The translations under genes were made by a program, and so were the position numbers. Positions 1 to 64,000 of a stretch of DNA of 64,000 nucleotides are shown one piece after another. Within the stretch, counting starts at the first letter, position 1; each line of letters starts with the position of its first letter. This stretch comes from Candidatus Gastranaerophilales bacterium (GTDB lineage Bacteria; Cyanobacteriota; Vampirovibrionia; Gastranaerophilales; Gastranaerophilaceae). The stretch is from NCBI GenBank assembly GCA_947624325.1, contig CANQJT010000003.1, forward strand, positions 62,001 to 126,000, written 5' to 3'. The notes below the pieces were generated by a model. It saw nothing but the letters and a program-made list of their open reading frames with translations. It did not search any database and had not been told where the DNA came from.

Positions 1-792
1 AATCTTTTTAAAAGATTTAAGAGCTGTATCTTCAAGTTCACCAAGTTCTTCAGCTTTAACAATTAATTCTCTTAACGGAAGTAATGCTCTTTGGTCACGA
101 AGTACACCAAGTGCAGCAGCTGCACCTGCTCTTACTAAATCGTTTTCTTTTTCATTCTGCATTACTTCAATTAATGAAGGAACTGCTTTTGTGTCATTTA
201 ATTTACCTAAAGAAGTTACTGCATAAATTCTGACATTTACCCATTCATCTTTAAGCATTTTAATAATGTTATCAACTGCTTTCGGATTACCGATTTCGCC
301 CAGTGCTCTTGTTGCATCGCATCTTACATTTACTTTTTCACTATCCAATGACTCAATTAATGCATCGGTAGCGACATCACCAATTTCAATTAATGCATCG
401 GTTGCTGTAATACATACTTGAGGATTTTCATCATTTAAAGCTTCAACGAGCGGTTCAACGACTTCTCTTCCGCCAAGGCGGCCTAAAGCTCTTGCCGCAC
501 GAACACGAACATCAACGTTTCTGTCTTCACGCAATGACTCAATTAACGGAATAGTTGCACTAACTTCGCCTAATTCACCTAAAGCTCTTGCTGCATATAA
601 ACGAACAGAACCGTTTCTGTCATTTTTAAGTACATCAATTAATGGTTCTACTGCATTTGCATCGCCCATTTCTCCCAGTACTCTTGCAGCATTATATCTT
701 ACTTTTTCGGAATTGCTTGTTCTTAAGTCATTTAATAGTTCGTCAAAAGTTTTCTTTGCTTGTTTTTTTCTAGAGTTCACACTTATTGTCAT
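1..792 (-). CDS. HEAT-repeat (PBS-lyase type) protein, 3' end missing
   Basis: The reading frame opens at an ATG at 790-792, preceded by a good GGAGGAAG ribosome site, and runs off the left edge, so 264 N-terminal residues are visible. About seven repeats of 30-32 residues follow a short basic N-terminus, each with the pattern V-R-x-x-A-x-x-A-L-G-E-L-G followed by a helix ending in a P-L-I-x-x-L type stretch. This is the PBS-lyase HEAT-like repeat, a helical scaffold usually used for protein-protein contacts; in cyanobacteria similar repeats occur in phycobilin lyases, but nothing here shows lyase activity. There is no signal peptide, so it should be cytosolic. The repeats are also visible in the DNA as a period of roughly 93 nt. 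The partner or substrate cannot be told from sequence. Confidence 0.88.
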   Translation of the reverse strand, partial: MTISVNSRKKQAKKTFDELLNDLRTSNSEKVRYNAARVLGEMGDANAVEPLIDVLKNDRNGSVRLYAARALGELGEVSATIPLIESLREDRNVDVRVRAARALGRLGGREVVEPLVEALNDENPQVCITATDALIEIGDVATDALIESLDSEKVNVRCDATRALGEIGNPKAVDNIIKMLKDEWVNVRIYAVTSLGKLNDTKAVPSLIEVMQNEKENDLVRAGAAAALGVLRDQRALLPLRELIVKAEELGELEDTALKSFKKI

Positions 793-1138
793 TCTTCCTC
801 CGACAAAAATTTACTTACTTTACTACCTCTTATATAAAAAATTTTTTTTTTCTATAATTTACTTTTTTGTGGATTTTTTTACAAAATATTAACATTTCGT
901 TTTTTGGGGTTTCGGTTTAAATGTACTTTGGACACTTTTTCGTCCTTTGTTTTAGTATTATATCATGTTTTTTGTACTTTTTACACTTTTTCTTTTAAAA
1001 TTTTTAACATGTTATGTGATTGTTTTTTTAATAAAATCTCAAATTCAAATATATATTAAAATAAATTGTAACAAAAATTAATACAAATTCAATATTTTTG
1101 GATTATGCTTGTATTATATTGGTGGAGTTTTTGCATTT
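793..1138. other. AT-rich divergent intergenic region
   Basis: About 345 bases separate the HEAT-repeat gene from the UbiA-family gene, which are divergently transcribed. The stretch is very AT-rich with long T runs around 838-860. It must hold promoters in both directions, but I see no convincing pair of -35 and -10 boxes and no RNA gene or repeat. Confidence 0.5.
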
Positions 1139-2128
1139 ATGGGGAATTTTTATAAATCTGTTTCAACTTTACCCGTTGTTCTCAGATGTTATTCAATACC
1201 TATATCAGTTGTATCATGGTCTGTTCCTTTTATTTTTGCACTTTTATGCGGTGGTAATGCTTTATTAGGTATTATTGCACTTGCCGGTATTATTTTAGTG
1301 CATTTAGGTACTAATCTTTTTGACGATATAGCAGATTATGTACGGGAAAAATACAAAATTGACAAAGGCTTAAAAACTGATTTTAATTTTCAAAAAGGTA
1401 AATGTGCATTCCTTATAAATGGTGATTTTTCTTTAAAACAATGCCTTTTTATTTGTTTAATGTTATTTTTAACGGCAATTATTATCGGATGTTATTTCTA
1501 TTCTCTGTGGGGAACAGGTATATTGTTTGTTGTACTTCCCGTTGTTGTTTTGTGTCTTTTATACCCGATTTTAGGCTGTTTGGGATTGGGAGAAATAATT
1601 GTTGCGGTTATTTTTTCGCCGTTGTTATATTCAGGGGTATTTTTTGCAATGACAGGCAGTTTTTCTAAGGATATATTAATCCTGTCAATATCTACCGGCT
1701 CTTTGGTGGTTGGTATACTTCACAACCACATGCTTCTTGATTACAAATATGACACGACTAACAGAAAAATAACTCTATGCAGGTTATCGGGAAGTGAACA
1801 TAATGCTTTAATTCTGCTCGGGATTTTTTCTTTTATTCCGTATATTAATCTGTTATTTTGGGTATTTTCAGGAAAATTGGGAGTATGGTATTTACTTCCG
1901 TTAATTACCGTTCCGAGTGCTATTGCCCTGTTGAATGTTATGAATAAACACATTAAAAATCCGGACGAGCAGATAGAATATAATATATTTATGGGCTGTG
2001 CCATAAGAGCCGAAAAAATGCCGGAAATACAACGAAATTTTCTTTTTAAATTTTTAACTGCTCAAAATCTTTTGATTTCTTTTACAATTGTTTTATGTTT
2101 ATCAATAATTTTGGATAATGTTTTCTAA
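1139..2128 (+). CDS. UbiA-family membrane prenyltransferase
   Basis: A polytopic protein with about eight hydrophobic segments and the first aspartate-rich motif of UbiA prenyltransferases, N-L-F-D-D-I-A-D, about 80 residues in. The second motif appears as D-Y-K-Y-D near residue 200. Members transfer a prenyl chain to an aromatic or other acceptor in the membrane, for example MenA in menaquinone synthesis. The acceptor here is not evident and no quinone genes lie beside it. I prefer the ATG at 1139, which has GGTGGAG upstream, over the in-frame TTG at 1109. The stop overlaps the next start (TAATG), so the downstream small zinc-ribbon gene is translationally coupled. Confidence 0.8.
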   Translation: MGNFYKSVSTLPVVLRCYSIPISVVSWSVPFIFALLCGGNALLGIIALAGIILVHLGTNLFDDIADYVREKYKIDKGLKTDFNFQKGKCAFLINGDFSLKQCLFICLMLFLTAIIIGCYFYSLWGTGILFVVLPVVVLCLLYPILGCLGLGEIIVAVIFSPLLYSGVFFAMTGSFSKDILILSISTGSLVVGILHNHMLLDYKYDTTNRKITLCRLSGSEHNALILLGIFSFIPYINLLFWVFSGKLGVWYLLPLITVPSAIALLNVMNKHIKNPDEQIEYNIFMGCAIRAEKMPEIQRNFLFKFLTAQNLLISFTIVLCLSIILDNVF

Positions 2129-2358
2129 TGTATATTATAGAAAAGTTAGTAAAAATATATTTAAAGTTAACAAACAAAGATAATACTCCCATATTGCCTG
2201 ATGGGATTGACAAACCTGAACTTGAAGATGTTATTACATGTCAGCATAATTTCCTTCCCATAGATTCTACGGGTGAAGTACTGGCATGCAGTAAATGCGG
2301 TTATGTTGTCAGGAAAAAACGTCTAAAGAAGAAAATGTCCGGGAAAATTTCGCAATAA
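2128..2358 (+). CDS. small zinc-ribbon-like protein
   Basis: A 76-residue protein that starts inside the stop codon of the UbiA-family gene (TAATG), which argues that it is real and co-translated. Cys38, His40, Cys54 and Cys57 form a C-x-H ... C-x2-C pattern typical of a small zinc ribbon, followed by a lysine/arginine-rich tail. No enzyme motif is seen. It could bind nucleic acid or assist the membrane enzyme; I do not recognise a family. The last 15 bases of the gene lie inside the dispersed repeat that begins at about 2343, so the C-terminal residues may have been supplied by the repeat. Confidence 0.6.
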   Translation: MYIIEKLVKIYLKLTNKDNTPILPDGIDKPELEDVITCQHNFLPIDSTGEVLACSKCGYVVRKKRLKKKMSGKISQ

Positions 2359-2450
2359 GGAACATGAGCGAAATTTTTGAGTGGTGTTTATAAAAGGTGA
2401 GCAACTTTACGGTTGCGATGAGCAAGCGGAAGGTTGCGACACTAGATTAA
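2343..2450 (+). repeat. dispersed structured repeat, copy 1
   Basis: About 108 bp that recur at 28585-28695; the last 58 bases differ at only five positions. It starts with an inverted repeat (AAATTTCGC ... GCGAAATTT, loop about 14 nt). Then comes GAGTGG, an AAAAGG box, and two small hairpins with GCAAC/GTTGC and GCAA/TTGC arms, ending in ACTAGATTA. The first stem has C-G-C/G-C-G where the other copies have C-A-C/G-T-G, a paired change. A mini-ORF of nine codons (ATG at 2364) sits just after an AAGG. The element touches the end of the small zinc-ribbon gene on one side and stops four bases before the stop codon of the opposite-strand gene on the other. Confidence 0.75.
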
Positions 2451-2453
2451 ATA

Positions 2454-3017
2454 TCAATAAGGACTTCTTCTAAAAAGTGCCGTATATTTATCATCCCCGT
2501 AATACAGGGTTAAAATTATATATTTTATTTCAACATCAACATTAACAAGTGTACTTGGGGGTGTTGATCTGCCCGAGTCTTTTGCCGTATCATAAAACTT
2601 TTTTCTTACTCCTGATGCAAATTTTTGCCACGGAGTCTTTTTTATCTGCGGAGTATTCGGCTCATAAAAGTTTAAAGGTGTTGCTTCCTTTTTTACTGCA
2701 GGTATTATATATTGAACTTTTCCGTTTTGTTTAAATAAAATGTAGTCTTTACCGCCTAAATTTCTCGGGGTTAAAAGGTAATAACCCGGGGGTATTGTTA
2801 TATCTTTAAAGAATAAATCCGCAGAAGTCCTAAAGAGTGGGTACGGCGACCATGCATATCTTATTGTATCTTCATCCTGATAAGGATCTATATTATTATA
2901 TAGTTTTGATTTATAGGGTTCTGCATTTTCATATAAAGAATCATAATCTGACCCTGCATAACCGCTTAAACCCGATACAAAAAGGTAAATTAATATAGCT
3001 AAAATAAACTTTTTCAT
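2454..3017 (-). CDS. secreted protein of unknown function
   Basis: This 187-residue protein has a clear signal peptide (M-K-K, then a hydrophobic run ending in S-G-Y-A-G), so it is exported to the periplasm or beyond. The mature part is rich in Tyr and Pro. It contains a segment reading I-P-P-G-Y-Y-L-L-T-P-R, in the style of small beta-rich accessory domains, and no catalytic motif I recognise. It is a single gene that points away from lysA, with an intergenic space of about 80 bases that must hold both promoters. Its stop codon lies at the edge of the dispersed repeat. Confidence 0.7.
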   Translation of the reverse strand: MKKFILAILIYLFVSGLSGYAGSDYDSLYENAEPYKSKLYNNIDPYQDEDTIRYAWSPYPLFRTSADLFFKDITIPPGYYLLTPRNLGGKDYILFKQNGKVQYIIPAVKKEATPLNFYEPNTPQIKKTPWQKFASGVRKKFYDTAKDSGRSTPPSTLVNVDVEIKYIILTLYYGDDKYTALFRRSPY

Positions 3018-3096
3018 AATTTTATATTAATACATTTTTTTGATTTATCAAGAAAAATCATCTTTATGTTAATATTAAATTGAGAGAGGAAACACT

Positions 3097-4425
3097 ATGA
3101 AAACAGCTAATCAAGATATAAAACCCGTAACAACAAGGATAAATGATAACGGAAATATAGAAATAGGGGGATGTGATTTAATTGAACTTGCAAATAAATA
3201 TGGTACTCCCCTTTATGTATTTGATGAAGAAACAATTCGTTCGATGACAAAAAGTTATAAAGATGCATTTAAATCATATCCTAATATGAAAATGATGTTT
3301 GCAGCTAAAGCATTTATGACAAAATCAATATGTAAAATAATGGCGCAGGAAGGTTTTGGACTGGATTTATGTTCGGGAGGTGAAATATATACGGCATATA
3401 CCTCCGGTTTTGATATGTCTAAAACTCTTTTTAACGGAAATAATAAATCATATGAAGAATTGGATATGGCTGTTAAATCGGGAATAGAAACAATATCTTG
3501 TGATAATTTCTTTGAACTTGCACTATTAAACAGTGTTGCGGAGGCTAATGATAAAAAAGTTAAAATACTCCTAAGAATAACTCCGGGAATTGAATGCCAT
3601 ACCCATGAATATATTCAAACAGGGCATTTGGATTCTAAATTCGGGTTTGATTTAACTCAAACTGATGAAGCGATTGAAGTTATTACAGATGAGTATAAAC
3701 AGTTAGAATTGATAGGACTGCATGCTCATATCGGTTCTCAAATTTTTGAAAAACAAGTTTATTATGACGAAGTGGAAGTTATTTTTAAAGAAATAAAAAG
3801 AATAAAAGATAAGTTCGGTATTAATTTAAATACGGTTAACCTTGGCGGAGGTTTAGGCATTAAATATACCGAAAAAGATAAACCGATATCCGTATATGAA
3901 ATAGCTGAAACAATTATAAACTCAATTAATATTAATGCCGAAAAATACGAAATTGAAAAACCTGTAGTATATATAGAACCGGGAAGAAGTATCGTCGGAA
4001 CATCAGGAGTAACTTTGTATACGGCAGGCAGTTCAAAACAGGTGCCGAAAGGTAGAAGATATCAGGCTGTTGATGGCGGAATGTCTGATAATGCAAGACC
4101 AAGTTTGTATCAGGCTGAATATACCGTTGAAGTAGTTAATAAACCTGTTGAAAAAGAAACAGAACTTGTTACTATTTCCGGTAAACACTGTGAATCGGGA
4201 GATATCCTCGCTAAAGATATTGTGCTTCCCGTAATTGAAGAAGGAGATGTTATCTGTTTCTATGATACAGGGGCATACGGCTATTCTATGTCAACTAATT
4301 ATAACAGAGTTTTAAAACCTGCCGCAGTACTTGTAAATAATGGAAAATCTGATATTATAATAAATAGGCAGACTTATGAACAATTATGTGAGTCTGATAT
4401 TATTCCTGACAGGTTGAACGGGTAG
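3097..4425 (+). CDS. lysA: diaminopimelate decarboxylase
   Basis: Catalyses the last step of lysine synthesis, removing CO2 from meso-diaminopimelate; PLP-dependent, cytosolic. The 442-residue length suits the family. The PLP lysine is Lys71 in F-A-A-K-A; the alanine racemase-like barrel carries H-A-H-I-G-S-Q and the glycine-rich N-L-G-G-G-L-G phosphate loop. The partner-subunit motif C-E-S-G-D is near the C-terminus, followed by G-A-Y-G-Y. The start has a strong GAGAGGA site eight bases upstream. It is the first gene of a plus-strand run with cdaA five bases downstream. A DapL-like aminotransferase at 49797 probably supplies the diaminopimelate branch. Confidence 0.95.
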   Translation: MKTANQDIKPVTTRINDNGNIEIGGCDLIELANKYGTPLYVFDEETIRSMTKSYKDAFKSYPNMKMMFAAKAFMTKSICKIMAQEGFGLDLCSGGEIYTAYTSGFDMSKTLFNGNNKSYEELDMAVKSGIETISCDNFFELALLNSVAEANDKKVKILLRITPGIECHTHEYIQTGHLDSKFGFDLTQTDEAIEVITDEYKQLELIGLHAHIGSQIFEKQVYYDEVEVIFKEIKRIKDKFGINLNTVNLGGGLGIKYTEKDKPISVYEIAETIINSININAEKYEIEKPVVYIEPGRSIVGTSGVTLYTAGSSKQVPKGRRYQAVDGGMSDNARPSLYQAEYTVEVVNKPVEKETELVTISGKHCESGDILAKDIVLPVIEEGDVICFYDTGAYGYSMSTNYNRVLKPAAVLVNNGKSDIIINRQTYEQLCESDIIPDRLNG

Positions 4426-4430
4426 AAAAT

Positions 4431-5330
4431 TTGGATAACATATTAAAATTTTACAGTAGTATTTTTAATAATCCTGAGCTTATTAACAGCCCTGTTTCAT
4501 TCACTTTAAAAGATATTGTTCAGGTGTTAATTGTAATTTTTATCCTTGTATTCTTTTATATGCGATTTATAAAAAATACACAGGCTGAAAAACTTGTCAG
4601 AGGTATTTTATTATTTATAATGGTTGCCTGGATATTCAGTGCTGTTCTGATTTGGTGTCATTTTGAAATATTAGGGCAGATTGCCCAGTACCTGTTAACA
4701 GGTATTATGCTCTCACTTGTAATTGTATTCCAGCCCGAGCTCAGAAGATTGCTTGTACATTTGGGTCAGACAAATTTTATGGCTAAAAACTTCTTTCTGT
4801 TTAAACAGAATGCAAAAGAACAAAAAACAAATGTTGTAAAAGAAATAACCGAAGCCGTAAAATATTGCAGCAGAGTTAAAAGAGGTGCTTTAATCGTAAT
4901 CCAAAAAACTCAAGATCAATCATTTTATAATGAAGTCGGAACAATCATAAATGCAAATATATCTGCGGAATTAATATTAACAATATTTTTCCCGAATACT
5001 CCCCTCCACGACGGGGCTATGGTTGTATGTGATGATAAAATATTAGCTGCAGGAGTTTTGCTTCCGTTAACCGAAGACCCTAAACTCAGCTGGAGGTATG
5101 GTACAAGACACAGAGCCGCAATCGGAGCAAGTGAGATATCCGATTCTGCCTGTATTATAGTTTCGGAAGAAACAGGAGATATATCTATAGCTATTGACGG
5201 TATATTAAGAAAATATGATGATATAACAAAATTTAAGGAAGATTTGGAAAAAATCCTCTCTGTTGAAACGGCCGAAAAAATGGATAATGCGTTTATATCA
5301 GGATTGTTGAAGTTAAGAAAGAAACAGTAA
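4431..5330 (+). CDS. cdaA: diadenylate cyclase (c-di-AMP synthase)
   Basis: Makes cyclic di-AMP from two ATP. The N-terminal 100 residues hold three membrane segments, as in CdaA/DacA. The DisA_N domain follows, with the catalytic D-G-A motif at Asp194 (L-H-D-G-A) and the R-H-R motif at 226-228. The length (299) is slightly above the usual 270-280. The start is a TTG five bases after lysA with only a weak ribosome site, so it probably depends on coupling to lysA. In many Firmicutes cdaA is followed by cdaR and glmM; neither is here, and the next gene is an aldolase that overlaps by one base. Confidence 0.92.
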   Translation: MDNILKFYSSIFNNPELINSPVSFTLKDIVQVLIVIFILVFFYMRFIKNTQAEKLVRGILLFIMVAWIFSAVLIWCHFEILGQIAQYLLTGIMLSLVIVFQPELRRLLVHLGQTNFMAKNFFLFKQNAKEQKTNVVKEITEAVKYCSRVKRGALIVIQKTQDQSFYNEVGTIINANISAELILTIFFPNTPLHDGAMVVCDDKILAAGVLLPLTEDPKLSWRYGTRHRAAIGASEISDSACIIVSEETGDISIAIDGILRKYDDITKFKEDLEKILSVETAEKMDNAFISGLLKLRKKQ

Positions 5331-5938
5331 TGACACTAATTGAAAGAATTGCCAAGGAAAAAATATTTGCGGTATTAAGAAATCAAAATTCAAATACAAC
5401 TGAAAATATAATAAAAGCAATAACTGACGGCGGAATAAATATAATTGAAATCGTAATAGAAACACCCGAAATGGTTAAAGTGCTTGAAAAAATAACAAAG
5501 CAAAATAATCGTCCGCTTATAATGGCGGGGGGAATTATTACTCAAAGACAAGCTCAAATAGTAATTGATGCAGGTGCGGATATTATAGTTTCACCGGTAT
5601 TTCAAATGAATTTGGTAAGACTTTGTAAAAGCCAGAAAACACCGTTAATAATGACTGCAACAACACCTAATGAAGCATACTCGGCTTGGAAAGCGAATAC
5701 GGAACTAATTAAAATTTCTCCTGCCAATCCTATGGGTGGTGCTGAATATATTGAAGATTTATTAAGACCTATGAAATTTTTAAATATAATTGCCGCCGGC
5801 AGTATTAAAATAGAAGATATTAGTTCATATCTGAATGCCGGTGCTAAGGCAGTCGGGTTAGGCAGAGCCTTATATAAAGATGCGGATTATAAAGAAATTA
5901 CAAAAAGAGCAGTTGATGCAAAAAAACAAACAATATAA
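5330..5938 (+). CDS. KDPG/KHG aldolase-family protein (divergent)
   Basis: A 202-residue class I aldolase barrel of the Eda type, which splits 2-keto-3-deoxy-6-phosphogluconate or 2-keto-4-hydroxyglutarate. The Schiff-base lysine is Lys128 in L-I-K-I-S-P-A, and Glu40 matches the catalytic glutamate. Two family residues differ: the L-R-T arginine that binds substrate carboxylate is a glutamate (Glu44), and the G-A-G-T threonine is replaced in A-G-G-I. The start overlaps the cdaA stop (TAATG), so the two are coupled. The substrate may therefore differ from KDPG, and a name such as eda should not be fixed. Confidence 0.75.
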   Translation: MTLIERIAKEKIFAVLRNQNSNTTENIIKAITDGGINIIEIVIETPEMVKVLEKITKQNNRPLIMAGGIITQRQAQIVIDAGADIIVSPVFQMNLVRLCKSQKTPLIMTATTPNEAYSAWKANTELIKISPANPMGGAEYIEDLLRPMKFLNIIAAGSIKIEDISSYLNAGAKAVGLGRALYKDADYKEITKRAVDAKKQTI

Positions 5939-5952
5939 CTAAAAGCAGGGAT

Positions 5953-7392
5953 ATGATGACTAAATTAATATTTGAAAAATCAGTAAAAGGAACTGAAGGT
6001 ATAAAACTTACGGATGAAAAAGTTAATTTTGAATTTATTAAAAACAAATTTTTAAATTCGGATGATTTAACTATATTGCCGGAATTAACGGAACTTGAAG
6101 TTATGAGGCATTATAAAGAACTTTCCGATAAAAACTTCTGTATTGAAAAAGGGTTTTATCCTTTAGGCTCCTGTACAATGAAGTATAATCCTAAAGTTAA
6201 TGAAGTTCTGGCACAATTGGAAGGATTTATTGACCTGCATCCAAAACAGGATGATGAAGATTCACAAGGTGCTTTGAAATTAATGTATAACCTGCAAAAT
6301 GCATTAAAAGAAATAACAGGCATGGATGCTTTTACTCTTCAGCCTGCGGCAGGAGCACACGGTGAATTATGCGGAATGATGATTGTAAAAAAATATTTTG
6401 GGACAATCGGCGAAAAAAGAAAAAATGTTATAATTCCTGATTCTGCCCATGGTACAAACCCTGCGAGCGCCGCAATGTGCGGATTTAATATTATCGAACT
6501 TAAATCTGATGAAAAAGGACTTGTCGATATTAATGCTTTAAAATCGGTATTGGATGAAAATACTGCCGCTATAATGCTTACAAACCCTAATACGTTGGGA
6601 CTGTTTGAAGAGAATATTCTTCAAATATCAGAGCTTGTTCATAATGCGGGTGGTCTGTTGTACTATGACGGCGCTAATATGAATGCAATAATGGGACATA
6701 CTAATCCGAAATTAATGGGATTTGATATTATGCATATAAATCTGCATAAAACATTTTCAACTCCTCATGGAGGAGGCGGTCCCGGTGCAGGCCCCGTCGG
6801 GGTTGTCGAAAAATTACAAGATTTTCTCCCTGTCCCGATAATCGATTATGACGGTAAAAAATATTTCAGAAATTACAATATAAAACATTCAATAGGTAAA
6901 ATGAAAGCATTTTACGGTAATTTTTCTGTGCTCATAAGGGCTTATGCATATATTCTTTTAACGGGAAATTCATTAAAAAATGTAAGCGAAAATGCTGTTT
7001 TAAATGCTAACTATATGATGAATAAACTGAAAGAACATTATTTACTTCCATATGACAGGAAATGTATGCATGAGTTTGTTTTATCGGGTGAATGGCAAAA
7101 AGAAAAGGGTGTAAATACCCTTGCCATTGCAAAAAGTCTTATGGACTCAAACTTTCATCCGCCCACCGTATATTTCCCATTAATTGTTCATGAAGCAATA
7201 ATGATTGAACCCACGGAATCAGAAACAAAAGAAAGACTTGATGAATTTATAAATGCAATGATAGAGATAGCACAAGAGGTTAAAATAAACCCTGAAGCAG
7301 TACTTAATCATCCCGTTAACACCCCCGTGAAAAAGGTTGATGAAACACTTGCGGCAAGAAAACCTGATTTGGCTTTTAAAAGTTCTGTTTAA
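5953..7392 (+). CDS. gcvPB: glycine dehydrogenase (decarboxylating) subunit 2
   Basis: The PLP-binding half of the split P-protein of the glycine cleavage system, which decarboxylates glycine and passes the aminomethyl group to the lipoyl H-protein. The 479-residue length suits subunit 2. The PLP lysine is Lys266 in H-I-N-L-H-K-T-F, followed by the glycine-rich S-T-P-H-G-G-G-G-P-G-A-G-P loop; the N-terminal G-F-Y-P-L-G-S-C-T-M-K-Y motif is intact. The partner gcvPA and gcvT/gcvH are not in the window, so they must lie elsewhere. The start could be either of two adjacent ATGs (5953 or 5956), both behind an AGGGA site. The gene ends flush against the convergent FkbM-like gene. Confidence 0.94.
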   Translation: MMTKLIFEKSVKGTEGIKLTDEKVNFEFIKNKFLNSDDLTILPELTELEVMRHYKELSDKNFCIEKGFYPLGSCTMKYNPKVNEVLAQLEGFIDLHPKQDDEDSQGALKLMYNLQNALKEITGMDAFTLQPAAGAHGELCGMMIVKKYFGTIGEKRKNVIIPDSAHGTNPASAAMCGFNIIELKSDEKGLVDINALKSVLDENTAAIMLTNPNTLGLFEENILQISELVHNAGGLLYYDGANMNAIMGHTNPKLMGFDIMHINLHKTFSTPHGGGGPGAGPVGVVEKLQDFLPVPIIDYDGKKYFRNYNIKHSIGKMKAFYGNFSVLIRAYAYILLTGNSLKNVSENAVLNANYMMNKLKEHYLLPYDRKCMHEFVLSGEWQKEKGVNTLAIAKSLMDSNFHPPTVYFPLIVHEAIMIEPTESETKERLDEFINAMIEIAQEVKINPEAVLNHPVNTPVKKVDETLAARKPDLAFKSSV

Positions 7393-8217
7393 TTATTTCT
7401 TAAATGCTATAATCATACCTTGATTATTATAATTTATCTGTTGGCAATGTATGTTGAAATTATTGTCAACAAGAATTTTTATTAGGTCATCCGGCGGACC
7501 GTCATGCCATTCCATAATAATAACATCGACATTCTTTAGTAATCCTGCTGTATTTAAATCAGGAAGGATTTCTCTCTCTGCACCTTCACAGTCAATTTTA
7601 AGAAATATTCCTTCATTGGAATGCTTTTCAAATAACGGCTTTAATACTTTACTTGCAGGCTTAACAATTATTGTTTCAATATAATTGCTAGTAGGAAATT
7701 TATCACTAACACTGCTCATGGAACCCGGTAAATTCGGTTCATAATGCCTTGTTATTTTTTCCTTTTTATTACTCAAACCAAATGGATATAATTTAATTTT
7801 TTTACTTAATTTAGGATTTAATGATAAATTTTTTACTCCCAATTTGTATGTTGGAATAAAAGGTTCAAATGCATATATTTTAGTAATTTTTTGATTTCTT
7901 GCAAACCATAAAGAGGTCATACCTAAATTGAAACCTATATCAAACATTACAAAGTTTTTGTCAATGTAAAAATTATATTCATCTTTGTAAAAAACAGCTT
8001 GTGCAGTCCAAAGTGTATTATCTGCTGCAAGTCCTTCTATTTTAATGTCATTTCTGTCAATATGTATAATATTTTTATTGTCTGTATATATTTTAAATCC
8101 TATTTGATTAAGGTCTTTTTTAAAATTTTCAATAAATGAATTGTTCTCCTGCTCGGCAAGAGCGAAGGTACTGCTATATACAAAAAACAATATTAATATA
8201 AAGAATTTTTTAAGCAT
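7393..8217 (-). CDS. FkbM-family methyltransferase with signal peptide
   Basis: A SAM-dependent methyltransferase fold of the FkbM type: the SAM loop reads V-M-F-D-I-G-F-N-L-G, followed by a Y-A-F-E-P-F strand, and later L-K-I-D-C-E-G-A-E, the family's conserved acidic motif. The N-terminus from the ATG at 8217 is a textbook signal peptide (M-L-K-K, hydrophobic run, then F-A-L-A-E), so I place the start there rather than at 8250. An exported methyltransferase is odd because SAM is cytosolic. The segment could instead be a membrane anchor, or the domain may have lost methylation activity. It is a single gene, convergent with gcvPB. Confidence 0.78.
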   Translation of the reverse strand: MLKKFFILILFFVYSSTFALAEQENNSFIENFKKDLNQIGFKIYTDNKNIIHIDRNDIKIEGLAADNTLWTAQAVFYKDEYNFYIDKNFVMFDIGFNLGMTSLWFARNQKITKIYAFEPFIPTYKLGVKNLSLNPKLSKKIKLYPFGLSNKKEKITRHYEPNLPGSMSSVSDKFPTSNYIETIIVKPASKVLKPLFEKHSNEGIFLKIDCEGAEREILPDLNTAGLLKNVDVIIMEWHDGPPDDLIKILVDNNFNIHCQQINYNNQGMIIAFKK

Positions 8218-8279
8218 GAAACAATTATACAATATTTTTACAATTTGCAAATTTTTAATAATTTTTATTTAATTATATT

Positions 8280-8615
8280 ATGGATAAAGATTTAAATGAT
8301 AATGTAATTGATTTTTCAAAAAAATCGGTTAAGATTGAAGAAAATCTGCATAACAGTATATTCAAGGGGATTGAATATATTAAGATAACCAAAGATGAGA
8401 ACGGAAATTCATTTAAAGAAGATTCACTGATTGAGTTTGCAAAAAGAAGCTTTTATATAGTAACGGTGGTCAAAAACAGCGGTATTACTCCTGCTCTGTA
8501 TAAATATAAAGTTCCGTTTGATGTTTTGCTTGATTTTTTGAATGAGTTTAAAACTAATCCTTTATACGGAAAAATAATTGATATAGAAAGGTATATGCCT
8601 GAAGATTTGGCATAA
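8280..8615 (+). CDS. conserved-looking small protein of unknown function
   Basis: A 111-residue soluble protein without signal peptide, membrane segment or recognisable motif. The first third is polar and charged; the rest alternates short hydrophobic strands and helices (for example F-Y-I-V-T-V-V-K-N) and could form a compact alpha/beta domain. It lies between the FkbM-like gene, which points away, and the RNase E/G gene downstream on the same strand. The distance to the RNase start is 184 bases, so it is probably a separate transcript. The function is unknown. Confidence 0.55.
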   Translation: MDKDLNDNVIDFSKKSVKIEENLHNSIFKGIEYIKITKDENGNSFKEDSLIEFAKRSFYIVTVVKNSGITPALYKYKVPFDVLLDFLNEFKTNPLYGKIIDIERYMPEDLA

Positions 8616-8799
8616 TCCTAAGAAAGAGGTATTTTAAAATTTTAGAATTTGTTGTATATTAAATATGGTATATCTTAGTTTATGAAATATTCATAAAAGA
8701 GATTGTAAAACAAGTATAAAAATATTAATATAATTAATTTTCGGCAGAATTAATCTGTTTAAAACGAAATGTTGTAAAATTTTATAGAAGGAAAAAAAC
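8616..8799 (+). promoter_or_regulatory. probable promoter and leader of RNase E/G gene
   Basis: This AT-rich gap ends in an AGAAGGA ribosome site six bases before the rne start. A modest promoter can be drawn (TTGTAA at 8703, 17 bases, TAATAT at 8726). It is followed by a 7-bp inverted repeat (ATTAATT/AATTAAT, 8733-8754, loop TTCGGCAG). RNase E genes often carry structured leaders used for self-control, so the hairpin is suggestive, but the match is weak. Confidence 0.35.
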
Positions 8800-10545
8800 A
8801 TGTCAAAAGCAATAGTAGTAGCTGAGAGAGATAATATAGCGGCAGTTATTGAAGACGGAAAAATTTGTGAATTTTATGTACATAGAGGTGATGTACTTTT
8901 AAATGATGTATATCTGGCAACAGTTGATAATATTTTGCCGAGTATTGATGCGGCATTTGTAAATGTAGGCTCTGATAAAATGGGTTTCTTGCACGCAGAT
9001 GATGCCATAGGTAAGGGGACGTTAAAAGAAAAATTATCGCCCAAACAAAAAATTATTGTACAGGTTGTAAAAGAACCGGTAGGTCATAAGGGTCCGAGAG
9101 TTTCCACATTATTAAGCCTCCCCGGTCGTTTCCTTGTTTTAATGCCTCAGGAAACAGGTATTAATGTTTCAAGGAAAATTGTTTCACAAAAAGAAAGAGC
9201 AAGATTAAAATCAATAATAAGTCTTTTAAAACCGGTCGGAGTTGGGGTTATAGTAAGAACGGAAGCTGAAGGGCAATCTGATTCGGATATACAGGAAGAT
9301 ATGGAAATTCTTCTCGAAAAATGGAATACAATAGTAACTGCGGCAGAAACAAGACCGGCTCCAAGCCTGCTATACAGGGATCAAGATTTATTATACAGAG
9401 TAATGCGTGAAGCCTGCAGTGAAGATGTTGATGAAATTATTCTTGATACATCGTACGGAATGCACAGAACCCAGCAAATTCTTCAAAATTGGAATATGAA
9501 TAAAAATATAGATGTTAATGTTTATAAAGGTTCCGAAACACTTCCGGTTGCCTCAGGTATTGTAAAAGAAATAAAAGAAGCATTACAGACAAAAGTTAAC
9601 CTGCCGAGCGGAGGATATTTGTTTATACAAACAACAGAAGCTTTAACGGTTATTGATGTAAACAGCGGAAAGTTTGTAAGCTCAAATACTCAGGATGAAA
9701 CAATAGTTAAAACAAATCTTGAAGCGGTTCATGAAATAGCAAGACAGCTAAGATTAAGAAATATCGGCGGTATGGTTATTGTTGACTTTATTGATATGGC
9801 AAACAGAAGAGATAAGCTTGCCGTTATGGAAGAGCTTGAAATAGCTCTTGAAAAAGATAAAGCTAAACCTCAAGTCGGTCAGTTATCCGATTTGGGCTTG
9901 GTTGAATTAACAAGACACAGACAAGGTCAAAGCTTGGCTGAAATATTCAGTAAAAAATGTCCTCATTGCCAAGGCACAGGCTATATTGCAGATGACCTTA
10001 CTTTCTCATCCCCTGTTGCGGAAGGTGAGATAAAAGCTAAAGCTGCTAAATTAAAAATACCTGTACAACAGCTTAAAAATAAAACACCAAATTATAAACA
10101 AAATAAAGTATTTAATAACCCTAATAACAATCCTTTAAATGATAATGAACAAAATAATCAAAAACAAAATTTCAATAATAAATTCAATAAAAAACACGGC
10201 TTTAAAAATAATAATAACAAATTAGAGGATATTGAAACAAAAGAACAACTTTTGGATGAAATATCTAATATATTGGAAGAAAAGCCTTCGGAAACTCCTC
10301 AGCAGACAGAAAATGTAACGGTTATTGAAGCTCCGGTTTCAGAAGAAACTCAGGTAAAAGAAAAGAAAACTAAGAAGACGAGTGCACGCAAAAATTCAAA
10401 AAAACAAAATGAGTCTGTAACTGCTGAAAGTCAGAATGATTCTGATAAATCAGTAAAAAAAGAAACAAAGAAAAAAACAGAAAGAAAACCTTCAAAAACT
10501 AAGAAAATACAAAGTAAAAAAAGTGAAGAAATAGTTAATGTATAG
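8800..10545 (+). CDS. rne: ribonuclease E/G
   Basis: An endoribonuclease that cuts single-stranded AU-rich RNA during mRNA decay and rRNA/tRNA processing. The order is: S1 RNA-binding domain (about residues 36-110), DNase I-like catalytic domain with Asp286 in V-I-D-V-N-S-G and Asp329 in I-V-D-F-I-D-M (the magnesium-binding pair), then the zinc-link C-P-H-C at 387-390. From about residue 420 the protein turns into a disordered tail, first Asn/Gln/Lys-rich and then Lys/Glu-rich, which may bind RNA or partners. At 581 residues it is closer to cyanobacterial RNase E and RNase G than to the long E. coli enzyme. The next gene overlaps by 8 bases. Confidence 0.93.
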   Translation: MSKAIVVAERDNIAAVIEDGKICEFYVHRGDVLLNDVYLATVDNILPSIDAAFVNVGSDKMGFLHADDAIGKGTLKEKLSPKQKIIVQVVKEPVGHKGPRVSTLLSLPGRFLVLMPQETGINVSRKIVSQKERARLKSIISLLKPVGVGVIVRTEAEGQSDSDIQEDMEILLEKWNTIVTAAETRPAPSLLYRDQDLLYRVMREACSEDVDEIILDTSYGMHRTQQILQNWNMNKNIDVNVYKGSETLPVASGIVKEIKEALQTKVNLPSGGYLFIQTTEALTVIDVNSGKFVSSNTQDETIVKTNLEAVHEIARQLRLRNIGGMVIVDFIDMANRRDKLAVMEELEIALEKDKAKPQVGQLSDLGLVELTRHRQGQSLAEIFSKKCPHCQGTGYIADDLTFSSPVAEGEIKAKAAKLKIPVQQLKNKTPNYKQNKVFNNPNNNPLNDNEQNNQKQNFNNKFNKKHGFKNNNNKLEDIETKEQLLDEISNILEEKPSETPQQTENVTVIEAPVSEETQVKEKKTKKTSARKNSKKQNESVTAESQNDSDKSVKKETKKKTERKPSKTKKIQSKKSEEIVNV

Positions 10546-10975
10546 TATTTATATTGTTAATAATGATACTGATATGATGGGATTTGAACAGCCTGTTCAA
10601 GTCCCTGAGGAAACTCAGCAGGAAGTTCCTTCCGCTAATAACTATGATAATCAATCGGAAACTAATTTGCCTGCAATACCGGAGATGAATGCAGAAACTT
10701 CTGTTACAAATAATGATTTGTATACTCCTGTCAGTAAAAACCTTATTTATGGTATATCGGCAGGCATTCTTGTTTTGCTTATTCTTATTATTGTAATTGT
10801 TAAAACATTACGAAAGAAAAACAATCGCCAAACTTCCAATAAATCTTATAATAAAAATTCAATAGTTGACGAAATATTTGATTCTAATTTTAAAAATTCA
10901 AATAAAAATTTTGCAACTCCTGAAAACATAAAAAAATGTATAAGATTATTTCTCGAAAACACAAGAATAAGATGA
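10538..10975 (+). CDS. small single-pass membrane protein
   Basis: A 145-residue protein with an acidic, Pro/Gln/Glu-rich N-terminal half, one clear membrane helix (about residues 69-92, rich in Ile, Leu and Val), then a basic, Asn/Ser-rich tail. The first ATG overlaps the end of rne by 8 bases; ATGs at 10574 and 10577 are alternative starts, and none has a strong ribosome site. It could anchor RNase E or another partner to the membrane, but that rests only on adjacency. The last 30 bases overlap the convergent engB gene. Confidence 0.55.
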   Translation: MYSIYIVNNDTDMMGFEQPVQVPEETQQEVPSANNYDNQSETNLPAIPEMNAETSVTNNDLYTPVSKNLIYGISAGILVLLILIIVIVKTLRKKNNRQTSNKSYNKNSIVDEIFDSNFKNSNKNFATPENIKKCIRLFLENTRIR

Positions 10976-11542
10976 TATTATATTTTCAAGTTTTTCAATA
11001 ATTTTATCATTGTAATATTTATTTTCCTTCGTGAAAGGAAAAACTTCCATGAAAAGTTCTTTTTCTATTTTTTTACATACATTATAAATTTGTGATTTTG
11101 AAATTTGATCGACTTTTGTTACGATAGCAAAACAGGGCAAATTATTATATTTAATCCATTCCGCCATTTGTTTATCATTTTTCTGGATTTCATGCCGTGA
11201 ATCAATAAAATGAATTAAGCTTGCAATGTTTTTTCTTTTTAAAAGATAATTTTCAATATTTTTTTGCCATTGATTTTGAGTTGAACCTGAAACTTTTGCA
11301 AATCCGTAACCGGGTAAATCGGCAAATATAAAGCTTTCATTTATGTTGAACAGGTTAATAAGTTTCGTTTTTCCGGGGGTATTACTTGTTTTTGCAAGCC
11401 CTTTTATATTGACTACGGAATTTATAAAAGATGATTTTCCCACATTTGAACGGCCTATTAAAGCAAATTCAGGTAAATTTATATCGGGACACTCATTTAA
11501 TGATGGTGCGCTTATCAGAAATTTTGCTTTTGTTATTTTCAT
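10946..11542 (-). CDS. engB: ribosome biogenesis GTPase EngB (YihA/YsxC)
   Basis: A TRAFAC GTPase needed for late assembly of the large ribosomal subunit. At 198 residues it has the family length. G1 reads G-R-S-N-V-G-K-S, G3 D-L-P-G-Y-G, and G4 T-K-V-D; the conserved P-E-F-A-L-I-G-R-S-N lead-in is present. The start follows an AAAGAG site and lies inside the end of the upstream 87-residue gene (50-base overlap), so the two may be coupled. The 3' end overlaps the convergent small membrane protein gene by 30 bases. Confidence 0.93.
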   Translation of the reverse strand: MKITKAKFLISAPSLNECPDINLPEFALIGRSNVGKSSFINSVVNIKGLAKTSNTPGKTKLINLFNINESFIFADLPGYGFAKVSGSTQNQWQKNIENYLLKRKNIASLIHFIDSRHEIQKNDKQMAEWIKYNNLPCFAIVTKVDQISKSQIYNVCKKIEKELFMEVFPFTKENKYYNDKIIEKLENIISSYSCVFEK

Positions 11543-11756
11543 CTCTTTGTTTTCTTTTATAAATTACGCTTGATAATAAATTGTATACTTTCTTGTTATT
11601 GTAAACCGTTAACTGAATGTCATCATCAAAAGATATTTGAACGGGTAAATTTGGTGCAAAAATATTTGTTTCAATATGCATTATTTTTATGTCACGTTTA
11701 TGAATAATGCTCATCGGAACTGCTAAAAATAATTCAAATGTCTTTAAAATATCCAT
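11493..11756 (-). CDS. small unknown protein upstream of engB
   Basis: An 87-residue frame whose first 65 residues look protein-like (hydrophobic beta-type strands such as I-H-K-R-D-I-K-I-M-H-I) and whose C-terminal 17 residues overlap the engB start in another frame and are highly charged. There is no good ribosome site and no motif. The 50-base overlap is longer than others in the window, which lowers confidence. It may be a genuine short gene with an out-of-frame tail. Confidence 0.4.
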   Translation of the reverse strand: MDILKTFELFLAVPMSIIHKRDIKIMHIETNIFAPNLPVQISFDDDIQLTVYNNKKVYNLLSSVIYKRKQRDENNKSKISDKRTIIK

Positions 11757-11798
11757 TTTTATATGATATCAAAATATCTGTTATTTTTATATAGTTTG

Positions 11799-13544
11799 TT
11801 AATTAATTTGACGGCTTAGTTTTTCAATTCTCATTTTTGCATTATTAAGTCTTTCACTTTCACCGTAGTCATCTTCAGGAAGATTTTCCACATATTTCTT
11901 ATAGTATTCAAGTGCGTTTTGTCCTTCCGATAAATTATCAAAGGCAACACCCAAATAATAATATGCCGGCAGATTGTTTTTATCCAATTCAATCGCTTTA
12001 TAAAACAGGGCAGTAGATGCTGCATAATTATTCATTGCTATATAAATTAACCCTTTATAATAGAATAGTACGGAGTTTTTACCGTCAATAGCAATTGCCT
12101 CATTTACAAGTTTCATTGCTTCTTGAAAATTTTGCTGTTCCAATAAAGAGTTGATTTTGCTTATATATGTATCAGCTTCCTTTTTATTAACTGCATCTGA
12201 TAAAGTAAGTGAATATTTATGTTCGGGATTGATTTTAAGTGCTTTAGAAATATATTTTCTTGAACTTTCAATATCATTTTCTTTGTAAAAAACAAAAGCA
12301 AAATAATAAAATACATCAGGGTTATCAGGGTATAAAGACATTGCTTTATTTAAAAGTTCCAGAGCTTTTTGTTTATTGTTTAAAAAATAATTAGCTCTTG
12401 CCATACCAAGAATTACATATAAATTTTCTTGATTTGAGGCTTCTAAAACACTTAGCGCCTGTTCATACAAATTGTTATTCATTAAAGCATCCGCTTCTTT
12501 TACGGGCTCATCAGATAACTTTGCAAGCATTACATTATATTTCGCAATGTCTTCATTGTTGTCGGCTTTATCTCTTACCGTTTTTAAAATATCATAACAA
12601 TCTTTTAAGTTACCTTCTTTCATATAAATTTCAGATAAAATGATATAACCTTCAGCATTTTCGGGGTATAATTTTATCATTTTTTGAGCATATGCTTTTG
12701 CATCAGGAGTATTACTATTTTTCATAAGTAATTCGGCAAGTTTTTTGTATGAAATTTCTTCTTTGCCTGTATTTTCAGGATATAGTTTCTTTAAAAGCTC
12801 TTTTTCGTTTGTATTGGTTGCTGAAAGCAAATTATACAGCATATATTTTACATCTTCATCATCAGGGACTGCTTGTGATAATATAATAAGCTCCTTTTGT
12901 GCATTTTCTTTTTGATTTGTCTGTAATAAATATACGGCTTTTAATTTCCTTAATTGCATATTGGAAGGATTTACATTTAAAATCTTGTCGGCAAGAACAA
13001 TGGCTTCATTATAATTTTCTGTTGTGTTAAATACTTCTTTAAAAGTTTCAATAAACATATTGCCAGATGAAGCAGAAACCAAATATTCCTGAGCTTTTTT
13101 GTTATTTTTTAAAATTAAATTAATTAATACCAAATTAATATTTAAATCTGCATTTTTATTGTATTTTGCAAGTTTTTCGGCAGACTTTTCCACATCTGAC
13201 AATTCATTTAAAATACTTTCATTTAATTTATTTCTTTTGGATAAATTATTTAAAAATGTTAGTTCTTTATATGCATTATCGTATTGATTTGCTTTTAAAT
13301 ATAAATCAATTAACGGTACATATAAATCGTATTCTGAAGGAGCTTGAGATATTTTATTTTTAAGCTCGTTAATTGCGGAAGTATAAGAAACTTTTTCATC
13401 ATCTTCTTTATCATTTTTAAAGATAATATTGGAAGATTGAATAGCGGAACGTCCCTTGGTATTAGAAGGCTGAATTATTGAATCTGCGAGACTGATTCCT
13501 CCGATTGAATATATAATAAGTAAAACTAATAATTTTGTTTTCAT
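11799..13544 (-). CDS. exported tetratricopeptide-repeat protein
   Basis: A 581-residue protein with an N-terminal signal peptide (M-K-T-K, hydrophobic core, then S-L-A-D). The rest is a long array of TPR helices: successive 34-residue units with A-x-x-x-L-x-K-A-L-x-I-x-P signatures, strongest from about residue 370 to the end. TPR superhelices bind peptides or other proteins, here in the periplasm. No catalytic domain is visible. It lies directly downstream of the TpsA-like exoprotein gene on the same strand but behind a strong terminator, so it is probably expressed separately. A role in envelope or exoprotein handling is possible but inferred. Confidence 0.82.
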   Translation of the reverse strand: MKTKLLVLLIIYSIGGISLADSIIQPSNTKGRSAIQSSNIIFKNDKEDDEKVSYTSAINELKNKISQAPSEYDLYVPLIDLYLKANQYDNAYKELTFLNNLSKRNKLNESILNELSDVEKSAEKLAKYNKNADLNINLVLINLILKNNKKAQEYLVSASSGNMFIETFKEVFNTTENYNEAIVLADKILNVNPSNMQLRKLKAVYLLQTNQKENAQKELIILSQAVPDDEDVKYMLYNLLSATNTNEKELLKKLYPENTGKEEISYKKLAELLMKNSNTPDAKAYAQKMIKLYPENAEGYIILSEIYMKEGNLKDCYDILKTVRDKADNNEDIAKYNVMLAKLSDEPVKEADALMNNNLYEQALSVLEASNQENLYVILGMARANYFLNNKQKALELLNKAMSLYPDNPDVFYYFAFVFYKENDIESSRKYISKALKINPEHKYSLTLSDAVNKKEADTYISKINSLLEQQNFQEAMKLVNEAIAIDGKNSVLFYYKGLIYIAMNNYAASTALFYKAIELDKNNLPAYYYLGVAFDNLSEGQNALEYYKKYVENLPEDDYGESERLNNAKMRIEKLSRQIN

Positions 13545-13600
13545 AAAATATAAAATAATCCCAAAAATATCTTAAGATTAAATGAACATGAAGTCAAACA

Positions 13601-13633
13601 AAAAGAGGAACTTTTTTGAAGTTCCTCTTTTTA
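13601..13633 (-). terminator. intrinsic terminator of the TpsA-like gene
   Basis: A perfect 12-bp stem (AAAGAGGAACTT with AAGTTCCTCTTT, loop of five bases) followed by a T run on the minus strand, 19 bases beyond the exoprotein stop. The flanking A run on the other side means it could also act on plus-strand transcripts. Confidence 0.88.
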
Positions 13634-13651
13634 TATTGGTTGCTTTATTTA

Positions 13652-15625
13652 TTATTCTTCTTCGTCATCTTCAACGATTTCGATTTGACTAGCTGCTGCG
13701 AATACATCCACTAAAGCTGTTTTGTTATTTGTAATATTGTTATTAACTTTAATTGATTCAGGTTGACGAGGCATTTTGTTTAACATTGCAGCTTGGTCAT
13801 CGTTTACATTTGGTGCCTGTGCTACTGTTGCAGGTACAACCGGATCAGTAGATGCTTGAGCAGGTCTTGGGTTGATTAATAAGATTTTTTCTTGACCGTT
13901 ACCGTATTGAATGTGATGTCTTAAGTTATCTTTTCCATCATTGATTGGAGTATCGGATGCTGTAACTTCATAGCTGTCAGATTTTGTATTTGAAGTAAAT
14001 TTACCGTTAGCTACATAGATGTAAGATCTTTCGCTGTTATCACCGGGGATTTTTTCTTCTGTTGTATAAGGAAGACCTGCGATAACTTTGTCTGCGTTAA
14101 TGGTCATATCACCTTGTTTAGCAACTAATCTTGATACTGATAATGTTCCGTCTGTAGTAATTGTTACATTGTTTTCAGCTTCAGCAACTAAACCCTTTTC
14201 TCTGACTCCGACATTTGCAAGAGTTGCATTGATATCGTTGCCTGCATATAAGTTGGTTTGGCTGTTTTTAACATCAGCATTACCTTTAACATCTTTAGCT
14301 GCTCTTAAAGTGATTTTACCGTTATTACCTGTTTCTAATACTGCTTTATCAGAAACAACATTACCTGTTTTAGCTTCTGCATTGATGTTGCCTGATGCTT
14401 TAACTGTAGCACCTGAGAACCAAACATCTCCGCCGTTTATTGTTACATTTTTACCTGTAATTGTAGAGTTTCCTCTTTTTTGGTTTTGTACGGAAGCAAT
14501 TCTTCCTGCATTTAATGTAACATCGTTTCCTGCTGTAAGTTTAGAACCGTCAACAACTATATCATTGTTGCTGGATGAAATTTTTATATCACCTTCGGCA
14601 TTTAAGTCTGAACTTCCGACAGAAACCTTTTTACCTGCTTTGATTACGATATTTGCATCTTCTGCAGCTGCTCCGTCTTCTCTTACTGTTGTTAATTTTG
14701 AATTATCAACAATAACTTTATTATTTGCAATTAACCAAATGTTACCGTCATTACCTTTTTGAGCTTTAACTGCTTTTAAATTAGCGCCGTTAACATTTAA
14801 ATCACTGTCGTTATGTTTTGAATAATTTCTTACGTCAATGTTTCCTGATGTAATTTCACCGTTGATACCGATGTGCATTTGATCATTTGATGTTTTGAAA
14901 GCCGTAATTTCATCTACTGCACCTTGATCATAGAATTGGAAAGTAACACCATCAGCTGTAACAATTTTAACTTTACTCATGGAATCTGCATTGTCGCCGT
15001 ATGGCATGTTAAAGTTTTTATTAACATTTGTAGTAAGTTTAGAACCTTTATATACATCTACATTTTTAGCAAAGAAGTTAATTGCTTTATCACCATAAAT
15101 TTCAGCGCCTTCCAAAACTTTTATATCACCTGAAGGGTTATTAAGAACTAATTGTTTTTTAGCTGCATCCCAAGTACCATCTGATGCTGCAACTGTTAAT
15201 GAATTTAAGTTAACATTTGCAGTATCGCCAAATAATACACCGTTAGGGTTGAGTAAGAATACTTTACTTGAACCTGCAAAGTCACAACCGGGGCAGTTTG
15301 ATGATTTTGTAATGCTGCCGTAAATATTTGAAATGCCGCCTGCTGCATTAACATGGTTTACTGTTGTTTGGTTGTAGTTTGAAAATTCAAAGTTTACATG
15401 TCCGTTTTTACCGACATTAAAACTGTCCCAATAACCTTCAGCAACTCCGCCGACAGTACCTGTTGTATTTTTAACATTCATATCTGTTGCAGTTTTGCTT
15501 TCAATGTCCATTCCGGAACCATGATTAAATTGAGGCATCGCATTTTCTGCGAGTGCAAAAGCCGGTGCTGCTGATGTAACAGCTAAAATACCGATTGCGA
15601 TTGTTGAACTTAATAATTTTTTCAT
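13652..15625 (-). CDS. two-partner secretion exoprotein (TpsA-like, haemagglutination activity domain)
   Basis: A 657-residue secreted protein. A signal peptide covers about residues 1-26 (ending A-F-A-L-A). The TPS recognition domain follows, with the diagnostic N-P-N-G-V-L-F-G at 126-133, and then a beta-helix of short repeats in which N-I, D-V and G-N-D-I/V-T motifs recur every 18-22 residues. The C-terminus is a short linker and an acidic tail (D-D-E-E-E). TpsA proteins cross the outer membrane through a TpsB pore, which is encoded divergently at 16098. It is far shorter than filamentous haemagglutinins and has no visible toxin or adhesin module, so it may be a plain surface fibre. Strong AAGGAAG ribosome site; terminator immediately downstream. 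Confidence 0.9.
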   Translation of the reverse strand: MKKLLSSTIAIGILAVTSAAPAFALAENAMPQFNHGSGMDIESKTATDMNVKNTTGTVGGVAEGYWDSFNVGKNGHVNFEFSNYNQTTVNHVNAAGGISNIYGSITKSSNCPGCDFAGSSKVFLLNPNGVLFGDTANVNLNSLTVAASDGTWDAAKKQLVLNNPSGDIKVLEGAEIYGDKAINFFAKNVDVYKGSKLTTNVNKNFNMPYGDNADSMSKVKIVTADGVTFQFYDQGAVDEITAFKTSNDQMHIGINGEITSGNIDVRNYSKHNDSDLNVNGANLKAVKAQKGNDGNIWLIANNKVIVDNSKLTTVREDGAAAEDANIVIKAGKKVSVGSSDLNAEGDIKISSSNNDIVVDGSKLTAGNDVTLNAGRIASVQNQKRGNSTITGKNVTINGGDVWFSGATVKASGNINAEAKTGNVVSDKAVLETGNNGKITLRAAKDVKGNADVKNSQTNLYAGNDINATLANVGVREKGLVAEAENNVTITTDGTLSVSRLVAKQGDMTINADKVIAGLPYTTEEKIPGDNSERSYIYVANGKFTSNTKSDSYEVTASDTPINDGKDNLRHHIQYGNGQEKILLINPRPAQASTDPVVPATVAQAPNVNDDQAAMLNKMPRQPESIKVNNNITNNKTALVDVFAAASQIEIVEDDEEE

Positions 15626-16097
15626 GTTTTCTTCCTTTATATTAAATAGTTATCTTTTATTGTTTGTGTATTAAATCTAAGTACTCTGAAAAAAAAAATT
15701 GCTATCTTTTAGATCCTTTGTTACGAATTGTTTTAAAATTTCAAGCCTCGTTAAAAAATAAATTACATTCTATATATACTATATAAAAAATTTAAAGTCT
15801 GATAAATTTACTTTTTTAACCTTTTTTGTAAAGAATTCTTTACAAACTTATATACTGTTAAATTTGCTATATTTATAACAATTTTATCAATAATAATTTG
15901 AAAAAAACAATTGTAAAGATATGTTATAAATTAAATAATAACCTCGCAAATTATATTATGTTTATTTTTCATATGTTTGAATTATGTTTTCCTTGGGAAA
16001 GATAGTATAATATTAAAGTAAAGTTATATTATTTTATTTTTTCTATAGTATCATATAAAATATAATTATAAGTACAATGTATATAGAGAGCGGAACA
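15626..16097. promoter_or_regulatory. divergent control region between TpsA- and TpsB-like genes
   Basis: About 470 non-coding bases between the two secretion genes, strongly AT-rich. A perfect -10 (TATAAT at 16006-16011) points toward the TpsB-like gene but lacks a good -35. The minus-strand side has an AAGGAAG ribosome site and an A/T-rich leader. No RNA gene or repeat is seen. The unusual length for this compact genome suggests regulated expression of the pair. Confidence 0.45.
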
Positions 16098-17879
16098 ATG
16101 AAAAAATCATTATTAAAAACATCACTGTTATGTGCATCATTAATGTTTGGATTATATGCTTTTGCAGATCCTATTCCATCGAATATTCCGTCAAATGTCG
16201 GCGGATATGATGCAGGGTTAATCGATAACAGTAACTTTATTCAGCGCAGGGAATATGAAGCAAAAACAAAACAAGAGGAAACAAAAGATCCTGCGGTTAT
16301 TGAAGCTGATATCCAAAAGAAGATGGATTTGCTTAACACAGAACAAGTTTCTTTTAAATTAAAGAAAATTAACATTACGGGAAATACGGCTTTCCCTACT
16401 TATGTATTAATGAGATTGGTTGACTTTAAAATCGGTCAGGAAGTTACTATTAATGACCTTATTATGTCAGCTAACGAAATTACCGACTACTATCAGGGAA
16501 AAGGTTATGTTTCAACAATAGCTTACCTGCCTCCTCAAAAAGTAGAAAACGGCGAAATTGAAATTAAAATCTTAGAAGGTAAATATGGTAACGTTCAAAT
16601 TAACCCGGGTAAATGGGAACGTTCTTCTTACCTGAATAAACATTACTTAGATGATAATAACATTCAACCTAATAAAGTTTTAAATGTTAAAGATGTTCGT
16701 AATGCTTTAACCGAAATGACCACGGAAGAATACATGAAAGGTTCCGTATCATTTGCAGATAACGAAGAATCAGAAGAATTTTCCGATGTTACTTTGGATG
16801 TTAAAGACAGATTTCCGTTAAACTTTGACTTAAGATATGATAATCAGGGAAGAGAATCTATCGGTACTCAAAGAGGTGTTTTATATGCCGGTTTACATGA
16901 TGTAACAGGTCATGGTGATACTTTAATGGGTACGGTTGCATTATCTCAAAGATCATTTGGTGCAGGCGGTATTTATTCTGTTCCGATTGCTAAAAATGAT
17001 ACAAGATTAAACCTCGGTTATTCATATTCTTATGTAAGATTAGGTAAGGCTCTCAAAGAGTTCGGCATCCGTGGTGAATCACATGATGTATTCCTTGGAG
17101 TATCAAGAAGATTAGCTAAAGGTGAAGATTACAGATTATACGGTGACATTACTTTAGATTTACGTAATACTGAAACTTTCACAAAAAGTGCTGATTATTC
17201 CTTCCTTAATCCATACTTAAGCGATTACAGATCAAGAGTTTTAAGAGGCAGCTTAACTGATATTAAAGATGATTACTACGGCAGATGGTTATTTAACGGA
17301 ACTGTATCAGGCGGTATTCCTATAGATGCATCCGATTATAATAAAGCAAGAAATATGTCAAGCAATAACTTTGTTAAAGTTAATGCAAGTGCTGCAAGAT
17401 TACAGGTATTACCTAAAAATCAGTTAATGTTATTACAAGTTAACGGGCAATACGCAAACAGACACCTCTGGGCTTCAGAAGCTATGCAAATTGGTGGTAT
17501 CGCATCAGTTAGAGGTTATGATGAAGGCTTCTTCATTGGTGATTACGGTATGAATGCAAGCTTTGAATACAGGTTCCCGATTCCGGGCTTCAGAGCTTTA
17601 TTACCCGAAAAATATAAATTTATCAGTGACAGCATTCAGCTTGCAGGTTTCTATGATATTGGCTGGATTGGTAACAGATTCCAATGGTCTGATGTTGACT
17701 CAAGCCACTCTCAATACTTAATGAGTTTTGGTCCCGGTATTATTGTTAAACTTACTAAATATATTTCAGCTAACATGTATTGGGGCTTCCCAATCGGCAG
17801 AAGATATGCAGACTATGCTAATAACTGGGACAGAGATACTGCAAGATTCCACTTTACAATTACTTCAAACATTCTGTAA
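16098..17879 (+). CDS. two-partner secretion outer-membrane transporter (TpsB, ShlB/FhaC/HecB family)
   Basis: An outer-membrane pore that exports a TpsA partner. I choose the ATG at 16098, behind an AGAGCGGA site, because it opens a clean signal peptide (M-K-K-S-L-L-K, ending Y-A-F-A-D); 16077 would add seven poor residues. The mature protein begins with a helix-like linker. One or two POTRA domains follow (about residues 75-220; I-N-I-T-G-N-T-A-F-P is the typical opening). The rest is a C-terminal beta barrel carrying the family V-R-G-Y motif at 471-474 and a terminal aromatic-rich strand. It is 593 residues long, as expected. The likely substrate is the TpsA-like protein encoded divergently. 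Confidence 0.92.
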   Translation: MKKSLLKTSLLCASLMFGLYAFADPIPSNIPSNVGGYDAGLIDNSNFIQRREYEAKTKQEETKDPAVIEADIQKKMDLLNTEQVSFKLKKINITGNTAFPTYVLMRLVDFKIGQEVTINDLIMSANEITDYYQGKGYVSTIAYLPPQKVENGEIEIKILEGKYGNVQINPGKWERSSYLNKHYLDDNNIQPNKVLNVKDVRNALTEMTTEEYMKGSVSFADNEESEEFSDVTLDVKDRFPLNFDLRYDNQGRESIGTQRGVLYAGLHDVTGHGDTLMGTVALSQRSFGAGGIYSVPIAKNDTRLNLGYSYSYVRLGKALKEFGIRGESHDVFLGVSRRLAKGEDYRLYGDITLDLRNTETFTKSADYSFLNPYLSDYRSRVLRGSLTDIKDDYYGRWLFNGTVSGGIPIDASDYNKARNMSSNNFVKVNASAARLQVLPKNQLMLLQVNGQYANRHLWASEAMQIGGIASVRGYDEGFFIGDYGMNASFEYRFPIPGFRALLPEKYKFISDSIQLAGFYDIGWIGNRFQWSDVDSSHSQYLMSFGPGIIVKLTKYISANMYWGFPIGRRYADYANNWDRDTARFHFTITSNIL

Positions 17880-17898
17880 TGCTGGTATAACAAATATA

Positions 17899-17934
17899 AA
17901 AAAGAGTGGAAACAATTTGTTTCCGCTCTTTTTG
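17899..17934 (+). terminator. intrinsic terminator of the TpsB-like gene
   Basis: A 14-bp stem (AAAGAGTGGAAACA with TGTTTCCGCTCTTT, one G-U pair, tiny loop) followed by TTTTTG, about 20 bases after the stop. Confidence 0.88.
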
Positions 17935-17950
17935 TGTATAATTGAAATAT

Positions 17951-17985
17951 AAAAAGGTTGCACAGGTATACCGTACATCCTTTTT
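17951..17985 (-). terminator. imperfect terminator of the small secreted-protein gene
   Basis: AAAAAGG and CCTTTTT arms enclose a partly paired interior with the palindrome GGTATACC. On the minus strand the hairpin begins four bases after the stop at 17989 and ends in a T run. Confidence 0.65.
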
Positions 17986-17988
17986 AAT

Positions 17989-18264
17989 TTAAATTATTGC
18001 TTTACCTTCGTACATATATTTTGTGCGTTCGTACTCATCTTCATGATACTGGCGCATTTCAATTTCCTGATATTTCTGAGGAGTTGATTCTCTTGGTTCT
18101 ATAAACGGCTGGGATTTATCTTTTCGTTTCCAATTAATTTTAAATCCGTCTAATAGTCCGTATTCTGTTTCTGTTTTATATGTTCCTACATTAAGTGCAA
18201 AACAAGGCGGTATTGAACCTAATAGGAATATTAATATAAAAAATATTGATAATTTCTTTTTCAT
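17989..18264 (-). CDS. small secreted protein of unknown function
   Basis: A 91-residue product from the ATG at 18264, which sits behind an AGGTG site; an in-frame GTG three codons upstream is less likely. The first 23 residues form a signal peptide (M-K-K-K-L, hydrophobic run, C-F-A-L). The mature part is about 68 residues, highly charged, with many Glu, Lys, Arg and Tyr. The cysteine near the signal end does not fit a lipobox clearly. No motif is recognised. It lies between the TpsB-like gene and the giant protein gene, downstream of the latter on the same strand, with its own terminator. Confidence 0.62.
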   Translation of the reverse strand: MKKKLSIFFILIFLLGSIPPCFALNVGTYKTETEYGLLDGFKINWKRKDKSQPFIEPRESTPQKYQEIEMRQYHEDEYERTKYMYEGKAII

Positions 18265-18314
18265 AATTTTCACCTACCCTAAACATTTTACTATATTTTT
18301 TTTCATGGGTAAAA

Positions 18315-21300
18315 TTATTCTTCTTCATTAGAATTATTTTCATTAGTTGAATTAATTTTTTCAGCTGCAAACTGATTAAATTTTTCAGTTGTATATTGTT
18401 TAAATTGGAAATATTTTCTGAAATATTCCTGTTTATCTTTAAAGGCTTGGCTCTGTTCGGGTATTGTGATTTCAGATGCTAAATTTGCCTGATTATCAAT
18501 AACTTCTAATCCTGCTCTTAAGTTATTAAAACTTTGACTAATCTCATTTCGCTGTTTACTTAATATTTGGGAACTTAATGGGAATAATGCATGATTTAAT
18601 ATAAAGTCATTGTCGCTAATATTTGTTTCTTTTACGATTTTGGAGGTTCTTAAGGCTTTTAAATAATTTTTAATAATTTTCGAATTTTTCCTTGGCAGGG
18701 TAGAAACTGTCATGTAATTTATAAAAGTTTTAAGTGCCTCATTCATCGAACTGAAATTAGGATTATCCTGATGTATAAATTTTTCTGTTAATTTATCTAT
18801 AAAATCTATATCATTATAATCGTTAACTATTTGATTTAAAGCTTTATCAAAGTATTTTACGGATTTATTAAGGTTAAAACCTGCCGTCAATGATTTTATT
18901 GCCTGAGCGGATAATCCTGTTTGGTCAAGGAATAATTTTAAAGTTTCATAATTATCTGCTTCATTTGCAAGCTGATATATTAAATAAGATAGTCCTTCAG
19001 AACTCAGAAGATTTTTTTGTGAACCGTCTTTCAGCAAAAGGTTATGGTATGGCAGTATAACTTTAAATTTAGAACTTATTCCGTTATGCTGATTTTCAAC
19101 CAAATCATATTGGATTTTTGTCTGCTCGGCTATATTTAATGCCATGAGAAGATACTGCTTTTTAAGATTAAATGCATTTTTATTTTTTATATCATTTCCT
19201 GATTTAATATCTTTTACTACTTCATTAAGCAAACATACGGGATTTTTAGTGATATGCCTGTAGATTGCAAAATCGGTAAAGATTTCTTCCGCTTGTTTTG
19301 TTTTATCACTTTCAGAGTCTTTCATATATTCTCTTATGTAATTTTTTAACCGCTGATATGCACCGTTTCTGTATTTTAGCTCAACCGAACCGTTTATGTA
19401 TGCACTCATATTTTCTCTTAATGAATTAAGTGTATCTTTTGCCCCTTGTTCTGTTGTTTCTATACTTCCTGTTTCCATATAGTTTTCAAATTGATTAATT
19501 ATTTTAGTGAGAGAGTCTTGTATTTGATTTGTGTCAGGTTCTTCATCACTGCTGTATATAATATCCAGAAATTCTTTTATTAAATCAGGATTAATATATC
19601 TTTTAAGTTGTTTTTCATTGCTTAAAATTATTGAGTAGATTTCTTCTATGAAATCCATTATTTCATTAATTTCAGCTTCACTGTTTTCATCATACGAAAT
19701 ATTCCTGCCTTCAAGCCAAGCATTAAAAATAAAGTTATTATCTAAAGAGTCTTTATGCTTTTTATATGCAGAGAGAAGTTTATTTAAATCTTTATTTATC
19801 TTAATGCTTTCAATATCCATATCTACTAAATTTAAGAAAGATTCAATATTGGTTTGTATATTTTCTTCTTTTAAAACAACAGGTTTGGGAAATGCCTGGC
19901 GCAGTTTATATTTTTGAAGTGCTTCTGCTTTGAAAGTTCTTACATGCCTTTGAATATCCATATCTGCCAGAGCTATATATAAGGCTCTGTATAATTCATC
20001 TGCACTGGACGGTTCTTCTTCGTTAGATACTCTGATGTTTTTCATAATAATATCGCTTGTGATAATTTTATCTAATCTTCTTTCGATAAAATTATTTTCG
20101 GCATTCAGCATCCTTATACAATCATAAGGATCAGGGTATTTAAGTCCTAAGTCTTCTTCTGTTACGGAATCAAAGAAGGCTTGAGTTGATTTTCTGTCGG
20201 AATTTTGAAGTTTTTTGATGGTATTAAGTACATCTTCATCTGTTTCCGGATTGTAATACCTGTCAATTGCCTTAACTAATATATGTTTAAATTCAGAATC
20301 CGAAAAACCTGAACTTGAGAAAGTTTTTATTTTAACTTCTTGTTCTAAAGTTTCTTTTACCAGATTTTTCATTTTTTCCGAATAATATATAGAAGCAAAA
20401 TTTTTATTATCAAATATTTTGTCTTGGGCTGCTAAATCAATCTTTTTAAATAAATATTCCTGCAAATCATCATAAGAACCGTCCCAATTTTGTTCGTAAT
20501 CATCCTGTTCAAAAATCATTTCATTTAATCTGTTTATTTCTTCAGGAGAAATGTTTAATTTATAGTTAGTTTTAAGATCATTAAAAATATTATCAATATC
20601 ATCTGATATAATTTTGTAAATTTGATCAAAAATAATATCTGATTTATTTACAATGAGTTTTAAAAGGTTTAAGTATCCGGTGAAAGCATCTTTTTTTATT
20701 TGCTCCAATTCTTCCGGTGTTTTTGCATAATAAACTGCTTCCGACCATCCTTTATTATTTGAAACACCTATTGATACCGATAATTTTTTAAGTATAAGTT
20801 TCAAAGGATCATTATCGGGCAGTTTTTCATAATCTTCTTTGGATTTTATTTCTTTTTTTATTCTTTTTAATATCGCTTCTGATTTTTGATATACAAGTTT
20901 ATCTATTTGTTCAAGAAAATCGGGTGATATATTTTCGTTATTCTTGCTGATTGCATCATCCAATGCTTGCAAATATCCGGCATGAGTCCGTTTTTCTATT
21001 GCAAATATATCATTAAGCATTTCTATAAGTTTTACATGCGAGTTAATCGGAACACCCGGTAAAATAATATCATTTACAAGCCCGAAGGTTTCATTATATT
21101 TTTTTGCAACTCCCGAAGCATATTTTAAATCTGATGCCATTAAACCTATTTTGTAACTGTCATCAACAATGAAACCGTCCTTCCAGCCATAGCCGTTTCC
21201 GTAGTCAGTATATTCCAATCCCGTATCTTCATTGTTCCACCAATATTCTTTTTCTGCTTCACCCCAGCTGTTATCAGTCCATAAAATATCTTTTTCTTCA

Positions 21301-24116
21301 GTATCTCCCGTTTTTGGATTTCTCATTTTTACGGGACTTACATCCGTTATATATTGAGCATGAAAAGCATAATCCGAATCATCCATGCTTGAACTTAAAA
21401 TTCCGCTTCCTTTTCCTTCTTTAATCTGGTTAATTGCTTTATCCAAATCAGTTTCTATATGGTAGGATTTGCCTGTCATTTGTTCAATTATTCTTAATTG
21501 TTCATTGCTTAAAAGTCCTGTTGAACCTTCTTCTCTTACCCAGTATTGTCCGTTTAACTTGCCTATGTATGAATATTGTTCTTCCATTTCTTTTGCTAAT
21601 AAACTGTTAATGAATTTATAATTTCGTTTCGCATATTTTCTCATATGTGTTAGCTGAGATTCGATTTTTGCATACAGTTCTTCTTCTTTGGGAGTAAAGT
21701 TAATTAATTTATTTGTTGCTTTTTGTTTTTCTTTAGGATTTTTTATATGTTCGGTTTCATTTAATATGGATTCTTTTTTAGATTTTATTAAGCAATACAA
21801 ATAATTAAGATCGTCATTAGAGAGAATTTCGTTATCTTTTTCCTGAAATTTTAATATAAGCGAAGTCGATGACGGAAAATGCCATTTTGATATAATTTGA
21901 TTATATTTGTCGGATAAATAATTAATATCTTCACTAAGATTTTTCATTATTTCATTTAAATCATCAGTTTTGTATGCAGTTATTAATTTGTTATAAGTTT
22001 CTTCTTGTATACCGTTATTTTGCTGTATAGATTCGTTAAAAGAAGATATTGTGTCATTAAAACAACTTAAAATTGAAGAATAGCCAAGAATTCTTGCCGC
22101 TTCACATAATACTTCCGTATCAGAAGAATCTGCCTGCTCTAATTCCTTTAATATTTTATTTATATATTCAATTACCGAGTCTTTGTCATTATCTATAAGT
22201 GAAATGTTTGCTATTGTGTCTTGAGTATTTGTATCTCCTGATTTTATTGCATCTATTGCCATTGAATAGGTTAATATTAAAACACTTTTTAAATTTTCAT
22301 TAAATAATAAGCCAAGAAAGTAATCTATTTTACTATGTAAATTATTTATGAATTTAATATCCTGTTGAAGTTCAGAAGTACAGCTGTTATCAACTTTATT
22401 GGTCAAATTATGCAGATAGTCAGAAAGCCTTAAATCTTGAGGAGGTAATTCTGACATTTTTTCATATCTTAATTTATAATTCGGCATTGTTATATCTGCT
22501 TCTATTGCGTTTCTATGAGCTTTTGCCGTATTAAATAATGTTTGATAATATCTGAATTTGCCGGATGGGGAATTATAATTCTTTGCTTGTTTTATTTTTA
22601 ATTCGCAATCGGAAAGTATTTGTATATAGGAATATATTTTTTCAATATCTTTTTCAAGTACTTCTTTATCGGCATTATCATTTTCCAAAATATAATTTTT
22701 AATTCTTTGTTCTTGGGCTTCTTTTGGAAGTTTTTTGGGAACCTGCTCTTCGTTATCAGAAGTATATCCGTTATAATATTTAATTAAATTCTTTTCCATT
22801 TCATTAATTTGTGAAGGGTTATAAGAAGGAAAAACTTGTCTTAAAATTTTTAACAATTCTGCACTTGTCTTATCCTTCAGCGGAAAATTTTTACTGAGTT
22901 TATAAGCTTGTTCTTTAAGCTCTTTTTTCTTTTTGTTTGTATTTTCAGCTTTTTCTATAAAAGCAATTTCTTGGATAATTGCTTTTAAAAAGTCTTTTTC
23001 TGCATATTTATCCGTAATGTAGCCAAACCAGCTTGTATCATCAAAAATTCCGTTATTAATGCTGTCAAATGCCGTATACCATTCTGTTTGAAGAGTTCCG
23101 TTACCGCTTGCATGGGCATTTTGCATCCAAATATGAGCTGATGCATCTAAAATTCTATATCCTCTTGATATTGCTTCTTCATAATCAATAAAAGGTTTTT
23201 CCAACGGGACTTTTTTACCGCTGTCCAAGTCTGTTATATCGTATACTTCCATATATGGGTTATTGCTTAATTCATCAAGTACTACATCCATATATCTGCT
23301 TTTATCTTCGTAGGCAAGAAGCTTTCTGCATATTGAAATGGCGGCACATATGCCTGATTGTCTTTGGTCTATTCCTTTTGTTGTTAAAACTTTGCTTTTT
23401 GGGGTTTTAACAAGCATATCTGCCAGCATTTCTTTTATTATTTGTATTTTTTTGTTCTCTAAATCCGGATTTATTTCGTATTTATTACCGAGTAAATAAA
23501 GGAATTTTTTTAAGCATTCTTTTTTAGTGTCATAAGTAGTTTCGGATGAAGTTAGCAGATATATAAAATTTTCATCCAAATCTTTTAATTCGGTTTCTTT
23601 TTCAGCTTTTGTTTTATTGGGGAATTCTTTAGTATATTGTTTTTTTAATGCGGTATTTAATCTTTTTCTTAAATCTAATATTTCTTTTTGGACGGGTGAT
23701 AATTCTTTGTAAACAGGTGATGATGTATATTGTTTAACTTCTTCGATTAAATCTTTATCGCCGTTATTTTTTTCTAAAGTTTCACTTGCACTAATAAGAG
23801 TCTGATTTAATATTGTTTCCCAATTTGTATTTTGTGTTTCTTGTTTGTTATCAGTATTTTGCGGATTTATACTCTTTGAATATTCAGAAAATTCATCTAT
23901 TCCGTATGCTCTGTTTCTTGCTGTATCCAATAAGGCTTTGATGCTTGTATTTGTCGGATTTGCCGCAATATTTTGCAGGGCTGTATAAATGTTTAGTTTT
24001 TGATTTTCTCCGATAGGAGCAGTTCCGTATTTAAGTTCTTTTATGGTATTTATATCTTTTCTTACTCCTTTAAAGGAATAATTACAGGGTATCTGATTAA
24101 TTCTTGTTATTCTCAT
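18315..24116 (-). CDS. giant protein with split papain-like (C1-type) cysteine peptidase motifs
   Basis: A 1933-residue protein without a classical signal peptide. Three papain-family motifs are visible: Gln251-(5)-Cys257 in D-Q-R-Q-S-G-I-C-A-A (same spacing as papain Gln19-Cys25), His919 in F-H-A-Q-Y-I, and Asn949 in T-D-N-S-W-G-E, the classic N-S-W-G signature. Cys and His are about 660 residues apart, against about 135 in papain, so a long helical, Lys/Glu/Asn-rich insertion would split the domain. After residue 1000 come some 900 residues of predicted helix and coiled coil. The N-terminus (M-R-I-T ... S-F-K-G) resembles that of the GNAT protein at 26285. It could be a large secreted or cell-associated protease or effector; function and substrate are unknown. 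Confidence 0.75.
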   Translation of the reverse strand: MRITRINQIPCNYSFKGVRKDINTIKELKYGTAPIGENQKLNIYTALQNIAANPTNTSIKALLDTARNRAYGIDEFSEYSKSINPQNTDNKQETQNTNWETILNQTLISASETLEKNNGDKDLIEEVKQYTSSPVYKELSPVQKEILDLRKRLNTALKKQYTKEFPNKTKAEKETELKDLDENFIYLLTSSETTYDTKKECLKKFLYLLGNKYEINPDLENKKIQIIKEMLADMLVKTPKSKVLTTKGIDQRQSGICAAISICRKLLAYEDKSRYMDVVLDELSNNPYMEVYDITDLDSGKKVPLEKPFIDYEEAISRGYRILDASAHIWMQNAHASGNGTLQTEWYTAFDSINNGIFDDTSWFGYITDKYAEKDFLKAIIQEIAFIEKAENTNKKKKELKEQAYKLSKNFPLKDKTSAELLKILRQVFPSYNPSQINEMEKNLIKYYNGYTSDNEEQVPKKLPKEAQEQRIKNYILENDNADKEVLEKDIEKIYSYIQILSDCELKIKQAKNYNSPSGKFRYYQTLFNTAKAHRNAIEADITMPNYKLRYEKMSELPPQDLRLSDYLHNLTNKVDNSCTSELQQDIKFINNLHSKIDYFLGLLFNENLKSVLILTYSMAIDAIKSGDTNTQDTIANISLIDNDKDSVIEYINKILKELEQADSSDTEVLCEAARILGYSSILSCFNDTISSFNESIQQNNGIQEETYNKLITAYKTDDLNEIMKNLSEDINYLSDKYNQIISKWHFPSSTSLILKFQEKDNEILSNDDLNYLYCLIKSKKESILNETEHIKNPKEKQKATNKLINFTPKEEELYAKIESQLTHMRKYAKRNYKFINSLLAKEMEEQYSYIGKLNGQYWVREEGSTGLLSNEQLRIIEQMTGKSYHIETDLDKAINQIKEGKGSGILSSSMDDSDYAFHAQYITDVSPVKMRNPKTGDTEEKDILWTDNSWGEAEKEYWWNNEDTGLEYTDYGNGYGWKDGFIVDDSYKIGLMASDLKYASGVAKKYNETFGLVNDIILPGVPINSHVKLIEMLNDIFAIEKRTHAGYLQALDDAISKNNENISPDFLEQIDKLVYQKSEAILKRIKKEIKSKEDYEKLPDNDPLKLILKKLSVSIGVSNNKGWSEAVYYAKTPEELEQIKKDAFTGYLNLLKLIVNKSDIIFDQIYKIISDDIDNIFNDLKTNYKLNISPEEINRLNEMIFEQDDYEQNWDGSYDDLQEYLFKKIDLAAQDKIFDNKNFASIYYSEKMKNLVKETLEQEVKIKTFSSSGFSDSEFKHILVKAIDRYYNPETDEDVLNTIKKLQNSDRKSTQAFFDSVTEEDLGLKYPDPYDCIRMLNAENNFIERRLDKIITSDIIMKNIRVSNEEEPSSADELYRALYIALADMDIQRHVRTFKAEALQKYKLRQAFPKPVVLKEENIQTNIESFLNLVDMDIESIKINKDLNKLLSAYKKHKDSLDNNFIFNAWLEGRNISYDENSEAEINEIMDFIEEIYSIILSNEKQLKRYINPDLIKEFLDIIYSSDEEPDTNQIQDSLTKIINQFENYMETGSIETTEQGAKDTLNSLRENMSAYINGSVELKYRNGAYQRLKNYIREYMKDSESDKTKQAEEIFTDFAIYRHITKNPVCLLNEVVKDIKSGNDIKNKNAFNLKKQYLLMALNIAEQTKIQYDLVENQHNGISSKFKVILPYHNLLLKDGSQKNLLSSEGLSYLIYQLANEADNYETLKLFLDQTGLSAQAIKSLTAGFNLNKSVKYFDKALNQIVNDYNDIDFIDKLTEKFIHQDNPNFSSMNEALKTFINYMTVSTLPRKNSKIIKNYLKALRTSKIVKETNISDNDFILNHALFPLSSQILSKQRNEISQSFNNLRAGLEVIDNQANLASEITIPEQSQAFKDKQEYFRKYFQFKQYTTEKFNQFAAEKINSTNENNSNEEE

Positions 24117-24198
24117 ATTATATCCTTATCGCATACTGTAAGTATTAATTATGAGAATATTTTTTTTTGTTACGAGCCTTTATTTATATTAACAATTA

Positions 24199-24801
24199 TT
24201 AACTTATTAATTCAACTAATCCCGTAGAATGGTCAAAGTGGCACTTTGCAATATACAAATTTTTATTTTCAACTGCAGTTCTTATAATTTTAGATTTCTG
24301 CATTAAAGTTTCTTCAACCCAAATTGTATGTTGCCGGGCAAAAAAGTTGTGGCATGTTATATCTTCATCCTTATCTAAAACAGGGTAAACACATGACATT
24401 ATTGATTTAAAATCTTCTGTTTGTTCAGGGTAGTGCTCTTTTGCATATTTCATAACACCGCAATCATCATGCCCGAGAAGTATTAAAAGAGGAACATTTA
24501 ATTTTTTAACGGCATATTCAATGCTTTCAATAACATTGTCTCCGGCAGTTATGCCTGCAACTCTTACAACAAAAAGTTCACCTATTCCGCAGTCAAAAAT
24601 TATTTCAGGTACTACTCTTGAGTCTGAACAACTTAAGACAACAGCATAAGGCTCCTGATGAAATGCGTATTTCCTTAATGTATCTAAACACATATTTTTA
24701 GCTGTAGGGGTAGAATTTATAAAATTTAAATTTCCTTTTAAAAGTTTTAAAAGTTCTTTCTTTGAATTGAAAGGTATATTTTCAGGCAGTTTTATGTCCA
24801 T
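24199..24801 (-). CDS. beta-class carbonic anhydrase
   Basis: Interconverts CO2 and bicarbonate with a zinc ion. From the ATG at 24801, which has a strong GGAGG site, the product is 200 residues; the longer frame from 24849 has no ribosome site. Zinc ligands Cys58, His111 and Cys114 and the Asp60-Arg62 pair (C-S-D-S-R, H-D-D-C-G) are all present, so it should be active. It is transcribed ahead of the giant-protein gene on the same strand with an 82-base gap. It probably supplies bicarbonate for carboxylations. Confidence 0.93.
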   Translation of the reverse strand: MDIKLPENIPFNSKKELLKLLKGNLNFINSTPTAKNMCLDTLRKYAFHQEPYAVVLSCSDSRVVPEIIFDCGIGELFVVRVAGITAGDNVIESIEYAVKKLNVPLLILLGHDDCGVMKYAKEHYPEQTEDFKSIMSCVYPVLDKDEDITCHNFFARQHTIWVEETLMQKSKIIRTAVENKNLYIAKCHFDHSTGLVELIS

Positions 24802-24921
24802 TTTTTTCCTCCGTATTAAAATTGTAAAATTTGTACACTTTTTATGCAATATTTTTTATAATAAAAGTGTCAAAACAAAAATTTACGACATTAAATTATT
24901 TTAACAACAGGAGATATTTAA

Positions 24922-25578
24922 ATGTCTGATAATATGTATCAAAAACAAAGAAATAAAAAACTTGGAGATAGAGTTGTTAATGAATTGAAAAAAAGATATT
25001 TTGATGCTTATTACTTTGATAGTGCAAAAGAAGCCCTTGAAAAAGCAATAGAACTTATTCCTCATGATAAAACTATAGCTTGGGGCGGTTCTATGTCCAT
25101 TATAGAATGCGGTCTTCTTGACCATATATTGAAAAATGATTACAAGGTTATAAACAGAGATACCGCCAGAAATCAGGAGGAAAAAGACTTGCTGTTAAAG
25201 CAGTCTCTTACAAGTTATACATATTTAATGGGAACTAATGCAATAAGCGAACAAGGTGAGCTTGTAAATATAGATTGTATCGGAAACAGAACTGCGGCAT
25301 TAATGTTCGGGCCTGAACAGGTGATAATTATTTCAGGCATGAATAAAGTAATGCCAACATTGGATAGCGCCGTAAAAAGGGCAAGAAATTATGCAGCGCC
25401 TACAAATATGCAAAGAGTTGCAGGCAGTGGGTTAAGACAAACTCCATGCTATAGTATGGGAAGCTGTTTTGATTGTGTTTCAAAAGATTCAATATGCTCT
25501 CATATTGTTATAACAAGACTTTGCAATCCTGTTAAAAGAATTAAAGTTATATTGACGGGTGAAAGTTTAGGATTTTAA
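24922..25578 (+). CDS. LUD-domain protein (LutC/YkgG-like)
   Basis: A 218-residue protein of the LUD (DUF162) family. The motif W-G-G-S-M-S-I-I-E-C-G-L near residue 53 and the stretch G-T-N-A-I-S-E-Q-G-E-L-V-N-I-D, followed by G-N-R-T-A-A-L-M-F-G-P, are the hallmark strands of the domain. Family members such as LutC take part in lactate oxidation with iron-sulfur partners, but no lutA or lutB is nearby. Five or six cysteines near the C-terminus (C-Y-S-M-G-S-C-F-D-C-V) could bind a metal. The ribosome site AGGAG is eight to nine bases upstream. Its stop interlocks with that of the convergent GNAT gene (TTAA). Confidence 0.82.
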   Translation: MSDNMYQKQRNKKLGDRVVNELKKRYFDAYYFDSAKEALEKAIELIPHDKTIAWGGSMSIIECGLLDHILKNDYKVINRDTARNQEEKDLLLKQSLTSYTYLMGTNAISEQGELVNIDCIGNRTAALMFGPEQVIIISGMNKVMPTLDSAVKRARNYAAPTNMQRVAGSGLRQTPCYSMGSCFDCVSKDSICSHIVITRLCNPVKRIKVILTGESLGF

Positions 25579-26285
25579 AATTCTTCGCAATATTTTTTAC
25601 TGTACTTGGCTTGAAATTTCTTGGCATTTTCAGGTGTTAAAAGCATATTAACAGTTTCCGGGAATAAGAAGGGAAGATTCTTTTTTAAAGCTAAATTTAC
25701 CTTTTCTTCTGTTTTCTTTTGAATGCAGGTAAATCCGCATTTTTTATAAAAAGGTACAGGATTTTCATTTGCCCTGTATTTAGAAGCATAACTGTCAAAT
25801 CCGTCAGATGCCATAAGCCAGACTGCGCCATGTCTGTTAACTTTTTTACTGTGTTCTATTGCTTCATTAATAAGGGTAGAACCTATGCCTGAATATTTAT
25901 CGCCCATTATGGATCTCAATGCGGTAATTTTGGGAATTCCTTTATCTTTTAAGTTTTCGGGGACATTATCGCATTCGGGCAAATAACCGTTATCGCTGAT
26001 GTTCATATAACCTGCGAGTTTCCCTTTTACTCTGACCTCATATTTAGGGTAATTTTTATGCTTTAATAAGTCTGCATATATAATATCTCCGTTAGTTTTA
26101 TCAATAAGATAAACGGTTTTAATTTTCCTGCATTTTTCAATTCCAAAATCAGGCATTATGCTGACCGGGTGCGGAAAATCCTCTCGAGTTTGAAGCACAT
26201 ATTCATTTTGTTTAGAATTTACTTCTTTTGCTTTTTTTGCTCTAAAAACAGGATTATAATAATTTAATACGGGTGATATTTTCAT
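25575..26285 (-). CDS. GNAT-type acetyltransferase-like protein
   Basis: A 236-residue protein whose central part resembles a GNAT N-acetyltransferase: D-K-Y-S-G-I-G-S-T-L-I-N matches the acetyl-CoA loop (R/Q-x-x-G-x-G/A) and N-P-V-P-F-Y-K-K-C-G-F is the usual C-terminal motif. The N-terminal 20 residues (M-K-I-S ... V-F-R-A) look like those of the giant protein upstream, and the first 40 residues are outside the domain. The acceptor substrate is unknown. The stop codon shares the tetranucleotide TTAA with the LUD gene. The gene is separated from the flagellar cluster by a terminator. Confidence 0.7.
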   Translation of the reverse strand: MKISPVLNYYNPVFRAKKAKEVNSKQNEYVLQTREDFPHPVSIMPDFGIEKCRKIKTVYLIDKTNGDIIYADLLKHKNYPKYEVRVKGKLAGYMNISDNGYLPECDNVPENLKDKGIPKITALRSIMGDKYSGIGSTLINEAIEHSKKVNRHGAVWLMASDGFDSYASKYRANENPVPFYKKCGFTCIQKKTEEKVNLALKKNLPFLFPETVNMLLTPENAKKFQAKYSKKYCEEF

Positions 26286-26345
26286 TTTTTTACCTTATGT
26301 TTTATTGAAAACAAAAAATAAAAAAATTTGTTATAAAAGAAAAAG

Positions 26346-26370
26346 GCTTTACAAATAAAATTTGTAAAGC
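26346..26370 (-). terminator. intrinsic terminator after the flagellar cluster
   Basis: A perfect 10-bp stem (GCTTTACAAA with TTTGTAAAGC, five-base loop). On the minus strand it is followed by CTTTTTCTTTT, the run expected of a Rho-independent terminator. It lies downstream of two other inverted repeats in the same gap. Confidence 0.8.
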
Positions 26371-26372
26371 GC

Positions 26373-26458
26373 ATGACATTGTTACTTTTTTCCGAATTAT
26401 GTCATTAAATTCTTTTTGTAATTTTCACGGGTTTACTGAAAATGTTGGTGAAAATTAC
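26373..26458. repeat. two adjacent inverted repeats with 19-base loops
   Basis: The first has 7-bp arms ATGACAT/ATGTCAT (26373-26405) around a 19-base loop. The second has 11-bp arms GTAATTTTCAC/GTGAAAATTAC (26418-26458), also around 19 bases. The core ATTTTCAC...GTGAAAAT matches the first hairpin of the dispersed repeat, followed by a similar CGA. Neither has a T run, so they are not simple terminators. Confidence 0.55.
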
Positions 26459-26472
26459 GATACCTGATTATA

Positions 26473-27312
26473 TTAATTACTGCTCATTAACTCTATAGCA
26501 TTCTGTAATAAGGTTTTATGTGATTTTACCATTTGATCCGCAAGAGTTAACTGCATTTGAGCTTGATTATAATAAGCGGTGTTTGCATCAAAATCAACAT
26601 TTGAAAGTTCAATTAATCCGCTTCTTACTTCGCCTCTTCCTACAACGGGCTTGCCTGATTCTTCAGTCTCTATAAATTGTCCGTCTGAAACTTGGAAAAG
26701 TTTTTGCGGATTATGGAAATTTATAATCGCCACTTTATATAAAGGAGTCATAACCTTTCCGCCGTCTGCTTTACCGTATAAAATACCGTCATCTTTAAAT
26801 TCAAATTCTTCATATTTTCCAAGATATTTGCCGTTAGAAGGGTCAATCCATAATTTAATATTTGTAGTGGGAACTGATGCGGCACCGCCGTCAAATGCTG
26901 TATCTACGAAAGATTCCGCATCAACGGGTTTTGCACCGTTCATAATTTCACCTTTATCGTTTAATATATAACCTTGAACGGCTTGTCCGTCAGAACTTCT
27001 GTATACACCTTCGCCGTCAAATTTAAATTCCCCGAGACGAGTATATACTATTCTTCCTTTATCGTTTCTCAATACGAAATAGCCGTTTCCTTCAAGAAAT
27101 ATATTTTCATCCGATGTACCGGGTGAAGATTTACCTTGGCTTATATTTCTTAATTCCCCGTTTGACATTGAGCCGTCTAAAAATGTTTTAAACGTAAATT
27201 GTTTTTCTCTGTACCCCGGAGTATAGACATTTACAAGGTTTTCGGTTATGTCATTTATCCACAGCCTTGTAGTTTTTTGTGTGTTTAAAGCTGTAATAAA
27301 ACCGTCACGCAT
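26473..27312 (-). CDS. flagellar hook/basal-body rod protein (FlgE/FlgF/FlgG family)
   Basis: A 279-residue axial protein of the flagellum. The N-terminal segment has the rod/hook start with N-D-I-T-E-N-L-V-N-V-Y-T-P-G-Y-R-E. The middle carries the family strand G-N-G-Y-F-V-L-R-N-D-K-G-R-I-V-Y-T-R-L-G-E-F. The C-terminus shows the coiled D-F-D-A-N-T-A-Y-Y-N-Q-A-Q-M-Q-L-T-L-A-D-Q-M-V-K-S-H-K-T segment that packs with other rod proteins. The length is near FlgF/FlgG and short of typical FlgE; its place after a FliK-like gene would suit a hook protein. It starts one base within the end of the upstream gene. Confidence 0.85.
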   Translation of the reverse strand: MRDGFITALNTQKTTRLWINDITENLVNVYTPGYREKQFTFKTFLDGSMSNGELRNISQGKSSPGTSDENIFLEGNGYFVLRNDKGRIVYTRLGEFKFDGEGVYRSSDGQAVQGYILNDKGEIMNGAKPVDAESFVDTAFDGGAASVPTTNIKLWIDPSNGKYLGKYEEFEFKDDGILYGKADGGKVMTPLYKVAIINFHNPQKLFQVSDGQFIETEESGKPVVGRGEVRSGLIELSNVDFDANTAYYNQAQMQLTLADQMVKSHKTLLQNAIELMSSN

Positions 27313-27935
27313 TATTGTTCTCCTCTTTTGTTTTTATTTCTGTTTTGTTTATTATTCTGCCTGTATAATAAATCGTTATAAGGCAGGTTCTGTTCGTCAA
27401 ATCTTTGCTTTAGTAATGCAATATTATTTTTTAAATAATTTTCAACTTCAATATTGCCCGGAATAAATTCTGCAGTAAGTTTACCGTGTTTATCTATTTT
27501 TAAAATTACTGATACATTATTATCAAAAGTTATTCTTACAGGCTTTTGAGTATTTTGCGCTTTTTCAATAAGTTCCGTAAGTTTATTTGTAACAGAGACC
27601 GACTTTTGAATTACTTCTGTTTGAGCTACTTCTAATTGCATTATGTTTTTAAATTCGCCGTTTTGAGGTTGTTCAACCGTGAATTGACCTTCATTGGCAA
27701 GGTTTATAAAAAATAAAGCATCATCTATATCCATAAGCAGTGTATCATAGTTAAAATCAGTATTTATTGAGGATAATGCATTAGTTGTTTCTGCATTTTC
27801 GCTTAAGCCTTGATTTAAAATATCACAAAAAGGCATCATGTTTGCTTCCGATAAAATTTGATTTTCTTCATTATCCTTGGGAAGTGTTGTTTCCTGTTTT
27901 TCAATTTTCTGTTTAACTTGAGTTTCTACTTTCAT
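27312..27935 (-). CDS. FliK-like flagellar hook-length control protein (short)
   Basis: A 207-residue protein without signal peptide. The first 130 residues are acidic and of low complexity; the last 75 (P-V-R-I-T-F-D-N-N-V-S-V-I-L-K-I-D-K-H-G-K-L ... N-L-P-Y-N-D-L-L-Y) resemble the C-terminal domain of FliK, which measures hook length and switches export specificity. It lies between fliJ and a hook/rod gene, where FliK is usually found. It is about half the typical length. Assignment depends on context and a modest resemblance. Confidence 0.55.
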   Translation of the reverse strand: MKVETQVKQKIEKQETTLPKDNEENQILSEANMMPFCDILNQGLSENAETTNALSSINTDFNYDTLLMDIDDALFFINLANEGQFTVEQPQNGEFKNIMQLEVAQTEVIQKSVSVTNKLTELIEKAQNTQKPVRITFDNNVSVILKIDKHGKLTAEFIPGNIEVENYLKNNIALLKQRFDEQNLPYNDLLYRQNNKQNRNKNKRGEQ

Positions 27936-27946
27936 TTTAATTCCTT

Positions 27947-28408
27947 TTAAATATCTTCGCCTTCTTCTTCTTTTTTTTCTCGGGATTTTTGAAAATACTT
28001 CTGAACGGCGACTTCAGATAATTCTTTTATTTCTTTTTGTTTTTCTTCTTCTTTATATGTTTCTAATGCTCTTTCTTTGTGTTTTTCAAGTACTTTTACT
28101 TCTTTTTCTCTTTCAACAAGTTTTTGTTTTTCTACCTCCAGTGCTTGCAAAGCTTCTTGTTTCTGTTTTTCAAGTTCTTCGCCTTTATCATACAGGTGTT
28201 TTAAGTATTTGTCGTATAAATCCATTTGCCTGTAGTCTGTAGTGTTTCTCATTGTGTATATTACACCGGATATTTCTTCATTATTCGCATCAATTAATCC
28301 TTGAATTCTGTCTACCTCATTTTTGGCTTTTATTACTTCTTGAAGCTGTTCTTCTTTTCTTCTTATTCTGAAGTCCAGCATTTTTTGTAATCTGTATCTG
28401 AACGGCAT
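27947..28408 (-). CDS. fliJ: flagellar export protein FliJ
   Basis: A 153-residue, almost wholly helical coiled-coil protein, heavily charged with Glu and Lys, starting M-P-F-R-Y-R-L-Q-K-M-L-D-F-R, the conserved FliJ N-terminus (F-x-L-x-x-L-L-x-x-R). FliJ is the stalk-like subunit of the flagellar type III export ATPase that helps FliI engage the export gate. It is the first gene of a compact minus-strand cluster with the FliK-like and hook/rod genes, 11 bases before the next start. FliI itself is not in the window. Confidence 0.83.
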   Translation of the reverse strand: MPFRYRLQKMLDFRIRRKEEQLQEVIKAKNEVDRIQGLIDANNEEISGVIYTMRNTTDYRQMDLYDKYLKHLYDKGEELEKQKQEALQALEVEKQKLVEREKEVKVLEKHKERALETYKEEEKQKEIKELSEVAVQKYFQKSREKKEEEGEDI

Positions 28409-28521
28409 AATTTTATTTATCTATACGTATACATTTAAGATTATGCATTTTTTTTGATTTTTACTGTACCTCTATTTATATGAAATTTTTTAATGTTTAT
28501 TTTTAAAAAGTCAAAAATAAT

Positions 28522-28550
28522 TTGGACTATATGGGATATTGGTATATAAT
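28522..28550 (+). promoter_or_regulatory. sigma-70-type promoter upstream of the repeat and pxpA
   Basis: TTGGAC at 28522-28527, a 17-base spacer and a perfect TATAAT at 28545-28550. Transcription would start near 28557, about 30 bases before the dispersed repeat, so the repeat would be the 5' leader of the pxpA-yvcK transcript. Confidence 0.65.
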
Positions 28551-28584
28551 AAAGTTGGTGATTTATAAATAAAACAGTCCGAGT

Positions 28585-28695
28585 AAATTTTCACAATAAG
28601 TCAAATGTGTGAGTGAAAATTTGCGAGTGGCATATTTAAAAGGTAAGCAACTTTACGGTTGCGTTGAGCAATCGGAATGTTGCGGCACTAGATTA
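28585..28695 (+). repeat. dispersed structured repeat, copy 2
   Basis: This copy differs from copy 1 (2343) at five of the last 58 bases. It begins with an ATTTTCAC ... GTGAAAAT hairpin (loop about 18 nt), then GCGAGTGG, AAAAGG, and the GCAAC/GTTGC and GCAA/TTGC hairpins. It lies between a good promoter and the pxpA start codon. Read in frame from the GTG at 28609 it continues without a stop into pxpA. Confidence 0.75.
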
Positions 28696-28719
28696 TACAG
28701 TAATGGTAAAGGGGATTTT

Positions 28720-29490
28720 ATGCCGGTAAAACACATCGATTTTAATATAGATGCAGCACAAGGTTTCGGGGTATATAAAAATAATATTGAGTCTGAACTG
28801 TTGGATTATGTCAGCTCCGTTAATATTTCATGCGGTTTCCATGCAGGTGATCCGCTCTTAATTAAAGAATATTTATTGAAATGTAAAGAAAAAAATCTTA
28901 CAATCGGTGCGCATATTGGTTTTAATGATATATCAGGTCTCGGATACAGGCAGATGGATTTAACATCGGATGAAATAGAAGCAATAGTTCTTTATCAAGT
29001 CGGTGCTTTGATGTCTTTTGCTAAATCATATAATTTAGTTATAGACCATGTAAGACCGCATGGTGCTATGTATAAGCTGGCAAGCGAAAATTTTGAGTTT
29101 TCACTGTCCATCGCAAAAGCAATTAAAAAAATTGATAAGTGGCTTGCTTATACCTGTCTTGATAATGAAATTCTTAATAGAGTTGAAACCGAAGCCGGAA
29201 TTGTCGTTAATAGAGAGGTGTTCGTCGATAAATATTATACTCAAGAATTTAAACCTGATTGGGATAATAAAAATACCATAAATGACGAAGATGCTTTAAA
29301 CAGAATAAGAACTATTATGTTTTCATCTCAAATAAAACTGGGTAACGGTTTGTTTATGCCCGTAAATTGTAATACAATTCACTTTGATACAAAAAATCAA
29401 AATATCAGAGAATTATTGCAAAAGGCAAATGAAATAGTAACACCTACCCCGTTCAATTACAATAAAGCAGAACTTTCGGGATGGGTATAA
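28720..29490 (+). CDS. pxpA: 5-oxoprolinase subunit A (LamB/YcsF family)
   Basis: Family members form the A subunit of ATP-dependent 5-oxoprolinase, which opens 5-oxoproline to glutamate. The motifs are clear: D-F-N-I-D-A-A-Q-G-F-G, N-I-S-C-G-F-H-A-G-D-P, G-A-H-I-G-F-N-D and the H-V-R-P-H-G-A-M-Y block. I take the ATG at 28720, behind AAGGGG at the right spacing. A frame from GTG at 28609 would add 37 residues that are translated dispersed repeat, not the family's N-terminus. The length is 256 residues, the family norm. Genes for subunits B and C are not nearby, so activity as 5-oxoprolinase is unproven. The next gene (yvcK) is 12 bases downstream. Confidence 0.88.
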   Translation: MPVKHIDFNIDAAQGFGVYKNNIESELLDYVSSVNISCGFHAGDPLLIKEYLLKCKEKNLTIGAHIGFNDISGLGYRQMDLTSDEIEAIVLYQVGALMSFAKSYNLVIDHVRPHGAMYKLASENFEFSLSIAKAIKKIDKWLAYTCLDNEILNRVETEAGIVVNREVFVDKYYTQEFKPDWDNKNTINDEDALNRIRTIMFSSQIKLGNGLFMPVNCNTIHFDTKNQNIRELLQKANEIVTPTPFNYNKAELSGWV

Positions 29491-29502
29491 TAGGATAATA
29501 TT

Positions 29503-30831
29503 ATGAAATTAAGTAAGTTTACATTAAAAATACCAAAAGATGCCGGATGGCTGCTTCCCGGGTTGGAGGTTAAAAGATGGTTTATATTAATTATAACAGG
29601 TGCCTTAATGGCAGCTATAGGGCTTTGTATAATTACTAACTTAAGACCTGTTTATTCTTTAATAAAAATGATAATGAACCTAACTCAAATGCTGCCGCCG
29701 GAAATAATCGGATGGTTTTTGATAGTGAGCGGAGCATTGGTATTTATAATAGGCTGGTTAAAAACAAACTATTCCATCCTTGATGTAAATAATGAAAGAA
29801 ACAGACACATAGTTCTTGAAGATTTATACAGAAGAAGAAAATTAAACAGAGGCCCTAAAATTGTAGCAATAGGCGGAGGAACAGGCTTATCTACAATGCT
29901 GAAGGGGATAAAAAAAATTACAAATAATATTACGGCAATTGTTACAGTGGGTGATGACGGCGGAAGTTCAGGCAAGTTAAGAGAAGAGTTAGGGGTATTG
30001 CCTCCCGGTGATATAAGAAGCTGTCTGGCTGCACTCGCAGATGATGAAGATTTGGTTACTAAATTATTTCAATACCGTTTTAAAGATTGTGCAGGATTAT
30101 CAGGTCACAGTTTTGGAAACTTGTTTATTACTGCAATGTGTGCAATTACCGGGAATATGGTAAAAGCAGTTCAGGAATCATCTAAAGTATTATCCATAAG
30201 AGGAAGAGTTTTACCTTCAACTTTGGATGATATGAGATTGGTTGCAGAAATGGAAGACGGTTCAATAATAAAGGGTGAATCCAATATACCCGAATCGGGC
30301 AAAAAAATTAAAAGATTATTTACCGAACCTGACGACTGTAAGCCGCTCGAAGATGCAATCCATGCAATTCACGATGCGGATTTGATTATTTTAGGGCCGG
30401 GAAGCTTATACACAAGTGTTATTCCGAATCTTTTAATTAATGATATTTCTAAAGCCGTAAGTGAAGCAAAGGCTAAGAAAATATATGTTTGTAATATTAT
30501 GACACAGCCCGGTGAAACTGACGGCTTTAAAGTTTCAGACCACTTAAAAACTATAATATCCCACGCAAAATATGAAAAAATTACGGATGCAGTTCTTGTA
30601 AATACAAAATTACCAGAAGAGTTAATTGCGCCTTATAAAGATGCAGGTTCAATTCCGGTAGAAGTTGATTATGACGAAATAAATAAAATGGGAATTGAAA
30701 TCGTCCAGAAAAACTTAATTGAAGATAAAAGGTTTGAAGACGGTCATTCATCTTTTGTAAGACATTCTCCGGGAAGGCTTGCCAGAATAATATACTACTG
30801 GTATCGCAAAAAAGAAAAGGAAAAAAATTAA
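29503..30831 (+). CDS. YvcK/CofD-like gluconeogenesis factor with membrane anchor
   Basis: A 442-residue protein. Two N-terminal membrane segments (about residues 25-50 and 65-85) precede a YvcK domain with the UDP-sugar-binding start K-I-V-A-I-G-G-G-T-G-L-S and the conserved G-D-D-G-G-S-S-G-K-L-R-E motif. Other blocks include L-P-P-G-D-I-R-S-C and G-P-G-S-L-Y-T-S-V. In Bacillus this protein (GlmR) regulates carbon flow into UDP-GlcNAc and cell-wall synthesis. Its cytosolic Firmicutes relatives lack the membrane part, which occurs in some cyanobacteria and other lineages. It overlaps panB by one base. Confidence 0.88.
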   Translation: MKLSKFTLKIPKDAGWLLPGLEVKRWFILIITGALMAAIGLCIITNLRPVYSLIKMIMNLTQMLPPEIIGWFLIVSGALVFIIGWLKTNYSILDVNNERNRHIVLEDLYRRRKLNRGPKIVAIGGGTGLSTMLKGIKKITNNITAIVTVGDDGGSSGKLREELGVLPPGDIRSCLAALADDEDLVTKLFQYRFKDCAGLSGHSFGNLFITAMCAITGNMVKAVQESSKVLSIRGRVLPSTLDDMRLVAEMEDGSIIKGESNIPESGKKIKRLFTEPDDCKPLEDAIHAIHDADLIILGPGSLYTSVIPNLLINDISKAVSEAKAKKIYVCNIMTQPGETDGFKVSDHLKTIISHAKYEKITDAVLVNTKLPEELIAPYKDAGSIPVEVDYDEINKMGIEIVQKNLIEDKRFEDGHSSFVRHSPGRLARIIYYWYRKKEKEKN

Positions 30832-31694
30832 TGACCGATAGCATAAAATCTGTAAGTGTAAAAACTTTCGCTAAAATGAAAGAAAATCAAGAAAAAATAT
30901 CAATGCTTACCGCATATGATTTTTCAACGGCTAAGTATATTGATGAATCAGGAGTTGATTCCATCCTTGTAGGTGATTCACTGGGAATGACAATACTAGG
31001 CTATGATACAACAGTAAAAGTTACCATAGAAGATATGCTGACATTTACAAAGGCTGTAGCTAACGGTGCAAAAAGAGCATTGATATTGGCTGATATGCCG
31101 TTTCTTTCTTATCATATATCTAAAGAACAAACAATACAAAATGCAGGGAAACTTATTCAAGCCGGAGCTAATGCGGTAAAACTTGAGGGCGCATCAGATT
31201 TTATTTTGGATGAAATAAATCATTTAACAAAATCAGGTATAAGCGTAGCGGGACATTTAGGGTTTACTCCGCAATATATAAATACTATAGGTGGTTATTA
31301 TGTACAGGGAAAATCTTATGAAAATACCCTAAAACTTTTGGAAAATGCTAAAAAACTTGAAGAAAACGGGGCTTTTTGCGTTATTTTAGAAATGGTTCCC
31401 GAAGAATCGGCTAAATATATAACGGAAAATATATCAATTCCTACAATAGGAATTGGTGCAGGAAAATACTGCGACGGGCAGGTGCTTGTTATTGACGACA
31501 TTTTAGGTAAATATCCGGGGAATATTCCTAAATTTGTTAAACAATATGCAAATATTAAAGATATTATAAAAGAATCTGCTCAAAATTATAATAATGATGT
31601 AAAACAGGGATTATTCCCTGATAAAAATAATACTTTCTTTCTTTCGGATGAGGAGCGGGAAAAACTTGAGTGCAATCTTATTAAATCATATTAA
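30831..31694 (+). CDS. panB: 3-methyl-2-oxobutanoate hydroxymethyltransferase
   Basis: Transfers a hydroxymethyl group from methylene-tetrahydrofolate to ketoisovalerate to give ketopantoate, the first step of pantothenate synthesis. At 287 residues it has the usual length. Family signatures are M-L-T-A-Y-D-F-S-T-A, D-S-I-L-V-G-D-S-L-G-M and G-A-N-A-V-K-L-E-G-A, and the catalytic glutamate block V-I-L-E-M-V-P-E is present. The ketoisovalerate comes from the ilv genes at 40.5-44 kb. It starts inside the yvcK stop (TAATG) and overlaps panC, forming one unit. Confidence 0.95.
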   Translation: MTDSIKSVSVKTFAKMKENQEKISMLTAYDFSTAKYIDESGVDSILVGDSLGMTILGYDTTVKVTIEDMLTFTKAVANGAKRALILADMPFLSYHISKEQTIQNAGKLIQAGANAVKLEGASDFILDEINHLTKSGISVAGHLGFTPQYINTIGGYYVQGKSYENTLKLLENAKKLEENGAFCVILEMVPEESAKYITENISIPTIGIGAGKYCDGQVLVIDDILGKYPGNIPKFVKQYANIKDIIKESAQNYNNDVKQGLFPDKNNTFFLSDEEREKLECNLIKSY

Positions 31695-32529
31695 CGATGT
31701 AAAAACTTACATATATAAATGGAAAAACGAAAACCTGAAAATAGGGCTTGTTCCTACAATGGGAGCTTTACATTCGGGACATGTATCGCTTATAAAAAAA
31801 GCAAAATCAATGTGCGATAAGGTAGTTGTCAGTGTTTTTGTAAATCCTGTTCAATTCGGGCCAAATGAGGATTATGACAAATACCCGAGAACAATAGAAA
31901 AAGATAAAATGTTATGTGATGAACTTGATGCCGATATTGTTTTTGCTCCGTCAGCAAATGAAATGTACGGTGAAAATGTTAAATTATCAAATACCGATTT
32001 AACATTTGTATGTCCGCCTTATAATTACATTGATTGTATGTGCGGTAAATCAAGACCGGGGCATTTTGACGGAGTAGCTACGGTTGTTACAAAGCTCTTT
32101 AATATTGTTCAGCCTGATTATGCATTTTTCGGACAAAAAGATGCCCAACAGTTATATATAATTAAAAAAATGGTAAAAGATTTGAATATGAATTTAGAAA
32201 TAGTTCCTTGTCCTATTGTGAGGGAATCTGACGGACTTGCTTTAAGCTCAAGAAATGCTTATCTTTCTGCGGACGAAAGGCAGTGCGCCCTTTCTATTTC
32301 TAAAGCATTATTTGAAATTGAAAGACTTTACAATCAAAAAATTACTGATGCTAATATTTTATTTGATAGTGCGCTTGCTATATTAAATAAAAATTTAGAA
32401 TTAGAATATCTTGAATTTAGAAATTTTGATACTTTTGAAAAAGTAGACAAAATTTGTAAAAATACTTTGGCGGCAATTGCTGTAAAAATAGGGAAAACGA
32501 GGTTAATTGATAATATAATACTGGGATAA
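31666..32529 (+). CDS. panC: pantoate--beta-alanine ligase
   Basis: Joins pantoate and beta-alanine with ATP to give pantothenate. The nucleotide-binding P-T-M-G-A-L-H-S-G-H and the loops F-V-N-P-V-Q-F-G and F-G-Q-K-D-A-Q-Q-L are intact, and the C-terminal K-I-G-K-T-R-L-I-D-N block closes the protein. I favour the TTG at 31666, behind GAGGAG at ten bases, giving M-S-A-I-L; an ATG at 31648 would add six residues and place the ribosome site inside the gene. Either way it overlaps panB. panD and panE are not here. Confidence 0.93.
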   Translation: MSAILLNHINDVKTYIYKWKNENLKIGLVPTMGALHSGHVSLIKKAKSMCDKVVVSVFVNPVQFGPNEDYDKYPRTIEKDKMLCDELDADIVFAPSANEMYGENVKLSNTDLTFVCPPYNYIDCMCGKSRPGHFDGVATVVTKLFNIVQPDYAFFGQKDAQQLYIIKKMVKDLNMNLEIVPCPIVRESDGLALSSRNAYLSADERQCALSISKALFEIERLYNQKITDANILFDSALAILNKNLELEYLEFRNFDTFEKVDKICKNTLAAIAVKIGKTRLIDNIILG

Positions 32530-33513
32530 ATGGCATATAAAGAAGATGAAACTTTAAAACAAATTAATACTTTCACACTAATGTTGATGTGTGTGAAATT
32601 TTTGCGTTTCGTATTTTTTGTATACTCTGCACTTTCGTTTATATTTTGGTTCTTGAATTGTTTTGAAGTAGAGTGGCTGTATTTATTCAATTGGTTATTT
32701 GCAGGTCCTTATTGGTTAGTATCTTTGTTTTATACTCCGCAAGGTATATCTGCCGACTTTTCACTTGCTATAGTCGGCGGTATTACATTATTTTTAGGCT
32801 TCAGTTTTGAATTTTTTGTAAACTCATTGTATCAAAAAATTTCTAATCTTCAGGAAGAAGAAGAAAGAAAAATGGAAAAAAGAAGGATGCTTCGCCAAAA
32901 AAGAAGAACCGCAAAACCTCTTGCAAGTTATACTGAAGAACAGAAAAAAGAAGAAAGCCCGTTTGAAAATTCCAAATTGATATTTTTAATCCTTCCAAAT
33001 ATAAAGAAAATTAAAAGAAGAAAAGAAGATATGGAACTTACTTTTCAAGATGTTGAGATATGGAAACAAAGAATTAATAAGAAACTGATTGAAAATGTAA
33101 ACTATTCAAATCCATTGCAAAAAGGTTATTACAGAAAAAATCTTTTCCTTGTCTATAATGATTTCAACTTTGTAGATGATTTTATATACTATATTACCCC
33201 TACTTTAGAATCTTTAACTTTAGAATTTAGAAAATATGGAATATCTGTTTCATTTTGTTATGTTTTGAGTGCAATTCATGATATGAAAACATTAGAAAAA
33301 GAGCTGGATTGTATGGATACAACTTTAGCTTTAAACTTTGTAAATGAATTCATTGTAACAAACAGATTTAAAATTACATATGATAATAAAGCTTCTAAAA
33401 AGTATCAGTTAGAATTCAAAGGTGAATATAATTTATCTAAGAATCTTTCTATATCAAACAGACAGCCTCTATATACACTTACAGACAGAACAAAGAAGGA
33501 GAATAAAGAATGA
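32530..33513 (+). CDS. membrane protein of unknown function with cytosolic domain
   Basis: A 327-residue protein that starts at the base after the panC stop. Residues 15-105 hold three hydrophobic segments, then a Lys/Arg/Glu-rich linker (E-E-E-E-R-K-M-E-K-R-R) suggests the rest is cytosolic. The C-terminal 200 residues look alpha/beta (F-L-V-Y-N-D-F-N-F-V-D-D-F-I-Y-Y-I). No family is recognised. Position in the pan-dut run says little, and it may just share the transcript. Confidence 0.6.
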   Translation: MAYKEDETLKQINTFTLMLMCVKFLRFVFFVYSALSFIFWFLNCFEVEWLYLFNWLFAGPYWLVSLFYTPQGISADFSLAIVGGITLFLGFSFEFFVNSLYQKISNLQEEEERKMEKRRMLRQKRRTAKPLASYTEEQKKEESPFENSKLIFLILPNIKKIKRRKEDMELTFQDVEIWKQRINKKLIENVNYSNPLQKGYYRKNLFLVYNDFNFVDDFIYYITPTLESLTLEFRKYGISVSFCYVLSAIHDMKTLEKELDCMDTTLALNFVNEFIVTNRFKITYDNKASKKYQLEFKGEYNLSKNLSISNRQPLYTLTDRTKKENKE

Positions 33514-33944
33514 AAATGAAAATTATAAGAATGCCTCATAACAGATTTTTACCTGAATATAAAACAGAAGGTTCATCCGGGATGGATTTATATGCGGCAA
33601 TAGATAAAGAAATAACATTAAAACCATTGGAAAGAGTACTGGTTCCGACAGGCATAAAAATAGAAATTCCTGTTGAATACGAAGCACAAATAAGAGCTCG
33701 TTCAGGGCTGTCCGTAAAACACGGAATTACTTTAATAAATGCTGTAGGTACAGTTGATGCTGATTACAGAGGTGAAGTTTGTGTCGGGTTAGTTAATTTA
33801 TCAAATGAAGAATACACTATTAAACCTAATGACAGAATAGCGCAAATGGTTATTGCCAAAGTTGAAAAAGCAGATATTGAAGTTACAACCGAACTTGCAG
33901 TATCGTCAAGAGGTGAAGGCGGTTTCGGTTCTACTGGTTTTTAG
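33510..33944 (+). CDS. dut: dUTP pyrophosphatase
   Basis: Hydrolyses dUTP to dUMP, keeping uracil out of DNA and feeding dTMP synthesis (tmk lies at 48 kb). The 144-residue trimeric-type protein has all five motifs: G-S-S-G-M-D-L-Y-A-A, A-R-S-G-L-S-V-K-H-G, T-V-D-A-D-Y-R-G-E, N-D-R-I-A-Q-M-V and the C-terminal S-S-R-G-E-G-G-F-G-S-T-G-F phosphate-binding tail. It overlaps the membrane-protein gene by four bases (ATGA). Its stop interlocks with secG on the other strand (TTAG). Confidence 0.96.
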   Translation: MKMKIIRMPHNRFLPEYKTEGSSGMDLYAAIDKEITLKPLERVLVPTGIKIEIPVEYEAQIRARSGLSVKHGITLINAVGTVDADYRGEVCVGLVNLSNEEYTIKPNDRIAQMVIAKVEKADIEVTTELAVSSRGEGGFGSTGF

Positions 33945-34165
33945 TGGAATAAATGATAACCCGTAATAAAAGAGCATAGTAAAAAAATTGCCGAAAGTAC
34001 ATATGTAATATGATTTAGTCCTTTTTCAGCACTTTTTTGTGATGTAAATAAATTAGCTGCTCCTCCGATTGCACCTAATCCGTCGCCTTTTGGTGAGTGA
34101 AGAAGTACTAAAAGTATTAATAAAACTGCAGAAATTATTTGTATTATCCAAATTGTTGTTAACAT
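33941..34165 (-). CDS. secG: protein translocase subunit SecG
   Basis: A 74-residue protein with two membrane helices (about residues 4-22 and 50-70) joined by the conserved loop L-H-S-P-K-G-D-G-L-G and the N-L-F-T-S-Q-K-S motif typical of SecG, the small subunit that speeds SecYEG transport. The start has a weak ribosome site. The YggU-family gene lies 10 bases upstream on the same strand. Confidence 0.92.
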   Translation of the reverse strand: MLTTIWIIQIISAVLLILLVLLHSPKGDGLGAIGGAANLFTSQKSAEKGLNHITYVLSAIFLLCSFITGYHLFH

Positions 34166-34175
34166 TTTTTATCCC

Positions 34176-34502
34176 TTATTTTTCTTTATGAATTGAGTCT
34201 AACATAAACATAATTTTTTGTGTAATTTCTGTTAAATCAGTATCTGAAATTAACAGTTTTTTTAATTTTGATTTTTCACCCGATATAATTTTAATTTTGG
34301 ATTTATTAACTTTTAATATTTCGGAAGCATATTCAATAAGTTCTTTATTAGCTTTATTTTCTATTGGCGGAGCAGAAATTTTTATTCTTATATACTCATT
34401 TGTGTAGTCTATAATTTTATTAAAAGAAGAGTTTGGTACAAGTTTTATGTTTAAAACAGTTCCTTCCTTTGTGTTTAATATAAATCCGAAGTTATTTTCC
34501 AT
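34176..34502 (-). CDS. DUF167 (YggU-family) protein
   Basis: A small alpha/beta protein of the YggU/DUF167 family. It has the typical strand V-L-N-I-K-L-V-P-N-S-S-F and the central I-R-I-K-I-S-A-P-P-I-E-N-K-A-N-K-E-L-I-E block, then K-I-I-S-G-E-K-S-K-L-K. I take the ATG at 34502 (108 residues, the family length); an ATG at 34517 or a TTG at 34520 would add a few residues, and none has a good ribosome site. Biochemical function of the family is not established. It is probably co-transcribed with secG. Confidence 0.78.
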   Translation of the reverse strand: MENNFGFILNTKEGTVLNIKLVPNSSFNKIIDYTNEYIRIKISAPPIENKANKELIEYASEILKVNKSKIKIISGEKSKLKKLLISDTDLTEITQKIMFMLDSIHKEK

Positions 34503-34595
34503 AGATTTATTATACATCAATTGCAGTAAGTAGTTTAAAAAATGTGGAAATTTTAAAAAATAAAGTGTAAAATTAATGGGTAAACAGGATTAAAA

Positions 34596-36806
34596 ATGCA
34601 GGAAGAAAATATATTTACCGGCTTGGAAAAAATTCTTCGGGAGCAAAACAGGTCGGAAGAAGATATCCAAGAAATTTATAAAGCATATAAGTTTGCTGAA
34701 AAGCTGCACGACGGACAGTATCGTGTTAGTGAAGAACCTTATATTATCCATCCGGTTGAAGTTGCAAAAATACTTGCTACATTGAAGGTGGATAAACATA
34801 CACTTATGGCTGCAATCCTGCATGATACCATAGAAGATACAGGTATAACCGCTGAACAACTTGGGCAAGAATTTGGCGAAGATGTATTAAATTTGGTATT
34901 AGGTGTAACAAAACTTGATAAATATCAGTTTAAATCAAAAGAAGAACGGCAAGCAGAAAGCTTCAGACGGATGTTTATTGCAATGGCAAAGGATGTCAGA
35001 GTTATATTTTTAAAGCTTGCAGACAGACTTCATAATATGCGCACATTAAACTATATGGCGCCTGCAAAACAAATAAGAATAGCCCAGGAAACATTAGATA
35101 TATTTGCACCTTTGGCGAACCGATTAGGTATCGGAAAAATTAAAGCCGAACTTGAAGATTTGTCTTTAAGGTATTTAAATCCCGAAAAATATTTTGAAAT
35201 TGCACAATTAGTTGCTCAAAAAAGAACAGACAGAGAAAATACGGTTAAGCTTTTAATAGATGAAATTTCTGAAAGCCTTAAAAAAAATGAAATTAAAGCG
35301 GAAATAACAGGCAGAGCAAAGCATTATTACAGTATTTACAAAAAAATGCAAAGATTAAATGCTGCCTTTAATGATTTGTATGACATTACTGCGGTAAGAG
35401 TTATCGTTGATACGGAACGGCAATGTTACGAAGTATTGGGTATAATTCACTCTTTATTTAAGCCGATACCCGGAAGATTTAAGGACTATATTGCGATGCC
35501 GAAAGGAAACGGTTATAAATCACTTCATACATCGGTAATAGGTCCTAAACAAAAGCCTTTGGAAGTACAAATCAGAACTGTTGAAATGCATAAAATAGCT
35601 GAATACGGTGTTGCTGCTCATTGGAAATATAAAGAAGCAGGTTCAATTAAAGCGGCTTCGGATGATGATATTAAATTTTCCTGGATGCATCAAATGATAG
35701 AACTTGAAAAAGAAGCATCCAATGCAAATGAATTTGTTGAAAAAGTAAAATTGGATTTATTCGGAAATCAAGTATTCTGCTTTACACCTATGGGTGATAT
35801 TATTGACTTGCCTTTGAATGCCACACCCGTTGATTTCGCATTCAGAATTCACTCGGAGGTCGGTTACAAAACTACAGGTGCTTTAATTAACGGCAGAATT
35901 GCACAGCTGGATGCGAAATTAAAAAACGGTGATATTGTTGAATTATTTACTTCAAAAACAGGTACTCCTAAATTGCATTGGCTTAAATTCTGTGTTACAA
36001 AACAAGCTCAATCTAAAATAAGACAATGGTTTAAGAAGCATAACAGAGATGAAAATATCATCACCGGTCGTAATATGCTTGAATCTGAAATTACAAAGGC
36101 TGTTGTTGATGAAAATATTAAAAACGGTCAATTAAATGAAATTGCAAAAGCACTTAACTATATTTCGGTGGATGACTTATTCGCCGCATTGGGTAACGGT
36201 GAAACTACTTTAAATAAAGTTACCAGCAGAATTAAAAAACCTAAAGATGAAGAATCTGATAAATTTGTTTCAAGCAAGAAGAAAAGTCATTATAAAGATG
36301 AAATTGAAGGACTTGAAGGAATGCTTTACAGCTTTGCAAAATGCTGTACTCCCGTACCTGGTGAACATATTGTCGGAGTCGTAACACGAGGCAAAGGAGT
36401 TTCAATTCATAGAATTGATTGTCCCTCTTTAGATTCGGTACCGGAAGAAAGATTAATGAAAATCAGCTGGAAAAATGCTGAAATGCCGAATAAAACTTAT
36501 GTTACATCAATTAGAATTAACTGTGTTGATAAACTCGGTATGTTAAAAGATATTCTTATTAAAGCTGCTGATTGCGGTACTAATATTACTTATGCAAATG
36601 TTAAGACAAATTATGCCAAGAAAATGGGAATTATTGAATTGGGCGTTGAAGTTAACGGTATTGAAAATCTTAATGCCGTAATAAATGCATTTCAATCTCT
36701 TCCTGAAGTGCATTCCGTCAAGAGAATACAAATGAATTCCAAAATTAAAACAGATAAAGATTTAAAAGCTCCTAAAAAACAAAAAAATAAAACAAAGAAG
36801 GAATAG
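34596..36806 (+). CDS. (p)ppGpp synthetase/hydrolase (RelA/SpoT homologue)
   Basis: A long RSH enzyme of 736 residues with all domains. The HD hydrolase (H-D-T-I-E-D-T; His76-Asp77) is intact, so it can degrade (p)ppGpp. The synthetase domain (D-I-T-A-V-R-V-I, Y-I-A-M-P-K-G-N-G-Y-K-S-L-H) and TGS domain (V-F-C-F-T-P-M-G-D-I-I-D-L-P) follow, and a C-terminal ACT domain precedes a basic tail. Such dual enzymes set (p)ppGpp level in the stringent response. It is a single gene, flush with the convergent TolC-like gene downstream; the start has AGGATTAAAA with weak ribosome binding. Confidence 0.94.
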   Translation: MQEENIFTGLEKILREQNRSEEDIQEIYKAYKFAEKLHDGQYRVSEEPYIIHPVEVAKILATLKVDKHTLMAAILHDTIEDTGITAEQLGQEFGEDVLNLVLGVTKLDKYQFKSKEERQAESFRRMFIAMAKDVRVIFLKLADRLHNMRTLNYMAPAKQIRIAQETLDIFAPLANRLGIGKIKAELEDLSLRYLNPEKYFEIAQLVAQKRTDRENTVKLLIDEISESLKKNEIKAEITGRAKHYYSIYKKMQRLNAAFNDLYDITAVRVIVDTERQCYEVLGIIHSLFKPIPGRFKDYIAMPKGNGYKSLHTSVIGPKQKPLEVQIRTVEMHKIAEYGVAAHWKYKEAGSIKAASDDDIKFSWMHQMIELEKEASNANEFVEKVKLDLFGNQVFCFTPMGDIIDLPLNATPVDFAFRIHSEVGYKTTGALINGRIAQLDAKLKNGDIVELFTSKTGTPKLHWLKFCVTKQAQSKIRQWFKKHNRDENIITGRNMLESEITKAVVDENIKNGQLNEIAKALNYISVDDLFAALGNGETTLNKVTSRIKKPKDEESDKFVSSKKKSHYKDEIEGLEGMLYSFAKCCTPVPGEHIVGVVTRGKGVSIHRIDCPSLDSVPEERLMKISWKNAEMPNKTYVTSIRINCVDKLGMLKDILIKAADCGTNITYANVKTNYAKKMGIIELGVEVNGIENLNAVINAFQSLPEVHSVKRIQMNSKIKTDKDLKAPKKQKNKTKKE

Positions 36807-37679
36807 TTATTTTTTATTAAATAATAATTTTTCAAATTCGCTTAAAGCTTCAATTCCGACCAATTGTTCAAGTGCAGCACGATTTTCAAGAAATTCCAAT
36901 TCGAGTTTTGCTTTATTGTCGACGGCACTGCGGTAATATGCATCAGCTACAAGCAGTTGTTCTTCAGTTTTATATAATCCGGAATTATATCTTTCCTGTC
37001 TTGTCTTTATATGTTCATCCGTCATTTTAAGCAGGTTATAGCTTGTCATATAGTCAAAATATAAGTCCACAACCTTTTTCTGCATATTATCGACTTTAGT
37101 AATAAGCACAATCATATCGGCATCGGTTACTTTTGTGTATTTGTAATTTAAATCTTTATCATTAAAGGACAATGCATTTAATAAATGACCGCTGACAAGA
37201 GCTGCCGTTGCACTAAATGGGTCGCCCAGTCCTGCACCGGCAATGGATGATGCGGTTGACAAGGGTCTTATTATCTTTTTAACTATCGTCTCATCGGGCT
37301 TATCTGCATCGGGATTGGCAAGTTTATATAATGCAAATTTAATTGTTTCGCTTTTTAAAGCGGCACCTGCCCATAGAATTTGAACATGTTCAAGCATATC
37401 TTCTTTTTCTACAGTCAGTAATTTTGAAATTTCTTTAGATAAGTCTTTTAATGAACTGTCTGCATAGGTTGAATTTTTTATATATTCTTTTTCGTACGAA
37501 GCTGTTTTTTCATTTTGTCTTTCAGTCAGGTCGGTAACTTTATATTCTTTTTCCAAATTATATGTCACACCAAGCCTGTAGGCAGGGTTTTTAGGCAGAT
37601 TTAAATCGCTTAAATTGTCAGCCTGTACTGCCTGAGTTGTAATTAATGTTATAGATATTATAAATAGTAGTTTTTTCAT
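36807..37679 (-). CDS. exported TolC-like helical protein (paralogue 2)
   Basis: A 290-residue protein with a signal peptide (M-K-K-L-L-F-I-I ... V-Q-A-D). The C-terminal 100 residues look like the second half of an outer membrane factor helical hairpin: Y-N-S-G-L-Y-K-T-E-E-Q-L-L-V-A-D-A-Y-Y-R-S-A, and L-E-F-L-E-N-R-A-A-L-E-Q-L-V-G near the end. The middle shares residues and order with the upstream paralogue (L-W-x-x-x-x-x-x-x-x-I-K-F-x-x-x-K-L). Full TolC proteins are about 450 residues and have two such repeats. The two genes overlap by one base. Confidence 0.6.
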   Translation of the reverse strand: MKKLLFIISITLITTQAVQADNLSDLNLPKNPAYRLGVTYNLEKEYKVTDLTERQNEKTASYEKEYIKNSTYADSSLKDLSKEISKLLTVEKEDMLEHVQILWAGAALKSETIKFALYKLANPDADKPDETIVKKIIRPLSTASSIAGAGLGDPFSATAALVSGHLLNALSFNDKDLNYKYTKVTDADMIVLITKVDNMQKKVVDLYFDYMTSYNLLKMTDEHIKTRQERYNSGLYKTEEQLLVADAYYRSAVDNKAKLELEFLENRAALEQLVGIEALSEFEKLLFNKK

Positions 37680-38521
37680 TATTTATTTATTTTTTCCGTA
37701 TTAATTAATTGATTTTTGAGTGCATATTGCGACAAAATAAGACTGTCTACAGCTTTTTTCCCTGCTAATCGTTCAAGAGAAAGGTAGTATTTTTTTGCCT
37801 CCTGCTCCTGTTTATATTCTTGAAGCTGCATTTCTTCATATAATGCTGAAGATACTACTAACTCCGTTAAAGAATTATTTTTTAATGCATTTGAATAATT
37901 TTTGTTATAAAGAATTATTCTTGAACGAGTATCCTTCAATTTATTTAAAGCCCCTTTGTATTGGTAGTAGCTTGAAATAATTTTTTCCTGGAGCTCTTCA
38001 ATCGTGCCTGCGAGCTGGATTAATTCCGTATCGGTTATTGGCGGAGCCTGCCCTGCTGCTGCTTCTTTATTTAAAAAATTATTTGCTAATCTGCCTGCAG
38101 AAAATGAGGCTGTCTGCATCATTGCATTTGACCCCGTAAACATAGGAATGAAGCTTGCTCCGTATATTAATGATGATAAGCTTTTTGCCATTATAGAAGA
38201 ATGCAGTCTTCTTTGAGATTCGGGGGTATTTAATTTATTCATCGTAAATTTAATAAGTGTGTTATTTTCAATGGTGGCATGCCATAAAAGTTCTATATCT
38301 TTTATTTCATCTTCCTGTTGAGTCTTTATTAAATCTTCAATTACACTTTTGTCTTGAATAACAAGATTTTTATTCTTTATTTCATTGTTATGTTCAAGGT
38401 TTAATTTATTTTTTTCTGTCGGTTCAAGTCTGATTACTTCCGCATAAGCAAAATTTATCTGCATTAAAATACAGATTGCCGTTAAAAATAAAGAAAAATA
38501 TTTTAACATTTTGCTTTTCAT
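37679..38521 (-). CDS. exported TolC-like helical protein (paralogue 1)
   Basis: A 280-residue protein with a signal peptide (hydrophobic run ending I-N-F-A-Y-A-E). It is a paralogue of the adjacent downstream gene: both have L-W-x-(about 9)-I-K-F-x-x-x-K-L near residue 90. Both then have a small hydrophobic glycine/alanine stretch and a coiled-coil region with a terminal L-x-x-L-x-G-x-x-A segment. The two were probably formed by a tandem duplication and are now translationally coupled. I suspect a periplasmic or outer-membrane helical pair, but this is a structural guess. Confidence 0.58.
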   Translation of the reverse strand: MKSKMLKYFSLFLTAICILMQINFAYAEVIRLEPTEKNKLNLEHNNEIKNKNLVIQDKSVIEDLIKTQQEDEIKDIELLWHATIENNTLIKFTMNKLNTPESQRRLHSSIMAKSLSSLIYGASFIPMFTGSNAMMQTASFSAGRLANNFLNKEAAAGQAPPITDTELIQLAGTIEELQEKIISSYYQYKGALNKLKDTRSRIILYNKNYSNALKNNSLTELVVSSALYEEMQLQEYKQEQEAKKYYLSLERLAGKKAVDSLILSQYALKNQLINTEKINK

Positions 38522-38594
38522 ACCTGCCCTCTTTTAACTTTATACCACATAAATTTGTCTGCTTCCATTTTAATTATCTTGAAGTTTAAATATC

Positions 38595-39809
38595 TTAAAA
38601 AGTCCGAAATCGCATTTCCCTTTTATGCTTTTCTCGTAACGATTTTATTCCGGTATCACCTGCAGAAAGTAATCCCGAACCGAATTTATCTTCTATTTTG
38701 TCAATAAGGTATGATATCTTTTTATATTTTTCATTTTTGTTTTCATTAAATAAAGATAATTGAGCTTTAGATATATCATTAAGTCCGAAGGCCATTACAC
38801 CGCTTGAACGGTAAATAATTCCTTCTTTATAAATTTTGTTGAAAAGATTTTCAACTTCTTTTATTAATAAAACTTCCGAAAATGTTTTAATTTCAAGTTT
38901 TTTATCAAGATAAAATACTTTAAAATCTTTAGTTCTGAGCATAACAGAGATATATGATGCACTAAGCTCGTTTTCTCTGAGCTTTTTGCATACATTATGA
39001 AGATGCATTATAAGTTCTGTTTTTATATAGCTTTTATCTTTCGAAAACTCGGGGAATGCTCTTGTTCGTTGAATGGATTTGGGCTTTTGCACCCCTGGTG
39101 TGACGGGTATTACGCTTATTCCGCTAAGTTCATATTTTAATTCCATACCCTTTTTGCCATAGTTGTTTTTATAAAAATTATCATCTTTAAGCAAAATTTC
39201 ATGGGCATAAAAAATGCCGTATCTGCGCAGACTTCTTGATATATTTCTGCCTATTCCCCAAATGTCTTCCGTCTTAATATTTTCAAGCTCCAAAGGAATT
39301 GAATTTTTATCAATAACATAAGTCCCGTTTAAAGATTTAGCTTTATGTGTTGCCAGTTTGGCAAGCATTTTAGATGGGGCAACCCCGACAGAAACGGTTA
39401 TTCCTATTTCATTTTCTATATCGTATTTTATTTTTTTTGCTAAGTCTTTATATTCAAGATTAAACATTTTTTCCATCCCCGTCATGTCAAGAAAAGCTTC
39501 ATCAATAGAATATACTTCAACAATATCGGAGTATCTTTGGAGTAATTGCATCATTCTTTGAGATATTTCGTGGTATAAAGTGAAGTCGGAACTAAGGTAA
39601 GTGACGCCATGAAATTGCTTTTTTGCCATAAAATGCGGTATTCCCATGGGGATACCGAGTTTTTTTGCTTCATTTGAGCGAGCTATAACACATCCGTCGT
39701 TATTACTTAATACGCAAACCGGTTTACCTTTTAATGTGGGATTCATTAAAACTTCACAGCCTGCAAAAAAGTTATTTCCGTCAACATGTACAATTATTTT
39801 TTGTTTCAT
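38595..39809 (-). CDS. umuC: Y-family translesion DNA polymerase (UmuC)
   Basis: The catalytic subunit of a lesion-bypass polymerase, 404 residues. The N-terminal palm has the metal-binding V-H-V-D-G-N-N-F-F-A and Y-S-I-D-E-A-F-L-D-M motifs. The fingers part V-L-S-N-N-D-G-C-V-I-A-R-S and the helix-hairpin-helix region (I-W-G-I-G-R-N) follow, and the little-finger domain ends in the C-terminal L-S-A-G-D-T-G. It is downstream of the LexA-UmuD hybrid gene on the same strand, separated by 81 bases with a possible hairpin. UmuD and UmuC proteins normally form Pol V, so this pair should act in SOS mutagenesis. Confidence 0.93.
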   Translation of the reverse strand: MKQKIIVHVDGNNFFAGCEVLMNPTLKGKPVCVLSNNDGCVIARSNEAKKLGIPMGIPHFMAKKQFHGVTYLSSDFTLYHEISQRMMQLLQRYSDIVEVYSIDEAFLDMTGMEKMFNLEYKDLAKKIKYDIENEIGITVSVGVAPSKMLAKLATHKAKSLNGTYVIDKNSIPLELENIKTEDIWGIGRNISRSLRRYGIFYAHEILLKDDNFYKNNYGKKGMELKYELSGISVIPVTPGVQKPKSIQRTRAFPEFSKDKSYIKTELIMHLHNVCKKLRENELSASYISVMLRTKDFKVFYLDKKLEIKTFSEVLLIKEVENLFNKIYKEGIIYRSSGVMAFGLNDISKAQLSLFNENKNEKYKKISYLIDKIEDKFGSGLLSAGDTGIKSLREKHKREMRFRTF

Positions 39810-39830
39810 ACCAATCCTTAAAAAAATATC

Positions 39831-39862
39831 GGCGAGTATTTTTGGGAGGAATAAAACTCGCC
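39831..39862 (-). terminator. possible attenuator hairpin between umuD-like gene and umuC
   Basis: Arms GGCGAGT and ACTCGCC (7 bp, 18-base interior) are followed on the minus strand by a short gap and TTTTTTT. It lies between two genes expected to be co-transcribed, so it might reduce umuC expression rather than end the transcript. Confidence 0.45.
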
Positions 39863-39890
39863 TTTTGAAGAATAAAACTGTTTGAATAAT

Positions 39891-40466
39891 TTAAAATTTT
39901 CTTACAATACCTTGAGCTATGCCGAATATAACCAGCTGCTCTTTTGGGTATAAATCAGGGTAATTGCTGTTTGCCGGCTGGAGCCAAACCTTTCCGTTTT
40001 TTGACCTGTAGGTTTTTATTGTGTAGCCTCCGTCAATAAAAGCTATTACTATATCACCGTCTTTTGCGGTATTTGATTTTTGAACAATAACTTTATCGCC
40101 TTCAAAAATACCTAAATCTATCATTGAATCGCCCGAAACGGTAAATAAAAAAGTGGAAGGGCTGTTTATTTTAAAGCTTTCATCAAGAGAAACCCGCTTT
40201 TCTATATAATCATCCGCTACCGAGGCAAACCCTGCTTTTACTGCGGAAGAAAATAATACGGCACCCAGCTGTTCTTTATTAATATAAAATCGGTTATTTT
40301 TTTCAGTGATAAGGTTTTCTTCCTTTAGTTTATTAAAATACTGCCAGATTGAATTTTTATGTTTAAATCCGAATTCTTTAGCCAGAGTTTCAAAACTTGG
40401 CAGGGCTTCATTTTTATATAATTCTTTTAGTTTTTCAAAGAATGTTTTTTGTTTTTCCGTAAGCAT
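39891..40466 (-). CDS. LexA/UmuD-type self-cleaving repressor
   Basis: A 191-residue protein joining a LexA-like winged-helix N-terminus (M-L-T-E-K-Q ... I-W-Q-Y-F-N-K-L) to a UmuD-like peptidase S24 domain. The cleavage site is Ala78-Gly79 (K-A-G-F-A). The serine of S-G-D-S-M is Ser114 and the lysine of Y-T-I-K is Lys151. The 37-residue spacing equals that of UmuD Ser60-Lys97. It can both bind DNA and be processed by RecA-stimulated self-cleavage, so it may repress its own promoter and act as the UmuD partner of the downstream UmuC. Its start codon lies seven bases from a perfect -10 box. I leave the symbol open between lexA and umuD. Confidence 0.85.
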   Translation of the reverse strand: MLTEKQKTFFEKLKELYKNEALPSFETLAKEFGFKHKNSIWQYFNKLKEENLITEKNNRFYINKEQLGAVLFSSAVKAGFASVADDYIEKRVSLDESFKINSPSTFLFTVSGDSMIDLGIFEGDKVIVQKSNTAKDGDIVIAFIDGGYTIKTYRSKNGKVWLQPANSNYPDLYPKEQLVIFGIAQGIVRKF

Positions 40467-40472
40467 ATTTAC

Positions 40473-40501
40473 ATTATAGACAAATGTCTATAAATTGTCA
40501 A
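40473..40501 (-). promoter_or_regulatory. consensus sigma-70 promoter of the LexA-UmuD gene
   Basis: On the minus strand, TTGACA (40496-40501), a 17-base spacer and TATAAT (40473-40478). Both boxes are perfect. The ATG at 40464-40466 follows the -10 by six bases, so the transcript would start at or next to the start codon (leaderless). Confidence 0.88.
40475..40492 (-). promoter_or_regulatory. probable LexA-type operator
   Basis: A perfect palindrome, TATAGACA-AA-TGTCTATA (8-bp arms, two-base centre), lying across the promoter spacer and the -10 box. A bound repressor here would block RNA polymerase, fitting autoregulation by the adjacent LexA-UmuD hybrid. No second copy was noticed by eye in the window. 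Confidence 0.75.
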
Positions 40502-40506
40502 GCAAT

Positions 40507-40538
40507 AAAAAAACCGAAGATTTTTCTTCGGTTTTTTT
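40507..40538 (-). terminator. intrinsic terminator of ilvC
   Basis: A perfect 14-bp stem with A run and T run flanks (AAAAAAACCGAAGA / TCTTCGGTTTTTTT, four-base loop), 17 bases after the ilvC stop. The symmetric sequence would work in both directions and insulates the repressor gene from ilvC. Confidence 0.9.
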
Positions 40539-40555
40539 AATTTTTTATTTTAAAA

Positions 40556-41572
<1,017 letters not shown>

Positions 41573-41697
41573 TTACCGTTTATACAAAAGTTTAGAACTT
41601 AAAAATATAATAGTCAACCTTGGTATATTAAGTCGAAAATATAAAAACTTTGTGGTAAAATTTTTATGTTTACAGCTGAAATAAGTGGAGAGTGGAA

Positions 41698-43437
41698 ATG
41701 ACTTCCGAGCAAATCAATAAAACCGAAAAAATGAACGGTGCAAGAATGTTTCTTGAATGCTTGAGGAAAGAGGGTGTGGATAAAATATTCGGCTACCCCG
41801 GCGGTGTCATTCTTCATATTTATGATGAATTATATAACTGCGACTATATAAAACATTACCTTGTAAGGCATGAGCAGGCAGCTGTACATGCTGCTGAAGG
41901 TTATGCAAGAGTTACGGGAAAACCGGGTGTTGTTCTTGTAACATCAGGTCCCGGGGCTTGTAATACCGTAACGGGGATTGCAAATGCTTATTATGACAGC
42001 TATCCGCTTGTTGTTTTTGCAGGTCAGGTGGATTCAAAATTAATCGGTAATGATGCCTTTCAGGAAGCTGACATTGTCGGCATGACAAGAACATGCTGCA
42101 AACATAATTATCTTGTTAAAAATATTAGCGATTTGCCCAGAGTTATAAAAGAAGCTTTTCATATTGCAAAAACGGGACGTCCCGGGCCGGTTGTGGTTTC
42201 TCTTCCTAAAGATGTTCTTACAATGAAAACTGATTTTGAGTATCCCGAAAAAGTTAATCTGCCGGGGTATAACCCTACATATGAAGGTCACCCTATACAA
42301 TGCAGAAGAGCATTAAAACTTTTATGCGAGGCTCAAAGACCTGTTATTATTTCAGGAGGCGGAGTTATTCATTCGGATTCATATAAAGAAATAAGAGAGC
42401 TTGCGAAAAAACTTAATATCCCCGTTGCAACAACACTAATGGGGATAGGTACATATCCTCAAGGCGATGAATTATCATTGGGCATGCTCGGTATGCACGG
42501 TAATTACTGGGCAAATTTAGCCGTCAGTAACTGTGATGTACTTTTTGCCGTCGGTACAAGATTTAATGACCGCATAACAGGCTGTTTAAAAAGATTTTGC
42601 AAAGATGCTAAAGTTATCCATGTCGATATTGACCCTTGTTCAATAAGCAAAAATGTAAGTGTTGATATCCCGATAGTAGGCGATGCTAAAAATGTATTAC
42701 ATGTAATGCTTAATGAATTTAATACCGGTAAATATCAATATGATATTGATATAAGAAGATTGTGGGTTAAACAAATAGATTCATGGAAAGAAAAACGGGC
42801 AATACGGGCTGTTGAAAACGGTATAATGAGTCCTCAGACAGTAATTGAACATATATACGAAAAGACAAAAGATAAAGATGCAATAATAGCAACTGAAGTC
42901 GGACAGCATCAAATGTGGACGGCTCAGCTTTATAAGTTTAATCAGCCGGGAAGACTGATAACATCAGGCGGTTTGGGAACAATGGGCTTTGGTTTCCCTG
43001 CTGCAATCGGGGCTCAAATCGCAGCACCTGATAAACTTGTCTTTAATATAGCAGGTGACGGCAGTATTCAGATGAATATTCAAGAATTTATGACCTGTGT
43101 TGATTATAAAATTCCCGTTAAAATTGCGGTTATAAATAACGGTTATCTCGGCATGGTAAGACAATGGCAGGAAAAACTGTTTGATAAACATTATTCTCAA
43201 ACTCATATTTCTTCGCCCGATTATGTTAAGCTGGCAGAAGCATACGGAGTTCTTGGTATAAGGGTTACAAAAGAAGAAGATATTGATAATGCGCTTGATA
43301 AAGCAATTTCGTTTGACGGGCCTGTTATTATCGACTTTATCGTAGAACCTTTCGAAATGGTTTACCCTTGGGTATTAGCAGGTAAACCTTTAAATGAAGT
43401 TATTTTATCCAATAATGAAAACGGAACGGAGGAATAA
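41698..43437 (+). CDS. ilvB: acetolactate synthase large subunit
   Basis: Condenses two pyruvates (or pyruvate with 2-ketobutyrate) with thiamine diphosphate. It has V-R-H-E-Q-A-A-V-H-A-A-E-G-Y-A-R, the TPP glutamate block. It also has F-A-G-Q-V, the FAD-binding region and the C-terminal G-D-G-S-I-Q-M-N metal-diphosphate motif. I choose the ATG at 41698, with GTGGAGAGTGG upstream, over the GTG at 41692. It is 579 residues long. The small subunit starts four bases after the stop. Confidence 0.96.
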   Translation: MTSEQINKTEKMNGARMFLECLRKEGVDKIFGYPGGVILHIYDELYNCDYIKHYLVRHEQAAVHAAEGYARVTGKPGVVLVTSGPGACNTVTGIANAYYDSYPLVVFAGQVDSKLIGNDAFQEADIVGMTRTCCKHNYLVKNISDLPRVIKEAFHIAKTGRPGPVVVSLPKDVLTMKTDFEYPEKVNLPGYNPTYEGHPIQCRRALKLLCEAQRPVIISGGGVIHSDSYKEIRELAKKLNIPVATTLMGIGTYPQGDELSLGMLGMHGNYWANLAVSNCDVLFAVGTRFNDRITGCLKRFCKDAKVIHVDIDPCSISKNVSVDIPIVGDAKNVLHVMLNEFNTGKYQYDIDIRRLWVKQIDSWKEKRAIRAVENGIMSPQTVIEHIYEKTKDKDAIIATEVGQHQMWTAQLYKFNQPGRLITSGGLGTMGFGFPAAIGAQIAAPDKLVFNIAGDGSIQMNIQEFMTCVDYKIPVKIAVINNGYLGMVRQWQEKLFDKHYSQTHISSPDYVKLAEAYGVLGIRVTKEEDIDNALDKAISFDGPVIIDFIVEPFEMVYPWVLAGKPLNEVILSNNENGTEE

Positions 43438-43440
43438 GTT

Positions 43441-43944
43441 ATGAAACATACAATTTCCGTACTGGTTAAAAATGAAGCTGGTATTTTATCTTCCGTATGC
43501 GATTTATTCTCTTCAAGAGGTTATAATATTGAAAGTTTAACCGTTGCATCTACTATAGATTCAGTATTTTCAAGAATTACGATAGTTACGAACGGTGATG
43601 ATGTTGTTATAGAGCAAATCTGTAAACAGTTAAACCGATTAATAAATACAATAAAAGTAGTAGAGCTTCCTAAATCAGCCGATAAATGTATAGATAGAGA
43701 ATTAATTCTGTGTAAAGTTACGGCAAAAGATGATGCAAGAAGTGAAATATTAAGAATAGCCGAGATTTTTGGCGCTAAAATAATCGATGTAACACCTGAT
43801 ATTTATACACTTGAATATTCGGGCGATAACAGGCAGGTAATGGCTTTAATATCTCTGCTTCGTCCTATCGGAATTAAAGAAATCGTACGTTCGGGTATGG
43901 TAGCTATTACAAGAGAAAATCAATTTATAAATTTGCATAAATAA
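43441..43944 (+). CDS. ilvN: acetolactate synthase small (regulatory) subunit
   Basis: A 167-residue protein with an N-terminal ACT domain (V-L-V-K-N-E-A-G-I-L-S-S-V-C-D-L-F-S-S-R-G-Y-N-I-E) that binds valine and sets feedback inhibition, and a C-terminal domain that activates the large subunit. It belongs to the IlvH/IlvN group. Strong GGAGG site upstream; co-transcribed with ilvB. Confidence 0.94.
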   Translation: MKHTISVLVKNEAGILSSVCDLFSSRGYNIESLTVASTIDSVFSRITIVTNGDDVVIEQICKQLNRLINTIKVVELPKSADKCIDRELILCKVTAKDDARSEILRIAEIFGAKIIDVTPDIYTLEYSGDNRQVMALISLLRPIGIKEIVRSGMVAITRENQFINLHK

Positions 43945-44009
43945 AATCGGGTAATAGATTTATTTTAATTTTATTATTATAATTTGTTTGTAATAAAAGG
44001 AGTTATTTT

Positions 44010-44411
44010 ATGAAAAAATTATTTTCGTTATTAATGATGTTTACGGCATTTTGCTGTTTTGCTTTTATGAATGAAAATTCATTTAATCCTGTAGTATCAA
44101 GAGCAGAAGCAGCAATAAGACAGGTTCAGGCTGCACATATTCTTGTTCCGACTGAAGATGAAGCAGTTAAAATAAGAGAAGAAGTTATGACGGGTAATCC
44201 TGATGAAACTTTTAACAGATTTATGGAAGCGGCTAAAAAATATTCTAAATGCCCTTCAGGTAAATCAGGCGGAATTTTAGGCTGGTTTTCAAGAGGTGAT
44301 ATGGTGCCTGAATTTGAAAATGCGGCTTTTAATCTTCCCTCGGGTGTTGTATCAGAACCAGTTAAAACACAGTTCGGCTGGCATTTAATTTATGTTATTT
44401 CAAAGAAATAA
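44010..44411 (+). CDS. exported parvulin-type peptidyl-prolyl isomerase
   Basis: A 133-residue rotamase. A signal peptide (M-K-K-L-F-S-L-L-M-M, ending F-A-F) precedes a linker and then the parvulin domain: Q-A-A-H-I-L-V, S-G-K-S-G-G-I-L-G-W-F-S-R-G-D-M-V-P-E-F-E-N-A-A-F and F-G-W-H-L-I-Y-V-I. Such proteins help fold exported proteins, and the pair of secretion genes and many signal peptides here give it clients. The strong AGGAG site is eight bases upstream. Its end overlaps the convergent transferase gene by 17 bases. Confidence 0.9.
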   Translation: MKKLFSLLMMFTAFCCFAFMNENSFNPVVSRAEAAIRQVQAAHILVPTEDEAVKIREEVMTGNPDETFNRFMEAAKKYSKCPSGKSGGILGWFSRGDMVPEFENAAFNLPSGVVSEPVKTQFGWHLIYVISKK

Positions 44412-44898
44412 TGCCATTCTGTTTGATTTCATAAATTTTTAAATTTTTTTTAATCTCCGCTTGTTCACCCGTAACGGCGGAGATTATATATTCATTGTTA
44501 AAATTAAATGTATATCTGCTTTTTGCTGTTGTTTGGAGTTTATATTCCGCTTCATATAATGTCCAGCATTTATAAAATTCTTCCCGGGTATAATTTTTGA
44601 TTTTAAAATTCATTCTTTTTGCTATTGCTTCAAAATCTCTGGTTTGAAGTTTTTCTATATCAACACCGACGGGATTATTATCAAACAGAACAATTACAAT
44701 ATTTCCTTTATGCGAAATGCTGAATTCTAAATTTGAATATTTATATTTCGGTTTTCTGTTAATTACTTCAATTTCTGTATTTTTTATTTTATAAAAATTT
44801 TTCCCTGCATTTTCAACGATGAACATTCCTGCATTATGCTCATTTTCCTTTAGTGTTAATCCTTTGATATTCGGAAAAATATAATAAAATAAATCCAT
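44395..44898 (-). CDS. 4'-phosphopantetheinyl transferase (Sfp-like, short)
   Basis: Attaches the phosphopantetheine arm of coenzyme A to carrier proteins. At 167 residues it is shorter than Sfp (about 225). It retains V-G-V-D-I-E-K-L (the metal-binding aspartate) and the C-W-T-L-Y-E-A-E-Y-K-L block, the counterpart of W-x-x-K-E-x-x-x-K. A lysine of this motif is replaced by tyrosine, which weakens the match. The role could be general fatty-acid ACP activation, as no acpS is seen. It starts one base after the endonuclease IV-like gene ends. Confidence 0.75.
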   Translation of the reverse strand: MDLFYYIFPNIKGLTLKENEHNAGMFIVENAGKNFYKIKNTEIEVINRKPKYKYSNLEFSISHKGNIVIVLFDNNPVGVDIEKLQTRDFEAIAKRMNFKIKNYTREEFYKCWTLYEAEYKLQTTAKSRYTFNFNNEYIISAVTGEQAEIKKNLKIYEIKQNGIISLK

Positions 44899-44899
44899 A

Positions 44900-45730
44900 T
44901 TATAAGCTCAAATAATAATCTTTTAAAAGTTTTGTATCTGTTTCAATATTAGGGCTTTCGCAGACAAGCGCTCCTTTAATATTAAAATTTTTAAATGCTT
45001 TAAGCAAATCTTTGTAATTCATATCGCTTTCTTCAAAAATAAGATGATTTTTTTCGCCCTTAGCACCATATTCAATACCTGCAAGGTGAGCATGGAAATT
45101 ATCAAAAACTTCATTACCCAGTTCCCTGCCCATATATTCAAGAATATGTGAAAATTCGTCATAGGTATTATAAATGCCGTTATATCTTGCGTGAATATGC
45201 GAAAAATCTATACAAGGCAGTACATATTTAAATTCTTTTGATAATTTTACAATTTCTTCAAAAGTTCCCCATTGAGTACCTTTACCTGTTGTTTCAGGTC
45301 TTATCCAAACGGTATTTCCTTCATTTTCTAAGATAGAACATATTTGCTCCATAGATTTATAAACGGTTTTATAAACTTCCTTAGGTGATTTTTTCATATA
45401 AAAAGCAGCATGAAAGGTAATGCTGTATGCACCGATATTTTTACCTGCTCTTGCCGTTTCAAGTATTCTTTGAATGCTTGCTTCAATTTTATCTTCTTCA
45501 AGCGAATTAAGATTAATGTAAAAAGGACCATGGCAGGTGATTGTTAAATTGTTTTCTTCCGTATATTTTTTTACAAACTGTTGAGTTTGTTCGTTCATCT
45601 TTACACCGTGGACAAATTCAACTTCCATTCCGTCCAAATTCATTTCTTTAATTATTTTTAGCCCCTCATTATAGCCTTTTCCTTCGGATGCCATAGGAAG
45701 CCCGGGTGTTAAGAAATTAAGTTTATTCAC
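44900..45730 (-). CDS. endonuclease IV-like AP endonuclease
   Basis: A 276-residue TIM barrel of the AP endonuclease family 2. Metal-binding motifs are clear: C-H-G-P-F-Y-I-N-L, F-H-A-A-F-Y, R-P-E-T-T-G-K, P-C-I-D-F-S-H-I-H-A-R and H-A-H-L-A-G-I-E-Y-G, with E-E-S-D near the end. The pattern resembles archaeal-type Nfo enzymes, which nick DNA at abasic sites during base-excision repair, more than E. coli Nfo. A sugar isomerase of the same fold is the alternative, but the residue set favours Nfo. It overlaps the formyltransferase gene by 8 bases. Confidence 0.8.
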   Translation of the reverse strand: MNKLNFLTPGLPMASEGKGYNEGLKIIKEMNLDGMEVEFVHGVKMNEQTQQFVKKYTEENNLTITCHGPFYINLNSLEEDKIEASIQRILETARAGKNIGAYSITFHAAFYMKKSPKEVYKTVYKSMEQICSILENEGNTVWIRPETTGKGTQWGTFEEIVKLSKEFKYVLPCIDFSHIHARYNGIYNTYDEFSHILEYMGRELGNEVFDNFHAHLAGIEYGAKGEKNHLIFEESDMNYKDLLKAFKNFNIKGALVCESPNIETDTKLLKDYYLSL

Positions 45731-46667
45731 TTTGCAGAATTTCTCCTTTTTTTATTTTAATTCTTTGGGAAAAATCTTTTCCTGTTGATATGAAATATGC
45801 CCCGTATTGAAGTGATTCAAGCTCAAGAATTCCTTCACCGCAGGCTATTTTTAAAGTGTTATTTGCGTCATAAATACTGCCAGGAGGCATTTTGTGTGAT
45901 TTATTTATAACTTTTGCGGAATTAATTCTTAAAATATTATTTTTGTATTTAGTTATTGCTCCGATAAAAGGATTTAATCCCCTGATAAATCTTTCTATTT
46001 CTGTTGCTGAGTTAGACCAGTCGATAAAGGTGTTTTTTTTCTCATAAGACAGTGCAGGTGCTGTTTTGGAAATTTTATTAACGGGCTGAGGTTTTCTTGG
46101 AAGTTCTTTTGTTTCATAATAATCAAGAGCTTCATAAAGCATTGTTGCGCACATTTCATTTGTTCTTATAAACAAAGTTCCCATTGTTTCATTTTCATCA
46201 ATTCCGAATTTGTATTGAGAAATAATATCACCCGTATCAAAATTTTCATCCATAAAATGAAGTGTAATGGCAGATTCTGTTTCACCGTTGATGATAACAT
46301 GAGAATAGGGATTTGCTCCTCTATAATCAGGCAGTTTGGATGGATGAAGATTTATAAATCCGTCTTTAGTAAGCTCTAAAAGTTCCTTTGGAAATTTTTT
46401 ATTGTATGATGCGACAACGGCTAAGTCTGCATTTAGTGCCTTGATTTTTTGTAAAAATGCCGTTTCGTTTAACTTTTGGTCATATTGGATAATATTTAAT
46501 CCGTACATTTGTGCGGTATTTACCATTAATCTATTTGTCGGATCATTTTTTGCAGGAGGAACAACACCTACTATATTTATTCCTTTGGATGCAAGTTTAT
46601 GCAGGCATACTAATGCCATATCAGGCATGCCTATAAATAAAATTCTTTTTGTGTAAGTTTTGTTCAC
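45723..46667 (-). CDS. formyltransferase-family protein (methionyl-tRNA formyltransferase-like)
   Basis: A 314-residue protein with the formyltransferase core: I-L-F-I-G-M-P-D-M-A-L at the start, the loop I-N-L-H-P-S-K-L-P-D-Y-R-G-A-N-P-Y, and F-D-T-G-D-I. An oligonucleotide-fold type C-terminal domain follows. True Fmt normally has S-L-L-P-R-W-R-G-A-A-P-I, so this could be Fmt with a variant loop or a sugar/other formyltransferase of the ArnA group. The gene pairs with an endonuclease, which does not decide. No other Fmt is in the window. Confidence 0.7.
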   Translation of the reverse strand: MNKTYTKRILFIGMPDMALVCLHKLASKGINIVGVVPPAKNDPTNRLMVNTAQMYGLNIIQYDQKLNETAFLQKIKALNADLAVVASYNKKFPKELLELTKDGFINLHPSKLPDYRGANPYSHVIINGETESAITLHFMDENFDTGDIISQYKFGIDENETMGTLFIRTNEMCATMLYEALDYYETKELPRKPQPVNKISKTAPALSYEKKNTFIDWSNSATEIERFIRGLNPFIGAITKYKNNILRINSAKVINKSHKMPPGSIYDANNTLKIACGEGILELESLQYGAYFISTGKDFSQRIKIKKGEILQSE

Positions 46668-46759
46668 ACTTAATTCCTCTTAACTATTATATAACAAAAA
46701 ACTTCTTTTATTTTATGTTTGTTTTTAATAAAATAATAGAGAATTGAGAGGTAAAAATA

Positions 46760-48025
46760 ATGCTTGATATAAGAATTATTAGGGAAAATCCCGAAAAGGT
46801 TAATGAACTGTTAAAAAGAAGAAATCCTGAGTTATCAATTGACGGAATACTTGAAATAGATGTTAAGAGACGAAAAATACAAACTCAGGCAGATGAACTC
46901 AGGGCAAAAAGAAAAAATATGTCGCAGGAAATCGGTATGATGAAAAAACAAGGACAAAATACCGATGAAATACAAGCTAAAGTTAAAGAAATGGGTGATG
47001 AAATTAAATCACTTGAGGAAGAAGAACAGCAGCTTGATTCGGAACAAAGAAATTTATTGCTTTCAACTCCTAATATTCCTGATGAAACAACCCCTATAGG
47101 TTTATCTGATGCTGATAATGTAGAAATCAAAAGAGTAGGTGAGCCTCGTAAAGTTAATTTTGAGCAAAAAGCTCACTGGGATATTTGTACTGATAAAAAT
47201 ATAGTAGATTTTGAAAGAGGAGTAAAACTGGCTCAGTCAAGATTTTCACTATACAGAGGAAAAGGAGCACAGTTAGAACGGGCAATAATAAACTTTTTCC
47301 TTGATACTCATACACAAGAACACGGTTATGAAGAAATTTTGCCTCCCGTTATGGTTAATGCCGCAGCAATGACGGGAACGGGACAATTACCTAAATTTGC
47401 TCAGGATATGTATAAATGCGAAAATGAAGATTTATACTTAATTCCTACGGCAGAAGTGCCTGTTACCAATATATATTCGGGTGAAATCTTAAGTGAAGAT
47501 GACCTTCCTAAATATATGACGGCATATACACCATGTTTCAGACGAGAAGCAGGCTCGGCAGGTAAAGACACAAGAGGTTTAATCCGCCAGCATCAGTTTA
47601 ATAAGGTTGAACTTGTTAAACTTACTACTCCTGAAACAAGTGTTGAAGAACACGAAAAACTTACAAGAAATGCGGAAAGAATACTTGAACTGTTGGAACT
47701 TCCATATAGACGTGTCGCTCTTTCAACCGGGGATATAGGATTTTCTGCAAGAAAATGTTTCGACTTGGAAGTTTGGCTCCCTTCTTACGGCACATATAAA
47801 GAAATATCAAGCTGTTCAAACTTTGGTGATTTCCAAGCAAGAAGAGCAAATATCAGATACCGTTCCAAGGAAACGGGAAAACCTGTTTATGTTCATACAT
47901 TAAATGGGTCAGGCTTGGCAGTCGGAAGAACATTTGCCGCAATTTTGGAAAACTTCCAAAATGAGGACGGCTCTGTTACAATTCCGAAAGTATTAAGAAA
48001 ATATACGGGCTGGGATGTACTATAA
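46760..48025 (+). CDS. serS: seryl-tRNA synthetase
   Basis: Charges tRNA-Ser with serine. An N-terminal coiled-coil arm (about residues 30-100, Lys/Glu/Gln-rich) binds the tRNA. The class II catalytic core carries [35 protein letters not shown] (motif 2) and [13 protein letters not shown] (motif 3). The 421-residue length is standard. GAGAGG ribosome site. It heads a long plus-strand run, and the stop overlaps tmk by one base. Confidence 0.97.
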
Positions 48026-48654
48026 TGCAAAAAGGTCTGTTTGTAACTTTTGAAGGTGCTGACGGTTCAGGCAAAACAACGCAATTGAACCTTATTAAAT
48101 CCTTTTTGGAAGAAAAAGGATATGATGTAGTTGTAACCAGAGAACCCGGTGCGCTTGAATTAGGACAGAAAATAAGGAATATACTTCTTCACTATGAAGG
48201 CACTGTTGCAGACAGATGTGAAATGTTTTTATTTCTTGCTGATAGAGCACAACATGTTGAAACATTTATAAAACCTGCCATTAATGAAGGTAAAATAGTT
48301 CTATGCGACCGCTTTACCGATTCAACAGAGGCTTATCAAGGCTATGGAAGAGGTCAGGACATTAATTTATTGAAGGATTTAAATAAAATTGCCGTGAACG
48401 GTACAGAACCTGATTTAACTCTTCTTTATGATGTTTCAACGGAAACTGCTCAAAATCGTGTGGGAAATGAAAAAGACAGAATGGAATCTGCCGGTATTGA
48501 GTTCCATAAGAAGGTCAGAAACGGGTACTTGGAGCTTCAAAAAGAAAACCCAAACAGAATAAAATTAATAAATGCAAATAATTCTATAGAAAAAGTATTT
48601 GAAAATTCAAAAAATATTATAATAAAATTAATACAAGAAAAGTTAGGAGAATAA
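48025..48654 (+). CDS. tmk: thymidylate kinase
   Basis: Phosphorylates dTMP to dTDP. It has the P-loop E-G-A-D-G-S-G-K-T-T, the D-R-F-T-D-S-T-E-A-Y-Q-G-Y-G-R-G lid and substrate loop, and T-R-E-P-G for the sugar. The length of 209 residues fits. It is followed directly by the small duplicated-motif protein gene. Confidence 0.95.
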   Translation: MQKGLFVTFEGADGSGKTTQLNLIKSFLEEKGYDVVVTREPGALELGQKIRNILLHYEGTVADRCEMFLFLADRAQHVETFIKPAINEGKIVLCDRFTDSTEAYQGYGRGQDINLLKDLNKIAVNGTEPDLTLLYDVSTETAQNRVGNEKDRMESAGIEFHKKVRNGYLELQKENPNRIKLINANNSIEKVFENSKNIIIKLIQEKLGE

Positions 48655-48996
48655 ATGCCTGAAAAATACAGAAGATGGTATGATAATGACCCAATACTTA
48701 AAGAGGCGCTCGAATTATTAAAATTACAGACCGATGATACCAAAACGGTTGCCGCTGATTTTATAATTTCATTACAGGAACAGGTAGCTCAAGATGTTAT
48801 TGAACGAATATACGAAATAACAAAGAAATTCTGCGGAAAAGGGAACCGCTGGTATGATTCAGACCCTGTTATGCTTAAAGCTATTGAATTATTAAGAGCT
48901 TCATCTCCTAAAACACAAAGAATAGCAGCATTAAAACTGCTTCTTGCCATGGAAAGCAACGATATGGAGTCTTTGGAACACGAAGAACATGAATAG
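48655..48996 (+). CDS. small protein with internal duplication
   Basis: A 113-residue soluble protein built of two similar halves. Each begins R-W-Y-D-x-D-P-x-x-x-(K/L)-A-(L/I)-E-L-L, then continues to a helical A-A-x-x-x-x-x-L segment (about residues 6-43 and 64-101). Halves are linked by a charged helix. No catalytic motif is seen; the repeated helices suggest a small binding protein or a helical repeat unit. It lies between tmk and folE2 and overlaps the latter by 8 bases. Function is unknown. Confidence 0.7.
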   Translation: MPEKYRRWYDNDPILKEALELLKLQTDDTKTVAADFIISLQEQVAQDVIERIYEITKKFCGKGNRWYDSDPVMLKAIELLRASSPKTQRIAALKLLLAMESNDMESLEHEEHE

Positions 48997-49780
48997 CGAA
49001 TTAAAAGACATACAAAATCAAAATGATATTAGAGGGATAGATATTCAAAAAGTAGGAGTAAATGATGTTGAAGTCCCTCTTATCATAGAACGAAAAAATG
49101 CACAAAGTCAGGTTGTATCAGCTAAAGCAAGATTAAGTGTAACTCTTCCTCATGACTACCGTGGTACACATATGTCCCGTTTTATTGAAATATTAAGCGA
49201 TTATTCAAACAAAAATTTATTGGGAGTTGATATAAAAGGACTTTTAATTGATGTTAAAGAAAAATTAAACTCTCAAAGTGCGCATGTAAAGTTTGAATTT
49301 AAATATTTTATTAACAAAAAAGCACCCGTCAGCGAGATGGAATTCCCCGTGGGGTATGATTGCTCATTTCAGGGCGATTTAACGGGTGATGATTATAAAT
49401 TTATATTGGGGGTAAAAGTTCCTGTTACAACACTTTGCCCGTGTTCAAAAGAAATATCAAAGTACTCTGCACATAATCAAAGGACTATGGTAAAAGTTAA
49501 AGTCAGCTATGAAGAAAATGATATTATTTGGATAGAAGATTTAGTTGAAAAAATTGAAAAATGCGGTTCAAGCCCTGTATATTCAATATTGAAACGATGT
49601 GATGAAAAATTTGTAACGGAATCCGCATACGAAAATCCTAAGTTTGTGGAAGATGTATTAAGAGATGTTATAAGCTTTTTAAGAAAAGATGATAAAGTAA
49701 AATATTATGAAGCGGAAGTGGAAGCTCAAGAAAGTATTCATAACCATAATGCTTGGGCTTGGCAGTCAGAGAGTAAGTAA
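48989..49780 (+). CDS. folE2: GTP cyclohydrolase I type 2 (FolE2)
   Basis: Makes dihydroneopterin triphosphate, the first step of folate and pterin synthesis, with a metal other than zinc possible. The T-H-M-S-R-F-I-E-I-L and T-T-L-C-P-C-S-K-E-I-S-K-Y-S-A-H-N-Q-R blocks are the FolE2 signatures, including the Cys metal ligand. I place the start at the ATG at 48989, which opens the recognisable N-terminus (M-N-S-E-L-K-D-I); a longer frame from 48944 is the shadow of the upstream gene. The length is 263 residues. Confidence 0.9.
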   Translation: MNSELKDIQNQNDIRGIDIQKVGVNDVEVPLIIERKNAQSQVVSAKARLSVTLPHDYRGTHMSRFIEILSDYSNKNLLGVDIKGLLIDVKEKLNSQSAHVKFEFKYFINKKAPVSEMEFPVGYDCSFQGDLTGDDYKFILGVKVPVTTLCPCSKEISKYSAHNQRTMVKVKVSYEENDIIWIEDLVEKIEKCGSSPVYSILKRCDEKFVTESAYENPKFVEDVLRDVISFLRKDDKVKYYEAEVEAQESIHNHNAWAWQSESK

Positions 49781-49796
49781 CAAGTTGGAGATAAAA

Positions 49797-51044
49797 ATGA
49801 AAGAATTATTTAACGATTATGTACAATCTTTAGAAACATATATAATGATACAAATTAAGATGGAAACGGCAAGACTTGCCCCTGAATTAACGGCAAAGGG
49901 CAGGGCTCCGATTTCACTTGCTATGGGAGCGCCTGTTGAAAGACCGCCTCAATTGGTTACGGATAAAATAATTGAATATGCTCAAACTGACGGCATGCAT
50001 ACATATACCCTCGTTAAAGGTGAAACATATTTGCTTGAAGAAATAGCAAAAAATATGAAAAATCGTACGGGTATTGATTTTGATGTTAAATCGGAAATAT
50101 GTGCTTTGATAGGTTCAAAAGAAGGTATAGCTAATTTAATCAGAGCCTTAATAAATCCTAAAACTTCGGTAAAAGATAAGGATATAATTCTAATTCCTGA
50201 CCCGGGGTATGCTTCTTATAAAGAAATGGTAAAAGTTTCAGGCGGATTTGGATATGGAATTCCTTTAACTCCAGAAAACAATTATATGCCTGATTTGGAT
50301 GAGGTAATGAATAATCTTGAAAAAGACGGTTTCGATAAAAAGAAAGTTAAGGCTTTGGTTATTAATTATCCTAATAATCCTTTAGGTGCTATTTGTACAA
50401 AAGAATATTTGCAAAAAACGGTAGAATTTTGCAGAAAACATAAAATTTTGTTAATTTCAGATGCCGCATACATAGATTTAACTTTTGAAGGAGCTCCTAA
50501 AGCTCACAGTGTTTTTGAAATTGACGGAGCAAAGGATACGGCTGTAGAATTTTACAGTTTTTCAAAACCTTATTCAATGACAGGCTGGAGAATAGGCTGG
50601 GTTTGCGGTAACTCTGAAGCTGTCGGAATATTGGGTAAACTTAAATCAACAATAGATACAGGTATTTATAAACCCATACAAAAAGCCGCATCGGATATAT
50701 TAAATTCAAAAGAAGGCGATGAATATATTGTTGAAGCAAATCGCAGATTTGAAAGAAAACAAAAAATTATTGTTGAAGGATTTAAAGAACTGGGCTGGCC
50801 GATGGACAAAATAAATCCGCCTAAAGCGACATTTTATCTGTGGCTTCCCATACCTCCGAGGTATAAATCTTCAAAAGAATTTACGGATGATGTACTAAAA
50901 ACTTCAGGTATTGTTCTTGTCCCCGGAAACGGGTTCGGCAATAACGGCGAAGGATGGTTCAGAATGTCTATTGTTGCCGAAGAATCTCAAATGCATGAAG
51001 TAATTAAAAGATTAAAAGAAGATAATTTTTATTTTAATAACTAA
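49797..51044 (+). CDS. LL-diaminopimelate aminotransferase-like class I aminotransferase
   Basis: A 415-residue fold-type I PLP enzyme. S-L-A-M-G-A-P near the start, the G-S-K-E-G-I-A-N-L stretch and P-D-P-G-Y-A-S-Y-K-E resemble DapL-type enzymes. The cofactor lysine is in F-S-K-P-Y-S-M-T-G-W-R-I-G. With lysA in the window, making LL-diaminopimelate from tetrahydrodipicolinate is an attractive role, although dapA, dapB and dapF are elsewhere. The start has GGAG eight bases upstream; a longer frame from 49707 is not supported. The next gene (radical SAM) follows in 10 bases. Confidence 0.8.
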   Translation: MKELFNDYVQSLETYIMIQIKMETARLAPELTAKGRAPISLAMGAPVERPPQLVTDKIIEYAQTDGMHTYTLVKGETYLLEEIAKNMKNRTGIDFDVKSEICALIGSKEGIANLIRALINPKTSVKDKDIILIPDPGYASYKEMVKVSGGFGYGIPLTPENNYMPDLDEVMNNLEKDGFDKKKVKALVINYPNNPLGAICTKEYLQKTVEFCRKHKILLISDAAYIDLTFEGAPKAHSVFEIDGAKDTAVEFYSFSKPYSMTGWRIGWVCGNSEAVGILGKLKSTIDTGIYKPIQKAASDILNSKEGDEYIVEANRRFERKQKIIVEGFKELGWPMDKINPPKATFYLWLPIPPRYKSSKEFTDDVLKTSGIVLVPGNGFGNNGEGWFRMSIVAEESQMHEVIKRLKEDNFYFNN

Positions 51045-51054
51045 GAGGTAAATT

Positions 51055-52104
51055 ATGTTTGAAAAAATCAAATCACTTTTTAGAAAAAAAGAAAATTTGT
51101 CAAACAGATATGTAAGTTGTGAATATATCCAACACGGTTTTAATGTTGACTATGAAGACATTAAGATGTGCTGTTTTAACTGTCATGAAGGCGGAGGCAG
51201 ACAAATCCTGATTGATAATTATAAAGGTGAGATGATTAATTGGGATAAATTTTTTAAAGAAAAAAGAAAATTACGAGAACTTAATAAAAGAGGAATTACT
51301 CTTGAAAGGTGTAAAGGCTGCATCTTTTTAAAGGAAAGAGAATGGGATGATGAAGATTATATAAATTATATGGTCTTTAATCATTGGACTCAATGTAATT
51401 GTAAATGCAGATATTGTTTTACAAATGAACAATCGGATTATTTTAATCAGCGAAAAAACTATAATATGTATCCTGTTATAAAAAAACTTGCTGATATGGG
51501 AAAAATTCGTGGCGGAGGAGAAATAGGCTTTGGCGGCGGTGAACCTGCATTATTACCTGAATTTGAACCTATGGTAAATATGCTTTTAGATTGCGGATGT
51601 GATAATATTCGTGTACATTCATCAGGTGTTAAGTATTCTAAAGCTATTGAAAGAGGTGTAAGTGAAGGAAAACTTATTGTTGTTGTGTCTGTTGATTCGG
51701 GGACTCCGCAAACTTATGAAAATATAAAACGAGTTAATCATTTTAATAAAGTTTGGGAAAATCTTGAAAAATATGCTAATGCTCAGACTCAAAATAAATA
51801 TAAAGTTAAGACTAAGTTTATAATTTTTCCGCCTTATAATGATACAAAAGAAGAAATAGATAAATTTTTTGAATTAACGGTTCGTGCAGGAATAAGAAGT
51901 GTTGTTCTTGATGTTGAAGCAATGTGGTACGGGCAGAATAAACCAAATATTCCTGATTATATCTATGATTTGCTTGATTATGCCGAAAATAAAACAAAAG
52001 AATTTGATATGAAAGATGTTGAATTTTATGACAGAGCATCGCATATGAGATCACACAGAGAAGAATATAAAAAATTAAAAGAAAATGAACAGTCAAATTG
52101 CTGA
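51055..52104 (+). CDS. radical SAM protein with N-terminal cysteine cluster
   Basis: A 349-residue radical SAM enzyme. The [4Fe-4S]-SAM motif is C114-x3-C118-x2-C121 (C-N-C-K-C-R-Y-C), with the G-G-G-E-P loop at 160-164 and a typical barrel after it. Before the barrel sit Cys22, Cys39, Cys40, Cys43, Cys86 and Cys89, in a pattern reminiscent of a SPASM or auxiliary-cluster domain but at the N-terminus. The next gene, a MATE exporter, overlaps by 20 bases. The substrate (peptide, sugar or other) is not evident, and no precursor peptide gene was found in the gaps. Confidence 0.83.
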   Translation: MFEKIKSLFRKKENLSNRYVSCEYIQHGFNVDYEDIKMCCFNCHEGGGRQILIDNYKGEMINWDKFFKEKRKLRELNKRGITLERCKGCIFLKEREWDDEDYINYMVFNHWTQCNCKCRYCFTNEQSDYFNQRKNYNMYPVIKKLADMGKIRGGGEIGFGGGEPALLPEFEPMVNMLLDCGCDNIRVHSSGVKYSKAIERGVSEGKLIVVVSVDSGTPQTYENIKRVNHFNKVWENLEKYANAQTQNKYKVKTKFIIFPPYNDTKEEIDKFFELTVRAGIRSVVLDVEAMWYGQNKPNIPDYIYDLLDYAENKTKEFDMKDVEFYDRASHMRSHREEYKKLKENEQSNC

Positions 52105-53425
52105 TATTAAAAGTCTTTTAAGCCGGTATAAACATTATTTTACTGATTTATTAATCCTTGCTTTTCCTATTTTGATAGGTAATATGGGACATACTTTAAT
52201 TGGTGCGACAGATATTTTAGTTGTTGCAAAATATAATATTGATGCACTTGCGGCAATAACTATTGCTAATTCTGTTTTTTTTACCATATTTATTTTCGGA
52301 CTCGGTATTTTATTTTCAATATCCGTTATTCTTGCAAATATGAGAGGTGAGAGGAAACCGACAAAACAACATCTTTCTACAAGTTTATTTTTTTCAATTA
52401 TACTTGCCGTTGTGTTTACGTCATTATGCTATTTTTCAAAATATTTAATTAATTTCGGCGGATTTGAAGAACACCTTGTTCCTTATATAAAACAGTATAT
52501 TTCAATAGTATCATTTTCAATATTCGGAATGTATTTGTTTGAGGGCATAAAGCAATTTCTACAGGCTCATGAAATAGTAAAATTTCCTAATATGCTTTTA
52601 TTGTATTCGGTTGTATTAAATTTAATTTTTGATGTGGTTTTTGTATTCGGGTTTGGACCCGTACCTTCTATGGGTGTAAAAGGTGCTGCAATTGCAACTA
52701 CTTTAGTCCGTACGATTATGGGGCTTGTAATGCTTTTATATGTTATTAAAATATTAAATTTAAAAGCAAAAACGGATTACGGTTATATAAAACAAATGAT
52801 AAGAATAGGTACTCCTATCGGTATTGGCTTAGTTCTTGAATTTTTAGCATTTAATATTATTACAATTTTTGTCGGCAGAGAATCAGGCTTGCTTGCAGCT
52901 ACGCATAATATAATAACGACAATATCATCAGCAACATTTATGATTCCTTTATCAATTGCAACAGCATTATCTGTAAAAATAGGCTATTACTACGGCGCTT
53001 GCAATAAAAAAGAAATAAAAAATTATTCAGCGGCAGGCATGATTATGGGGGTCGGAATTATGGCTTTTGCAGGAATAATATTGGCTGTATTTCCAAAACA
53101 AATAATAAGTATATTTACTGATAATGCGGAAGTAATTAAAATTGCTCTGCCAATAATATCAATTGCCGCAATGTATCAAGTTTTTGACGGATTTCAGGTC
53201 GTATCAGGAGGAATACTAAAGGGATTTAAATTGACGAAAGTAGTATCAAATGCGGTATTAATCGGGTATTGGGTAGCAGGATTTCCTGTCGCACTTATAT
53301 TGGTTGGCAAGTATCATATGTCTTTAAGAGGATATTGGTTTGCTCTTGCAGTTTCATTATGCGTAATGGGAATGGTTCAAGCTTCTGTTGCGAGATATAA
53401 ATATAACAAAATTTGTCAAAAATAA
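52085..53425 (+). CDS. MATE-family multidrug/Na+ exporter
   Basis: A 446-residue polytopic protein with about twelve membrane segments in two related halves: L-L-I-L-A-F-P-I-L-I-G-N-M-G-H-T-L-I-G-A-T-D-I-L-V opens the first. Members export toxic or metabolic cations using H+ or Na+ gradients. The start lies 20 bases inside the radical SAM gene, so the two are coupled and may act together, for instance to export the product of the radical enzyme. Specificity cannot be read from sequence. Confidence 0.87.
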   Translation: MNSQIADIKSLLSRYKHYFTDLLILAFPILIGNMGHTLIGATDILVVAKYNIDALAAITIANSVFFTIFIFGLGILFSISVILANMRGERKPTKQHLSTSLFFSIILAVVFTSLCYFSKYLINFGGFEEHLVPYIKQYISIVSFSIFGMYLFEGIKQFLQAHEIVKFPNMLLLYSVVLNLIFDVVFVFGFGPVPSMGVKGAAIATTLVRTIMGLVMLLYVIKILNLKAKTDYGYIKQMIRIGTPIGIGLVLEFLAFNIITIFVGRESGLLAATHNIITTISSATFMIPLSIATALSVKIGYYYGACNKKEIKNYSAAGMIMGVGIMAFAGIILAVFPKQIISIFTDNAEVIKIALPIISIAAMYQVFDGFQVVSGGILKGFKLTKVVSNAVLIGYWVAGFPVALILVGKYHMSLRGYWFALAVSLCVMGMVQASVARYKYNKICQK

Positions 53426-53509
53426 TTACAATTTTGTAATTTTTAAACAAATATATGCAATTTAAGATATAATAAACTTATATTTATCAGATTTACGAAT
53501 AGGGTTTAT

Positions 53510-54235
53510 ATGGGAGAACAATTAAAATATAAAAGAATTCTGCTAAAGCTTAGCGGTGAAGCTTTACTTGGAAAACAGGAATTCGGTATTGACCAAAGTC
53601 CGTTGGAAATGATAGCACAAGAGGTAAAAGAAGCTTATGAAACAGGGGCTCAAATAGCAATTGTTGTTGGCGGAGGAAATATTTTCAGAGGTGTAAAAAA
53701 CTCTGCAAAATACGGAATGGATCAGGCAACAGGTGATTATATCGGAATGCTTGCAACAGTTATGAATGCACTGGCTCTTCAAAGTGCTTTAAGGAAAATA
53801 GATGTACCGTGCAGGGTTCAAAGCGCAATAGATATGAATAAAATAGCAGAGCCTTATATTAGATTTAAAGCAATAAGACATTTGGAAAAAGAAAGAGTAG
53901 TTATATTTGCTGCAGGTACGGGTAATCCTTTCTTTACAACTGATACGGCAGCAGCATTAAGAGCATCGGAAATAGGTGCTGAAGCTATGCTGATGGCAAA
54001 AAACGGTGTGGACGGAGTATACTCGGATGATCCGAGAACTAATCCAAATGCTAAAAAGTACGGTAATATTACCTATGATGATATTATAGTTAAGGGTTTA
54101 AAAGTAATGGATACAGCTTCTTGCGCATTATGTAAACAAAATTCTATACCCATCGTGGTATTTGATTTTGCTGCAAAAGGAAGCATTATTAAAATATTAA
54201 AAGGCGAAAATTTAGGAACATATGTAGGAGGTTAA
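53510..54235 (+). CDS. pyrH: UMP kinase
   Basis: Phosphorylates UMP to UDP for pyrimidine and cell-wall synthesis. It is a 241-residue amino-acid-kinase-fold protein with [19 protein letters not shown] and [12 protein letters not shown] motifs. A -10-like TATAAT lies at 53468 in the 84-base gap. It is followed by frr one base later. Confidence 0.96.
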
Positions 54236-54236
54236 T

Positions 54237-54797
54237 ATGACATTGGATTCAATGTTTTCTTCGGGAACAGAAAAAATGGAAAAGACAATTGTACAAATGA
54301 AAAAAGAATTTGCTTCAATTCGTACGGGAAGAGCAAATCCTATGATTTTAGATAAGGTTTTAGTTGAATATTACGGAACTCCAACACCTTTAAGACAATT
54401 ATCACAGGTAAGTGTACAGGATGGTACAACTCTTGTTATTGCTCCTTATGATAAAACAATACTGAAGGATGTTGAAAAAGCTCTTGTTAAAGCAGACTTG
54501 GGTATTAATCCAAACTCTGACGGAATTGTTGTCAGACTGACATTTCCTCCTTTGACTGCGGATAAAAGAAAAGAAATTTGCAAAGATGTTAAAAAAGTTT
54601 GTGAAGATTCTAAAGTAGCAATCAGAAATATCAGAAGAGATATGGCTGATGAACTTAAAAAACTGGAAAAATCCGAAAATCTTTCTGAGGATATGGTTAA
54701 AGATAACCAGGATAAAATTCAGAAAATTACTGATAAATATATTAAAATAGCAGACGATGTTTCATCTGAAAAAGAAAAAGAGGTATTAACCGTATAG
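54237..54797 (+). CDS. frr: ribosome recycling factor
   Basis: With EF-G it splits the post-termination ribosome. Its 186 residues form the long three-helix body with the signature S-I-R-T-G-R-A-N-P-M-I-L-D at the start and R-K-E-I-C-K-D-V-K-K-V-C near the middle. The C-terminal helix K-I-T-D-K-Y-I-K-I-A-D is conserved. The pyrH-frr pair is the usual order. The stop overlaps the GTG of cdsA. Confidence 0.97.
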   Translation: MTLDSMFSSGTEKMEKTIVQMKKEFASIRTGRANPMILDKVLVEYYGTPTPLRQLSQVSVQDGTTLVIAPYDKTILKDVEKALVKADLGINPNSDGIVVRLTFPPLTADKRKEICKDVKKVCEDSKVAIRNIRRDMADELKKLEKSENLSEDMVKDNQDKIQKITDKYIKIADDVSSEKEKEVLTV

Positions 54798-55699
54798 TGG
54801 CAGTACTAAACAGCTTATTGAAAAACAGATTAATTACAGGATTTGTAGTTGCTTCTTTAGTTTTCGGATGTATTCTTGCCGGCGGAAAATTTCTGCTTAT
54901 CTTATTACTTTTCTTTATAATCACCGCAAGTAAAGAATATACGGATATTCTGAGGCATAAAGGTTTTTTGCCCTTTTTTAAGGTTATATTCATAACTTCG
55001 GTAATTATGATACTTGTAACTGCAAGCGGTTATGATAAATTAATACCGCTTGTACTTATAGCAGGTACAATAGGGTCATTTCTGGCGGTTTTATTTCGAG
55101 GACGACAGCCTTATATAGCTAATGTTGCAACGACAATATTAGGATTTTTAATAGCTTGGATGCCATGTCATGTTTATACTATAAGGCATATAGGACCTAA
55201 AGTTTCTTTATTCGGGCTAAACTTTTCACAGGGACTTTATTTCCTTTTAATGCTGTTTTTTGTAATTATGGTGACAGATATTGCTGCATACTTTTTCGGG
55301 GTTAGATACGGAAAACATCAGCTTTCACCCGTAATTAGTCCTAAAAAGACAGTGGAAGGTGCTGCTGCAGGTACTTTGTGTGCTGTTATTACAGGTATTA
55401 TAATCGGTAAACTTATCGGAATTTCCTTTTATCACAGCTTAGTGTTAAGTATTATTATTACCGTAATGGCACAGCTGGGCGATTTATCGGAATCTCTAAT
55501 AAAAAGAGATGCCGGGGTAAAGGATTCAGGTACGGCATTGCCCGGGCATGGAGGTTTTTTGGACAGAGCTGACAGCTATTTGTTTTCTGTCCCTGCCGCA
55601 TATTACTATATTAAATATTTTATCCTTACGGGATTTATATTCCCTTTGCCAATGATTACGGAATTTATAAAGAAAGTTCTTAATGTTATCTGCAGTTAG
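54797..55699 (+). CDS. cdsA: phosphatidate cytidylyltransferase
   Basis: Makes CDP-diacylglycerol, the precursor of membrane phospholipids. It is a 300-residue membrane protein with about eight hydrophobic segments and the C-terminal signature S-L-I-K-R-D-A-G-V-K-D-S-G-x2-L-P-G-H-G-G-x-L-D-R-x-D-S. The start is a GTG that overlaps the frr stop. In many bacteria uppS sits between frr and cdsA; it is absent here. Confidence 0.93.
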   Translation: MAVLNSLLKNRLITGFVVASLVFGCILAGGKFLLILLLFFIITASKEYTDILRHKGFLPFFKVIFITSVIMILVTASGYDKLIPLVLIAGTIGSFLAVLFRGRQPYIANVATTILGFLIAWMPCHVYTIRHIGPKVSLFGLNFSQGLYFLLMLFFVIMVTDIAAYFFGVRYGKHQLSPVISPKKTVEGAAAGTLCAVITGIIIGKLIGISFYHSLVLSIIITVMAQLGDLSESLIKRDAGVKDSGTALPGHGGFLDRADSYLFSVPAAYYYIKYFILTGFIFPLPMITEFIKKVLNVICS

Positions 55700-56411
55700 A
55701 AAAAAACAATTAAATAAATTAAAAAAAATTTTAAATGCACATAATTTGGATTTGGAATTATTAAATACTGCTTTAACTCATTCCTCATATAACTTTGAAT
55801 CTGCCAATGAAAATCTTCCCGATTATGAAAGACTTGAATTTCTCGGTGATTCTGTATTAAGAATATGCATAAGTGAATATCTGTATGATAAATACTCTGA
55901 TTATGATGAGGGAAAACTTACTAAAATAAGAAGTACCCTTGTCAGTGACAAGTTTATTTCAACTCTGGCAGAAAAATTGAATTTAAATGAATATTTAAAC
56001 ATCGGAATTCACGAAGAAAAAGACGGAGGACGAAATAAAGAATCAATAAATGCTTGTGCATTTGAAGCTGTAATTGGTGCTGTATATAAAAGTTTGGGTT
56101 TTGAAAAAGCAAAAAACTTTGTTTACGGTTTATACTCGGATGTTAATACAAATTTTAATGAAATTATGCTAAATTTCAATACAAAAGAGCTTTTGCAGCA
56201 ATATACCCAAAGTATAAACAAAGATTTACCTGAATATAAAGTAATAAACGAATCAGGTAAAGCACATAATAAAACTTTTGAAGTAGAGGTTATATATCAG
56301 GGAAAAGAACTCGGAAGAGGTATTGCAAAAACAAAAAAAGATGCGGAAAAAAATGCTGCATTTAATGCTTTAAAAAATTTAAATTTGCCAAAGGAGCAGA
56401 AAAATGAGTGA
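55683..56411 (+). CDS. rnc: ribonuclease III
   Basis: Cuts double-stranded RNA, including rRNA precursors. The 242-residue protein has the signature L-E-F-L-G-D-S-V-L and the acidic residues E-A-V-I-G-A. The C-terminal double-stranded RNA-binding domain covers about residues 160-235. It overlaps cdsA by 17 bases and rpe by 8. Confidence 0.95.
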   Translation: MLSAVRKKQLNKLKKILNAHNLDLELLNTALTHSSYNFESANENLPDYERLEFLGDSVLRICISEYLYDKYSDYDEGKLTKIRSTLVSDKFISTLAEKLNLNEYLNIGIHEEKDGGRNKESINACAFEAVIGAVYKSLGFEKAKNFVYGLYSDVNTNFNEIMLNFNTKELLQQYTQSINKDLPEYKVINESGKAHNKTFEVEVIYQGKELGRGIAKTKKDAEKNAAFNALKNLNLPKEQKNE

Positions 56412-57048
56412 TTTAATTATTGCGCCGTCTATTTTATCTTGTGATTTCGGGAATTTGGAATATGAAGTAAAAAGGTTGGAATCAGGCGGAGCGGATTGGA
56501 TTCATATTGATGTTATGGACGGGCATTTTGTACCTAATATTACAATTGGTGCTCCGGTTGTAAAATCAATCAGGAAAATATGTAATATCCCTTTGGATGT
56601 TCATTTAATGATTGATAATCCTGAAAAATACATAAAGGATTTTGCTTTAGCAGGGTCTGATATTATTACATTCCATTATGAAGCAGTAAAAGAAAAAACT
56701 CCCGAGGTTATTAATTTAATAAAATCATATAATATTAAAGCAGGGATTTCTATAAAACCGAATACTCCTTCATCAGAAATAAAATCTTATGTTAATATGG
56801 CTGATTTAATATTGATAATGACGGTGGAACCTGGATTTGGAGGACAAAAATTCATCGAAGAATGTATTAAAAAAGCTGTTGATATTAAGTCTTATGTAAA
56901 TAAGAATATAATAATTGAAGCTGATGGCGGAATTAACAATGAAACTGCTATAGTATGCAGAGATTTTGGTATAAATGCTCTTGTATCAGGTAATTATATT
57001 TTATCAAGCAATAATATTGAAGATGCAATAGAATCGTTGAGGGTATAA
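56404..57048 (+). CDS. rpe: ribulose-phosphate 3-epimerase
   Basis: Interconverts ribulose-5-phosphate and xylulose-5-phosphate. The 214-residue barrel has A-P-S-I-L-S-C-D-F-G, H-I-D-V-M-D-G-H-F-V-P-N, D-V-H-L-M-I and V-E-P-G-F-G-G-Q-K-F-I, with the metal-binding His/Asp set. The AAGGAG site lies just inside rnc. It overlaps nagA by one base. Confidence 0.96.
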   Translation: MSDLIIAPSILSCDFGNLEYEVKRLESGGADWIHIDVMDGHFVPNITIGAPVVKSIRKICNIPLDVHLMIDNPEKYIKDFALAGSDIITFHYEAVKEKTPEVINLIKSYNIKAGISIKPNTPSSEIKSYVNMADLILIMTVEPGFGGQKFIEECIKKAVDIKSYVNKNIIIEADGGINNETAIVCRDFGINALVSGNYILSSNNIEDAIESLRV

Positions 57049-57977
57049 TGATTGAAACTGAAGGTTTAATAGAACAGCATATACATGGTGCTTTTGGTTG
57101 TGATTTTATGAATTGCAGCGAAAAAGAACTGCTTGAAGTATCGGATTTACTTGCCCAAAGTGGGGTTTGTGCATATTTTCCTACGATTATGACAGATGCA
57201 ATTGATAAAATAAAAGAGCGAATTTCCGTAATAAAATCAGCTCAATCACACCAAAAAACAAACACTGCTCAAATTGCAGGTATTCATCTTGAAGGTCCTT
57301 TTATAAATCCTGAAAAATCGGGAATACACGAAAAAAAATATATACTCCCTCTTAAAATAGAATTATATAAAAAATTAGAGGACGAAATAATTAAAATTAT
57401 TACCATTTCGCCTGAACTTGATACGGATGGCGGATTTATAGAGTATTTAAAATCTAAAAATATTAAAATTTCTTTAGGGCATTCCATCGGAACTAATTTA
57501 ACCGATATAAATCAAGTTACTCATTTGTATAATGCTATGGGCGCATTCTCGCATAGAGGAAATTCAACAGTTGTAAGTGCTTTAAATAATAATGATATTT
57601 ATGTTGAAATTATAGCGGACTCAATGCATGTCAGCGATGAAGTATTAGATATTACATTCCGCTTAAAATCAAAGGATAAACTACTTTTAATAAGTGATGC
57701 ACTTCCTATGACACATAGCAATGAGACGGAAGGTTATTTTGCCGGTCAAAAAATATACAATAAAAACGGTAAACTGGTTAATTCGGATAGTGTTATTGCA
57801 GGAAGTTCCAAACTGCTTTGCGATATTGTTAAAAATCTTGCGGATAAAAAAATATTAAACTTTAATAATGCCATAGATTTAGCATCAACAAACCTTTTAA
57901 ATTATCATAATCTTAAAAACAATTTAAAAGTTTACTGGAATGATGATTTTACAATAAATAAAACAAAATTTATTTAA
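57048..57977 (+). CDS. nagA: N-acetylglucosamine-6-phosphate deacetylase (short form)
   Basis: Removes acetate from N-acetylglucosamine-6-phosphate. The catalytic barrel is intact: Q-H-I-H-G, H-L-E-G-P-F (metal glutamate), L-G-H-S, V-T-H-L-Y-N-A-M and I-S-D-A. At 309 residues it is about 60-70 shorter than typical NagA, because the small beta-sandwich formed by N-terminal and C-terminal pieces seems largely missing. It starts where the family has its P-G-x-I-D-x-H-x-H-G strand, in the rpe stop. The stop interlocks with that of the convergent gene (TTAA). Confidence 0.85.
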   Translation: MIETEGLIEQHIHGAFGCDFMNCSEKELLEVSDLLAQSGVCAYFPTIMTDAIDKIKERISVIKSAQSHQKTNTAQIAGIHLEGPFINPEKSGIHEKKYILPLKIELYKKLEDEIIKIITISPELDTDGGFIEYLKSKNIKISLGHSIGTNLTDINQVTHLYNAMGAFSHRGNSTVVSALNNNDIYVEIIADSMHVSDEVLDITFRLKSKDKLLLISDALPMTHSNETEGYFAGQKIYNKNGKLVNSDSVIAGSSKLLCDIVKNLADKKILNFNNAIDLASTNLLNYHNLKNNLKVYWNDDFTINKTKFI

Positions 57978-58492
57978 AAAGGATTATTATTCGTTGAGGT
58001 TTTTGCGTAAAAACCAAAAGGAACTTTTTTAAATGAATTAATTTCTTTTTTAAGTTTATAGTTTTCTTTGTTTAATTCATTAATTTTAAATCTCATTGTT
58101 TCGTTTTCTGTTTTAACTCTAATAAGTTCCATAACGACATCGTCCATGCCGTCAAGTTTTTCATCAAGTACGGAAGTTAATTTATCTGTAATTGATTTTT
58201 CAATATTTTTAAGGGTATCAACAAGCTGAACGATAGAACCGTTAGAAATTGAATTTGAACCTTTGAAAACAGCATTTCTAACCGGCATGGGAACAGTCAT
58301 TTTTGAAGCTTTACTAAGTGCATCGGCATCATCTTTAGTAAAATAAGTAAGCCCTCTATTGTTTTTTTTCAATTTAACATCAGCAAGTTTACATAATTCC
58401 TGTATGCCAGAGTTATCAACTCCAAGCATTTCTCTTATTTCTTTAGGTGAAATTTCCTTATTTTCAATAGAATCAACAACTGATGCCGTCAT
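57974..58492 (-). CDS. HTH and coiled-coil protein of unknown function
   Basis: A 172-residue protein. Residues about 14-60 look like a helix-turn-helix of the MerR/excisionase type (S-P-K-E-I-R-E-M-L-G-V-D-N-S-G-I-Q-E-L). The C-terminal half is a coiled coil (V-K-T-E-N-E-T-M-R-F-K-I-N-E-L-N-K-E-N). A DNA-binding oligomer is likely, but the target is unknown. A GGGG ribosome site is upstream. The gene ends head-to-head with nagA. Confidence 0.62.
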   Translation of the reverse strand: MTASVVDSIENKEISPKEIREMLGVDNSGIQELCKLADVKLKKNNRGLTYFTKDDADALSKASKMTVPMPVRNAVFKGSNSISNGSIVQLVDTLKNIEKSITDKLTSVLDEKLDGMDDVVMELIRVKTENETMRFKINELNKENYKLKKEINSFKKVPFGFYAKTSTNNNPF

Positions 58493-58633
58493 AAAAACAA
58501 TCCCCTTTTAATAAGCATGTACTACTGCTACAAATATTATATATTGTTTTAAAATATTTGTCTAAGAAAATAAACTATCTTTACATATCTTTTCATTTTG
58601 TATAAGAATAAATTACATGGTACTATAATTTAA

Positions 58634-58705
58634 GCTGGTGTTGAAGCCTTTTCAATATACCATTCGCAAATTTTCACATACACCTTCGGTTAATTCGTGA
58701 AAAAT
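58634..58705 (-). repeat. dispersed structured repeat, copy 3 (partial, inverted)
   Basis: On the minus strand, TTTTTCAC, 19 bases, GTGAAAA form the first hairpin; then TTTGCGAATGG, ATATTGAAAAGG. Over the conserved 28 bases it matches copy 2 at 25. After AAAAGG the sequence differs, and the GCAAC/GTTGC hairpins are absent. It sits in the 250-base gap between the HTH gene and manC. Confidence 0.62.
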
Positions 58706-58744
58706 AATCAGGAAAAACAGTAAAATATAAAAAAGGAAATAATA

Positions 58745-60142
58745 ATGAAGTTTATATTGCTTGCAGGCGGATCAGGAGAAAGGTTATGGCCGTTATCAAG
58801 AACATTATATCCAAAATCATTGTTAAAAAAAGATGACGGAAAATCTGCACTTCAAAATACATATGAAATTATTTTATCTTTAACTTCGCCTAAAAACATT
58901 ATAACTGTTATAAATGTTGCACAAGAAACTGATACAAGACTTCAATTAAAAAATATTACTGCAAATCCTGTTATCATATCAGAGCCAATGACAAAAAATA
59001 CGGCACCTGCAGCTGCTTCTGCTCTTACATATTTAAAAAGGTTAAAAAGAGATGAAGTGGTTGTTATACTTCCTGTAGATTTTGTTGTCTCGGATAAGAA
59101 AAAATTTATTGAAACTATAGAAAATGTAATTAACATAGCTAAAAAAGGCTATATAGGAGTTATAGGGACAAAAGCTCTGTCACCTGAAATAGGATTTGGA
59201 TACATTAAAACTTCCGAAAATTTAAAATTCGGAAAAAAGATAGAAAAATTTATTGAAAAACCTAATTATGAAACTGCTCAGTCATTTGTTTCGGATAAAT
59301 CGTATTATTGGAATTGCGGAATATATTCCGCCAAAGTTTCCGTTTTAAATGAGGCATATAATAAGTATGCAAAAGATATAACAGCTTGTTGCTCAAATAA
59401 TATGATTGACGAAAATTTGAAAATAAACTATTTAAATTATGAAAAAATGCCTGATATATCTTTAGATTATGCAATTATTGAAAAAGCAGACAACCTTGTT
59501 ATGACAGAGCTAAATACAAAATGGAGTGATATAGGGTCTTGGCATTCTATTTATAATGAAGGGAAAAAGGACAAAAAAGGCAATGTAATAACGGGAAATG
59601 TTTTGATTGATAAGGTAGAAAATTCTTTAATTTATTCATCAAAAGAACTTGTATGCGTTTCAGGAATGAAAAATGTTGCAGTTGTTGAAACCGAAGATGC
59701 AGTTCTTGTATGTGATAAAAGCAGAGCATCCGAAATTAATAAATTGGTAAAAGTAATAAAAAAAGAAAATGAAGAAATAACGCAAATACATAAAACCGTA
59801 TTCAGACCCTGGGGATATTATACAAGGTTAAACTCAGGAAAAGGCTGGTTATCAAAAATTATAACGGTTCTGCCTTCTCATAAATTATCGCTTCAGTCTC
59901 ATAATCACAGATCTGAACATTGGGTTGTTTTAGAAGGAAATGCAGTAGTTATAACAGAGGGAAAAACAAATAAACTAACAAAAGGACAAAGTATTGATAT
60001 ACCGGTTAAGTCAAAGCATTCCCTTCAAAACCCTTATAAAGAAGTGTTAAAAATTCTTGAAGTTCAAAAGGGTGATTTTATATCGGAAGATGATATTATA
60101 AGATATGAAGATATGTACGGCAGAGTAAAAACTAATAAATAG
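58745..60142 (+). CDS. manC: mannose-1-phosphate guanylyltransferase / mannose-6-phosphate isomerase
   Basis: A bifunctional 465-residue enzyme that makes GDP-mannose for polysaccharide and glycan synthesis. The N-terminal nucleotidyltransferase has L-A-G-G-S-G-E-R-L-W-P-L-S-R and F-I-E-K-P; a C-terminal cupin isomerase domain carries H-N-H-R-S-E-H-W. It has its own AAAGGA site and follows the repeat-bearing gap. Confidence 0.92.
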   Translation: MKFILLAGGSGERLWPLSRTLYPKSLLKKDDGKSALQNTYEIILSLTSPKNIITVINVAQETDTRLQLKNITANPVIISEPMTKNTAPAAASALTYLKRLKRDEVVVILPVDFVVSDKKKFIETIENVINIAKKGYIGVIGTKALSPEIGFGYIKTSENLKFGKKIEKFIEKPNYETAQSFVSDKSYYWNCGIYSAKVSVLNEAYNKYAKDITACCSNNMIDENLKINYLNYEKMPDISLDYAIIEKADNLVMTELNTKWSDIGSWHSIYNEGKKDKKGNVITGNVLIDKVENSLIYSSKELVCVSGMKNVAVVETEDAVLVCDKSRASEINKLVKVIKKENEEITQIHKTVFRPWGYYTRLNSGKGWLSKIITVLPSHKLSLQSHNHRSEHWVVLEGNAVVITEGKTNKLTKGQSIDIPVKSKHSLQNPYKEVLKILEVQKGDFISEDDIIRYEDMYGRVKTNK

Positions 60143-60149
60143 AAGTCTG

Positions 60150-60177
60150 TTTTCAATATAAAATAAAATGATATAAT
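60150..60177 (+). promoter_or_regulatory. possible ftsH promoter
   Basis: TTTTCA at 60150, 16-base spacer, perfect TATAAT at 60172-60177, about 30 bases ahead of the ftsH start. The -35 is weak. Confidence 0.35.
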
Positions 60178-60207
60178 CAAATATATCAGATTAAAGGAAA
60201 ATAAATC

Positions 60208-62076
60208 ATGAATAAAAATCAAGCAATGGGAATATGGATTATAATAGGGATTTTGGTATTGATATGGCTTTCAATGGTTTTTTCAGGTCCTACAACATCT
60301 ACAAAAGATTTGAAATACACTGATTTTCTTTCAATGGTAAAAAATGCCGAAATAAAAGAAGTTGTAATTGAAAATGATATGGTAACCGCAACTCCCGTTA
60401 ACGATACAATTAAAACCAATATAGACGGGAAAGAAACAGCTACTGCATCTTTAAGGTATAAAGTAACGGTCCCTCAAAATGATGACAGCTTATATAAAAT
60501 ATTAGAGGATAATAATGTAGCAATAGAGATAAAAAAGGCAAATGAAAACTCTTCTCTTGTAGGGTTAATGGGGACTGCATTTCCTATATTATTAATAATT
60601 GTATTTTTTATAATACTTGCAAAAATTATACAAACAGGCGGTTCGCAGGCATTGTCATTTGGTAAAAGCAAAGCTAAAATGATGCTTGACAGTAAAGTAA
60701 AAGTTACTTTTAAGGATGTTGCAGGAATTGATGAAGAAAAACAAGAATTGGAAGAAATTGTAGATTTCTTAAAAAACGGTGAAAAATACTTAAAACTGGG
60801 AGCAAAAATACCTAAAGGCGTATTGCTTGTCGGTGCACCGGGAACGGGTAAAACACTAATGGCAAAAGCTGTAGCAGGTGAAGCCGGTGTTCCGTTCTTT
60901 TCCATAAGCGGTTCTGACTTTGTTGAAATGTTTGTCGGTGTCGGTGCTTCAAGAGTGAGAGATTTATTTGAACAAGCTAAAAAACATCAGCCTTGTATAG
61001 TTTTTATAGATGAAATTGATGCTGTAGGTCGTCAAAGAGGAGCAGGCTTAGGCGGCGGTCATGATGAAAGAGAACAGACCTTAAACCAATTATTGGTTGA
61101 AATGGATGGGTTTGACGGAAATACGAATATTATTATTCTTGCCGCAACAAATAGACCCGATATTTTGGATAATGCTTTATTACGACCGGGAAGATTTGAC
61201 AGGCAGATAATGGTAAGCCTTCCTGATGTTAAAGGGAGAGAAGAAATATTAAAAGTCCACTCTAAAGGTAAACCATTGGATGAAGATGTTGATTTAAAAG
61301 TCTTGGCAAAACGAACCCCCGGCTTTACCGGAGCTGATTTACAAAGTTTATTAAATGAATCTGCACTTCTTGCTGCAAGAAAAAATAAAAATAAAATAAA
61401 TATGGAAGAAGTAGATGCTGCTATTGATAGAGTCCTTGCAGGAATTGAAAAGAAAAGCAGAGTAATGACTGATGAGGATAAAGAAATTACTTCTTATCAT
61501 GAAGTCGGGCATGCTCTTATTGCTAAATTGTTAAAGGACTGTGATGAACTCCATAAGGTAACAATTATACCAAGAGGTTATGCGTTAGGTATTACATGGA
61601 CAAAACCCGAGGATAATAAAGTACATGTAAGTAAATCAAAACTTTTGGCACAGATAACAATGATGCTGGGCGGTCGTGTAGCGGAAGAAATTGTATACGG
61701 ACCTGATAAAATTGGTACAGGGGCATCTAATGACATTGAAAGAGTTACTTCTATTGCTAAAAAAATGGTTACACAATGGGGAATGTCCGAAGAATTAGGA
61801 GCAATGACATACGGAAAATCTCAAGAACATGTATTTATGGGCAGAGACTTTGGGCAAACAAGAGATTTTTCCGAAGAAATAGCTGCTGATATAGATAAAG
61901 AAATTAAAAAAATTGTGGATTCCAGATATGAAATAGCTAAAAATTTATTAACCGAAAATAGAGATTTATTAGATGCTATAGCTCATGAATTGTTGGAAAA
62001 AGAAACACTTGATGATAATGATGTAACAGAAATAATTACAAGAATTAAAGGCGAAGAGTTTATAGAAAGAATTTAA
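60208..62076 (+). CDS. ftsH: ATP-dependent zinc metalloprotease FtsH
   Basis: A membrane-anchored AAA+ protease that removes damaged or unneeded membrane and cytosolic proteins. Two membrane segments (about residues 8-25 and 115-138) flank a periplasmic loop. The AAA domain has Walker A (G-A-P-G-T-G-K-T, 209-216), Walker [10 protein letters not shown] and SRH. The zinc site is H431-E-V-G-H435 (S-Y-H-E-V-G-H-A). The length is 622 residues. An AAAGGA ribosome site is present. Confidence 0.96.
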
Positions 62077-62107
62077 AGGGTATTAAATAAAAAAAGAGGT
62101 AGTAAAT

Positions 62108-62827
62108 ATGGCATCAATAATAAATGCTGTAAGAAACATTATTAGTGATAATTGGTGGATTGTTAAAGTTATAGTTTTTGCCGCACCGATATTTTTAATT
62201 ATTAACAATAAAATTTTTGACGGATTTGGTGAAACTAATAAAATAATAGCTTATATAATATTGGCCTGTTTATATTTCGGAATATGTTCTTTCCTTATTA
62301 ACCGAAATATAAATAATTTAACTCCTATATTGCCGTCATTGTTTACATTACTAGATTGGATAAAAAGATCTATTTTCGTATCAATAGTTACAATACCATT
62401 ATATTTATTATATTTTTATGTTATAAATTATGTTTCTCAAGTTTTTTCATCCCAGCCTATAGTAATGTATATTATAATTGTCTGTGTAACAATGTTTTTA
62501 GCTCCGTTTATTATACTGCCGACAATATATTATTCGGTAAGAGACAGTTTACTGGATGCGTTGAATTTTAAATTAATTATAGACGGTTCGGGAAACTTTG
62601 CAGTAGCTTTTCTTACTTTTTTAATTCAATATCTTATAATCTTTGGAGTTATAGGTTATTCTGTGTATAAGCTTCTCACTGAAATGATTAATGATTCTTT
62701 ATTATTAAACATTGCAATAAGTATATTTATAGTTTTATCAATATTAACTTTATATTCATATTGTTCAGACTTATATCCTGAAACAATACCTGAAATACAA
62801 GGAAAAAAGAAAAAATCAAAGAGATAA
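62108..62827 (+). CDS. polytopic membrane protein of unknown function
   Basis: A 239-residue protein with six hydrophobic segments (about residues 18-35, 42-62, 88-115, 120-145, 165-190, 198-218) and a basic C-terminal tail (G-K-K-K-K-S-K-R). It follows ftsH by 31 bases with a GAGGTAG site, so it may be co-transcribed with the protease. I recognise no family. The end overlaps uvrB by 12 bases on the other strand. Confidence 0.68.
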
Positions 62828-64000
62828 ACTTTTAAGCTTTTTAATTTGATTACGAATTTCTGCCGCTCTTTCAAAATCAAGAATAGAAGCAGCCTTTTTC
62901 ATTGATTTTTCAAGGTTATCAAGAAGTTTAGGCAAATCTTTTTTAGAAATATTATTTTCAACCATTTCTTCTGCCACAATATCTTCAATATTTCTGTAGC
63001 TTGCGACAAGCTGCAGCAGGTTGTTTTCAATTGGTTTTTTAATTGTTTGCGGTGTAATATTATGAATTTTATTATATTCAAGCTGAAGAGTTCTTCTTCT
63101 TTCGGTTTCTTTAATTGCTTTATCCATACTTTCTGTAATTTTATCGGCATACATAATAACTTTAGAGCATACATTTCTTGCTGCTCTTCCTATTGTTTGA
63201 ATTAAACTTGTTTCAGACCTTAAAAAACCTTCTTTATCTGCATCCATAATAGCAACAAGAGAAACTTCGGGAATATCAAGACCTTCTCTTAGAAGGTTTA
63301 CCCCTATAAGTACATCAAAGACACCTAATCTTAAATCTCTAAGAATTTCCACTCTTTCAATAGATGTTATTTCGCTATGCAGGTATCTGACTCTTATTCC
63401 CAGCTGGAGCAAGTAATCACATAAATCTTCCGCCATTTTTTTTGTAAGAGTTGTTACTAAAATTCTTTCTTTTTTATCTGTTACTTTTTTTATTTCTTCA
63501 ATTAAATCGTCAACCTGATTTAAAGTAGGTTTAACAAATATTTCAGGGTCAACAAGTCCTGTCGGACGGATTATTTGCTCTACAATTTGAGAAGATGTTT
63601 CTTTTTCAAAATCTGATGGAGTGGCGGATACATATATTTTCTGCCCTACTTTAGCCCAAAATTCATCTATTTTTAAAGGTCTGTTATCTTTAGCGCTCGG
63701 GAGTCTGAAACCGTAGTCAACAAGTACTGTTTTTCTTGCCTGATCGCCATTATACATAGCTTTTAACTGCGGAATTGATACGTGTGATTCATCTATTACA
63801 ACAAGAAAATCATCATTAAAATAGTCAAGTAATGTGGATGGCGCACTGCCCTTTGCTCGTCTTTCTATTATCCTTGAATAATTTTCAATTCCGCTGCAGT
63901 ATCCCATTTCTTTTATCATTTCAATATCATAGTTCGTTCTTTGATATATTCTTTGTGCCTCAATAAGTTTATTTTCAAATTCAAATTTTTTAACCTGTTC
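62816..64000 (-). CDS. uvrB: excinuclease ABC subunit B, 5' end missing
   Basis: The helicase-like DNA damage-recognition subunit of nucleotide excision repair. The frame runs to the window edge without a start, so the N-terminal part (Walker A) is outside. Visible: [15 protein letters not shown] near the edge, [21 protein letters not shown] (the Walker B region), G-R-A-A-R-N (helicase motif VI), and the C-terminal UVR domain ([19 protein letters not shown]) that meets UvrC. A shorter frame from 63919 is only an internal ATG. Confidence 0.95.

Follow-up and report, generated by a model that had tools for sequence, protein, structure and literature searches.

The repeat lying between the promoter of a pxpA-like gene and its start codon is very probably a dispersed, structured element which inserted recently into the leader between an old promoter and the gene, the leader as it now stands being an accident of insertion. 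The window, that is, the whole stretch of 64,000 nucleotides analyzed here, corresponds to C3:62001–126000 of draft genome G000 (1,980,432 bases in 20 contigs, 98.9% complete). A promoter-like site, a repeat and an open frame running into pxpA had been remarked upon in an earlier sequence-only reading of this DNA, and all three can be read in the sequence where that reading placed them. The repeat is most likely a non-autonomous mobile element, which would have been moved in trans. The pxpA transcript would start near position 28557 and now carry the repeat in a leader of approximately 163 bases, and any effect on pxpA, for instance on mRNA stability, would be a by-product.

The promoter had been described as TTGGAC (28522–28527) and TATAAT (28545–28550, + strand) separated by a 17-base spacer, and these hexamers are present upstream of the ATG at 28720. 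The TATAAT is indeed conserved, but the conserved upstream hexamer lies one base to the right (TGGACT, 28523–28528, + strand), with a spacer of 16 bases. The consensus scan alone returns two promoter sites on both strands against a shuffle mean of 2.5, which is no better than chance; the promoter is credible through its conservation over 36 comparable leaders. In this comparison, in which each leader is represented by its best TATAAT within 140 bases and from which the diverged ortholog L064 was left out, a perfect TATAAT occurs no more than 140 bases upstream of the start codon in 36/36 leaders and T(G/A)GACT, 16 bases from it, in 31/36. Between TATAAT and the start codon lie 37–50 bases in 33 of these leaders, and 169 in the window. 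The conservation extends beyond the two hexamers (28516–28554 and the same place in relatives: AACTGGACTA..AT.....ATTGATATATAATA), a pattern suggestive of recognition by a regulator or a special sigma factor.

Comparison of leaders shows the repeat to be a recent insertion into a pre-existing promoter–pxpA unit, seen in G000 only, since the two closest relatives have empty sites and none of the orthologous leaders compared matches the repeat. In these relatives (L031 and L042) the pxpA-like protein is 93% identical and the same leader occurs without the repeat: that of L031 reads AAATAAAACAGTTATGGTAAAGGGG, and that of L042, which equals the L167 leader of genome G034, is the same with one additional A. 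At this place the window reads AAATAAAAC, then 123 extra bases, then AGTAATGGTAAAGGGG. Judged by the empty site, the insertion spans 28576–28698 (+ strand), consisting of a core (28576–28695) and a terminal TAC, and lies between AGTTATGG and the pentamer AAAAC (28571–28575, + strand), which is directly 5′ of the insertion and single in the empty leaders. With it the start codon is 169 bases from TATAAT instead of 46–47, while the promoter, the start codon and the ribosome-binding sequence AAAGGGG (28708–28714, + strand; 31/36 comparable orthologs have AGGGG no more than 16 bases from the start) remain intact. The sequence-only reading had the repeat end 25 bases before the pxpA start; its position near the start stands, but the core ends 24 bases before the ATG.

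A comparison of pxpA leaders across relatives, which that reading had proposed, was run, and the repeat was found in none of the 36 comparable orthologous leaders. R1, a covariance model made from 11 compact copies of G000, scores the pxpA copy (copy 2) at 134.2 and has no match at E≤1 in the leaders of 37 fetched pxpA loci; its single match among these loci is L066:747–839, some 2.2 kb upstream of pxpA. The suggestion that the repeat had simply landed there is supported by the two empty sites. The searched genomes comprise one assembly per species, a scope which bears on whether the insertion is fixed or polymorphic.

Other copies tell much the same story. Seven G000 copies were tried; for the six whose flanks allow comparison, G034, G010 or both have an empty site, although for copy 3 this holds only approximately. 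Copy 1 of the window (2336–2452, + strand, core 2336–2449, R1 127.0 bits) and the degenerate copy 3 (58631–58714, − strand, R1 33.2 bits) are absent at the syntenic place in G034, the latter only roughly, its flank having diverged. Copies L006, L017 and L009 are likewise absent from G034, and L006 and L009 from G010 too. The flank of copy L002 has short or partial matches in six of seven relatives and none in G034, the best covering 159 of 616 bases (G023). In the reciprocal case, one G034 copy is absent from G000. Copy 1 (2320–2370) also sits, by eye, at the extreme end of an apparent reading frame, to which the repeat supplies a new stop (CAATAA).

The sequence-only reading had also considered that the leader could control translation. 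Such a dedicated cis-regulatory leader, whether riboswitch or translational switch, would accord with the location of the repeat within the predicted transcript, in sense orientation and near the ribosome site, and with a structure that is well conserved in the family. The same structure, however, is also found next to other genes, facing either way. Of 103 model matches 102 were considered (one dropped by length; mostly the best-scoring copies of 12 genomes, with ORFs taken from a simple script rather than a gene finder), and copies lying within 100 bases upstream of a predicted start number 33 sense and 29 antisense, and neighboring genes run in the same direction in 96 cases and in the opposite direction in 91. 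No Rfam family is matched at the gathering level in the window, and copies L002 and L275 yield chance-level hits only, at E≤10. On the ortholog comparison, the orientation and Rfam a dedicated leader RNA was rejected. A transcription attenuator was rejected as well, no terminator-like site having been found on the + strand of 28400–28760; the sole one is on the − strand.

Predicted folding is also of little help to a translational role. Opening of the ribosome site would cost 5.4–6.3 kcal/mol with the repeat, little more than the 4.2–5.6 kcal/mol of the empty leaders L031 and L042 or the 5.0–5.6 kcal/mol of the window leader with the repeat left out, and the Shine-Dalgarno letters are on the whole predicted to be about equally open with and without it. 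The one predicted difference in favor of control is at the start codon, the U and G of which are unpaired at 0.04–0.09 with the repeat versus 0.06–0.46 in the empty or repeat-free leaders. Since these letters are more paired, an incidental effect on expression is conceivable, but in these models any reduction of pxpA expression by this route would be at most modest. Control of translation by the leader is therefore not supported (none of the orthologous leaders, no orientation preference, similar opening cost); a purpose-built translational switch for pxpA is improbable, and we would give the dedicated leader in general only the slightest chance of being correct.

It is another matter whether the mobile insertion now noticeably changes expression of pxpA, for example as a 5′ hairpin which protects or destabilizes the mRNA. 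PMC3049150 and PMC10969869 describe effects of small repeats on co-transcribed genes; protection or destabilization of mRNA by such hairpins is reported for BIME, ERIC and Correia insertions. Because such effects are reported for other small repeats, a side effect on pxpA mRNA stability is possible by analogy. The inserted RNA is predicted to fold better than its shuffles (z −3.8), and the increased pairing of the start codon points the same way. Against this, only a single genome shows the insertion, which gives no hint that selection has favored it, and a noticeable change in expression strikes us as rather unlikely. The empty sites make plain that a fresh insertion can pass for a convincing structured leader, which counsels caution with riboswitch calls made from one genome.

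The insertion has a further consequence for annotation. The pxpA-like gene (28720–29490, + strand, 256 aa) begins with the ATG at 28720, which is found at the same place in 36/36 comparable orthologs. A GTG at 28609 opens a frame (28609–29490) that runs into the gene and would add a spurious 37-codon extension (28609–28719, + strand); it owes this solely to the lack of a stop in that frame of the repeat, and by eye no ribosome-binding sequence precedes the GTG. The in-frame open stretch upstream of the ATG comprises 40 codons in the window and 0–29 in the 36 relatives. These comparisons support the view that annotating the 37 additional N-terminal residues would be a mistake, much as the sequence-only reading had warned, the extra frame stemming from the inserted repeat. 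The start of pxpA is hereby corrected; automatic annotation could add 37 false residues.

As to function, the protein matches LamB/YcsF (PF03746, 178.5 bits), the family of PxpA. PxpA works with PxpB and PxpC. CT_A_B (PF02626), to which the partner PxpC belongs, is without a match in G000, and 5-oxoprolinase activity should therefore not be assumed from the name; the function of the gene may not be 5-oxoproline cleavage. The protein has the sequence NIDAAQG at the place of the PxpA motif N.DLGEG.

The + strand of the repeat folds into two hairpin domains which are maintained by compensatory changes. In the consensus fold domain 1 (28577–28631, + strand) has outer GUCC/GGC pairs and an 11-pair stem, and domain 2 (28642–28689, + strand) has GGU/ACU closing pairs and a single long interrupted stem. 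Three hairpins had been proposed at first; that fold was rejected because GCAAC..GTTGC and GCAA..TTGC make better sense together, each forming half of one long hairpin, which has 98.1% of cells paired and a covariation of 0.737, versus 72.8% and 0.313 for the separate short ones. In an alignment of 11 copies (A2) 98.5% of cells are paired, 10 pairs are changed on both sides, and the covariation score is 0.310 versus 0.150 when shuffled and at most 0.065 when slid. For 91 distinct copies aligned to the model, and hence leaning to the structure, the figures are 97.8% paired, 24 double-changed pairs and a covariation of 0.457; 29 copies from 12 genomes, aligned independently with MAFFT, give 98.3%, 12 double-changed pairs and 0.445. 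Some measures do not stand out from the shuffles: the count of further pair types is matched by 493 (A2) and 430 (A4) of 500 shuffles, and 43 of 500 reach the A4 count of double-changed pairs. Two G-U pairs are kept in 84/91 and 80/91 copies. Since the opposite strand would have C and A at these places, the active form is likely to be the single-stranded + strand, whether RNA or DNA. Its RNA is predicted to be more stable than that of the − strand in the four copies tried.

The repeat occurs far beyond chance. R1 has 25 matches in G000 at E≤0.01 (21 under stricter settings), and at the same threshold finds matches in 34 of the 39 genomes of the genus, five (G002, G004, G021, G029 and G031) having none. 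The counts range from 0 to 89 per genome, and the high ones may be low since at most 93 candidates were scored per genome. The two top scores are shared by ten copies of G007, as young copies would be expected to do. In a sample of 146 genomes of the class, searched with stricter filters, seven genomes including G000 have matches, and all belong to the same family. It is through a lineage of cyanobacteria-related gut bacteria that the repeat family has spread. Repeats of G186, which belongs to another genus, have the same ends and a GC-rich second stem; in a third genus (G142, G076, G152) the 5′ domain is kept while the 3′ hairpin and the end differ. Copies L275, L276, L273, L274 and L286, from another genus, retain the 5′ hairpin nearly letter for letter; their 3′ hairpin is mostly GC-rich, ends CUGCUUU and looks terminator-like.

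Carriage by phages or plasmids was rejected, copy L002 having no match in phages or plasmids and the exact two-end pattern being absent from viral contigs. Among the G000 matches read, no autonomous relative with the same ends around a gene was seen.

Several copies (L004, L005, L010, L013, L015/L019/L026, L023 and L024) contain extra modules, which by eye are at fixed places: in the loop of hairpin 1, between AAAAGGT and GAGC, and in the loop of hairpin 2. Modules such as TTACAAAGCGAA... and another rich in GC recur between copies. L057 has, upstream of its pxpA promoter, a 33-base element on the reverse strand with the same ends (TGTCCGAG ... CACCGGATTA) and almost no interior, which the R1 model missed. 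L274:831–880 (+ strand) is by eye a perfect palindrome (TGTCCGAGAAAGACTCGC...GCGAGTCTTTCTCGGACA) with the 5′ end of the element at both ends. Two copies with the same orientation, one truncated and the other complete (L003/L012, G000:C1:285699–286073), flank what we take to be a tRNA-Ser gene, and a G007 copy (L146) appears by eye to sit in the loop of a terminator-like palindrome, GACTGTATAT...ATATACAGTC.

The ends and target were studied in 89 copies, obtained from 103 model matches of which 100 were distinct with both flanks and 11 of these, being without canonical ends, were dropped; like the 91 copies aligned to the model, they are mostly the top scorers of 12 genomes. The left flank has A at −4 in 78/89 copies and is otherwise only AT-rich; the right end is GATTADAT-like (D = A, G or T), with A at +2 in 79/89 and T at +3 in 81/89. 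By eye the ends, TGTCCGAG and CACTAGATTADAT, share only a 4-base TGTC/GACA match in place of terminal inverted repeats. Six junctions with empty sites fit blunt insertion, two exactly, three with one substitution and L006 one base off; insertions of this family thus mostly fit a blunt mode in which target bases are neither lost nor duplicated. The junction of copy 2 is one substitution off this model, and it could hold an imperfect ACAG duplication.

A plain 5-base target duplication is opposed by the pentamers, left and right differing in five of the six junctions, and no target site duplication of fixed length was found there. Equal pentamers are nonetheless commoner in the 89 copies than in shuffles: the left pentamer equals the right end (TA plus three bases) in 13/89 copies versus 5.6 expected, and 0/200 shuffles reach 13. 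Of the five-base offsets tried, this one gives the strongest, though still weak, excess; among single aligned positions, two are slightly enriched (p 0.017 and 0.031) and the central one is not (42 versus 41.7). The excess may come from a shared target preference or from relatedness of copies, or some copies may hold a short imperfect target duplication.

How the element moves is less sure. We would suggest that it does so as a folded single strand, and that an enzyme may recognize the two hairpins and join the 3′ end of the element (GATTADAT) 3′ of a similar AT-rich pentamer, much as in IS200/IS605-type elements, which insert without target site duplication. One might go further and regard the family as a REP/IS200-IS605-type element moved by a Y1 HUH transposase that is, or formerly was, encoded there. 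The hairpins near both ends on one strand, the loose likeness of the 3′ end to the pentamer flanking the 5′ end and the mostly absent target duplication would all agree with this. Yet Y1 transposase (PF01797) has no match in G000 nor in the copy-rich G007, G024, G058 and G025, and the 11/39 genomes of the genus that do have it are not distinguished by copy number (one-sided rank test, p 0.46). A guide sequence 5′ of the hairpin feet gave, by eye, no convincing pairing with the cleavage site. We regard this origin as possible, though less likely than not.

Spread through RNA, with a reverse transcriptase copying the folded transcript and the copy being integrated, would also suit the conservation of structure on one strand with G-U pairs and the mostly absent target duplication, and there is one reverse transcriptase match in G000. 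RVT_1 occurs in 15/39 genomes, however, is not linked to copy number (one-sided p 0.61) and is missing from the copy-rich G024, G058 and G030, all of which makes this route improbable. Y1 transposase and reverse transcriptase were both rejected as movers, their presence not being linked to copy number, and so was IS110, matched in 1/39 genomes and not in G000. For the non-autonomous element that we favor, the approximate boundaries, the fold and the insertion rule of the family are now defined, and this makes the search for the mobilizing enzyme concrete.

The kind of element is a known one. We could not place the present combination, in which two covarying hairpins go with a lack of evident terminal inverted repeats, a mostly absent target duplication and no mobilizing enzyme found. 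As far as could be found the repeat family is undescribed, no account of it appearing among the literature titles and abstract openings listed. Tentatively, and with the odds against us, we put forward an undescribed mobile family within one Gastranaerophilales family (among the genomes searched): a small, two-hairpin single strand under strict base-pair selection, which an enzyme other than Y1, IS110 or reverse transcriptase inserts without duplicating the target, and which gathers nested insertions at fixed loop positions.

Likeness to the IS200/IS605-type elements is one of anatomy, not membership, given that several copy-rich genomes as well as G000 are without a Y1 match and that copy number is not linked to it. 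PMC6006769 describes for the known IS200/IS605 and REP systems hairpins near the ends on one strand, an intergenic position and many copies, as well as a motif 5′ of the left end which resembles the last letters of the element itself; our repeat is similar in these, though for the motif the likeness is loose. The repeat differs in being approximately 123 bases long with two conserved hairpins, which exceed the 20–25 bases given in that source, and in having a loose, AT-rich target with A at −4 where a tetranucleotide is described there. Canonical REPs are defined, in PMC6006769 as well, by the tetranucleotide GT(A/G)G at the hairpin foot; this foot is absent here, which speaks against a Y1 REP origin, and the conserved 5′ letters are by eye those of the left end given above. 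A CCGA stretch 5′ of the inner stem does fit the CnGA foot that the source names for TnpA class 3 structures, a weak 3-base match that would favor such an origin.

By description, the repeat is also like BOX, RUP and SPRITE of Streptococcus pneumoniae, small structured interspersed repeats, some of them modular, which PMC3049150 presents as parasitic non-autonomous elements that possibly affect co-transcribed genes. That source links RUP and BOX to IS-like terminal inverted repeats, whereas ours, from another phylum, has only TGTC/GACA. According to PMC3049150, it is by terminal inverted repeats and target duplication that classical MITEs are characterized. With such elements (Nezha of cyanobacteria, Correia, ERIC) the repeat shares its short length, non-autonomy, structure and variable copy number, but it shows neither clear terminal inverted repeats nor a clear target duplication. 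Finally, the small mobile repeats of cyanobacteria treated by Elhai et al. in 2008 are reportedly about 20–30 bases long and nest inside one another; by this description, they would differ from our repeat in length and resemble it in their nesting.
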